Source: Pirellulales bacterium
GTDB lineage: Bacteria > Planctomycetota > Planctomycetia > Pirellulales > UBA7805
Assembly: GCA_030751095.1 (NCBI GenBank)
Contig: JASMGX010000015.1
Span: 1 to 35,941 of the forward strand
Reading direction: 5' to 3'
Length of the DNA: 35,941 nucleotides
A program made the translations under genes and the position numbers. This document shows positions 1 to 35,941 of the stretch, piece by piece. How positions within the stretch are numbered: position 1 is the first letter of the stretch; each line of letters starts with the position of its first letter. Under the pieces are notes generated by a model. It saw only the letters and a program-made list of their open reading frames with translations. It was not told where the DNA came from and ran no database searches.

Positions 1-1110
1 ATTCGGATCCGGTATCAAACGGCTGTAAAGGCGAGTCTTTGTGTAACTGTCACCCCATACAGGAACTCCAAGAACGTAATTGTTGATCTCACCGGCCTCT
101 TCCTGTTCCGCGGGAAGCATTCGGTTAATGAATTCACTGCTCGCTGCAATGCGAAGGTTTGCATTGCGATAATGCATCTCCAACGCTTCACCCAATTGGC
201 GCTGTTCTTCCGCCTCTGAGCAAATTAGCGTTTTGATGGCTTCCGCTATATTGGCCGCATCGCTACCGAGTTGCGTATACTCGTACTGTTCGATCGCGGC
301 TAGTAGGCCGGATACATCGACCGGTTGAGGGTTTTCCTTGGTTTGAGCAGCCGGGTCACCAACGTAGGAAACTGCCAAAAATGGATTGTGAGGATCGGAA
401 ACCAAGTGGGGCGCGTTGCGTGCCAATTGATGGACAGCCTGCCAGATATCGATGCGGCGCAAAATATCGTATGCAACTACATTAAGTTGATAATAAAGGG
501 CACCCGACTCAAGCGCGTTGGCAATGCCTGTCGCATCCTTCGCTGCTGTTTGAAGCCTCTCAAACAGTTCGGGTACTTTGGTTTCCGTGAGGCTTTGTGT
601 GGACGCCAGTTCGGCCAGCAACTCCAGGGTCTTGTCCGCCCATTGCTCTGTTTTCTCATTCCTCTTTAGTAGTTTAAGCCGTGAAGAGAGTTTGGCGCAA
701 TGGGGCCAAAGCGTGGCGTTCCACTGGGGTGCCGGATCTTTTCGCGACAGATCACGACGAAACGCGGCGGTTGGCGGGGCCTTTTCGTTTTGAATGTGTA
801 CCTGGATAAGATCTTCGGCAGGTCCTATTATTTTCAGACCCGAAAAGGCGGTCCCTTCAACGGGTGAGCGTGGCACTTGTTCGCTGCTGGCGATTTGCGA
901 CGAAGATACGTCGCGCATGAGAACCGGAGTGGCTACCGGAGACGATTGCGCAGTCGTTTGTTTTTTTGAGGTTTGATTCCCAAGTGGTTCAATGGGATGC
1001 CGGCCGTGCTGCCGATGCCACGATAGGGGTACAAAAATACCCAGCACAAAAACAAAAGCCAGGAGCAGCAGATGGGGCCATCGGACTTTATTCTGTTGGG
1101 ATTCGTTCAT
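1..1110 (-). CDS. Membrane-anchored protein of unknown function (partial, runs off left edge)
   Basis: The reading frame is open from an ATG at 1110 to the window edge (370 codons, no stop). It is missing from the ORF track because its end lies outside. I do not recognise a family. Residues about 9-31 form one hydrophobic helix (LLLLAFVFVLGIFVPLSW) after a short polar N-terminus, so it is a signal anchor. Next comes a Ser/Thr/Gln-rich linker to about residue 100, then a mostly helical, presumably periplasmic region rich in Gln, Glu and Ala. No cysteine motif or catalytic signature is evident. The ATG lies in an ATGA overlap with the upstream minus-strand frame ending at 1107, which suggests translational coupling. 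The plus-strand ORFs drawn here (325-669, 578-793 and others) are shadows. The frame is clear; the function is unknown. Confidence 0.75.
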   Translation of the reverse strand, partial: MNESQQNKVRWPHLLLLAFVFVLGIFVPLSWHRQHGRHPIEPLGNQTSKKQTTAQSSPVATPVLMRDVSSSQIASSEQVPRSPVEGTAFSGLKIIGPAEDLIQVHIQNEKAPPTAAFRRDLSRKDPAPQWNATLWPHCAKLSSRLKLLKRNEKTEQWADKTLELLAELASTQSLTETKVPELFERLQTAAKDATGIANALESGALYYQLNVVAYDILRRIDIWQAVHQLARNAPHLVSDPHNPFLAVSYVGDPAAQTKENPQPVDVSGLLAAIEQYEYTQLGSDAANIAEAIKTLICSEAEEQRQLGEALEMHYRNANLRIAASSEFINRMLPAEQEEAGEINNYVLGVPVWGDSYTKTRLYSRLIPDPN

Positions 1111-1347
1111 GCTCGATTCTTTCCGGCGAAAACGGCAAGTTCCAAAGGGAGGCCGTTATCCTTTAAGAATCGGTCAAATGCTGTCGCTGGGTCGAAGGTT
1201 TCAAAGAAACCAGATGAGCGATATTCCCATAAATGGCCATATCGCCGGGTCCGGCGATAATTTGTACGGTTTGTTCGGATTTTTATGCGATTCAGATTGG
1301 GCGTTCCCGCCGCCGTCCGGCTCGGGAGGAGAACGAAACCCGAACAT
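1107..1347 (-). other. Possible small or frameshifted gene between the cupin and the left-edge gene
   Basis: About 240 bases separate the cupin stop (1348) from the next ATG (1110). Two frames look protein-like. One starts with an ATG at 1347, directly after and in frame with the cupin stop, and runs 48 codons, ending in a hydrophobic stretch (AIWPFMGISLIWFL). The other is the tail of the ORF-track frame 1107-1499 (ETFDPATAFDRFLKDNGLPL), which ends in an ATGA overlap with the next gene. A single frame change would join a membrane-helix N-terminus to this tail. This could be one gene broken by a frameshift or sequencing error, or two chance frames. No family is recognised. Confidence 0.3.
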
Positions 1348-1740
1348 TCATGGCGAGGAGTCCGCGGCGGGAGGTTCATCCTCAAGGAGGATCGTGTCGT
1401 TGTCCTCATAGGCCGGAACACAGCAACAGAGGAATTTAAGGGGTAGGGGATGCGTATTGATGATCTGGTGCCGTTTGCCGGGGGGAATGGCAACGGCATC
1501 GCCGGGGCCTACATCCGCTTTTTCCGACTCTATTTGAATCTCTCCCCGACCCTCGAGGATGTAGTAGATTTCCTCCGTGTGTGGATGTCGATGGGAAGTT
1601 GTCGCGCAACGGGGAGCAAGACGAGCTTCGGCCAAACTCTGTTTTTGTATGCAAGAGTTACGATAGGCCAAAAGTTCTCGGATTTCAGACCCGTCTTTTG
1701 TGGTAAAAACGGGTACCCGATCAATATTGTGAATGTCCAT
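1348..1740 (-). CDS. Small single-domain cupin protein
   Basis: This 130-residue protein is one Cupin_2-type beta-barrel. The metal-binding motif 1 region is visible as HRHPHTEEIYYILEGRGEI (about residues 50-68), and motif 2 as PGDAVAIPPGKRHQIINT (about 79-96). The two His in HRHPH, the Glu after them and the His in KRHQI are the usual metal ligands, so metal binding is likely. Small cupins of this kind include sugar isomerases, dioxygenases and ligand sensors, and the sequence alone does not choose among them. The start ATG at 1740 is taken from the ORF; an AAGGAG lies about 16 bases upstream, longer than usual spacing. It lies 73 bases downstream of rsmD on the same strand and may share its transcript. 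Confidence 0.82.
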   Translation of the reverse strand: MDIHNIDRVPVFTTKDGSEIRELLAYRNSCIQKQSLAEARLAPRCATTSHRHPHTEEIYYILEGRGEIQIESEKADVGPGDAVAIPPGKRHQIINTHPLPLKFLCCCVPAYEDNDTILLEDEPPAADSSP

Positions 1741-1813
1741 GGATGAAATGTTCGCTCTCCTTAGTTGGCAGTGCTGTTATTGTGTTTGGAAATCTATTGG
1801 GAGTGGACTGCCG

Positions 1814-2467
1814 CTAACATTCGGTAGATGCCATTTTTCGGTACATAGCAATCGTCGCCGGCGGATAGTGACGCACATCCCAATTGGGCGCATCGGGAAG
1901 TTGGTTTGGAACAAAGCGGTCATCGGCTTCCACGGCAATCGAACTGCCCTCAGGAGACTGTTGTACAAAGTGAGATATTAATCCCAGCATTTGTTCCGAT
2001 TGATCCACATAAAAATCGTAAGGTGGCGAACAGAGCACCAGCCAGGGAGTCGTGGGTAGATCCGGGTTTGTTCGAATCCAGACAAAGGCGTTCGCTCGCG
2101 TTACGGTACACTCCTGGGTAACTCCTAAGTGTTCGATATTTTTCTCAATTACATCGGCGGTTGGAAAGTGCCGTTCTACAAACGTAGCACCCGGAGCGCC
2201 ACGGCTGATCGCTTCGAGTCCGAGTGCACCGGTTCCTGCAAACAGATCTATCGCATGCATCTCTTTCACACCCGGGCCGATGAGATTGAAGATAGCCTCC
2301 CGCACGCGATGCTTCATCGGTCTCGTGATGGGATCGCCATGATAGATCAGCTTGTGTCCCCGAAATCGCCCTCCCACGATCCGTAAAGGCATCGGTGCAG
2401 GAGCCATTTCTGAGAGTTGTTTTTTATTTCTCGCCATTGCTGATGGTCCATTGCCGGATCTGGCCAT
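1814..2467 (-). CDS. rsmD: 16S rRNA (guanine(966)-N2)-methyltransferase RsmD
   Basis: RsmD methylates N2 of G966 in 16S rRNA of the small subunit, using S-adenosylmethionine. The protein shows the family order: LRIVGGRFRGHKL near the start, then RPMKHRVREAIFNLIG, then the SAM-binding motif DLFAGTGALGLEAISRGA, then FVERHFPTADVIEKNI. The catalytic motif IV reads CSPPYDF, where most family members have DPPF or DPPY; the Pro-Pro-aromatic core is kept. Length (217 residues) is close to the usual 180-200 plus a polar N-terminal tail. The tail contains further Met codons (2437, 2407, 2392), none with a clear ribosome binding site, so translation may start inside it; MPLRIVGG at 2392 best matches the family N-terminus. 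It is divergent from the cyclophilin gene across a 254-base gap. Confidence 0.9.
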   Translation of the reverse strand: MARSGNGPSAMARNKKQLSEMAPAPMPLRIVGGRFRGHKLIYHGDPITRPMKHRVREAIFNLIGPGVKEMHAIDLFAGTGALGLEAISRGAPGATFVERHFPTADVIEKNIEHLGVTQECTVTRANAFVWIRTNPDLPTTPWLVLCSPPYDFYVDQSEQMLGLISHFVQQSPEGSSIAVEADDRFVPNQLPDAPNWDVRHYPPATIAMYRKMASTEC

Positions 2468-2658
2468 TGTCAGAGTCGAGCCATTTTACCGCCCCGATTA
2501 TCTGCCGACGAGACAGGGCAGATCGGTTGCCCGATGGTGTTTTGATTCGGTCTGCGTCTGGAGATTAGTGTCGATTAAGCACTCAGGTGCGTTTCCCCCT
2601 CGGGATTCCCCATCTGCTTTGAAGGGCGTGTTGATATTGAACGTCAGATATTAAACTG

Positions 2659-2688
2659 TTGTTAACACCTGTAATTGTCTTCTTTATA
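2659..2688 (+). promoter_or_regulatory. Possible sigma70-like promoter for the cyclophilin gene
   Basis: TTGTTA and TTTATA are separated by 18 bases within an AT-rich stretch, and the -10 box ends 33 bases before the ATG at 2722. Matched by eye only. Confidence 0.3.
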
Positions 2689-2721
2689 TTTCAGTAGAAA
2701 AGCGCGTTTGGAACAATCGAA

Positions 2722-3867
2722 ATGTTTAGATCATGCCTGTTTCTCATAGTCGTTCTCTCTGGCCTGCCGGGACTGGCAGAGGCTCTCGAGAGTGCGCCCG
2801 ATGATTATCAAGCCGCACTAGGCCAATGGAAACAGCATGTGCAGCAGGTCCAGCAACTGCGTGACAAAATGCAAAATGCCGTTGGTGATCAGCGATCATC
2901 CCTCGAGCGGCAATATGTTACTGCCATCGAAGAGGGAGAAGAAGCACTCGCGCAGTTTACTGCTGCGGCCGAGAACCAGCTGTCTCGAGATAGCGATCAT
3001 CAGGAAGAGGCGGAGAAATTTCTCCGCGCCCGCCTTTTGGATTTAATGGCCCGAGACGATTTTGAACCGATGCTGCATATTAGTCAGACGCTGATTGATC
3101 ACGGTACCCAGACGACGGATGTGTATGAGGCCGCAGCGATCGCTGCCTACATGAACCATCAGACACAACTTGCAACGGGCTATCTCCAAGAGGCTGAAAA
3201 AAAGGGAGTCGTTAGTAACAGCACCCGGCAGCTTCTAATGAATATCCCTTATCTGGAAAAGGCCTGGAGTGAAGAGAAGCGTGTGCGCGAAGCCGAAGCG
3301 GCGGCAGACGATCTGCCTCGCGTGCGGCTTTCGACGTCTAAGGGAGATGTGGTTGTTGAGCTGTTTGAAAACGAAGCCCCCCTATCGGTAGCAAACTTTG
3401 TCCATCTGGTCGATCAAGGATTTTACGATGGTTTGAGTTTTCACCGGGTACTTCCCCACTACGTGGCGCAGGGTGGATGTCCCAAAGGTGATGGAACGGG
3501 CGGGCCGGGTTATACAATACCGAGTGAAGCGGATGGCGAAAATTACCGCCGACATTTCCGCGGTAGCATGAGTATGGCCAAAACATCGGAGCCCGATTCG
3601 GGGGGCTCTCAATTCTTTTTTGCTTTTGTACCTCTTCGGCAGTTGGATGGTGAGTATACGGTGTTTGGCCGAATCCTTGAGGGTATGGATGTGCTGGGAA
3701 AACTCCAACGACGCAATCCGGAAAACCCGAATGCTCCGTCGCCGGATCGTATTCTCAAAGCGGTCGTCGAGCGGCGACGGGATCACGAGTATCGGCCCAC
3801 AACCGCTTCCAAAAAGCCTCTCGACAACTCGGCGCAAAGTAGCGATGCCAAGGCGGATCCGCGTTAG
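2722..3867 (+). CDS. Secreted cyclophilin-type peptidyl-prolyl cis-trans isomerase with long N-terminal helical region
   Basis: The enzyme should speed cis-trans isomerisation of X-Pro bonds in exported proteins. Residues 1-21 are a signal peptide (CLFLIVVLSGLPGLAEA). Residues about 30-195 are a helical, Gln/Glu/Ala-rich region of unknown role. Residues about 200-355 are the cyclophilin domain. It shows STSKGDVVVELFENEAP, the catalytic FHRV, GGSQFFF, and LDGEYTVFGRI. The conserved Trp of eukaryotic cyclophilins is absent, as in many bacterial members. The last 25 residues are polar and Lys/Ser-rich. At 381 residues it is about twice the size of a minimal bacterial cyclophilin because of the N-terminal region. 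Its TAG overlaps the nadA stop on the opposite strand by four bases. The isomerase call is firm; export is inferred from the signal peptide. Confidence 0.9.
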   Translation: MFRSCLFLIVVLSGLPGLAEALESAPDDYQAALGQWKQHVQQVQQLRDKMQNAVGDQRSSLERQYVTAIEEGEEALAQFTAAAENQLSRDSDHQEEAEKFLRARLLDLMARDDFEPMLHISQTLIDHGTQTTDVYEAAAIAAYMNHQTQLATGYLQEAEKKGVVSNSTRQLLMNIPYLEKAWSEEKRVREAEAAADDLPRVRLSTSKGDVVVELFENEAPLSVANFVHLVDQGFYDGLSFHRVLPHYVAQGGCPKGDGTGGPGYTIPSEADGENYRRHFRGSMSMAKTSEPDSGGSQFFFAFVPLRQLDGEYTVFGRILEGMDVLGKLQRRNPENPNAPSPDRILKAVVERRRDHEYRPTTASKKPLDNSAQSSDAKADPR

Positions 3868-5003
3868 CTGAGGGCCAGCATCCGATTGAGTGCCTCAAGG
3901 GACCATCGGGAGGTCTCGTGATCGACCTCAATCAATCCGACAGGTGTCCCCGCGGCCAGATTTTCTAGAGACCAGCAAAGATGGGGCAGATCGATGCGAT
4001 ACATAGTGGCGCACATGCAGACGATTGGCGAGAGGAAATGGATTTCCTGTTCGGGATGCTCCTGCTGAAGACGATTCACCAGATGAAGTTCGGTACCGAT
4101 CGCCCATTTTGTGCCCGGGGGAGCGGCACAGACAGTTTCAATGATTTTTCCAGTCGATCCCGATTCATCTGCGGCCTCAAAGACTTCTAACGGGCATTCT
4201 GGGTGGACCAGAATTTTTATCCCGGGATATTTTTCTCGAAATTGTTGAATGTGTGTCGTTGTGAATATCTGGTGGACACTGCAATGTCCTTTCCACAACA
4301 AGACCCGACTCGACTCCAACGCAGCGAGGCTGTTGCCGCCACGAATCTCGGCATAGGGATCCCAAAGTGGCATCTGATCGAGTTCGATGCCCATTGCTCG
4401 GGCCGTATTCCTGCCGAGGTGCTGGTCTGGAAAAAACAGAACACGGCGCGTTTGTTCCAGTGCCCACTTGAGTACCGCTGCCGCGTTACTGGAGGTACAG
4501 ACGACTCCTCCATGACGACCACAAAAGGCCTTGAGCGAAGCAGCCGAGTTGATGTAGGTCACCGGTGTGATTTCATTAGTGTCGATCGCCTCGGCTAATT
4601 CCTCCCATGCCGCTTCCACTTGATCAATCTCTGCCATATCGGCCATCGAGCAACCGGCCGCCATGTCTGGAAGCACAACAGAGATCCGCTGGCCATCCCG
4701 CTGGGCCAATGTTTTGGATTGGTTTGCCAGAATGTCTGCGGTCTCCGCCATGAAATGAACCCCGCAAAAAACAATGGCCCGACACGCATCGCTAGCGGCT
4801 GCCATCTGGCTCAGTCGCAGCGAGTCACCACGGATATCGCTATGTGCGATGACCTCATCCTGCTGATAATGATGGCCCAGAATCAAAAGTTTTCGTCCCA
4901 AATCAGCGCGAACACTATCAATGCGGCTGGAAAGCTCGTTGTTGCTCAGCTGCCTGTAGGGCTCAAGTTCGTACACAGGTGCTGCTTCGATTCCGCTTGC
5001 CAT
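3864..5003 (-). CDS. nadA: Quinolinate synthase NadA
   Basis: NadA condenses iminoaspartate with dihydroxyacetone phosphate to quinolinate in de novo NAD synthesis and carries an oxygen-sensitive 4Fe-4S cluster. The 379-residue protein has the family start LGHHYQQDEVIAHSDIRGDS. The three expected cluster cysteines are seen in IVFCGVHFMAE, GVVCTSSNAA and, near the end, CMCATMYRIDLPHL. Other family blocks are FPDQHLGRNTA and VHPECPLEVFEAAD. The ATG at 5003 is preceded by AGGA about nine bases upstream, which supports this start. nadB and nadC are not in the window. The gene converges on the cyclophilin gene with overlapping stops. Length and motifs are normal. Confidence 0.95.
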   Translation of the reverse strand: MASGIEAAPVYELEPYRQLSNNELSSRIDSVRADLGRKLLILGHHYQQDEVIAHSDIRGDSLRLSQMAAASDACRAIVFCGVHFMAETADILANQSKTLAQRDGQRISVVLPDMAAGCSMADMAEIDQVEAAWEELAEAIDTNEITPVTYINSAASLKAFCGRHGGVVCTSSNAAAVLKWALEQTRRVLFFPDQHLGRNTARAMGIELDQMPLWDPYAEIRGGNSLAALESSRVLLWKGHCSVHQIFTTTHIQQFREKYPGIKILVHPECPLEVFEAADESGSTGKIIETVCAAPPGTKWAIGTELHLVNRLQQEHPEQEIHFLSPIVCMCATMYRIDLPHLCWSLENLAAGTPVGLIEVDHETSRWSLEALNRMLALS

Positions 5004-5338
5004 CCTATTTTGTCCTAAGCAGCCGACCGGGAAGGGCTGTCATTTAAAGCCTCTAAAGCGTTCTTTGAATTTTGAAGGGGGTGTTTCTTCAAATGCCGAG
5101 ATATCTCACTATTGTATGCGTTGAAGTGCTCTGTGGGGTAGCCATCTGAAAAAGTTTCACAGCCAAGAATCAGGATTCTAGTTGGGTGGACGGCTACATT
5201 TTTCCCGTAAGGGCAGAGAGGCGATCCCGCATGATGGCATAGGACCAAGAAAGAATTACTAAGAATACAGACTTGGCGAAGGTCAAAGGATGCGGGATAA
5301 TCGCGTGCTCAAAATGTCTTGGCGACGAGGATGGTGCA
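5004..5338. other. Intergenic region between divergent nadA and pabA/trpG
   Basis: This 335-base gap separates two divergent genes. On the plus strand it holds a good promoter match (5273-5301) and a GAGG ribosome site (5327-5330) for the amidotransferase. The minus-strand ORF 5015-5248 (77 codons, TTG start, no ribosome site, no recognised family) is probably chance, though it would lie 11 bases upstream of nadA. Nothing else is seen. Confidence 0.5.
5273..5301 (+). promoter_or_regulatory. Sigma70-like promoter for pabA-moeA
   Basis: TTGGCG and GATAAT are separated by exactly 17 bases. The expected transcript start is near 5308, about 30 bases before the ATG at 5339. The boxes lie inside the N-terminus predicted by the ORF track (5273 start), so if the promoter is real that longer protein cannot be made from it. 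Confidence 0.5.
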
Positions 5339-5926
5339 ATGATTCTGTTAATCGACAACTACGATTCCTTTACGTACAACTTGGTACAGCGCCTTGGCGA
5401 GCATGATCCGAGTTTGGAAATTGTCGTCCATCGAAACGACAAAATCTCAGTGGCTGACATTATCGCCTTGGCACCGAGTCATGTTATTATCTCTCCCGGA
5501 CCTTGCACACCTAATGAAGCAGGTATTTCACTCGAGGCTGCCCGCCAATTAGCTGGAAAAATACCACTCTTGGGCGTCTGTCTCGGGCATCAGTCGATTG
5601 CCCAGGCGTTTGGAGCCAGCATTGTGCGTGCGGGGCGTTTGATGCACGGCAAAACAGATCAGATTTATCACGACCAATCTGGGCTTTTTACCGGTTTGCC
5701 GAACCCGATTATAGCCACCCGTTACCACAGTTTGATTATCGATCCTCCATCGCTGAGTGACGAATTTGAAGTGACCGCCTGGTCCGATGCACCCGATGCA
5801 TCACGTGAGATCATGGGTATTCGCCACCGCCAACACCCGCTCTTTGGGGTACAGTTTCATCCGGAGAGTTTTCTGACTCGGGAGGGCGGCAACATACTCA
5901 GTCAGTTTCTTTTGACAGCGGTTTGA
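5339..5926 (+). CDS. pabA: Glutamine amidotransferase subunit of anthranilate or aminodeoxychorismate synthase (TrpG/PabA)
   Basis: This class I amidotransferase releases ammonia from glutamine for a chorismate-using partner, in tryptophan or folate synthesis. The protein begins [20 protein letters not shown], the family N-terminus. It has the oxyanion-loop motif [15 protein letters not shown], the nucleophile Cys in [16 protein letters not shown], and the His-Glu pair in [12 protein letters not shown] moved the start from 5273 to the ATG at 5339. That ATG has GAGG eight bases upstream and matches the family start, and a promoter-like sequence overlaps the longer version. Length is then 195 residues, normal for the family. 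No trpE or pabB is nearby, so trpG versus pabA cannot be settled; many bacteria use one subunit for both. moeA follows after 46 bases. Confidence 0.93.
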
Positions 5927-5972
5927 TTGGCTTCCGGGCAACAGAATACGTGAACCACCGAGAAATGGCTGA

Positions 5973-7250
5973 ATGATTACCGTTGAACAAGCAACCGAAT
6001 ATGTTGCCCAATATGCCTGGCCCAAGGTTCCTCAGAGTGTGCCCCTTGAAGATGCGCTGAACCGATTTCTCGCAGAGGACATTTTCAGCGATCTTGATGT
6101 TCCCCCGAATGATCAATCGTTAGTCGATGGCTATGCCGTACGAGCGACCGATTTTTCTCAGCGGGTATTTAGAGAAAAAGGGGTAGAGGGCGGTGTCGAG
6201 CTTGAGGTTGTCGAAGAGGTCACTGCCGGGAATGTGCCAGCATCTCGAGTGGAATCGGGGCGAGCGGTTCGCGTGATGACCGGTGTCCGCGTTCCTGATG
6301 GTGCCGATGCGGTAGTCATGGTAGAAGAATCGAGTTGGCAACGGGAAACCGGTCTCCCGCTGGGCGTGGTACATTTCAATACCCGCGAAGTTGTTGTGGG
6401 GCAGAATATTATGCCACGGGCAACATCGGTGCGTTACGGACAACTGGTTTTATCATGCGGAAAGAGAATTCGCCCGGCCGAGATCGCGGTGCTTGCCCAG
6501 GTCGGTCGTACCGATGTGAGGGTGTTTGGACGTCCACAGGTTGCCGTATTGCCTACCGGAAATGAACTCGTCGATGGTGGATTTGTTCCTGGACCTGGAA
6601 AAATTCGTAACACCAACGGTCCCATGCTGATCGCTTGTGGCAGACAACTCGATGCGGATGTGTTGGACCTGGGAATCGGCCGTGACGAACCGCAGCAGTT
6701 GCGGAATTTAATAGAGCGGGGTCTCTCGGCAGATGTTCTGGTACTCTCAGGAGGTGTGTCAGCGGGCACCCTGGATCTCGTTCCCGCGGTGCTTGAGGAA
6801 CTAAAAGTCCGGCAAGTTTTTCATAAGGTCAGCATGAAACCAGGCAAGCCGCTCTGGTTCGGTATAGCGGGCGGTAACAAAGACGATTCCAATGACGATC
6901 GTTCGACGCTGGTATTCGGTCTCCCGGGCAACCCGGTGAGCAGTTTTGTCTGTTTCCATCTGTTCGTCCGTCCCGCGATCAGGCGGCTGTGTGGCCAGGC
7001 GGCTGGCGAGGCCGCCGCTCCAAAATGCTCGGCCCTTCTGGCTCATCCTTTTGAGGTCACTACGGATCGGGCGACCTACCACCCGGCATGGATTGACTGG
7101 TCTGAGACGGGACCGACGATTGCTCCGGTTCTCTGGCATGGGTCGGGAGATAGTCGCGGGTTGGCAGATGCCAATGCGCTGGCTATTTTTCCCGAGGGAG
7201 CACGATATTACGAGGCAGGACAGAGGATTTTTTGCCATCCGTTGGACTAA
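5973..7250 (+). CDS. moeA: Molybdopterin molybdenumtransferase MoeA
   Basis: MoeA inserts molybdate into adenylylated molybdopterin in the last step of molybdenum cofactor synthesis. The 425-residue protein has the family blocks in order: LEDALNRFLAEDIFSDLDVPPNDQS then VDGYAVRA, VTAGNVPA, VRVMTGVRVPDGADAVVMVE, the MoCF/MogA-like block VAVLPTGNELV, the SGGVSAGTLDLVP loop, and FGLPGNPVSSFVCF near the C-terminal beta domain. Length is normal. It is probably co-transcribed with the upstream amidotransferase (46-base gap) and with lnt (70-base gap). The start ATG at 5973 lacks a strong ribosome binding site but matches the family N-terminus. No other molybdenum-cofactor gene is in the window. Confidence 0.94.
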   Translation: MITVEQATEYVAQYAWPKVPQSVPLEDALNRFLAEDIFSDLDVPPNDQSLVDGYAVRATDFSQRVFREKGVEGGVELEVVEEVTAGNVPASRVESGRAVRVMTGVRVPDGADAVVMVEESSWQRETGLPLGVVHFNTREVVVGQNIMPRATSVRYGQLVLSCGKRIRPAEIAVLAQVGRTDVRVFGRPQVAVLPTGNELVDGGFVPGPGKIRNTNGPMLIACGRQLDADVLDLGIGRDEPQQLRNLIERGLSADVLVLSGGVSAGTLDLVPAVLEELKVRQVFHKVSMKPGKPLWFGIAGGNKDDSNDDRSTLVFGLPGNPVSSFVCFHLFVRPAIRRLCGQAAGEAAAPKCSALLAHPFEVTTDRATYHPAWIDWSETGPTIAPVLWHGSGDSRGLADANALAIFPEGARYYEAGQRIFCHPLD

Positions 7251-7320
7251 AAATTCCTCTGGTGGCGAAGCGCTCCCCACTTTAGGCTCTGTGGGTCTGT
7301 TTCTATTCATTGCCGACAGA

Positions 7321-9069
7321 ATGTACCTGATGTCTATTGCCGAGGGACAATCTTCCGTAGCTGCTGCGGGTGGCCGAGTCGGTTCCCGTTGGTATGAATC
7401 GACCTTTTTTTTGGGACTCTCGGGTGCCTTTTTGCTCTGGCTCTCGATGCCTCCCGTCGACTGGGGATTTTTGGCCTGGGTCGCGCCCATTTGTTGGCTA
7501 CTGCTCATCCGTCGCACCGCGCTCGCCGGATGGCGTCCTTTTCTGACGTTGTATCTCGTGGGCTGGATCTATTTTGGTGCAACCTTTTACTGGATCATGC
7601 TCCCGCACGCGTTGGCGATCCTCGGTTGGCTTGCCTTGAGTTCGTATTTGGCCTTGTATGTTTTGGCTTTTGTTGGCCTTTGCAGGGTTGCTGTACATCG
7701 ATTGCACATTCCCCTGATTCTCGCCACACCGGTCGTCTGGACTGGCCTGGAGATCATCCGCGCCCACTTGCTCACGGGGTTTCTGATGGCCGCACTGGGA
7801 CACACCCAGTATCGCTGGCTCTCAGTCATCCAACTCAGCGATCTGGTTGGAGCCTATGGGGTTAGTTTTCTGATCATGTTTGTTGCTGCCGCTCTGGCCA
7901 GGGCATTGCCCTTCAATGGCAGGAGATGTACGTTTTGGCCACTGTTGCCTGCAGGATTGGCTGTCTTGGTGGCAGTGATATATGGGCAGCTTCGGCTGCA
8001 GCATGAAGTACTCGAGCAAGGTCCCCGCATTGCGCTGATTCAAGGAAGTATTGATACCGAATTTGATGTTGATCCGGAACAATCCAATCGGAGGATCGAG
8101 AAGCAATATCTGCAGTTGACGAGAAATGTCTTAAAAGAGCATCCAGATATCGATCTGGTGATCTGGCCGGAGTCGATGTGTACGATTCCGCTGATCACCA
8201 TTGAACAGGGCGCGTGGCTTCCGGCAAACCTACTTATCCAACGGTTTATGCAGAAACCTGAAGAGGCACGTCGTCTGGAAAAAGAGCGAAAACTTCCCTT
8301 AGCGATTTATCAATATGCAAAATATAACCAAGCTCGGTTTGGCCAGCTTGTGCAACAGTTGGCATTGGCCCGGGCGGAGCAAAATTCTGCAATCCCCCGT
8401 TTGCTTCTTGGTGTCAATAGCCAGCACTACGGTGCGGGCCATATGAAGAGCTTTAATAGTTCGGTGTATTTGGGAAGTGCCGGAGAAATATTGGGTCGTT
8501 ACGACAAGATGCATCTGGTGATGTTTGGGGAATATATTCCCCTGGGAGATATTTTTCCCGCACTCTATCGGTTCACGCCGCTGGTAGACGGACTGACGCC
8601 CGGTAAGGAGGCGATAATCTACGATGTCGGCGGATGTCATCTGACGCCCAGCATTTGTTACGAGACGGTGTTGCCGCATGTTATCCGTCGTCAACTGTTG
8701 ATGCTTGAGCAAGACGGTACCGAAGCAGATGTATTGGTGAGTCAGACGAACGATGGTTGGTTTTGGGGTTCTGCGGCCTTGGACATGCACATGATCTGCG
8801 GAATCTTTCGGGCGGTCGAATTTCGCAAGCCGCTGTTGATTGCTGCCAACACCGGTTTTTCTGCCTCAATCAATTCGGATGGATTCCTTGAGCATCGTGG
8901 CGATCGGCGGACTGTCGATACGCTAGTTGTACGTCCTCGAATGGATCAGAGAGAGAGTTTCTATCTTTATGCGGGAGACTGGTTTGCTTGGCTATGCGCA
9001 GCATGTTCGGTGGGGCTGCTGTTTTTTGCTCTATTCGAAAAGATGTACCGTGGCCGTGTTGGCAAGTAA
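7321..9069 (+). CDS. lnt: Apolipoprotein N-acyltransferase Lnt
   Basis: Lnt transfers an acyl chain from phospholipid to the N-terminal Cys of lipoproteins in the inner membrane, completing their maturation. The N-terminal half (about residues 20-225) carries several membrane helices. The C-terminal half is the nitrilase-fold domain. The catalytic triad is visible: Glu in IWPESMCTIPL, Lys in RYDKMHLVMFGEYIPLGD and Cys in LTPSICYETVLPH. A final membrane helix lies near the C-terminus (WLCAACSVGLLFFALF). At 582 residues it is longer than the roughly 510 of E. coli Lnt, mainly through an extra charged stretch between Glu and Lys (MQKPEEARRLEKERKLPLAI). The ORF track starts at 6946, inside moeA in another frame. 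I chose ATG 7321; ATG 7330 is equally possible, and neither has a clear ribosome site. Confidence 0.93.
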   Translation: MYLMSIAEGQSSVAAAGGRVGSRWYESTFFLGLSGAFLLWLSMPPVDWGFLAWVAPICWLLLIRRTALAGWRPFLTLYLVGWIYFGATFYWIMLPHALAILGWLALSSYLALYVLAFVGLCRVAVHRLHIPLILATPVVWTGLEIIRAHLLTGFLMAALGHTQYRWLSVIQLSDLVGAYGVSFLIMFVAAALARALPFNGRRCTFWPLLPAGLAVLVAVIYGQLRLQHEVLEQGPRIALIQGSIDTEFDVDPEQSNRRIEKQYLQLTRNVLKEHPDIDLVIWPESMCTIPLITIEQGAWLPANLLIQRFMQKPEEARRLEKERKLPLAIYQYAKYNQARFGQLVQQLALARAEQNSAIPRLLLGVNSQHYGAGHMKSFNSSVYLGSAGEILGRYDKMHLVMFGEYIPLGDIFPALYRFTPLVDGLTPGKEAIIYDVGGCHLTPSICYETVLPHVIRRQLLMLEQDGTEADVLVSQTNDGWFWGSAALDMHMICGIFRAVEFRKPLLIAANTGFSASINSDGFLEHRGDRRTVDTLVVRPRMDQRESFYLYAGDWFAWLCAACSVGLLFFALFEKMYRGRVGK

Positions 9070-9514
9070 TGCATGACGCTAAGGGTGAATGGGAGATGTG
9101 GTTCTGGTAACTGAGGCTCGGATAAAGTGATTCTGAGGTGGCGGATCCAATCTCAGTCGGCCCGGTAAGTTGCGGACAATAACGGTTTGAACCGGCACGA
9201 GTCCATAAACCTCGGTGATCTAGGGGGTAAAATAGTGGAGTTGCTGGGCCGAAAATGCCGTTTATAAGGACTATGTGGCAGGCTAGAATGTGCAAATCCT
9301 GTGGCCTTTGTTTGACAGTCGAATCGGGCCGCAGCTATACTTCAGTTAAGGTGAGTTAGGGGCGGTTTTGGAGTCTTTGAGTGGAACTCTCACCACCAGT
9401 TTCACAAAGCCATTTCGGGCTGTGATTCCATGGGTGATAGAACTTCATTCAGATGGGCGCTGCTTTGAAGGTAGTCTATCTGGTTTGAAACATTGAGAAG
9501 CAAGGAGGGATTCG
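9070..9514 (+). other. Intergenic region with a promoter and a long leader
   Basis: This 445-base gap between lnt and the coiled-coil membrane protein holds a consensus-like promoter at 9312-9341. A leader of about 165 bases follows, then AAGGAGG (9502-9508). The minus ORF 8870-9295 that enters it is mainly a shadow of lnt. I see no terminator after lnt and no RNA gene. Confidence 0.45.
9312..9341 (+). promoter_or_regulatory. Strong sigma70-like promoter
   Basis: A perfect -35 box TTGACA and the -10 box TATACT (5 of 6) are separated by 18 bases, giving an expected start near 9348. It would drive the coiled-coil protein at 9515 and the small membrane protein after it. Confidence 0.55.
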
Positions 9515-10399
9515 ATGAACCTCGTTGGGAAAATTTTCGTATTCCTGATTTTTTCCATGAGCGTTGTGTTCATGTCGTTTGCAGTCATGATCTACGCGAC
9601 GCACACGAACTGGAAAGATGAAGTGCTGCGGACCGAGCGAGGCAAGCGCGGTGAGAAGTTGGGTTGCAAAAAACGACTCGAGACTGAAGAACATAAGAAC
9701 ATCCAGCTTCAGTCACAAAAGCGAGATTTGGAGTCTAAGATTGCGACCGAGCAGGCGGCCAAACGCCAGGAAATTGCCAAGCTGGAATCCCAATATAGTG
9801 ATTTGAACCAGCATTACGACAATTTAAAAACGCAGTATTCAGAAAATGTCAAGGAACTGAGCGTAAAAATAAAAGAGGTGCAAAACCAGCAAAATATTTT
9901 AGAGAATCTTAGTGCAGAAAATGAGAAGATGAGAGCTGATATCAAGACGGCTCGAGAAGAGATTGACAAAAAATTTAAAAAAATGCTGAAGCTCGTTGAA
10001 CAGAACAATCAGGCGGAGGGCGAGACAAAACGCCTCGCGGAGCGGAAAAAACAGCTGATTGAAGAACTAAAAAGCGCAGAACGTGTCCTCTCGGCGAACA
10101 ATTTGACGAAACACACTCCTGTCGAAAATACGCCTCCGTCCATTGATGGCGTCATCACCAGGGTAAAGAGACTCAAGGATAATATTTACGTCGAAGTGAC
10201 TGTCGGAAGTGATGACGGTATCCGGTTAGGCCACGAGATGGAGGTCTATCGGGGTGGAAAATATCTCGGGCAGATTGAAATTGTGCGTACGACTCCCGAT
10301 AAGTCGGTCGGTAAGGTGGACCCGAGTCGCCAGCAGGGGCAGATCCGCGAACGCGATCGCGTGGAGACGCGACGAAGTCTGAAGCTCACCGCAGGCTAA
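9515..10399 (+). CDS. Inner-membrane protein with long coiled coil and a C-terminal small beta domain
   Basis: I recognise the architecture but no named function. Residues about 5-28 form one membrane helix (IFVFLIFSMSVVFMSFAVMI). Residues about 40-205 form a long Lys/Glu/Gln-rich coiled coil, including ENLSAENEKMRADIKTAREE. Residues about 215-290 form a compact domain (VEVTVGSDDGIRLGHEMEVY, then YLGQIEIVRTTPDKSVGKV). That domain resembles the FlgT-C-like or small-barrel repeats found at the ends of some envelope proteins; this is by eye. AAGGAGG six bases before the ATG makes the start firm. The shape suggests a periplasmic strut or tether, since most of the chain follows one N-terminal helix. 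A small membrane protein follows after 83 bases and is probably co-expressed. Confidence 0.85.
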   Translation: MNLVGKIFVFLIFSMSVVFMSFAVMIYATHTNWKDEVLRTERGKRGEKLGCKKRLETEEHKNIQLQSQKRDLESKIATEQAAKRQEIAKLESQYSDLNQHYDNLKTQYSENVKELSVKIKEVQNQQNILENLSAENEKMRADIKTAREEIDKKFKKMLKLVEQNNQAEGETKRLAERKKQLIEELKSAERVLSANNLTKHTPVENTPPSIDGVITRVKRLKDNIYVEVTVGSDDGIRLGHEMEVYRGGKYLGQIEIVRTTPDKSVGKVDPSRQQGQIRERDRVETRRSLKLTAG

Positions 10400-10482
10400 T
10401 CAGCACATAGGAGCGATTGCCGATAGACTTGCATGCACTTCGTGAAGGTCCTCTGCGATTCAAAGTTTAGGAAATCAACATC

Positions 10483-10710
10483 GTGGCAAAGAAGAAACGA
10501 AAGAAAAAGCAAACGGGGCCACTGGCGAAACAGAAGGCCACGGTTTACACGATGATGTTGATTTTTTCTTTTCTGGCCTTGGTGCTGGCCTGTGTTCTGA
10601 TGTACCTGGAATTAAAAGAATACGATTTTGATATTGAGGCCAAGCAGTACCAGTCGGCTTATCTAAATCCCACTGTAGCGACTGATGCCGAAACAGTTGC
10701 TTCCTTCTGA
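10483..10710 (+). CDS. Small single-pass membrane protein, 75 residues
   Basis: The protein starts at a GTG (10483) and opens with a very basic stretch (KKKRKKKQTG). One membrane helix follows at about residues 24-43 (TMMLIFSFLALVLACVLMYL), then an acidic tail ending near the C-terminus. The basic N-terminus predicts an N-in, C-out orientation. There is no recognisable family. It lies 83 bases after the coiled-coil membrane protein with no terminator or promoter visible between, so the two are probably an operon and may act together. The GTG start lacks a canonical ribosome binding site, but no other start precedes the basic run. Confidence 0.72.
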   Translation: MAKKKRKKKQTGPLAKQKATVYTMMLIFSFLALVLACVLMYLELKEYDFDIEAKQYQSAYLNPTVATDAETVASF

Positions 10711-11156
10711 GAGTTGATCGAGCGCGCTGTTCGACTCACAACGACTCCACGGGAGTACATGCTCCGTCAGATTGCAATGTGCTCGTGGGATGAGAGTGCA
10801 GTCGGGCATCGGCGAATCTCTGGTGTGTCCCTTTGGTTTTTGCCGCCTGCAGGCGATCGATGGTAAACTGTGAGGATTAGCCGGTCTTTGCAATGCTGCT
10901 AGCAGTCGCCAGATATCGCAACCGATACGCCTTTTCCAAAGTGCAATATTCAGATGCTCAGAAAAGTCATGGCAGTTGCCCTGCTTTTTCACCCTAGTCT
11001 TTAATTTTCTGGGGGAAATACTTGACACTCGCATATCCCAGAATTAGCCTGACTGTTGGCCTTAATATTTCTCTTGGGAAGATGGCCGAGTTGGTTGGAT
11101 CTATCGGTCCAACACATACCTGCCGAAGAAATCAAATCCGTTAGGGAGTGCTTATC
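10711..11156 (+). other. Intergenic region upstream of the YTV protein gene
   Basis: No convincing gene is seen in this 446-base gap. A perfect TTGACA lies at 11022-11027, but the base-17 position downstream reads TAGCCT, a poor -10 box. TAATAT at 11063-11068 has no matching -35. A hairpin lies at 11094-11113 and the ribosome site AGGGAG at 11143-11148. A tRNA-like stretch near 11081 (GATGGCCGAGTTGGTT) has no acceptor stem and is not a tRNA. Confidence 0.4.
11094..11113 (+). promoter_or_regulatory. Leader hairpin of the YTV gene
   Basis: GTTGGA and TCCAAC form a perfect 6-bp stem with an 8-base loop, about 30 bases before the ribosome site. There is no T-run after it, so it is not a terminator. 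It could affect mRNA stability or translation; this is inference. Confidence 0.3.
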
Positions 11157-12125
11157 GTGATTATTCGTTCAATCGTTGTTGTGTTGGGATTGTTTGTTTC
11201 AGTGATGGTCTGCGAGACTGCGCGGGCAGCCGATGCATGCTGTGATGAAACGGTTGCCAAACCGTGTTATGTCGAGCGGACGGTAATGCGACCGCAGTAT
11301 GTCACAGAGACGCGGATGTGCACTTCGACAGAGTACCGTTATGAAACGCGAGAGCGGACAATCACGGTACAAAAATGTGTTGCTGAAACGGCAGCGCGAA
11401 CATGCGAAGTGACAGTCATGGTGCCCGAGCAGCGAACCCGGACAGTGTCTTACACGGTGAATCGTCCGGTGACGCGGACCGTTTCCCGGCAGTATCAGGT
11501 TCAAGTCCCCGTCTGGCAAAATGTTGAGCAATCCTGCACGGTACAGGTTCCCCATGTAGAAACGCGGCAAGCGCAGCGGATTGAATGTCGTCGTGTTCCC
11601 GTCACTGTGATGAAAACAGTTTGTCGAGATGCCGGTTGCTGGGTCAATCAAACGCTACAGGTACCCGGATGCGATCCCTGTGGTCGAGCGGTCATGCGGA
11701 CAGTCTGTCGTCCGGTGTACGTGCCGAAGACAGTTCAGGAGCAAGTGCCGGTTACCTGCTATAAAACCGAGCGGGTCAGTGTGCCCTATCAATACAAGGT
11801 GACTGTCTGTAAGCCGGAGGTGCGGAAGCGAATGGTGCGGGTTTGCAACTACCGCACCGAGACACGAACGTGTAATGTTCAAGTCTGTGAAATGCAGTGC
11901 GTGCCAATGACTAAGGAAGTCAAATACACTTGCATGATGCCCCAGAAAAAACAGCGTAGCTATAACGTCACCACCTACCGGATGATTCCGGAAAAGCGGG
12001 TAGAGACCTACAAAGTCTGTGTGCCCCATCAGGTGCAAAAACCGGTGAAAGTTCGTGTCTGCCGGATGGTGGCCGAAAAGATTCAGGTGCCGGTTTGCAG
12101 TGACTGCGAGGATTGCTGTTCCTAG
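11157..12125 (+). CDS. Secreted cysteine-rich YTV-type cell-surface protein
   Basis: The protein has a signal peptide (VVVLGLFVSVMVCETARAADA) and then about 300 residues of repetitive, very basic and Cys/Val/Thr/Tyr-rich sequence. Typical stretches are RTRTVSYTVNRPVTRTVSRQ, VPVTCYKTERVSVPYQYKV and RVCNYRTETRTCNVQVCEMQ. I count about 26 cysteines, with CSDCEDCCS at the end. This matches the YTV family named from Rhodopirellula baltica and linked to the planctomycete cell surface; the role is structural rather than enzymatic by current knowledge. Disulfide cross-linking outside the cell is an inference from the cysteine content. The start is moved from the ORF-track GTG 11148 to GTG 11157, because AGGGAG (11143-11148) sits eight bases before 11157 and overlaps 11148. 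Confidence 0.88.
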   Translation: MIIRSIVVVLGLFVSVMVCETARAADACCDETVAKPCYVERTVMRPQYVTETRMCTSTEYRYETRERTITVQKCVAETAARTCEVTVMVPEQRTRTVSYTVNRPVTRTVSRQYQVQVPVWQNVEQSCTVQVPHVETRQAQRIECRRVPVTVMKTVCRDAGCWVNQTLQVPGCDPCGRAVMRTVCRPVYVPKTVQEQVPVTCYKTERVSVPYQYKVTVCKPEVRKRMVRVCNYRTETRTCNVQVCEMQCVPMTKEVKYTCMMPQKKQRSYNVTTYRMIPEKRVETYKVCVPHQVQKPVKVRVCRMVAEKIQVPVCSDCEDCCS

Positions 12126-12141
12126 ATGCCACCTTGGCATC
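12125..12141 (+). terminator. Hairpin at the end of the YTV gene
   Basis: GATGCCA and TGGCATC form a perfect 7-bp stem with a 3-base loop, starting on the last base of the stop codon. The T-run after it is weak (a short TTTT about 12 bases later), so termination is uncertain. Confidence 0.35.
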
Positions 12142-12448
12142 ATCTACAATCATTTTGCCTGTCGGGGTTTTATGTGCGCTGGCGGTTCCTCGCGGCTTCT
12201 CGTTTTGCAGCATTCTCTTTCGGTCGCGCCGCTTCTCTGCCGGGCTGCGAAAATCCTACACGGACAATTATCGTTCGGTTGCAACAAAAATCTCGAACTG
12301 GCATCGGGAAACAACTACAGCTCCTCTATAATCATGCAGTTGGTGTCGCCTTGGCTGGCTATGCCCGATTGCCGGCCGCGCAATATAGAGACATTTTGGA
12401 TGTGTACCAATGCACGCAGTTTTGTGGTTGCTTTGAAGAGTCCCATTG
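12142..12448 (+). other. Intergenic region upstream of the fucosyltransferase
   Basis: Open frames cross this 307-base gap (12055-12543, 12126-12449, 12113-12331), but none shows a protein family or ribosome binding site, and they overlap known genes in other frames. I see no promoter of quality and no RNA gene. Confidence 0.35.
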
Positions 12449-13387
12449 ATGAAGCCCAAACTGAGATTGAAATACACAGATTTTTACAAGGGCTGGCCGG
12501 TTCGAGAAAATCTATTTTCTCAAATCCTTTCAGAATTGTATGATCTGGAGTTTTCTGAAGATCCGGAGTTGGTGATCTTTCTGCCTTTCGGCCATCAGCA
12601 TCTGAAATACCGATGTCGAAAGATATTTATTACGGGTGAAAATCATCGCCCGAATTTCAATGTCTGTGATTACGCATTTTCTTTTGATTACTTGGACGAT
12701 GCGCGTAATTACCGATTTCCCCTTGCACTGTGGGGTAAGCGAGAGAGACCACCAGATTGGTCCGCAGAGATGGAACTGCAGAAGAAGACCCGCTTTTGCA
12801 ACTTCGTCTTTTCCAATCCGTCCTCCCCCCTGCGGAATCAACTCTATAAGAAACTGAGTCGCTATAAAAAGGTAGATTCTGGTGGGCGTTACAAAAATAA
12901 CCTGGGCTACCGACTCGCGGACAAGCACTCTTTTGTATCGCAGTGCAAATTTACGATTGCCTATGAAAATAGTTCTTACCCTGGTTACGTTACCGAAAAA
13001 ATAGCGGATGCTTTTGCTGCCAATACCATTGGCATCTATTGGGGTAATCCATTAGTCCATCTCGACTTCAATCCGGACAGTTTTATCAACTTCTATGATT
13101 ATGGGAGCAATGAGGCGGTGATCGAGAGGATTATCGAGTTGGATCAGAACGATACGGCTTATCTGGAAATGTTGCGACAACCATGTTATCTCGGCAATGA
13201 ATATCCGAAGGCCTACAGTAGGGAGCGACTCCGGAACCAGTTGCAAACAATCGTCGAATCTGACGAAATTCCGGTGTCGAAAAAGTCGTCCCGCTGGGTA
13301 CACCACTTCCGCCACCGCGCAGACAACATGCAATTCAAATGGGGCAGACGATGGCACCGCTGGAAGTACCGTTTGCTACGGATCTGA
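12449..13387 (+). CDS. GT10-family fucosyltransferase-like glycosyltransferase
   Basis: Enzymes of glycosyltransferase family 10 transfer fucose from GDP-fucose to a glycan, usually with alpha-1,3 or alpha-1,4 linkage. The diagnostic block is CKFTIAYENSSYPGYVTEKI, followed by ADAFAANTIGIYWGNP, close to the family pattern of Glu-Asn-Ser, then Tyr-Val-Thr-Glu-Lys, then a Gly-containing end. Length (312 residues) fits the soluble bacterial enzymes. There is no signal peptide or membrane helix, and the basic C-terminus (HRADNMQFKWGRRWHRWKYR) may help it bind the membrane, as in the Helicobacter enzymes. ATG 12449 is chosen over the overlapping TTG 12446. No fucose-synthesis gene or other glycosyltransferase is adjacent. 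The family is firm; sugar and linkage are not provable here. Confidence 0.88.
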   Translation: MKPKLRLKYTDFYKGWPVRENLFSQILSELYDLEFSEDPELVIFLPFGHQHLKYRCRKIFITGENHRPNFNVCDYAFSFDYLDDARNYRFPLALWGKRERPPDWSAEMELQKKTRFCNFVFSNPSSPLRNQLYKKLSRYKKVDSGGRYKNNLGYRLADKHSFVSQCKFTIAYENSSYPGYVTEKIADAFAANTIGIYWGNPLVHLDFNPDSFINFYDYGSNEAVIERIIELDQNDTAYLEMLRQPCYLGNEYPKAYSRERLRNQLQTIVESDEIPVSKKSSRWVHHFRHRADNMQFKWGRRWHRWKYRLLRI

Positions 13388-13480
13388 AGCGGACAATACG
13401 CTCTGCGAGCCACGACATTGGTGCTTTTTTGGCTGCAATGTCTCTTGCATCACTGAGCTAGTGAAAACAAATACGAGTAT

Positions 13481-15103
13481 TTACTCAATGTCCTGTTGAT
13501 CCGCCTGATGTGCAGCCTCAATCTGGTCAAAATAGACTTGCGTCTGCTCCGGAGGGATCGGGAGCCGTCGGGCAAGAAAAAAGCAAATCAGAGACCAGAC
13601 TGCAGTGCCTGCCATTCCTTGCAAGTCGGTGATCTTTTGAATGCCTCCATGCCCACCGAGCCAGGTGATCAATACCAATCCTATTAAAAAAGGGGGGATC
13701 CAAAGCGCGGAGGCGAGGTCCGTCTTCTGGCGAAGCAATAACTGTGAAGCGATGAACACCACACCACAAATACAAAACACGAGGCCCAACTTCCACACGA
13801 CCGCCCACCCTGTAATGTAGATCAGCAGTCCGCAGATCATGAACGCCAGGGGGCAAAAGAATTCGGCCCAGGGTAGTCGGAAGGGCCGCTTCTGCTGGGG
13901 TAACTGTCGACGAAGTGCCAACAGACTTAGTGGCCCGAGTGCGTATGCGATGACGACGACAGCCGTGAGAAAGGCGACCAGCTCCTGCCAGCCAGGAAAG
14001 GGAAGAAAGAGAAAGAGTCCGATGGGAAACGACAGGACGATCAAGAGGCCCGGCGAGTGGTAACGACCGACGCGACTGAGTCGACCGGGCAGGTAGCGGT
14101 CGTGGCTCATGCCGCGGGCGATTCGCAGACTCGAACCGAGATTGATCAATCCCGCACCCAACGGCGAGACGATCGCCCCGGCAAAAACAAAATAAAACAT
14201 CCATACGACACCGAGTGTCTTGGCCAATCCGGCAATCGGGCCGACTTGGTCGGTAAAACCAAGCTCTCTCCAGTTGCCCGGCTCGGGAAAATTATCTGGC
14301 CTCAAGCCTCCCAGAAAGGCTATCTGCAGAGCGATGTAACAGAGCATGCAAAAGAGGATCGATGCAATGACTGCAATCGGAACATCCCGATGTGGATTCT
14401 TCGACTCGCCAGCTGCGATTGCCGCATGCTGGAATCCAGTGAATGCATAAATCACACCTCCATACGCCAGAGCGCGGAAGATTCCTCCCGCGCCGTACGG
14501 AGCAAAACCTCCTTCGTTGATATCATCAAACATTTCCCAGCGGAAGGCGAATACAATTAATGAGACCGTAACGACAACCACCAGCGCAATTTTTATCCAG
14601 GTGAGGCTGTTGTTGATATGGGCAAAAAGTTTGACTCCCCGCCAGTTGATCAATGAAAAAAGAATCCAAAGTACGGCGGCACAAAAAAATCCGTACAGGG
14701 TCAGGGGATGGGAAATGGTCTGTCCGTCTTTTCCGAGTTGCTCCTTGGTCAGCCAGGGAAAGTAGATGGAGCCGTACTGCATCACCGCCTGCACTTCGGC
14801 GGCCACAATAACCGTAAAGGTCAGCCAGGAACTTAAGGATGCAAAAAAGCCAGCCGTGCGGCCATACGAGAGGAGCGAATAGCGGGTAATTCCGCCATTG
14901 ATCGGCAACATTGCTCCAAGTTCTGCAAAGGTGACTGCTATGACCATGATTGCCAGGCCACCGATCACCCAGGCAACCAGCGCTGCTGGTCCGGCCAGTT
15001 GCACCGCATAGAGTGGTCCGAAAAGCCAGCCGGAGCCGAGAATACCACCGACCGAAACAAACAGAAGTCCAATGAGGCCGATTTGGCGGTGATGATGGGG
15101 CAT
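13481..15103 (-). CDS. APC-superfamily amino acid permease
   Basis: This is a secondary transporter that probably takes up an amino acid with a cation. There are about 12 or more membrane helices over 540 residues. The first helix carries the family signature LLFVSVGGILGSGWLFGPLY, where the unwound GSG segment binds substrate backbone. Other blocks are FAELGAMLPINGGITRYSL, FTGFQHAAIAAGESKNPHRD and SSLRIARGMSHDRYLPG. The substrate cannot be told from sequence. The ORF track starts at 15148, inside a perfect palindrome; I use ATG 15103 (MPHHHRQIGLIG), which begins just before helix 1. There is no clear ribosome site. It is divergent from the haem-motif protein gene, with an operator-like palindrome and a tandem repeat upstream. 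Confidence 0.9.
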   Translation of the reverse strand: MPHHHRQIGLIGLLFVSVGGILGSGWLFGPLYAVQLAGPAALVAWVIGGLAIMVIAVTFAELGAMLPINGGITRYSLLSYGRTAGFFASLSSWLTFTVIVAAEVQAVMQYGSIYFPWLTKEQLGKDGQTISHPLTLYGFFCAAVLWILFSLINWRGVKLFAHINNSLTWIKIALVVVVTVSLIVFAFRWEMFDDINEGGFAPYGAGGIFRALAYGGVIYAFTGFQHAAIAAGESKNPHRDVPIAVIASILFCMLCYIALQIAFLGGLRPDNFPEPGNWRELGFTDQVGPIAGLAKTLGVVWMFYFVFAGAIVSPLGAGLINLGSSLRIARGMSHDRYLPGRLSRVGRYHSPGLLIVLSFPIGLFLFLPFPGWQELVAFLTAVVVIAYALGPLSLLALRRQLPQQKRPFRLPWAEFFCPLAFMICGLLIYITGWAVVWKLGLVFCICGVVFIASQLLLRQKTDLASALWIPPFLIGLVLITWLGGHGGIQKITDLQGMAGTAVWSLICFFLARRLPIPPEQTQVYFDQIEAAHQADQQDIE

Positions 15104-15118
15104 GACCGTGCAGTTCAC

Positions 15119-15150
15119 TGTGACAAAATTGTGACAACATGTTGTCACAA
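15119..15150 (-). promoter_or_regulatory. Operator-like palindrome and extra half-site upstream of the permease
   Basis: Bases 15129-15150 form a perfect 22-bp palindrome containing TGTGACAACATGTTGTCACA. A further half-site TGTGACA lies at 15119-15125, 11 bases (one helical turn) from the matching half at 15130. On the minus strand a -10-like TATAGA (15153-15158) sits just upstream of the palindrome, so a bound repressor would cover the transcript start of the permease. The regulator is not identified. Confidence 0.6.
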
Positions 15151-15157
15151 AATTCTA

Positions 15158-15219
15158 TAAGCTCGGTATTCTAATCGAAATTAGGCGCTAAGCTCGGTAT
15201 TCTAATCGAAATTAGGCGC
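15158..15219. repeat. Exact tandem repeat, 31 bp x 2
   Basis: The same 31 bases occur twice with no mismatch (15158-15188 and 15189-15219), beginning TAAGCTCGGTATTCTAATCG. Each unit contains CTAAT-CGAA-ATTAG, a 5-bp stem that reads as CUAAU-UUCG-AUUAG on the minus-strand RNA, with a UUCG loop. The repeat lies between the divergent permease and haem-protein genes. Confidence 0.85.
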
Positions 15220-15355
15220 TTTTAGCAGCATTACCCGCCGAGTCTCTTTGTCACGGTCATTATTGCCGGGGTGGACTCTTTTTCTGATTTGTTGCCACGC
15301 CGATTCTCTCAGTCAAACTGCTGGCCCGTCGGCGATAGGGGCATACAGGTTTCAC

Positions 15356-15384
15356 TTGCCGACGGGCTAAAACTTGCAGATAAT
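15356..15384 (+). promoter_or_regulatory. Possible promoter close to the haem-protein start
   Basis: TTGCCG and GATAAT are separated by 17 bases. The expected start is near 15391, only about three bases before ATG 15394, so the transcript would be nearly leaderless. This agrees with the lack of a ribosome binding site there. Confidence 0.35.
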
Positions 15385-15393
15385 ACTGTTGCT

Positions 15394-16365
15394 ATGCGAA
15401 TTCTCTTTCCATGTTGTCTCTTGTCGGGCTTTTTGCTGTGGACTATTTCCATTGCTTGGTGCGAGCAGGATACGAGACAGACCAAACGACCCAATTCCAA
15501 CGCCCGGCCGACCCGTGCCGAGCCACCGGGCAGTTGGGACCCCGCCACGGAAAAACTCTTTCAGGGAGATCCTTTTCAGGCTGTTCGTGGTTCCCGGCCC
15601 GAAAAGAACACGGCGATTCCCTCGGCGAGTGAGTCTACAGTACCCCAGCGGGGCGCAAGCGGACTCGTTCCCTGGCCCAAACTCATCTCGGAAGCAACCA
15701 TTACCGACGAAATCAAAAATCTCCAGCCTGAGGTGGCCCAAAACGTTCGTCGACCAGGGACCTTTAAAGCAGGTGGTAATCGCAAAGTTGAAAAGCAATT
15801 TGCCGTTATTGCTGCGATGTTTGGCATCGTCGCCGAGTATGGCGAACCGATCCGCTGGCAAGCTGTATCGAGCGGCGCCCGCGATGCCTTTGCCCGCGCG
15901 GCTGCAAATGCAAAAGTCGGAAGCCAAAATGCATATCAGGAATCGAGGACACGTTTTGAGGATCTTGAGGAATTGATTCGCGGTGGCACGGTGGAGTTCG
16001 AAACGACAAAATCGGAGGAGAGTGGTGTATGGAGTCGACTCATTGAACGGCGGCTCTTGATGCAGCGAATTGAAAGAGCCGATAAGGAGCGGATCAAACC
16101 GTGGATTGCAAATGAGTCTGAATTTAAACAGAATCGTGAGTCGTTGTTGCACGAAGCAGAAATGATTGCCGCACTTGCCGAAATCTTTTACCAGAAAGAG
16201 TACGAATTCTATGACGACGATGACTTTGTCGCTTATTGCAAGCAGCTCCAGAAACAGGCCCAAGAACTTGCCCGCGCGATAAAAAACCAAAATCTCCCGG
16301 CGGTGCAGAAGCTCTATGGCGAGATCAGCAAAACCTGCTCCGCGTGTCACGAAGGCTATAAATAA
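15394..16365 (+). CDS. Secreted protein with C-terminal CxxCH haem motif (cytochrome c'-like domain)
   Basis: The mature protein probably binds one c-type haem and may carry electrons or bind a small gas; its partner is unknown. A signal peptide is seen from ATG 15394 (ILFPCCLLSGFLLWTISIAW). Residues about 25-150 are low-complexity and Pro/Arg-rich. Residues about 150-320 are helical. The chain ends with TCSACHEGYK, a CxxCH motif a few residues from the C-terminus, which is where class II cytochromes c (c') carry it. Low similarity elsewhere leaves the exact family open. I moved the start from 15271 to 15394 because the first 41 residues look non-coding and the signal peptide begins at 15394. 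The opposite-strand ORF 15367-16350 (327 codons) is a shadow. Confidence 0.82.
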   Translation: MRILFPCCLLSGFLLWTISIAWCEQDTRQTKRPNSNARPTRAEPPGSWDPATEKLFQGDPFQAVRGSRPEKNTAIPSASESTVPQRGASGLVPWPKLISEATITDEIKNLQPEVAQNVRRPGTFKAGGNRKVEKQFAVIAAMFGIVAEYGEPIRWQAVSSGARDAFARAAANAKVGSQNAYQESRTRFEDLEELIRGGTVEFETTKSEESGVWSRLIERRLLMQRIERADKERIKPWIANESEFKQNRESLLHEAEMIAALAEIFYQKEYEFYDDDDFVAYCKQLQKQAQELARAIKNQNLPAVQKLYGEISKTCSACHEGYK

Positions 16366-16584
16366 TACTCCTGCCTATTACATTCACCGTGCGGCAAAGC
16401 TGTGGGTCTCTTTTCACCCTCAATTTGCACATGTATATTGGACGGAGAGAAAGTGATGGTAGTTGTCCTTTCCTTTAGGCGAGCATTCGGCCTCTTGTTT
16501 TAAAGAGGAACGTCTGGAATTCGGATGCTAGTGGGGCAACTCCGAGGCTGTGCCGAGTTTATTCGCTGATTGGTGAAAACGACC

Positions 16585-17091
16585 ATGGGCATTCGATTTT
16601 TTTGTCCCCAGGGGCACAAACTCAACGTCAAATCTTTTCTGGCGGGCAAGACGGGATTTTGTCCCCACTGCAATGCCAGGGTGGAGATACCGCTTACTTC
16701 CACGCGGCCGAGCAGCAAGGCGGCAGCAGAAGAACAAGTTATTCCATTGGCTCATCCTCTCGAAGAGGAAGTTGTCCTTTCAGGACCGCTGCTTGACGCC
16801 TCCGGGCCCGCCGCTGCCCCCTTCCCCGAGCAGGCGACAGGCACCATAGAGGGTCCGGACAAAGGCAAACCGACGGGTCCGGACACCTCCGAGCAGTGGT
16901 GGATCTTGTCTCAAGCCGATAACCAGCAATATGGCCCAGCTCCGACGGATCTGCTGCGACAGTGGATCCAAGAAGGCCGTGTTGTTGCCGAGACGCAGAT
17001 TCGTCCCGTTGACTCACCCAATGACCCCCATCATTGGCAAAAGGCGGTGATGCGGTTTCCGGAATATTTTTCAGGGGATGGTGCTCACTAG
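16585..17091 (+). CDS. Zinc-ribbon protein with C-terminal GYF-like domain
   Basis: The N-terminus FFCPQGHKLNVKSFLAGKTG then FCPHC forms a zinc ribbon (Cys-x3-His then Cys-x2-Cys), a recurrent planctomycete arrangement. A linker rich in Pro, Glu and Ala follows (about residues 45-105). The C-terminal 60 residues match a GYF_2-type domain: WWILSQADNQQYGPAPTDLL then WIQEGRVVAETQIRPVD. GYF-like domains usually bind proline-rich peptides. The start is ATG 16585 (MGIRFFCP); the ORF-track start at 16570 is a TTG. The ATPase gene begins 25 bases downstream, so the two are likely an operon. What the domains bind here is unknown. Confidence 0.85.
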   Translation: MGIRFFCPQGHKLNVKSFLAGKTGFCPHCNARVEIPLTSTRPSSKAAAEEQVIPLAHPLEEEVVLSGPLLDASGPAAAPFPEQATGTIEGPDKGKPTGPDTSEQWWILSQADNQQYGPAPTDLLRQWIQEGRVVAETQIRPVDSPNDPHHWQKAVMRFPEYFSGDGAH

Positions 17092-17116
17092 CTGTCGCAG
17101 CACCAATCATTTTGTC

Positions 17117-18607
17117 ATGAACATCCAGCAGTTTTTTGATCATCACGGCCTGAGTTCCAATCCTTTTGTGGAAGAAGATGCACAGACAGATTTGGTTTTT
17201 AAAGAACACTGTCTGAAAGAGATTTTTCATCCCGCCTGGGACAAGATCTATGGGAATCCCTCAGAGCCGGCGACCTCGCTGGTGTTTGGTGAAAAAGGAT
17301 CGGGTAAGACTGCGATTCGGTTGCAGATTCTCGAGCACGTGAATCAATACAATCGCGAACATGCAGGGGAACGGGTCTTTGTCATTGATTATGTCGACTT
17401 CAATCCGTTTTTGGATCGTTTTCGAGAAACTCTCTCCTCGCGACGCCGCAAGCCGGATCGTGTGCTTTCTGAGTGGAAGCTATGGGATCACATCGATGCC
17501 ATTCTCTCCTTAGGTATTACCGGTCTTGCCGACCGGATTTTAGGGGTATCCCACCCCACAGGAGTTGCCTCGGAGATTGAGAAAAGTGCAATCCGCAGCC
17601 TCGATCGCAATCAAGCGAGGGACCTCTTGTTGCTGGCCGCCTGCTACGACCAATCGACGGCGGAGACATTCAAGGGGCGGTGGCATCGCTTACGCCGGAA
17701 ATTGAGATTCAGGACTTTTTCCACATATTGGGACATTGCGCTTTGTGTACTGGTGACGTGTTCGGTGTTTGGAATGATTTTCTGGCAAGGCTGGTGGGAC
17801 ACCCTGAGAACGCCCTGGCCGTATGCAATCGTTTTAGTGAGCCTCCTGCCACGAGTTGCCCGCATCTGGAAATGGTTCTGGTCCGCTCGCCAAATCGCCA
17901 AACATGTACGGACGGGCAACCACCGGGCATGGCCGTTATGCAAAGTGCTGCTCAATTTTTCCGGATCGGAACTTGGTGGTCAGCCGCTACCAAACAAGGA
18001 TCGCACCGATGATCGCTTTGAGTTGTTCTGCAAACTACAGGCAATCTTACAGACGTTGGGATTTTCGGGTGTTTTGGTACTTGTGGACCGCGTTGATGAA
18101 CCGCATCTGATCAACGGTCGTGCCGATTTTATGAAGGCATTTCTTTGGCCGTTGCTCGATAACAAGTTGCTAAAACACCCGGGGCTTGGTTTCAAACTTC
18201 TCTTGCCGATTGAGGTGGAGCATTACCTCGAACGCGAGGACCGTGCATTTTTTCAACGTGCGCGGCTCGACAAACAGAATATGATCCCTTCACTCGAGTG
18301 GACCGGCGAGGCCTTGTACGATGTTGCCTCTGCCCGTATTCGAGCTTGTGCAAAATCGGGCAGTGAACCGGCGTTACGCGGCTGGTTTGATAGTTCTGTG
18401 AGTGAACAGCGTCTGATTGAAGCCTTTCGCTCCTTGCGGGTTCCCCGCCACCTCTTCAAGTTTCTCTACCGTTTGTTGGTGGAGCATGGCAACGCCCACA
18501 CGGATGACAATCCATCCTGGCAAATCAGCAGCGAGTTGTTTGAATCGGTTCTGGCGGTTTACCTTCGCGATCAGGATCAGGTCGATCGCGGCTTGCGTGC
18601 CGGTTAG
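17117..18607 (+). CDS. P-loop ATPase with inserted membrane helices (KAP-like)
   Basis: The 496-residue protein has Walker A FGEKGSGKTAIRLQIL (GEKGSGKT at about residues 58-65) and a Walker B-like GVLVLVDRVDEP at about 315-326. Between them two membrane helices lie at about 204-225 (DIALCVLVTCSVFGMIFW) and 233-248 (YAIVLVSLLP). Membrane helices between Walker A and B are the mark of KAP-family NTPases, so I call it KAP-like by architecture, not by similarity search. The N-terminus MNIQQFFDHHGLSSNPF also recalls the first residues of ExeA-type ATPases. The start is ATG 17117, moved from 17078, which lies inside the upstream gene. It follows the zinc-ribbon/GYF gene by 25 bases. The biological role is unknown. 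Confidence 0.8.
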   Translation: MNIQQFFDHHGLSSNPFVEEDAQTDLVFKEHCLKEIFHPAWDKIYGNPSEPATSLVFGEKGSGKTAIRLQILEHVNQYNREHAGERVFVIDYVDFNPFLDRFRETLSSRRRKPDRVLSEWKLWDHIDAILSLGITGLADRILGVSHPTGVASEIEKSAIRSLDRNQARDLLLLAACYDQSTAETFKGRWHRLRRKLRFRTFSTYWDIALCVLVTCSVFGMIFWQGWWDTLRTPWPYAIVLVSLLPRVARIWKWFWSARQIAKHVRTGNHRAWPLCKVLLNFSGSELGGQPLPNKDRTDDRFELFCKLQAILQTLGFSGVLVLVDRVDEPHLINGRADFMKAFLWPLLDNKLLKHPGLGFKLLLPIEVEHYLEREDRAFFQRARLDKQNMIPSLEWTGEALYDVASARIRACAKSGSEPALRGWFDSSVSEQRLIEAFRSLRVPRHLFKFLYRLLVEHGNAHTDDNPSWQISSELFESVLAVYLRDQDQVDRGLRAG

Positions 18608-18998
18608 TGTGATCGGGGCTCTTTGATCTTGAGAGCTGGCTGGCCCGCCGATATGCGGACAGTTCGTGGGGTACTAGGAAAAGAGTGCGGCAGGAGCCTA
18701 TACTGGGGCCGACAGGAACGCGATACCATAAAAAAAGAGAGTTCCTGCTCGCCGGGACAGGAACTCTCAAAATAGGCTGTCCGAATTACCAAATATTTTT
18801 GGAGTCCGGAGACCCACAGCCGTAGACTTGGTATCGGAGCGAACGGTGTTCTAACTTTACCCGGCTCATGGGCTGGCTCTTTGAGATGCTGAAATGGGAA
18901 CAGTGTCGAGGTCATCGGCGGTATAAGCGGTACGGTTTAACATGGCTTGTGGCGGATGATTGACGTTGGACAAACAGGCCAACGAGGAGATGTTGGAC
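18608..18998 (+). other. Intergenic region upstream of carA
   Basis: This 391-base gap carries an intrinsic terminator oriented on the minus strand (18730-18768), although no minus-strand gene is seen upstream of it. I see no clear promoter for carA. ORFs at 18525-18770 and 18604-18915 (minus) show no recognisable family. GAGGAG at 18984-18989 is the carA ribosome site. Confidence 0.4.
18730..18768 (-). terminator. Intrinsic terminator on the minus strand
   Basis: GAGAGTTCCTG and CAGGAACTCTC form a perfect 11-bp stem with a 10-base loop. On the minus strand the stem is followed by seven T, the classic intrinsic form. On the plus strand the following bases are AAAATAGG, so it does not look like a plus terminator. 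Confidence 0.75.
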
Positions 18999-20159
18999 GT
19001 GATTGAAAAGAAGCTTGCCAAACTCGTGCTCGAGGACGGTACGGTCTTTACGGGCCAGGCGTTCGGTGCGGAAGGAGAAGTCGATGGTGAGGTCTGTTTT
19101 AACACCTCTATGACCGGTTATCAGGAGATCCTTACCGATCCGAGTTATCGTGGTCAGATTGTCACGATGACATATCCCCAGATCGGAAACTATGGAGTCA
19201 ACCAAGAGGACCGGGAAAGTGAACGGCCCCATCTGGCCGGTTTTGTTGTTCGAGAAAATAGCCGTATTCGCAGCAATTTCCGCTCCAGCGAAGATCTCGG
19301 GGTATACCTGAAGGAGTGGGGGGTTGTGGCGATCGACCGGATCGATACCCGGGCCTTGGTGCGGCATATTCGCAGCGCTGGAGCCATGAAAGGGGTGCTC
19401 TCGACGACCGATCTGGACGAAACGAGCTTGGTCACCAAGGCCAAGGCGAGTCCAGGGCTGGTCGGTCGCGATCTGACGCGGGAAGTCATGCCGAGTGAGA
19501 CGTACAGTTGGAGTGAACCGCTCAGCAGTTGGTCTCGGCTAGAATCTGATCCGCATGTGGAGGTAGAGCGTGGGGACCAGAGTTCTTTACCGCATGTTGT
19601 TGCCCTCGATTACGGTATGAAGTGGAATATTCCCCGGCATCTAGTCAGTTGTGGTTTTCGTGTGACGATTGTTCCCGGCTCGGTTTCGGCAACGGAAGTC
19701 CTCGCGCTTGGTCCGGATGGTATTTTTCTCTCCAACGGACCTGGTGACCCGGAACCGCTGGGTGGAGCAATCGAGACAATTCGCGATATATTAGGCAAAA
19801 AACCAATTTTTGGAATCTGTCTCGGACATCAGCTCTTGTCGCTTGCCTGTGGGGCGAAGACATTCAAGATGAAATTCGGACATCGCGGAGCAAACCAGCC
19901 GGTGCAGAATTTAGCGAGCGGGAGCGTGGAAATCACCTCCCAAAACCACGGTTTTGCAGTTTTGGAGGATTGTCTGCCGGAGATTCTTGAGGTTACGCAC
20001 CGCAACTTGAATGACGGAACCATCGAAGGCATCCGACATCGGCAGTTGCCCGCCTTCAGCGTGCAGTACCATCCTGAGGCTTCGGCCGGCCCTCACGACA
20101 GCCAATATTTGTTCGATGTTTTCAGCGAGATGGTGGGCAAGTCCCTCATCCAGGTCTGA
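18999..20159 (+). CDS. carA: Carbamoyl-phosphate synthase small subunit CarA
   Basis: CarA is the glutaminase subunit of carbamoyl-phosphate synthase, feeding arginine and pyrimidine synthesis. The N-terminal domain is seen as LVLEDGTVFTGQAFGAEGEV, then VCFNTSMTGYQEILTDPSY and GQIVTMTYPQIGNYG. The class I amidotransferase domain follows with LSNGPGDPEPLGGAI, the nucleophile Cys in GICLGHQLLSLACGA, and FSVQYHPEASAGPHDS. The length is about 386 residues, normal. The ORF track begins at TTG 18960. The ribosome site GAGGAG (18984-18989) lies nine bases before GTG 18999 but directly against ATG 18990, so GTG 18999 is the better start; ATG 18990 stays possible. carB is not in the window. Confidence 0.94.
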   Translation: MIEKKLAKLVLEDGTVFTGQAFGAEGEVDGEVCFNTSMTGYQEILTDPSYRGQIVTMTYPQIGNYGVNQEDRESERPHLAGFVVRENSRIRSNFRSSEDLGVYLKEWGVVAIDRIDTRALVRHIRSAGAMKGVLSTTDLDETSLVTKAKASPGLVGRDLTREVMPSETYSWSEPLSSWSRLESDPHVEVERGDQSSLPHVVALDYGMKWNIPRHLVSCGFRVTIVPGSVSATEVLALGPDGIFLSNGPGDPEPLGGAIETIRDILGKKPIFGICLGHQLLSLACGAKTFKMKFGHRGANQPVQNLASGSVEITSQNHGFAVLEDCLPEILEVTHRNLNDGTIEGIRHRQLPAFSVQYHPEASAGPHDSQYLFDVFSEMVGKSLIQV

Positions 20160-20189
20160 ACAGCAGGGCATCCTTCAGCAACCTGCCAC

Positions 20190-20231
20190 CGCTTGGGCAA
20201 TGTCGCTTGGGCAATGTCGCTTGGGCAATGT
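20190..20231. repeat. Tandem repeat, 14 bp x 3
   Basis: CGCTTGGGCAATGT occurs three times in a row without mismatch. The unit is not a multiple of three and lies outside coding sequence. Confidence 0.85.
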
Positions 20232-20406
20232 CGTTCGCCCCTTCCATCTTGCCGCTTCTCGGATGTGGCAATCTTGATCGGTTGTGGGTGTCTCTCTTTG
20301 CCTGCAAAAACGGGTCAAAAAGTGATCGCCGGAGAGCCCGGGAAAAATCGCATCAAAGACACTCATATGTCAAACTGTGGATTTATGGTGGACCTTGCGG
20401 GTGGGG

Positions 20407-20435
20407 TCAACAGGGGGTTTTTGTTGGAGTACAAT
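20407..20435 (+). promoter_or_regulatory. Possible promoter of the cysteine-rich protein gene
   Basis: TCAACA (4 of 6) and TACAAT (5 of 6) are separated by 17 bases. The expected leader is about 95 bases and would include the hairpin at 20484. Confidence 0.35.
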
Positions 20436-20483
20436 ATTCGCAGTAGCCACGGGGACCGCGTATCGTACACCCCCGAGTATTTA

Positions 20484-20505
20484 GGAAACGCATGGTGGCG
20501 TTTCC
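20484..20505 (+). promoter_or_regulatory. Leader hairpin before the cysteine-rich protein gene
   Basis: GGAAACGC and GCGTTTCC form a perfect 8-bp stem with a 6-base loop, 12 bases before the GAGGAG ribosome site. There is no T-run after it. Confidence 0.4.
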
Positions 20506-20535
20506 GCACCTAATTTTGAGGAGAGTTTATCTGTC

Positions 20536-20997
20536 ATGAACACGAAATGGATCCTGTTACCAATGACGCTGTTTGTTTTGGGGCTCGTTGTAGCTCCCGT
20601 CGCATTCTCAGCCGAGGGGCAAGCAGAGCGTGAGGTCAGTCTACTTGCGGTTGCTGATGAGGGCGCTGCCGATACGGACTGCGAGAAGGATGTTGCTGAT
20701 GAGTGCTGCGAGAAGCCTTGTATCACCTATCGCCAACGGGGCCGTTGTCGCAAAGTATGTTGCGGTTGCGATCCACCTACCAAGACCACACTCAAAGTGG
20801 ATGACCCCTGCTGCTGCAAAACCTGCTACGACATTCCCATCTGCCTGCCTGCCTGTTGCAAAGGCGACCCGTGTGTCAAAGGCCGTTGCGGCATCTGCTG
20901 TAAGGGAGTTGTTGTTTATGAGTGGTGTTGTGGTTACAAGGTAAAGGTCGTCATCAAGAAGTGTGGCGATATTGTGGTCACCAGCTACCGCTGCTGA
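20536..20997 (+). CDS. Small secreted cysteine-rich protein
   Basis: The 153-residue protein has a signal peptide (WILLPMTLFVLGLVVAPVAF ending near FSA). The mature part holds about 23 cysteines in roughly 128 residues, often in pairs or triplets (VCCGC, PCCCKTC, ACCKGDPC, GICCKG). It is also basic. There is no catalytic motif and I do not recognise a named family; it is not the YTV repeat type. The likely role is structural in the cell envelope, with disulfides or metal binding, but this is inference. The start ATG 20536 has GAGGAG 12 bases upstream. It is a single-gene unit: its own probable promoter, a leader hairpin and a strong terminator 30 bases after the stop. Confidence 0.85.
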   Translation: MNTKWILLPMTLFVLGLVVAPVAFSAEGQAEREVSLLAVADEGAADTDCEKDVADECCEKPCITYRQRGRCRKVCCGCDPPTKTTLKVDDPCCCKTCYDIPICLPACCKGDPCVKGRCGICCKGVVVYEWCCGYKVKVVIKKCGDIVVTSYRC

Positions 20998-21026
20998 GTC
21001 GCACAATGCGATTTCTAAAATTTTCG

Positions 21027-21062
21027 GGCGTGAGAGACCAAACGGTTTCTCACGCCTTTTTT
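21027..21062 (+). terminator. Intrinsic terminator after the cysteine-rich protein gene
   Basis: GGCGTGAGA and TCTCACGCC form a 9-bp stem, extended inside by ACC/GGT around an AAAC loop, followed by six T. It is a classic intrinsic terminator on the plus strand. Confidence 0.92.
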
Positions 21063-21144
21063 CTTTGCCGCTCACTATCAAAATTCAAAGGAGAGATCAC
21101 AATACAGCTGAAAACGAGACGGCAATGGGGTAGCCAGAGCAGTG

Positions 21145-21513
21145 ATGCATCGAAAAAAAAATAACAAAAAGCTGACAGCAACCGGCAGGAAAAGCCCCAC
21201 CCCGTCGGGATTCAGGCCGATCGTTCTCGCCTGGGTCATGTGTACCCTCACAGCGCTACTGGGCGAATTGGCCATGCTCGCCCTCATTCTACTCCGGGCG
21301 ATTGTCGAACCCTCCGAACGCCTAGGGGCATTGGCGGTGATTCTGGTGCTGACGGCCGCATTTTCCGGAATGCTCGGTTTGACCATGCTGCCCTTTGTTC
21401 TGCGGAGCGGCCGGGAGAGAATTCCCCGGCAGGCAGTCATTGTATCTGTGGCGATCAGTCTCTTGCCGCTGCTGGCTCTCGTCGGTCTGTTTCTAGGTGC
21501 CAGCGGCAATTAA
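21145..21513 (+). CDS. Small multi-pass membrane protein of unknown function
   Basis: The 122-residue protein begins with a basic stretch (HRKKNNKKLTATGRK), then has three probable membrane helices: about residues 25-50 (PIVLAWVMCTLTALLGELAM and onward), 60-85 (LGALAVILVLTAAFSGMLGL) and 98-118 (AVIVSVAISLLPLLALVGLF). No family is recognised. ATG 21145 is preferred over GTG 21142. A G-rich stretch precedes it but no good ribosome site. The minus-strand ORF 21078-21509 is a mirror-image shadow rich in Arg and Ser. The helix pattern favours the plus frame as real. Confidence 0.65.
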   Translation: MHRKKNNKKLTATGRKSPTPSGFRPIVLAWVMCTLTALLGELAMLALILLRAIVEPSERLGALAVILVLTAAFSGMLGLTMLPFVLRSGRERIPRQAVIVSVAISLLPLLALVGLFLGASGN

Positions 21514-21538
21514 ATTCTGGTAAAGCCCCAATGAATTG

Positions 21539-21564
21539 CCGGTAAAGACCACCGGTAAAGACCA
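21539..21564. repeat. Tandem repeat, 13 bp x 2
   Basis: CCGGTAAAGACCA occurs twice in a row, and a looser copy (CTGGTAAAGCCCCA) lies just upstream near 21517. It sits between two convergent genes. Confidence 0.7.
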
Positions 21565-21591
21565 CAGAGCAACCGCATACTGAGGCGGGGA

Positions 21592-23271
21592 TCATTTTTC
21601 GCCCGAGATAGTTTCGGCAATGTTTCGCGAATGATCCCGCACGCGTGCGTACGCATTGAGTGCGGCCAGATAGGCCACGCTCACTTGCGGTCGAATATTC
21701 CCACTAGAGAGGTCGTCCAGGTGCTTGCGCCGGAGCGCCTTGAGCAAATTGCGTATCCTCAGATCAATCGTTTCCAGTTTGGCCATCACATCGATATTAC
21801 GGTGTTTGAGAGAATCGTTGACCATTTCAAGATGTTGCTCCAGGATTTCGTGCAACTCGAGCAGATCTTTTCTTTGTTCTGGAGTAAACCGAAGTTCGAC
21901 ATCACGTAGTTTACGGTCGAACTTATCGAGGTTAGCCAGATAGTCACTGACAGATTCATACTCATCCGCCATCCGCAGTTGGCGCCGGGCTTCTTCGGCT
22001 GCCGCGTGCGGTACGTTGCCGGACAAAAGTGATGTAATAAAAACCGAAAGTTCATCATGGACCGAATCGAGCACGCGCTCTCGATGATGAAGCCTCTCGG
22101 CTAGGGAACGGTCTCGATCATCTTGAGCGTAAAGTGTTTTGAGCCAGTCCATCATCTTGACGCAGCCATCCCCCATCTTCTCGATTTCCTTTTGCGATTG
22201 CTCAATCGCCAGCAAAGGAGTTTCCAGGATCCGGATATCGAGATCTGTCAGGTGCGGTTTCTCTTTATATGCCTTTGCCGGTACGAATTTCTCCAGCAGT
22301 TTCACGAATAGTGGCAAGAAGGGAAGAAACAGGAGCGTATTGGTGATGTTGAATATCGAGTGCGTTGCAGCGATTGTCGCGGTGGTGTTGTAGGTCTCTT
22401 TGCCGTCCACCATGATGACTTTGGTGACATCATCGTCAATGACCCATTGCACGAGATCGATGTACCAATGAAAGATTGCCGTGATCCAGAAAACACCGAC
22501 GAGATTGAAGATGATGTGGAAATAAGCTGCCCGGCGAGCATTGGTGGTCGCTCCGAGCGAGGCGAGACAGGCCGTGACGGTTGTGCCGATGTTTTCACCG
22601 AGGACAAGGGCAGCCGCAGTGGGATAGCTGATGACTCCCTGCGAAGCGAGTGAAATGGTGATGCCGAGGGTTGCCGAAGACGATTGGACCATGATCGTGA
22701 GCAAACAGCCGATGAGGGCACAGCCCAATACCCCAAAGTAATCATTGGCCTGGAAACTCTGGAACCAACTCTCAAAGCTCGGATGCTCTTTGATCAGGCT
22801 GCAGGCATCTTTCATGAGTTCGAGACCAAAGAAGATCATCCCAATTCCCATGATCACCATGGCCCAGAACCGTAAACGATCCCCTTTGGAAAAAAGATAT
22901 GTAATGGCTGCGGCCCCCAAAATCGGCAGTCCATACTTGCCGATCTTCAGCACCAGAATCCATCCGGTAACGGTGGTGCCGATGTTGGCTCCCATAATGA
23001 CGCCGAGGGCTTGGGAAAGCTGCATGACCCCACTGTTGACGAAGCCGACGACCATCACCGTCGTGATTGAACTCGATTGAACCACACAGGTGATGACCAC
23101 TCCGACACCGGTTGCCAGAAACCGGTTGTTGGTCGCCAGGCTAATGAGCCCGCGCAGGCGTGAACCGGCAACGGCCTGCATGCCGTCGGACATCGACTTC
23201 ATGCCGAGCAAAAAGATGCCCAGGCCACCGATAAGCGTAAAGATCAGCTTAGTGAGGACCGCCAGTTCCAC
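21592..23271 (-). CDS. Na/Pi cotransporter with C-terminal PhoU-like domain
   Basis: This family moves inorganic phosphate into the cell with sodium. Two inverted transport repeats are each marked by a QSSS motif: VVQSSSITTVMVVGFVNSGV and IMVQSSSATLGITISLASQG. ANIGTTVTGWILVL and ENIGTTVTACLASLG give the paired GTT segments. Residues about 1-325 are the membrane domain. Residues about 340-559 are helical and charged, as in PhoU-like domains (YLANLDKFDRKLRDVEL). Length is normal for the two-domain form. The start ATG 23271 begins a membrane helix directly. The neighbouring genes do not look related to phosphate. Substrate is inferred from the family. Confidence 0.92.
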   Translation of the reverse strand: MELAVLTKLIFTLIGGLGIFLLGMKSMSDGMQAVAGSRLRGLISLATNNRFLATGVGVVITCVVQSSSITTVMVVGFVNSGVMQLSQALGVIMGANIGTTVTGWILVLKIGKYGLPILGAAAITYLFSKGDRLRFWAMVIMGIGMIFFGLELMKDACSLIKEHPSFESWFQSFQANDYFGVLGCALIGCLLTIMVQSSSATLGITISLASQGVISYPTAAALVLGENIGTTVTACLASLGATTNARRAAYFHIIFNLVGVFWITAIFHWYIDLVQWVIDDDVTKVIMVDGKETYNTTATIAATHSIFNITNTLLFLPFLPLFVKLLEKFVPAKAYKEKPHLTDLDIRILETPLLAIEQSQKEIEKMGDGCVKMMDWLKTLYAQDDRDRSLAERLHHRERVLDSVHDELSVFITSLLSGNVPHAAAEEARRQLRMADEYESVSDYLANLDKFDRKLRDVELRFTPEQRKDLLELHEILEQHLEMVNDSLKHRNIDVMAKLETIDLRIRNLLKALRRKHLDDLSSGNIRPQVSVAYLAALNAYARVRDHSRNIAETISGEK

Positions 23272-23477
23272 GTGGAATTATTCCCGGGGATGTGGATTCT
23301 ATATTCGCAATTCGCGGCTGAAAAATGAATCAGGAGTGTGATTCTAACGGCCACAAGTTTGTTTGCAACGCCGTCAAACCAAAGGAAAATGGCCATACGC
23401 GGTGAGGATCGATTTTTGCCCTTCCAAACGCAGAAAAATTTCTCTCGCGCTCAAAATCAGAGCGACCAAACGCAGGC

Positions 23478-24047
23478 TTATTTTTCCGCCAGCAATTCTC
23501 GGATGCGGGGTTCGAGGCTATCGAGCGGCTCGCCCTCTTTCCCGTCTTCAAAAAGAGGGCTGAAGCGAAAGCGCAATTTTCCCTGACGGTCGTAGAGTGT
23601 GAAGTAGGGGATGGCATCGGGGATCCCAAAGGCCTCGACGACGTCCTCGACATCGGGATAGTTGCTGATAAGGTTGTCGAATGTGGCGCCATTCTGGGAG
23701 AGAAACTCGCGGGCCCTTTGTTTGTCGGAGAGTTGGTCAAGGCTCATAGAGACAACCGCAAATCCCTGGCTATGTAATTGCCGGTAGAGGCTCACCGTAT
23801 GGGGAAACAGGGTCCGGCAGGGAGGACACGTCGTGGCCCAGAAGTCGACCAGAACCACCTCACCGGCATGTTCGGCGATCACACGATCAAAGCCGGCTCG
23901 ATCGACGGGCTCAATGGTGATTTGGGATGTATTTCGACCTGCAAGGTTGTCGTTTGAGTTAGCGGGTCCCTGGCGATAGGCATCACAACCAAGGGCCAGC
24001 ATCCCTATCAGGAGACTTGCTGGAAGCGATAGCACATTAGGTCGCAT
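23478..24047 (-). CDS. TlpA-like thioredoxin-fold lipoprotein
   Basis: The protein is a membrane-tethered thiol-disulfide oxidoreductase. ATG 24047 gives a signal with a lipobox, LLIGMLALGCDA, so Cys would be lipidated. The redox motif is VDFWATTCPPCRTLFPHTVS, with the CPPC active site of TlpA/ResA proteins. A cis-Pro region follows (IPDAIPYFTLYDRQGKLRFR). The length is 189 residues. The start is moved from 24104 because GAGGA lies eight bases upstream of 24047. Its target is unknown. It follows the epimerase gene by 78 bases on the same strand and may be co-transcribed. Lnt elsewhere in the window would act on lipoproteins such as this. Confidence 0.9.
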   Translation of the reverse strand: MRPNVLSLPASLLIGMLALGCDAYRQGPANSNDNLAGRNTSQITIEPVDRAGFDRVIAEHAGEVVLVDFWATTCPPCRTLFPHTVSLYRQLHSQGFAVVSMSLDQLSDKQRAREFLSQNGATFDNLISNYPDVEDVVEAFGIPDAIPYFTLYDRQGKLRFRFSPLFEDGKEGEPLDSLEPRIRELLAEK

Positions 24048-24125
24048 GATGGTTGTCCTCAAAAAATAGGCGGGTGGGGAAGAGGGTTTTTTGTGTTCTG
24101 CCATACCAATTTCTTCTGTACCGAT

Positions 24126-25082
24126 TTAGTTGTCTACCGCCTGCTGCTCATAGGCTGTGCGATAGTAGTCAATGCTTTTAGCAATACCCTCTTCAAAGGC
24201 GACTTGTGGTTCGTAGCCCAATTGTCGGCGTGCGGCAGAGATATCAGCAAGGCTCTCGAGAATATCGCCGGGTCGCGGGTCGGTAAACTCTGGCTTTACA
24301 TCGGTGTCGAGATATTTATTGAGTACCGCAAGCATCTCCAACAGCGTCACGCTACGACCGGCAGCGACATTGAAGCTTTGGCCGGCCACGCCCTCGGCAT
24401 CGGCGGCAAGAAGATTGCCATGCACCACGTTCTCAATAAACGTGAAATCGCGAGATTGCAATCCATTGCCAAAAATCACCGGTTGGCGATTTTCAAGGAT
24501 GGCGGTGATGAACAGCGGAATCACTGCAGAGTAAGGACTATCCGGATCTTGTCTCGGGCCAAAGACATTGAAGTATCGCAAGGCAACGGTTTCAAATCCG
24601 TAGGTAGCCGTGAATGCGTGACAATAGTATTCTCCGGCAAGCTTGGCGGCACCATAGGGGGAAATGGGATCGGGTACATCGGCTTCGCTTTTTAAACTGT
24701 TCGATTTGTCTCCATAGAGACTGCTCGACGCGGCATAGACCAATCGCCGCACCCCGGCCCGACGGGCAGTATCGAGCAGAGTGACGGTTCCAGTCACGCA
24801 GGCCGCATTCGTGTCCAGCGGCGCTTCGACGCTGCGTGGGACCGATGCCAGGGCCGCTTGGTGGAACACGCAATCGACCCCTTCGACCGCTTGGGCCACA
24901 GCATCTGCATCAAGTACATCGGCTTCGATGAACTCTACAGAATCGGCGATGTGCGCCAGATTGCTCCGATGGCCGGTACTGAGATTATCCAAAACCCGGA
25001 CTCGGTCGCCTCGCTCGACTAGGGCCGTTGCAATGTGGGAGCCGATAAATCCAGCACCTCCGGTGACAAGAAAAGTACGCAT
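24126..25082 (-). CDS. NAD-dependent sugar-nucleotide epimerase/dehydratase (UDP-glucose 4-epimerase-like)
   Basis: This extended short-chain dehydrogenase acts on a nucleotide sugar, interconverting or epimerising precursors for surface glycans. The Rossmann motif is at the very start, MRTFLVTGGAGFIGSHIATA. The catalytic residues appear as Ser in VYAASSSLYGD and YxxxK in PYGAAKLAGEYY. NVFGPRQDPDSPYSAVIPLF is the substrate-loop block and GLQSRDFTFIENVV follows. Length is 318 residues. The ORF track starts at 25145, but MRTFLVTGG at ATG 25082 matches the family start. The exact substrate (UDP-Glc, UDP-GlcNAc or uronates) is not decided by sequence. It lies 225 bases downstream of a polysaccharide module on the same strand, which fits glycan synthesis. 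Confidence 0.9.
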   Translation of the reverse strand: MRTFLVTGGAGFIGSHIATALVERGDRVRVLDNLSTGHRSNLAHIADSVEFIEADVLDADAVAQAVEGVDCVFHQAALASVPRSVEAPLDTNAACVTGTVTLLDTARRAGVRRLVYAASSSLYGDKSNSLKSEADVPDPISPYGAAKLAGEYYCHAFTATYGFETVALRYFNVFGPRQDPDSPYSAVIPLFITAILENRQPVIFGNGLQSRDFTFIENVVHGNLLAADAEGVAGQSFNVAAGRSVTLLEMLAVLNKYLDTDVKPEFTDPRPGDILESLADISAARRQLGYEPQVAFEEGIAKSIDYYRTAYEQQAVDN

Positions 25083-25307
25083 TCGCAGGATTTCCTTCAG
25101 GTCGGTTTGTCTCGAGAAACAATATTTTGAGGGGATTGGGACCAATCACCGTAAAGGACGCAGCCTCTACAAGTTTACGTGGGGGATGGGTGTTTGTCAT
25201 CCCAGGCCAGAAAGGGTCTGTGGCGATGCAACATTTACCGCAGTGAAGAGGTGCTCCAGAAGAGGTTTCGGAGCAAAAGGAGTTGGTCACCGCTCCACTC
25301 TCTCCGC

Positions 25308-26150
25308 TCAAGCGGTATTCGTGGCGGGTAATGTCGTGATGCAGCCGATGGGTGTTCCGCCCCAGGCCATAATTTGACGGTGGGTGCTTTTGGCCCAGCT
25401 TACAGATGTCAGAGCAAGCCGCAGGAGAAACAACGCTCCTCCCGAAAAAAGTGTAAGCTGATGGAGGGTTTCTCGATTCACGTTGCCACCATCGATAACA
25501 ATCAAACCAAAATGTACATTCATCAGTTCCAATTGGCTTTGAAAATCTGATTTCAAGATGGATGGTTTTCCTAGCGAGAGTGGCATCAGACAGAGGCCAG
25601 GATGGTTCGTTTGTGTGATCGAGCTTTGCCAGTCGTTGTTGGATTTTGTAGGCCGTTTTGTTGCTGTCCGTCCAAAACCATGGAAATATTTTTTGAGTCG
25701 TCCGTCGCCCGCGTCGATCGCAAGGACCGGATCCTCACTGATTTCAGCCAGAGCGACCAGCAATTGTCCTAGAATGTCGACCGTATCGGAATATCCATCC
25801 TCAGAGAGCAACAGTAGCGGGCCTGCCGTTTTGGGAAGGTGCGCAAGTAAGTTGTGGCACGTGCGGTGATACTCATTTTCCGGTGCAGGTGCAGATAGAA
25901 ACTGCGGCGATTCACCGAATCGATGGAGAGGCGCATCAACAGTAGGTGCTGCGGAACGATCGAGAGGCAGTTGGCGTGCAGCTTTGGTGACCGCCTGCTC
26001 GCCACAAAATTCCGGTTTTTCGGAGAGGCCGGGCGACTGGGCCTCTACAGGCAAAGCTTCCGTTGGCTCCTTTGCCCTGCCGGCACCGGTCGCGGCAAAC
26101 GCCGCTGCCTCGGTTTCCACCTGTTTGAGCACGTCATTGAGTTGCATCAT
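25308..26150 (-). CDS. CpsD/BY-kinase-like protein lacking the P-loop
   Basis: The C-terminal two thirds have the layout of the bacterial tyrosine kinase (CpsD/Wzc C-terminal) fold: PLLLLSEDGYSDTVDILGQL then LVALAEISEDPVLAIDAGDG, and later PGLCLMPLSLG and NVHFGLIVIDGG. The strand before the P-loop is present, but the expected Gly-Lys-Ser/Thr is replaced by EDGYSDTVDI, so ATP binding as in kinases seems unlikely. The Walker A' and B analogues are partly kept (VLAIDAGD, LIVIDGG). The N-terminal 100 residues are polar and low-complexity. No C-terminal Tyr cluster is present. Its ATG (26150) overlaps the ATPase stop by four bases, so it is translationally coupled. It may be an inactive regulator of polysaccharide synthesis; this is inference. 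Confidence 0.7.
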   Translation of the reverse strand: MMQLNDVLKQVETEAAAFAATGAGRAKEPTEALPVEAQSPGLSEKPEFCGEQAVTKAARQLPLDRSAAPTVDAPLHRFGESPQFLSAPAPENEYHRTCHNLLAHLPKTAGPLLLLSEDGYSDTVDILGQLLVALAEISEDPVLAIDAGDGRLKKYFHGFGRTATKRPTKSNNDWQSSITQTNHPGLCLMPLSLGKPSILKSDFQSQLELMNVHFGLIVIDGGNVNRETLHQLTLFSGGALFLLRLALTSVSWAKSTHRQIMAWGGTPIGCITTLPATNTA

Positions 26151-27718
26151 TGCGGATATCCACTCTCCGCCAGAAACTGCGAAGAATTTGGAGTGTTGCA
26201 GTCGTAGAGTCTGGCCAACAAATCCCGATAGTCACGTTGTCGCACCGGAATCATGGGATGCTCTCGGATCTCGGGCCATGGCTTTTTCTCTGCCGGAGAC
26301 TGCAGAGAAAGCGCATCTGCCAATATGTGTTTCTCGACCGTCTCTTCAGGCAATGACCCGGAGACATCGGTCGCCTCAAGCGGCTCGCTCGGCTGCATCC
26401 GACCGGTTGCCGTTGCCTCGAACGATTCGTTGGGAAAGTTTGCAATGCCTTCCGGGGCGCGCTCGCCAATGTCCAATCTACCCTCGGGGGCGATTTGTAT
26501 GATATTGTTCGCCTCCACCCCTACGAATTGGTCAATCGTGATCTTTTCGCAGCAAGGCACTTCGCTGTGCGCGGGCGCTTCGGTTGCGTCTGCCGGTAGT
26601 TCGGTCTGTTCGAAAACAGCATGCTCGGCAGCCTCTATGGGTGCGGCAGTCTTTGCGCCCATAGTACGATCCACAGGTGATTCGGTTTCGGTATCCAATT
26701 CTGTGCTTGGAGAAACGTCTAGAGGAGTGTCGGTGATTTCAATCGCCGCGCTTTTGCCGATAGCGCCATCAATTTGCACGGGGTCTGTTTCCATTTCTGC
26801 AACGGCGACCGAATCTCCATCAAGGCTGCCAAACTCGATAACGGCTGTGTGGGTCTCTGGGTTTTGATCCTCGCTGGAAGCGACCGTGCCACTGCCGGTC
26901 GGCAGAGGAAGCTGCTGCAAATCTGCCCAGGCAGCATCGATTTCGCTTTCTGTTAGCTGCCTGCAAGACGTGCTGGCCGCTAAAACTAACGCCTGATCGC
27001 AAAGTTGGTTGATCAATCGTGGACAGCCAGTCGCATGCCGGTGGATTGCCCGCAGCGCGGTGTCATTCCATAGTTGGTCGGGGTCTGCGCCAGCACCGGC
27101 CGTTTGTGCCCGTACATATTCGCTCGATTCCTTTGCGGTGAACGGTTCGAGATAACAGCGGGCGGAAATCCGTTGATTGAAAGAAGCCATTCTCGGTTGT
27201 GCAAAGCGCTCTTCGAGTACCGGCCCGCCCGCCATGATCAAACGGATCCGGGGATTTCCATTCCGCACCATATTGGTAAGCAGTCGCAATTCTTCAAATA
27301 AACGAGGCGGCATCGTATGGGCTTCGTCGGCGATTAGCAAGATGCCGTTTGGATGGGCCCCTTCCGGATGCAGGTGGTCAATCAGCGAGAGTCGCAATTC
27401 GCCTTCTTGAAGGCGGCGATGGGGGGCTCCTAATTGATACAGCAGGGCTTGAAGAAGTTCTTTGCAGGTGGTCAATCGCAGGTTGGCCAAAAGCAGCGGA
27501 GTTAACTGGCCAGAAAAATGTTCCGCCAGCACCTCACAAAGAAGGGTCTTCCCCATACCGGTTGCCCCGATGAGGAGTCCACATCCCTCGGCCCGTTCGA
27601 TACAGCGGGTTAGTTTGCTCCTGGCACTTTCAATGGCTGCAGCAGGAAAATAAAGACTCGTTTGTGGCGCAGCAAGAAAAGGACGTGAGGAAAATCCAAA
27701 AAAAGACTCGTACATCAT
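26147..27718 (-). CDS. ExeA-like AAA ATPase with long acidic C-terminal extension
   Basis: The first 270 residues are an ExeA/GspA-type ATPase: MMYESFFGFSSRPFLAAPQT, Walker A LIGATGMGKTLLCEVLAEHF, Walker B GILLIADEAHTMP, and ISARCYLEPFTAKESSEYV. ExeA-type ATPases occur in secretion and exopolysaccharide loci. Residues about 270-523 are a Glu/Pro/Thr-rich, probably disordered tail of about 250 residues, far longer than usual. There are two tandem ATG codons (27718 and 27715), so either may be used. The start directly follows the TAA of the Wzz-like gene (zero gap), and the end overlaps the kinase-like gene by four bases. The three genes are therefore one translationally coupled unit, where this ATPase may drive or sense glycan export. 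Confidence 0.85.
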   Translation of the reverse strand: MMYESFFGFSSRPFLAAPQTSLYFPAAAIESARSKLTRCIERAEGCGLLIGATGMGKTLLCEVLAEHFSGQLTPLLLANLRLTTCKELLQALLYQLGAPHRRLQEGELRLSLIDHLHPEGAHPNGILLIADEAHTMPPRLFEELRLLTNMVRNGNPRIRLIMAGGPVLEERFAQPRMASFNQRISARCYLEPFTAKESSEYVRAQTAGAGADPDQLWNDTALRAIHRHATGCPRLINQLCDQALVLAASTSCRQLTESEIDAAWADLQQLPLPTGSGTVASSEDQNPETHTAVIEFGSLDGDSVAVAEMETDPVQIDGAIGKSAAIEITDTPLDVSPSTELDTETESPVDRTMGAKTAAPIEAAEHAVFEQTELPADATEAPAHSEVPCCEKITIDQFVGVEANNIIQIAPEGRLDIGERAPEGIANFPNESFEATATGRMQPSEPLEATDVSGSLPEETVEKHILADALSLQSPAEKKPWPEIREHPMIPVRQRDYRDLLARLYDCNTPNSSQFLAESGYPQ

Positions 27719-28621
27719 TTAGCTCCATGGAAGTTTTACGAGGTGTCGCACAGCGTCAGCTAACGCGGAGACAGGTTGGCTGAGAAAATGGTTGGCAAAA
27801 CTTTTGTCGAGCACAGATGCCAAAAGGACGGCAAGGAGCATCCCGCACAGAATCCATTCGCTCATCGATAACAAGACGTCAAACAATTGTGATCGGGCCG
27901 CTGGCGGACTTTGCCGACGTGGATTTGATTCCCCAATGGTTCCTAGCAGCGGTACTTTCCAGAAGGTTTTGGCCATCTGGTTGGTCTCGACCGTGGCAGT
28001 TCGGCCGTTACTGTATACGGCGCAAATCGCGGCTATCACACCGGCAAGACTGGCCGAAAGAAACGTGACTAAAGGGGTGGTGCGGTATGTTCGCTCGGTG
28101 CTCGAGGCGGGAACGATGTGCCAGGCGGTTTCCCCAATCGCGATCTCTTGGGCAAAGGCACGATTTTCAAATCGCTTACAAGTCAGCCAGTTGCCAAGAT
28201 GGTTGACAAAAGCGATGGAGGTGTCGGGATTGTTGCTGGTGAACGAAAGAGAAAAATTGACAAAGAGGGGTGTGGAATCGGGCTGTATTCGAAGAGCAAC
28301 TTGGTCCCTTAACCGCGCTACATCGAGACTCTTTGCGCCAGGGATGCCATCCCGACACAAATCGGCGGCGGTCTGCTCGAGGGGAAGCGCGCGACAGATT
28401 GTCTGCTGTAGGCGCAATCCGTCAGACCAGGGGTTTTGTCGGTTGCTGCAGACCGCCGTCAATTGTGCTACGGCGACAAACCGATCTGAATGCAGTCTGC
28501 CAAAAGCCAATACCAGCAGAAACGCTGCCAAACCGAGTGTGATGGCAATGTATCTGCCGCTCCGCTGCGGACTATGTTTGTCCGACAGATGCCGTTTTGT
28601 TTTCGATCTGCTAGCAGTCAT
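27719..28621 (-). CDS. Wzz/chain-length-determinant-like membrane protein
   Basis: I infer a polysaccharide co-polymerase-type protein from topology and neighbours. A basic N-terminus is followed by a membrane helix (about residues 24-43, YIAITLGLAAFLLVLAFGRL), a 140-residue outer domain, and a second helix at about 187-207 (TPLVTFLSASLAGVIAAICA). A third hydrophobic helix lies at about 260-277 (ILCGMLLAVLLASVL), more than the two of a typical Wzz. Sequence similarity to Wzz is low by eye; PDSTPLFVNFSLSFTSNNPD is the only stretch that recalls it. No ATP motif is present, so the kinase part is on the separate downstream gene. The start ATG 28621 lacks a clear ribosome site. It is the first gene of the coupled trio. 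Confidence 0.6.
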   Translation of the reverse strand: MTASRSKTKRHLSDKHSPQRSGRYIAITLGLAAFLLVLAFGRLHSDRFVAVAQLTAVCSNRQNPWSDGLRLQQTICRALPLEQTAADLCRDGIPGAKSLDVARLRDQVALRIQPDSTPLFVNFSLSFTSNNPDTSIAFVNHLGNWLTCKRFENRAFAQEIAIGETAWHIVPASSTERTYRTTPLVTFLSASLAGVIAAICAVYSNGRTATVETNQMAKTFWKVPLLGTIGESNPRRQSPPAARSQLFDVLLSMSEWILCGMLLAVLLASVLDKSFANHFLSQPVSALADAVRHLVKLPWS

Positions 28622-28786
28622 AGAGTGTTTGTACTGGAAGGTCTGACGAGATCACTAAAAATAGAAAGACTTATCCTCCATCGTTCGACATCGACCTGAC
28701 TAGAACGCAACTTGAGAGCGAACAGACGGTCTTGAAAGCTAGCACTGCATGCCTGGAAAGGGAGTTAATGTGCGTTAGCTGCGCAC

Positions 28787-28815
28787 TTGGAATTGGGTCT
28801 TTTCAGCCCTATAAT
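28787..28815 (+). promoter_or_regulatory. Strong sigma70-like promoter for trpF
   Basis: TTGGAA (4 of 6) and a perfect TATAAT are separated by 17 bases. The transcript would start near 28822, about 47 bases before the trpF ATG, which has GAGG (28855-28858) in front of it. Confidence 0.7.
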
Positions 28816-28868
28816 CCGACCTGAAATGAGTACGTGGAACTCGGTCCATCAGGTGAGGTGCAACGCGA

Positions 28869-29540
28869 ATGTTTCAAGTCAAAATTTGTGGTATCCGCGA
28901 TGTATCGGATGCTCAGAGTGTGGCTGCGGCGGGTGCCGATGCGATCGGCCTCAATTTCTATCCCGAGAGTTGCCGCTACATATCGATGGAAACGGCAGAA
29001 GAGATTGTCGCGAGCTTGCCGAACGGTTTGGCCCGTGTGGGGCTCTTTGTCAACGCCACGGATGACGAAATCTGCCAGCGCTTTGATCAGTTGGGACTCG
29101 ATTTTATCCAGTTGCACGGCGATGAGCCGCCGGAATTTCTTTTGAGTTTGGGGGGGCGGCCGGTGATCCGTGCCTTCCGGCTCGGGCCGAGTGGTCTGAG
29201 GCCAATGGTTGACTATCTCGATGCCTGTCGATTGCCGGAGGTTAATTTGCAGGCACTTCTGATCGATGCGTACCATGAATCGGCCTATGGAGGGAGTGGC
29301 ATGGTGGCGGATTGGGATCGCTTGCAGTCGGAGCGCGAACTTCTTGAGGGGCTGCCGTTCATCCTTGCCGGGGGACTGACCGCAGAGAATGTTGCCGAGG
29401 CGGTAGGCACTGTTCGTCCCGCTGCGGTCGACACCGCTAGCGGTGTCGAAAAAAGCCCCGGCAAGAAAGATCCGGAGATGGTGCGAAAGTTTGTTACGGC
29501 GGCCCGCCGCGCATTGAGATCTGTCACTGAAGGACCCTAG
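28869..29540 (+). CDS. trpF: Phosphoribosylanthranilate isomerase TrpF
   Basis: TrpF converts phosphoribosylanthranilate to the ribulose form in tryptophan synthesis. It is a TIM barrel of 223 residues. The family start is VKICGIRDVSDAQSVAAAGA, with the catalytic Cys in KICG. Later blocks are AIGLNFYPESCRYIS, VGLFVN, DFIQLHGDE, PFILAGGLTAENV and VDTASGVEKSPGKKDPE, where the Asp acts as general acid. Start and length are normal: ATG 28869 with GAGG 10 bases upstream. It has a strong promoter of its own. The other trp genes are not adjacent. A palindrome inside DTASGVE (29428-29449) is a product of codon choice. Confidence 0.96.
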   Translation: MFQVKICGIRDVSDAQSVAAAGADAIGLNFYPESCRYISMETAEEIVASLPNGLARVGLFVNATDDEICQRFDQLGLDFIQLHGDEPPEFLLSLGGRPVIRAFRLGPSGLRPMVDYLDACRLPEVNLQALLIDAYHESAYGGSGMVADWDRLQSERELLEGLPFILAGGLTAENVAEAVGTVRPAAVDTASGVEKSPGKKDPEMVRKFVTAARRALRSVTEGP

Positions 29541-29597
29541 CGATTACCACCGCTAGTCCGTTGTGAGCAAGATGCCATAGGGAGGGACAAAACAGGC

Positions 29598-29627
29598 TTG
29601 AATTACGGAAGGACTAACCCTTATCAT
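29598..29627 (+). promoter_or_regulatory. Possible promoter of ahcY
   Basis: TTGAAT and TATCAT are separated by 18 bases. The transcript would start near 29634, giving a leader of about 115 bases with several hairpins. Confidence 0.35.
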
Positions 29628-29683
29628 GAGTGGTGTCTTGCCAGTCGCCAATCTCCTCTTGGGGATTTTGCCTGCTGAGGATG

Positions 29684-29712
29684 TTGCCACGGCTGGCAGT
29701 CGGCAATTTGCC
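29684..29712 (+). promoter_or_regulatory. Competing hairpins in the ahcY leader
   Basis: TGCCA-CGGC-TGGCA forms one stem. TTGCC at 29684 can instead pair with GGCAA at 29702-29706, and that same GGCAA can pair with the TTGCC just after it (GGCAATTTGCC). These three choices exclude each other. No known SAH riboswitch core is visible. Confidence 0.3.
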
Positions 29713-29750
29713 TGGGATTAGTGTACATATGTATAGAATTGGAGTTTGTT

Positions 29751-31085
29751 GTGTCGCAAGTTGAAACGAACGCGTTGTCGCACAAGGTTGTCGACTGTTC
29801 GCCGGAGGAATTTCAGAATTTGGCGGATTGGGGCCGTAAAGAGATCACTCTTGCCGAAAATGAAATGCCCGGTTTGATGGCGCTGCGAAAAAAATATGGT
29901 GCGACAAAACCGCTAGAGGGCGCGCGGATTGCCGGTTGCCTCCATATGACCATCCAGACGGCGGTTCTCATTGAGACCCTGCTCGAGTTAGGGGCTGAGG
30001 TCACCTGGAGCAGTTGCAATATTTTTTCGACACAAGATCATGCTGCGGTGGCAATCGCTGCGGCCGGTATCCCGGTCTTTGCCTGGAAGGGGATGAGCGA
30101 GGAAGAGTTTGATTGGTGTATTGAACAGACTCTTGTGTTTCCGTCCGGCAAACCGCTGAACATGATACTCGACGATGGTGGCGATTTGACGGCGATGGTC
30201 CACCAGCGTTTCCCCCAATATCTTGCCGAGATCAAAGGGCTGTCTGAGGAGACAACGACCGGCATCAAAGCGCTCTATAAGATGCATCAGGCGGGCGCGC
30301 TGAAGGTCCCGGCGATCAACGTCAATGACTCGGTCACCAAGAGCAAATTCGACAACCTCTATGGTTGTCGCGAATCGCTCGCCGACGGCATCAAACGGGC
30401 TACGGATATAATGATCGCCGGCAAAGTTGTGGTCGTGGCGGGTTATGGTGATGTCGGCAAGGGTTGTGCCCATTCCATGCAGCGGTACGGTGCCCGTGTG
30501 ATCGTGACTGAAATCGATCCGATCAATGCACTGCAGGCGGCGATGGAAGGTTTTGAAGTGATCACCATGGATGAGGCAGCTTCGCAGGGAAATATTTTTG
30601 TGACAACCACCGGCAACCGCGATATTATCACCGGAGCCCATATGCAGGTGATGAAAAATGATGCCATCGTCTGCAATATTGGCCACTTCGATCTCGAAAT
30701 CGATATGGCCTGGCTCAACGGCCAGGAGGATGTCGAATTGGTGGAGATCAAGCCTCAGGTCGATCGTTACACGTTCCCCGATGGCCACTCCATTCTGGTG
30801 CTCGCGCAAGGGCGTCTGGTGAACCTTGGTTGTGCAACCGGCCACCCCTCTTTTGTGATGTCAAATTCGTTCACCAACCAGGTTCTTGCTCAAATTGCGC
30901 TTTGGACAGAATCGGAGAAGTACGATATTGGCATCCATGTGCTCTCCAAAAAACTTGACGAGGAGGTGGCCCGTCTGCATCTGGAGCAATTGGGGGTCAA
31001 GCTCACCAAGCTGACACCCGAGCAGGCGGAGTACATCAACGTACCGGTCGAAGGCCCGTTCAAGCCCGAATATTATCGCTACTAA
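29751..31085 (+). CDS. ahcY: Adenosylhomocysteinase (S-adenosylhomocysteine hydrolase)
   Basis: The enzyme splits S-adenosylhomocysteine to adenosine and homocysteine, using tightly bound NAD, and relieves inhibition of methyltransferases. The family blocks are clear: [55 protein letters not shown], the NAD-binding [20 protein letters not shown], and the C-terminal [19 protein letters not shown]. The C-terminal Lys-x-x-x-Tyr region that closes the NAD site in tetramers is present. The start is moved from GTG 29721 to GTG 29751: GGAG (29741-29744) lies six bases before it, and [14 protein letters not shown] fits better than the longer version. Length is 444 residues, normal. It is probably a single-gene unit. 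Confidence 0.96.
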
Positions 31086-31164
31086 GGATGATTTCGGCGC
31101 CATACAAGCGATCTGGCCCAACGGGTCAGCGCTGCGGGCCGGTATCGATTTGCCAGCCGGGGGT

Positions 31165-31193
31165 TTGACAACAAAACGGGGCTTCGGGATAAC
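31165..31193 (+). promoter_or_regulatory. Promoter of the DUF1015 gene
   Basis: A perfect TTGACA and GATAAC (4 of 6) are separated by 17 bases, giving a leader of about 90 bases. Confidence 0.5.
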
Positions 31194-31288
31194 AACTCGC
31201 AGCCTGGTTTTTTGGTGACGCGCGGTGCCCGGAAGCGCACCAGGCCTAGTCGGTTCTCTGTTTCTTTGCCCTCAACCATGAAACGGTC

Positions 31289-32623
31289 ATGCCTAAAATT
31301 GAAGCCTTTGCCGGACTCCGCTACGACCTCGGCCACGTCGGCGCGTTGAGCAATGTCGTGGCTCCCCCTTACGACGTGATCGATCCTGCGATGCAGGATA
31401 GGCTTTACAAAAAACACCCGGCCAATGTTGTCCGGCTGATTCTCAACCGGACCGAACCGGGTGATGATGAACATGAAAATAACTACGCCCGCGCAGCACG
31501 CTTTCTTCGCAATTGGCAGCAGGAAGGGGTCCTTTTTCAGGAGCCCGATCCGGCGGTCTATGTCTACCATCAAATTTTTGAGCAGGAGGGTCATTCCTTG
31601 ATCCGCCGAGGTTTCATGGCCCGCTGCGGACTCGAACGGTTTGGTGAGGGGAATATCTATCCGCACGAAGAGACGATGCCCGGTCCGAAAGCGGATCGCC
31701 TGAAACTGACCCGCGCCTGTGGGGCCAATCTGAGCCAGATCTTTGGCCTCTACCCGGACCCGGAATCCGAAGTCCAGGAGATTTTGGAGGAGGCTGTCCG
31801 AGGCGAAAGTCCCCTTGAGGCGACCGATGAATTAGGAGTCATTCACAGGATCTGGCCGATTACCGATGTGGCCGTTCTGAGCCGGTTGACCGCGGCCACC
31901 GGTCCCAAGCCGATGTTTATTGCCGATGGCCACCACCGGTATGAAACGGCCTGTAATTATCGGGATGAACTGGCTGCAGCGGGGAAATTGGGGCCGACAG
32001 ATCCCGCCAATGGTGTTTTGATGATGTGCGTCGGGATGAATGATCCGGGTCTGATCGTCCAGCCGACGCATCGCCTGTTCCGGGGCCTGCCCGAGTTGAG
32101 CGCCGAGGAACTGGCCGAGACGCTGGGCGACCATTTTTCGACGCATGTTGTTGGTGAGGGGACCGGGTTGGCAGAGAGGGTCTGGGAGGAGATAGAGACG
32201 GAAAATAGCCAGGGAACGATCGGATTATTTACAACCAAAGACCAGCGATGGACGCATGCGCGGATTACAGACACCGGCTCCGAGCGGATGGCTCAGCTGG
32301 CGCCGGATCACAGTCCCGACTGGCGGGAGTTGGGGGTGAGTATCCTACATCGGCTCATCGTTGACGACCTTCTCCACGCCGCCGGACACCCCAAGCCGGG
32401 CTACGTCCATACGGTTTCCGAGCTGGTTCAGGGGCTCAACGAAAATAGTGAGCCGGGGGGTGCGGGCGAAATCAGTGAGCCGTACCGCTTGGCGGCCCTG
32501 GTGATGCCCGCGACGATCGAGCATATCCGGAAGATCAGCGAACATGGTGAGCGGATGCCTGCCAAGAGTACCTACTTCTATCCCAAGCTGCTTGCCGGGC
32601 TCGTGATTCACGCCCATCATTAG
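31289..32623 (+). CDS. DUF1015 family protein
   Basis: This is a conserved cytoplasmic protein of the DUF1015 family (444 residues, full length). Family blocks visible are MPKIEAFAGLRYDLGHVGAL, SNVVAPPYDVIDPAMQDRLY, RRGFMARCGLERFGEGNIYP, HEETMPGPKADRLKLTRACG, the motif IADGHHRYETACNYRDELAA, and QPTHRLFRGLP. The DGHHR motif recalls that of SerK/SbnI-type ParB/Srx-fold kinases, so a related fold is possible; this is inference by eye. The function is otherwise not established to my knowledge. It lies 470 bases before parB, with parS between. There is a good promoter upstream (31165-31193). The start ATG 31289 lacks a strong ribosome site but matches the family N-terminus. Confidence 0.88.
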   Translation: MPKIEAFAGLRYDLGHVGALSNVVAPPYDVIDPAMQDRLYKKHPANVVRLILNRTEPGDDEHENNYARAARFLRNWQQEGVLFQEPDPAVYVYHQIFEQEGHSLIRRGFMARCGLERFGEGNIYPHEETMPGPKADRLKLTRACGANLSQIFGLYPDPESEVQEILEEAVRGESPLEATDELGVIHRIWPITDVAVLSRLTAATGPKPMFIADGHHRYETACNYRDELAAAGKLGPTDPANGVLMMCVGMNDPGLIVQPTHRLFRGLPELSAEELAETLGDHFSTHVVGEGTGLAERVWEEIETENSQGTIGLFTTKDQRWTHARITDTGSERMAQLAPDHSPDWRELGVSILHRLIVDDLLHAAGHPKPGYVHTVSELVQGLNENSEPGGAGEISEPYRLAALVMPATIEHIRKISEHGERMPAKSTYFYPKLLAGLVIHAHH

Positions 32624-32644
32624 CGCCCCGCAACGAGCACCTCT

Positions 32645-32668
32645 CGGGCGAGCGGGCGAGCGGGCGAT
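32645..32668. repeat. Tandem repeat, 8 bp x 3
   Basis: CGGGCGAG occurs twice exactly and a third time as CGGGCGAT, directly after the DUF1015 gene. Confidence 0.75.
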
Positions 32669-32730
32669 CTGTCATGTCTGTTTTCCCTACGACACTTCCG
32701 GAGCGAGTAGACCGCATTTGGCAAGATGGG

Positions 32731-32746
32731 TGTTTCACGTGAAACG
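32731..32746. promoter_or_regulatory. parS centromere-like site
   Basis: TGTTTCACGTGAAACG matches the bacterial parS consensus TGTTTCACGTGAAACA at 15 of 16 positions; only the last base differs. The central 14 bases are a perfect palindrome. It lies about 350 bases upstream of parB, whose product would load here and spread on the DNA. It is the only copy I saw in the window. Confidence 0.9.
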
Positions 32747-33093
32747 GGATACATGCGATAGAGGGGAACTTGGTGGCTGCTTTGGTAATATTCTGCGTGC
32801 TGTTTCTGCTTCCCGGAGCGAGAGGGCAGCGTCCTGTGCCCGGAAGAATGTTGTAGTTGCAGCGGTGCTGGCCGAAGGCTTTTTCTCTTTTTATCCGCCG
32901 CCCCCCTGTTCTGCTGCGGGTCTGGCCTCGACTCCCGCTCGCCAACTTTGCTAGACTCCGCGGCCGCGCTTGGGGTCCTGCAGGTTTTTGGGGGCCGATG
33001 CGTCGAAGCAACCGACGAAATTTTGGAGCCAGGCGGCTGCAACAGGTGGCTAGGATGCCGCCCGGTGGAAAACGTACAAGGAGCTAGGGCGGA

Positions 33094-34068
33094 ATGACAA
33101 AACCAGAAAAGAAGCCGACCGAACGAAGGCTTGGTCGCGGTCTAGAAGCCTTGCTCGGCCAGCCCGGTGTTCCCGCCGAGGCGTCCGGGAAGGTTCCGCA
33201 GCCGCAGTCGATTCCTGCCGAGCCGCTCGCGGACGGGCATCTCATTAGTCTCAACGTCTACGAAGTCGATACCAATCCCTACCAGCCCCGGACCGAGTTC
33301 GACGAGGACGAGATTGCCTCGCTCGCCGAAAGCTTGGGCGATCATGGCCTTTTGCAGCCGATTGTCGTCCGGCGTGATGGGAATCGCTACCAGCTTATTT
33401 CTGGAGAACGCCGCTGGCGGGCAGCAATCCGAGCGGGTTGGTCGGAGGTGCCGGCGACGGTCCGAGAGGCGGACGACCAGCAAGTCGCAGAAATGACCAT
33501 CGTCGAGAACCTGCAACGCAAGGATCTCGGCCCCCTCGAGAAAGCGGCCTCTTTCCGCCAGTATCTCGATCGTTTTAATGCCTCGCAGGAGGAATTGGCG
33601 CAGCGGCTCTCGATCGACCGGTCTACCGTCGCTAATCTAATTCGCCTGCTGGAATTGCCGGTATCGGTACAGCAGTTGATTCGGGCCGGCTCGTTGTCCG
33701 CCGGGCACGGTCGGGCCTTGTTGCCGCTCGGTGAGGAGCGTGAGCAGATTGCCATAGCCACGCGGGTCCATAAAGAGCAGTTGAGTGTGCGGGCTACCGA
33801 ACGCTTGATTGCGGAGTTGATTCGTGATGCAGATGAACCGCTCCAACTCGCCGATGGCAAAAAGCGCCCCAAACCCTCCGGTTCTAAGAGCCAGCACATA
33901 ACCTCCCTCGAACAACAACTCCGCGTCGCGCTCGGGACCGGAGTCGATATCCGGCAGGTATCTAAAGGCCGTGGCACGATTACCATTCACTTTACCAGTC
34001 CCGAAGAGTTCGACCGCCTGCATACTGACTTGTGCGGTCGCGACGGACGCTCCGCGAAGGCCGGCTGA
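33094..34068 (+). CDS. parB: Chromosome partitioning protein ParB
   Basis: ParB binds parS, loads as a CTP-dependent clamp and acts with ParA in chromosome segregation. The N-terminus RRLGRGLEALLGQPG is the ParA-contacting region. The CTP-binding ParB/Srx domain shows NPYQPRTEFDEDEIASLAES, LLQPIVVRRDGNRYQLISGE and the GERRWRA motif, then EMTIVENLQRKDLGPLEKA. A helix-turn-helix follows (SQEELAQRLSIDRSTVANLI). The C-terminal segment (ITSLEQQLRVALGTGVDIRQ and onward) is the dimerisation part. Length (324 residues) is normal. AAGGAG precedes the ATG at usual distance. A parS lies upstream. parA, which often sits directly before parB, is not here; the upstream neighbour is a DUF1015 gene. Confidence 0.97.
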   Translation: MTKPEKKPTERRLGRGLEALLGQPGVPAEASGKVPQPQSIPAEPLADGHLISLNVYEVDTNPYQPRTEFDEDEIASLAESLGDHGLLQPIVVRRDGNRYQLISGERRWRAAIRAGWSEVPATVREADDQQVAEMTIVENLQRKDLGPLEKAASFRQYLDRFNASQEELAQRLSIDRSTVANLIRLLELPVSVQQLIRAGSLSAGHGRALLPLGEEREQIAIATRVHKEQLSVRATERLIAELIRDADEPLQLADGKKRPKPSGSKSQHITSLEQQLRVALGTGVDIRQVSKGRGTITIHFTSPEEFDRLHTDLCGRDGRSAKAG

Positions 34069-34080
34069 GCAGAACCGCCA

Positions 34081-34104
34081 TATAGTGTACATAGGAACAC
34101 TATA
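34081..34104 (+). other. AT-rich hairpin after parB
   Basis: TATAGTGT and ACACTATA form an 8-bp stem with an 8-base loop, 12 bases after the parB stop. There is no T-run, so termination is uncertain. Confidence 0.4.
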
Positions 34105-34136
34105 GGTCCCACGCCGATCATTGAATTTTGCGGTTT

Positions 34137-34150
34137 GGGGCGATAGGATT
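34137..34150. repeat. Inverted copy of the tRNA-Pro 3' end
   Basis: GGGGCGATAGGATT is the exact reverse complement of AATCCTATCGCCCC (34241-34254) in the T arm and acceptor stem of the tRNA. The two are 90 bases apart. A promoter-like pair (TTGAAT at 34121, TAGGAT at 34144, 17-base spacing) overlaps this copy. Confidence 0.6.
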
Positions 34151-34181
34151 GGGCCTCCACAATCGAGGTTATTCACTTGTT

Positions 34182-34256
34182 CGGGGCGTGGCGCAGTCTG
34201 GCTAGCGCACCTGCTTTGGGAGCAGGGGGTCGTAGGTTCGAATCCTATCGCCCCGA
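34182..34256 (+). tRNA. tRNA-Pro (anticodon UGG)
   Basis: The acceptor stem CGGGGCG pairs with CGCCCCG. The anticodon stem-loop reads CCTGC-TTTGGGA-GCAGG, giving anticodon TGG, which reads proline codons CCA and CCG (and others by wobble). The T arm is GTAGG-TTCGAAT-CCTAT-like with the TTCGAAT loop. The length is 75 bases. No CCA is encoded, so it must be added after transcription. A good terminator follows 9 bases later. Confidence 0.97.
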
Positions 34257-34264
34257 CTCACAGA

Positions 34265-34301
34265 ACCGCTCAATCGCCCCTCGGGCAGCGAGCGGTTTTT
34301 T
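34265..34301 (+). terminator. Intrinsic terminator of tRNA-Pro
   Basis: ACCGCTC and GAGCGGT form a 7-bp stem enclosing a second GCCC/GGGC stem, followed by six T. It lies just before the convergent stop of the DUF6786-like gene. Confidence 0.88.
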
Positions 34302-34329
34302 GTTGCGCGGTTGTCTGCCGTGACGCGTA

Positions 34330-35514
34330 CTATTTGTTGCCGGCCGTGAGTCCCGCTTCGATCTCGGCGAGCGACACGCCAAGCGTCTGTCGCGCGATCG
34401 CGTCGAGCCCTTCCCGGTCCCCTTCAAAGTGAAAGGTTGTCTGGATGTGTGTGCCAGACGCACCGCTCTCAAGCGGCAGGGCGGGGCTCGAAGTTTCTAG
34501 CTCGTAAAAGGGCCCGAGCGGCGCAGCTCCCACCTCGGCGGGCCCATCGTTGTAGGCGTTGATCACATCGCCCGCGTAGGGCTGCTCCTGCAGTTCCCAC
34601 TTCGAGTTCACGTAGTCGGTCACTTCTGCGGCGGGCTGGTTGTACTGCACCACCGTCAGCACCCCGCGGGCCGCATCGTAGCTGCCGCAGAGCGGGGTCG
34701 ATCGCCGGGGACTCAGGCCGATTTTGCTGCGGTACTGCCCGTCTGCCGCGAAAAACAGCACCCCATCGGAAGCGCAAAGCCGATCAGCGGGAACCTTGCC
34801 AAAGTAGTCGTCGTTGACCACCGGACCGAGCGCCGCGGTGTCGCCCGCTTTGAAGGGAATCACCACTGTCGTCTTGGGGCCATGCTTGTACATCCCGAGC
34901 ATCCAGATCGAGAGCAAGCCCGATGGCTTGGACCAGTCGGTCGAGCCGATGTTCGTGAGCCAGTTCACCGTGCGGTAGGCCACGGCCGTGAGCGGCGTGT
35001 TGTCCAGTTTGAGCGCCCCTCGAATCGCATCCTCCGAAAGTAATTCCACCTCGCGCTCGATGCGAAACTCAAAGCGGGTCCCCGAATAATTCGTTAGCGC
35101 CGCTTCACGGCGGAACGAGGCACTTTGGCTGCTCTTTTCCACCACCGCAAACGGCTCGGTGTCGATCACCGGGGGGGTCCGCCACTCGGAAAAATCGAAC
35201 GTTGCCCCACGGTCAAAAAAGATGCTGAATTGTCCCCCCTCGGGGCCGAGCCAGAACCGTTCTTCGCCCCCAAAGACGTGGATCTGCGGCTGCTCTTTGC
35301 CGCTCTCGATCAGCCCATAGTTGATCCACCCGTAGCTGGTGCCTCCATTGCCGGTGGCACTGGAGGTCATCACCCGGCCCTGGTAGGCCGGCACGATGGC
35401 AACGCGCGGTCCGTCTGGCGAGTTTTCCAGGACGATCGTCTCCACGTGCGCGGCGAGGAATTTGGCATCCTCTCCAAAATTGCGTTCATCCGCTGCGGCC
35501 TGATAGGCAGTCAC
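34330..35514 (-). CDS. DUF6786-like protein of unknown function
   Basis: The 394-residue protein resembles a family annotated as DUF6786 in planctomycetes and Bacteroidota; I recall it by blocks such as VMTSSATGNGGTSYGWINYG, HVFGGEERFWLGPEGGQFSI, TVNWLTNIGSTDW and WMLGMYKHGPKTTVVIPF. The repeated beta pattern and Gly/Trp content suggest a sugar-binding beta-sandwich, similar to aldose-epimerase-like folds, but no activity is established. There is no signal peptide. It starts at GTG 35514 with GGGAGGA six bases upstream, a strong choice. The end of a sodium:solute symporter gene lies 86 bases upstream on the same strand, so a sugar-uptake operon is likely. The tRNA terminator and this stop are convergent. 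Confidence 0.8.
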   Translation of the reverse strand: MTAYQAAADERNFGEDAKFLAAHVETIVLENSPDGPRVAIVPAYQGRVMTSSATGNGGTSYGWINYGLIESGKEQPQIHVFGGEERFWLGPEGGQFSIFFDRGATFDFSEWRTPPVIDTEPFAVVEKSSQSASFRREAALTNYSGTRFEFRIEREVELLSEDAIRGALKLDNTPLTAVAYRTVNWLTNIGSTDWSKPSGLLSIWMLGMYKHGPKTTVVIPFKAGDTAALGPVVNDDYFGKVPADRLCASDGVLFFAADGQYRSKIGLSPRRSTPLCGSYDAARGVLTVVQYNQPAAEVTDYVNSKWELQEQPYAGDVINAYNDGPAEVGAAPLGPFYELETSSPALPLESGASGTHIQTTFHFEGDREGLDAIARQTLGVSLAEIEAGLTAGNK

Positions 35515-35600
35515 GATCGATCCTCCCAGAAAAAAACGCCAAAACTCGGTGTGTCATCCGCATCTGCCTGGGCAAATTGCAAGACATCTCCCGTGCCGCC

Positions 35601-35941
35601 TTAGCGGAACAAGTAATACAGGACTGCCATCCCTCCGAGCAGCAGCACGCTCAGCAGCTTGTAATTGCCGATTCCGGGCCACCCTTTTTCGCGGAGCGGT
35701 TCCAGTGGCGAGGACCAGTATAGTTTGCTCGATCGTTCCCTTTCGCCGGCCGGCCAGATGAGCGAAAAGACCACCTGTATCGCCACGCACGCGCAGAGCA
35801 GATAAAACGCCTTCATCATGAACGGAATCTGCTGCAAAAAGTCAAAAACCGGCTCCCCCTCGGTGCCGATCTTGCCGGCTACATACACCCCGGCCCCGAG
35901 CAGCGAGCCGAGCCAGAGGGTCCACTTGGCCGAGATGGCCG
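35601..35941 (-). CDS. Sodium:solute symporter (SSS family), C-terminal part, runs off right edge
   Basis: The ORF track shows only 35601-35888, but the frame stays open to the window edge (TLWLGSLLGAGVYVAG), so this is the C-terminus of a larger protein of the sodium:solute symporter type, many of which take up sugars or sialic acid. Two membrane helices are visible: FMMKAFYLLCACVAIQVVFS and, at the end, LLSVLLLGGMAVLYYLF. The soluble stretch between (SPLEPLREKGWPGIGNYK) is typical of the C-terminal region in planctomycete sugar symporters. Substrate is unknown. The DUF6786-like gene follows 86 bases downstream. The family call rests on this short part only. Confidence 0.7.
   Translation of the reverse strand, partial: AISAKWTLWLGSLLGAGVYVAGKIGTEGEPVFDFLQQIPFMMKAFYLLCACVAIQVVFSLIWPAGERERSSKLYWSSPLEPLREKGWPGIGNYKLLSVLLLGGMAVLYYLFR

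Follow-up and report, generated by a model that had tools for sequence, protein, structure and literature searches.

Planctomycetes have an unusual cell biology, and the locus considered here raises the question of whether two of their adjacent genes work as a unit. In the window, by which we mean the whole 35,941-nucleotide stretch of Pirellulales DNA that was analysed, a gene for a zinc-ribbon/GYF protein is followed by one for a membrane P-loop ATPase. An earlier note on this DNA, made from the sequence alone, took the two for a pair, assigned the ATPase to the KAP NTPases with a possible link to defence, and proposed an undescribed two-gene system. We therefore address what the ATPase is, how it is distributed and inherited, and how closely the GYF gene is tied to it.

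Anatomy of the two-gene locus

The two genes are 25 bases apart on the + strand, as had been read from the sequence, and it holds that no function is described for a membrane-inserted P-loop ATPase encoded beside a zinc-ribbon/GYF protein. The features of the locus are as follows.

16585-17091, + strand: zinc-ribbon and degenerate GYF_2 protein, 168 aa, without a transmembrane tail (open reading frame; GYF_2 match, E 3e-4)
16603-16671, + strand: zinc ribbon C7, H11, C26, C29 (conserved in alignment A3)
16897-17058, + strand: GYF_2 region, its WREGW part replaced by RPVDSPNDPHHW (alignment and scores against a relative)
17117-18607, + strand: membrane P-loop ATPase, 496 aa, Sll1717/DS41-like (open reading frame, profile matches, homologues)
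17288-17311, + strand: Walker A GEKGSGKT, residues 58-65 (from the sequence; kept in the 77 homologues)
17729-17866, + strand: predicted membrane hairpin, residues about 205-250 (hydropathy, 77 homologues; helices in the model)
18071-18103, + strand: Walker B-like VLVLVDRVDEP, residues 319-329 (region of D324, D327 and E328 conserved, 77 homologues)
18437-18466, + strand: C-terminal RVPRHLFKFL, putatively sensor-2-like (PR and the following residues conserved)

The ATPase start at 17117 is backed by homologues, and an alternative in-frame ATG at 17078 would overlap the GYF gene. Between the window and the sister species at locus L082 the GYF protein is 82% identical and the ATPase 97%, with dN/dS values of 0.33 and 0.055 respectively.

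The zinc ribbon of the first protein was borne out, its four ligand positions being invariant or swapped for another ligand in eight aligned relatives. The GYF domain stood only in part. A GYF_2-like region is present, and relatives of the gene (L036 and L053) match the Pfam family GYF_2 (PF14237) above its cut-off of 25.8 bits, one relative scoring 39.4 bits, but the window copy reaches 20.9 bits because its C-terminal W-R-E-G-W part has been replaced. The window copy also differs from these GYF_2 proteins in having lost its membrane tail, a C-terminal hydrophobic helix that occurs in most GYF relatives from other genera and is missing in the window genus and at L035. At 16897-17058 we thus observe a GYF domain lacking its W-R-E-G-W part, while the adjoining ATPase is strongly conserved. 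Literature searches for GYF proteins or small RNAs of planctomycetes found nothing direct.

In the second protein, hydropathy supports the membrane helices that had been placed between Walker A and Walker B, the second of them in only some homologues. The window ATPase has a hydrophobic segment at about residues 205-225 and a weaker one at about 231-250, ahead of the Walker B-like VLVDRVDEP (321-329). Some hydrophobic segment lies between the Walker motifs in all 77 homologues; the first is found in nearly all of them and the second rises above threshold in only some. The position of the segment is kept across the 77 homologues and its sequence is not conserved, a pattern that suggests an anchor rather than a binding site. 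AlphaFold2 modelling from an alignment of six rows gave a mean pLDDT of 53.7 and left the P-loop unresolved, so fold and topology stay predictions; helices at 204-224 and 234-262 were the better part of this otherwise poor model.

Family of the ATPase

KAP NTPases are described as having a membrane segment between their Walker motifs, and the window ATPase resembles them in being a P-loop protein with such a segment, as judged by hydropathy only. The profile check spoke otherwise. In a Pfam search the ATPase gave weak AAA matches and no KAP match (PF07693) at E values up to 1, and PF07693 found no match anywhere in genome G000. The ATPase carries DRVDEP where the ten KAP proteins that we fetched carry DDLDRC or near variants, and hhalign against a profile of ten planctomycete KAP members gave 27.9% over 48 Walker A columns. 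We accordingly rejected the KAP identity put forward in the earlier note and regard it as very improbable, even though the insert and the likely common root described below speak for it.

The nearest named families are Sll1717 and DS41. The best NCBIfam match is NF053860, DS41_1_antiphage (E 9e-27), with similar N-terminal and Walker B/C-terminal regions, scoring 94 bits where the cut-off is 370. DS-41 is an antiphage system from DefensePredictor (PMC13092281). The window ATPase differs from that family in being near-core and vertically inherited and in its predicted hairpin, the insert being stated for the window protein alone. NF047389, ATPase_Sll1717, matches at E 6.5e-15 and 55.2 bits against a cut-off of 75. 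Likenesses to this family are a DRLDE or DQLDE Walker B in two of the four members and a C-terminal PR motif; hhalign with a four-member profile gave 93.4% over 341 columns, a value to be read with the control below. The four planctomycete members examined have no membrane hairpin at the corresponding position. Two homologues of the ATPase from family f22 reach 75-79 bits against NF047389, carrying added stretches.

Single Sll1717 members aligned with the ATPase at 15-74%, and a control of the KAP profile against the Sll1717 profile gave 93.2%. From this control a common root is likely, and the Sll1717 and DS41 families themselves appear to be related to KAP; together with the spread of the single members it indicates that the Sll1717/KAP group is broad. 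Within it the ATPase appears nearer to the Sll1717/DS41 P-loop ATPases, and by the curated cut-offs it belongs to neither family. Sequence searches of PADLOC, PHROGs and the PDB returned weak Walker A-type matches only.

The window holds a further P-loop protein, an ExeA-like ATPase (26147-27718, - strand) in a cluster at 25308-28621, where two neighbours look, from reading of the sequence, like exopolysaccharide chain-length or export proteins. Kinship between the two ATPases was considered and rejected (1.1%, nothing beyond Walker A). Repetitive, cysteine-rich secreted proteins are encoded at 11148-12125 and 20536-20997, presumably similar to those described from the cell walls of planctomycetes.

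Distribution, inheritance and selection

The ATPase is present in 164 of 197 genomes of the order (131 of the 160 good ones), nearly always as one full-length copy. Over all samples, nearly 280 homologues came to light. A class-wide sample gave 150 positive genomes of 249, including most of families f21 and f22, and the ATPase was not found in the listed genomes of families f23-f26. In a phylum sample it occurs in 34 of 246 genomes, among them deeper lineages at 29-41% identity, and it thus spans several planctomycete orders; a contig scan with a single protein query gave five loci, in Lacipirellula limnantheis and other Pirellulaceae. On a protein tree of 74 sequences, 19 changes suffice to account for the 20 host families, which is as few as there can be (mean after shuffling, 56.5), and from this we take inheritance to be essentially vertical. 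Its absence from a minority of the order and from the listed f23-f26 genomes means that the ATPase is not universally needed. Distribution, copy number, tree and dN/dS are together the behaviour of a core gene and not of an accessory defence gene.

These data also bear on the suggested link to defence, which they disfavour. One could read the protein as a DS41/Sll1717-type ATPase of antiphage defence or abortive infection that became fixed in planctomycetes, and its best named family does include an antiphage protein, a point that has to be set against any housekeeping reading. We nevertheless consider this improbable: besides the sub-threshold score, the gene is single copy, vertical and under strong purifying selection, whereas Sll1717 relatives are patchy in the same class (NF047389 above cut-off in 8 of 79 genomes, in two of which the match is this very gene). 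NF053860 was above cut-off in none of 79 class genomes. Nor is there a defence island, since PADLOC on ten neighbours gave weak coiled-coil or P-loop matches only; the surroundings are ordinary genes, e.g., carA.

The reading we prefer, to which we give a probability of roughly 0.55, is that this is a near-core, membrane-anchored P-loop ATPase with a housekeeping role, for which the GYF protein is not required.

Genomic neighbourhood

Clustering of neighbour genes defined two further families, SEC and LIP, the latter a small lipoprotein. SEC is a family of secreted proteins, some 190 aa long and with no clear match in Pfam, found in 155 of the 197 genomes of the order and usually encoded just upstream of the ATPase. 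Examples, from alignment A2, are:

L036:8537-9106: SEC; also in L047, L048, L053 and others

Among the matches listed, the ATPase and GYF genes lie within 5 kb of each other in 56 of the 98 genomes of the order that have both. The corresponding counts are 90 of 121 for SEC with the ATPase and 51 of 80 for SEC with GYF. The commonest gene order is GYF, SEC, ATPase.

Would this make GYF protein and ATPase a dedicated pair, in which the GYF protein would bind partners rich in proline and pass them on to the membrane ATPase? The linkage exceeds the roughly 1% expected by chance (an estimate for 5 Mb genomes with a few GYF paralogues each), and 49 of the 56 listed pairs are on the same strand, with GYF upstream in all 49; the short gap in the window points the same way. 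Against this, SEC often lies in between and is the commoner neighbour of the ATPase, and GYF and SEC stand together away from the ATPase in 16 genomes, several of them without an ATPase among the matches listed. None of the 35 loci of other lineages has GYF, SEC or LIP near the ATPase, as far as profiles built from this order, which may miss remote relatives, can detect, and no ATPase neighbour is conserved across orders. Moreover, the window GYF protein is degenerate and fast-evolving. A dedicated pair of this kind is thus unlikely.

What remains of the proposed pairing is a linkage that exceeds chance in roughly half of the order: the GYF gene is a neighbour only loosely tied to the ATPase, and in this order alone. 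The earlier note's undescribed two-gene system gives way to a widespread ATPase with that neighbour beside it. In the window genus SEC no longer lies between the two genes, and more distant SEC relatives occur elsewhere in the genome.

A structured RNA candidate beside carA

Between the ATPase and carA the window contains a candidate structured RNA of 95 nt (folding z-score -4.6). It has two hairpins, of which the second is a predicted intrinsic terminator.

18824-18730, - strand: 95-nt structured RNA candidate
18832-18859, - strand: promoter-like TAAAGT...CCGATA element, conserved upstream of the RNA

Its sequence is nearly invariant in the window genus, and Rfam holds no match to it. A covariance model gave matches in 46 of 298 class genomes, nearly always a single one, and all but one of these genomes are in this order; the exception, genome G214 (locus L246), lacks both the core motif and carA and looks spurious. 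One genome of another class (L245) also has a match, there too with carA divergent, as at nearly every locus examined. With five spurious reverse-strand matches left out, 19 of the 25 pairs have changes on both sides and none of 500 shuffles reaches any of the measures, although fitting the alignment to the structure works in the structure's favour. The alignment is 96% paired, compared with 37-54% in slid controls. Upstream, TAAAGT and CCGATA are conserved at near-fixed spacing, with the RNA start about 7 nt further on; we take the element to resemble a sigma-28 promoter, but its spacing is longer. The RNA does not belong to the ATPase gene, since outside G058 and the window genus it sits at carA without the ATPase. 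We regard it as an undescribed candidate supported by covariation.

Proposed role and significance

If our preferred reading of a housekeeping, membrane-anchored ATPase is right, the 496-aa protein would be among the near-core genes of most Planctomycetia. In the predicted topology its nucleotide-binding and C-terminal helical domains would lie on the cytosolic side, with the short hairpin between Walker A and B holding it to the membrane. Most likely it would hydrolyse ATP and act, at the cytosolic membrane face, as an ATP-driven switch or as a machine that oligomerises, serving a housekeeping process, and its work would probably not need the GYF protein. In this order the zinc-ribbon/GYF protein, usually tail-anchored in a membrane, and SEC, both often encoded upstream, may be accessory partners. 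In the window genus SEC has left the locus and the GYF protein is probably soluble, and in the window species the GYF domain is degenerate.

It is possible, and we offer it tentatively, that a P-loop family whose best-known member is an antiphage protein has a membrane-anchored branch which is now a fixed, single-copy cell-biology component of Planctomycetia, serving a process peculiar to these bacteria, e.g., membrane or envelope organisation. For the annotation of such proteins, a membrane insert between the Walker motifs does not by itself justify the label KAP or defence gene. A published screen in Planctopirus limnophila listed 108 essential proteins of unknown function that are special to the phylum (PMC10632474), and a near-core, single-copy, strongly selected membrane ATPase offers a concrete target of this sort.
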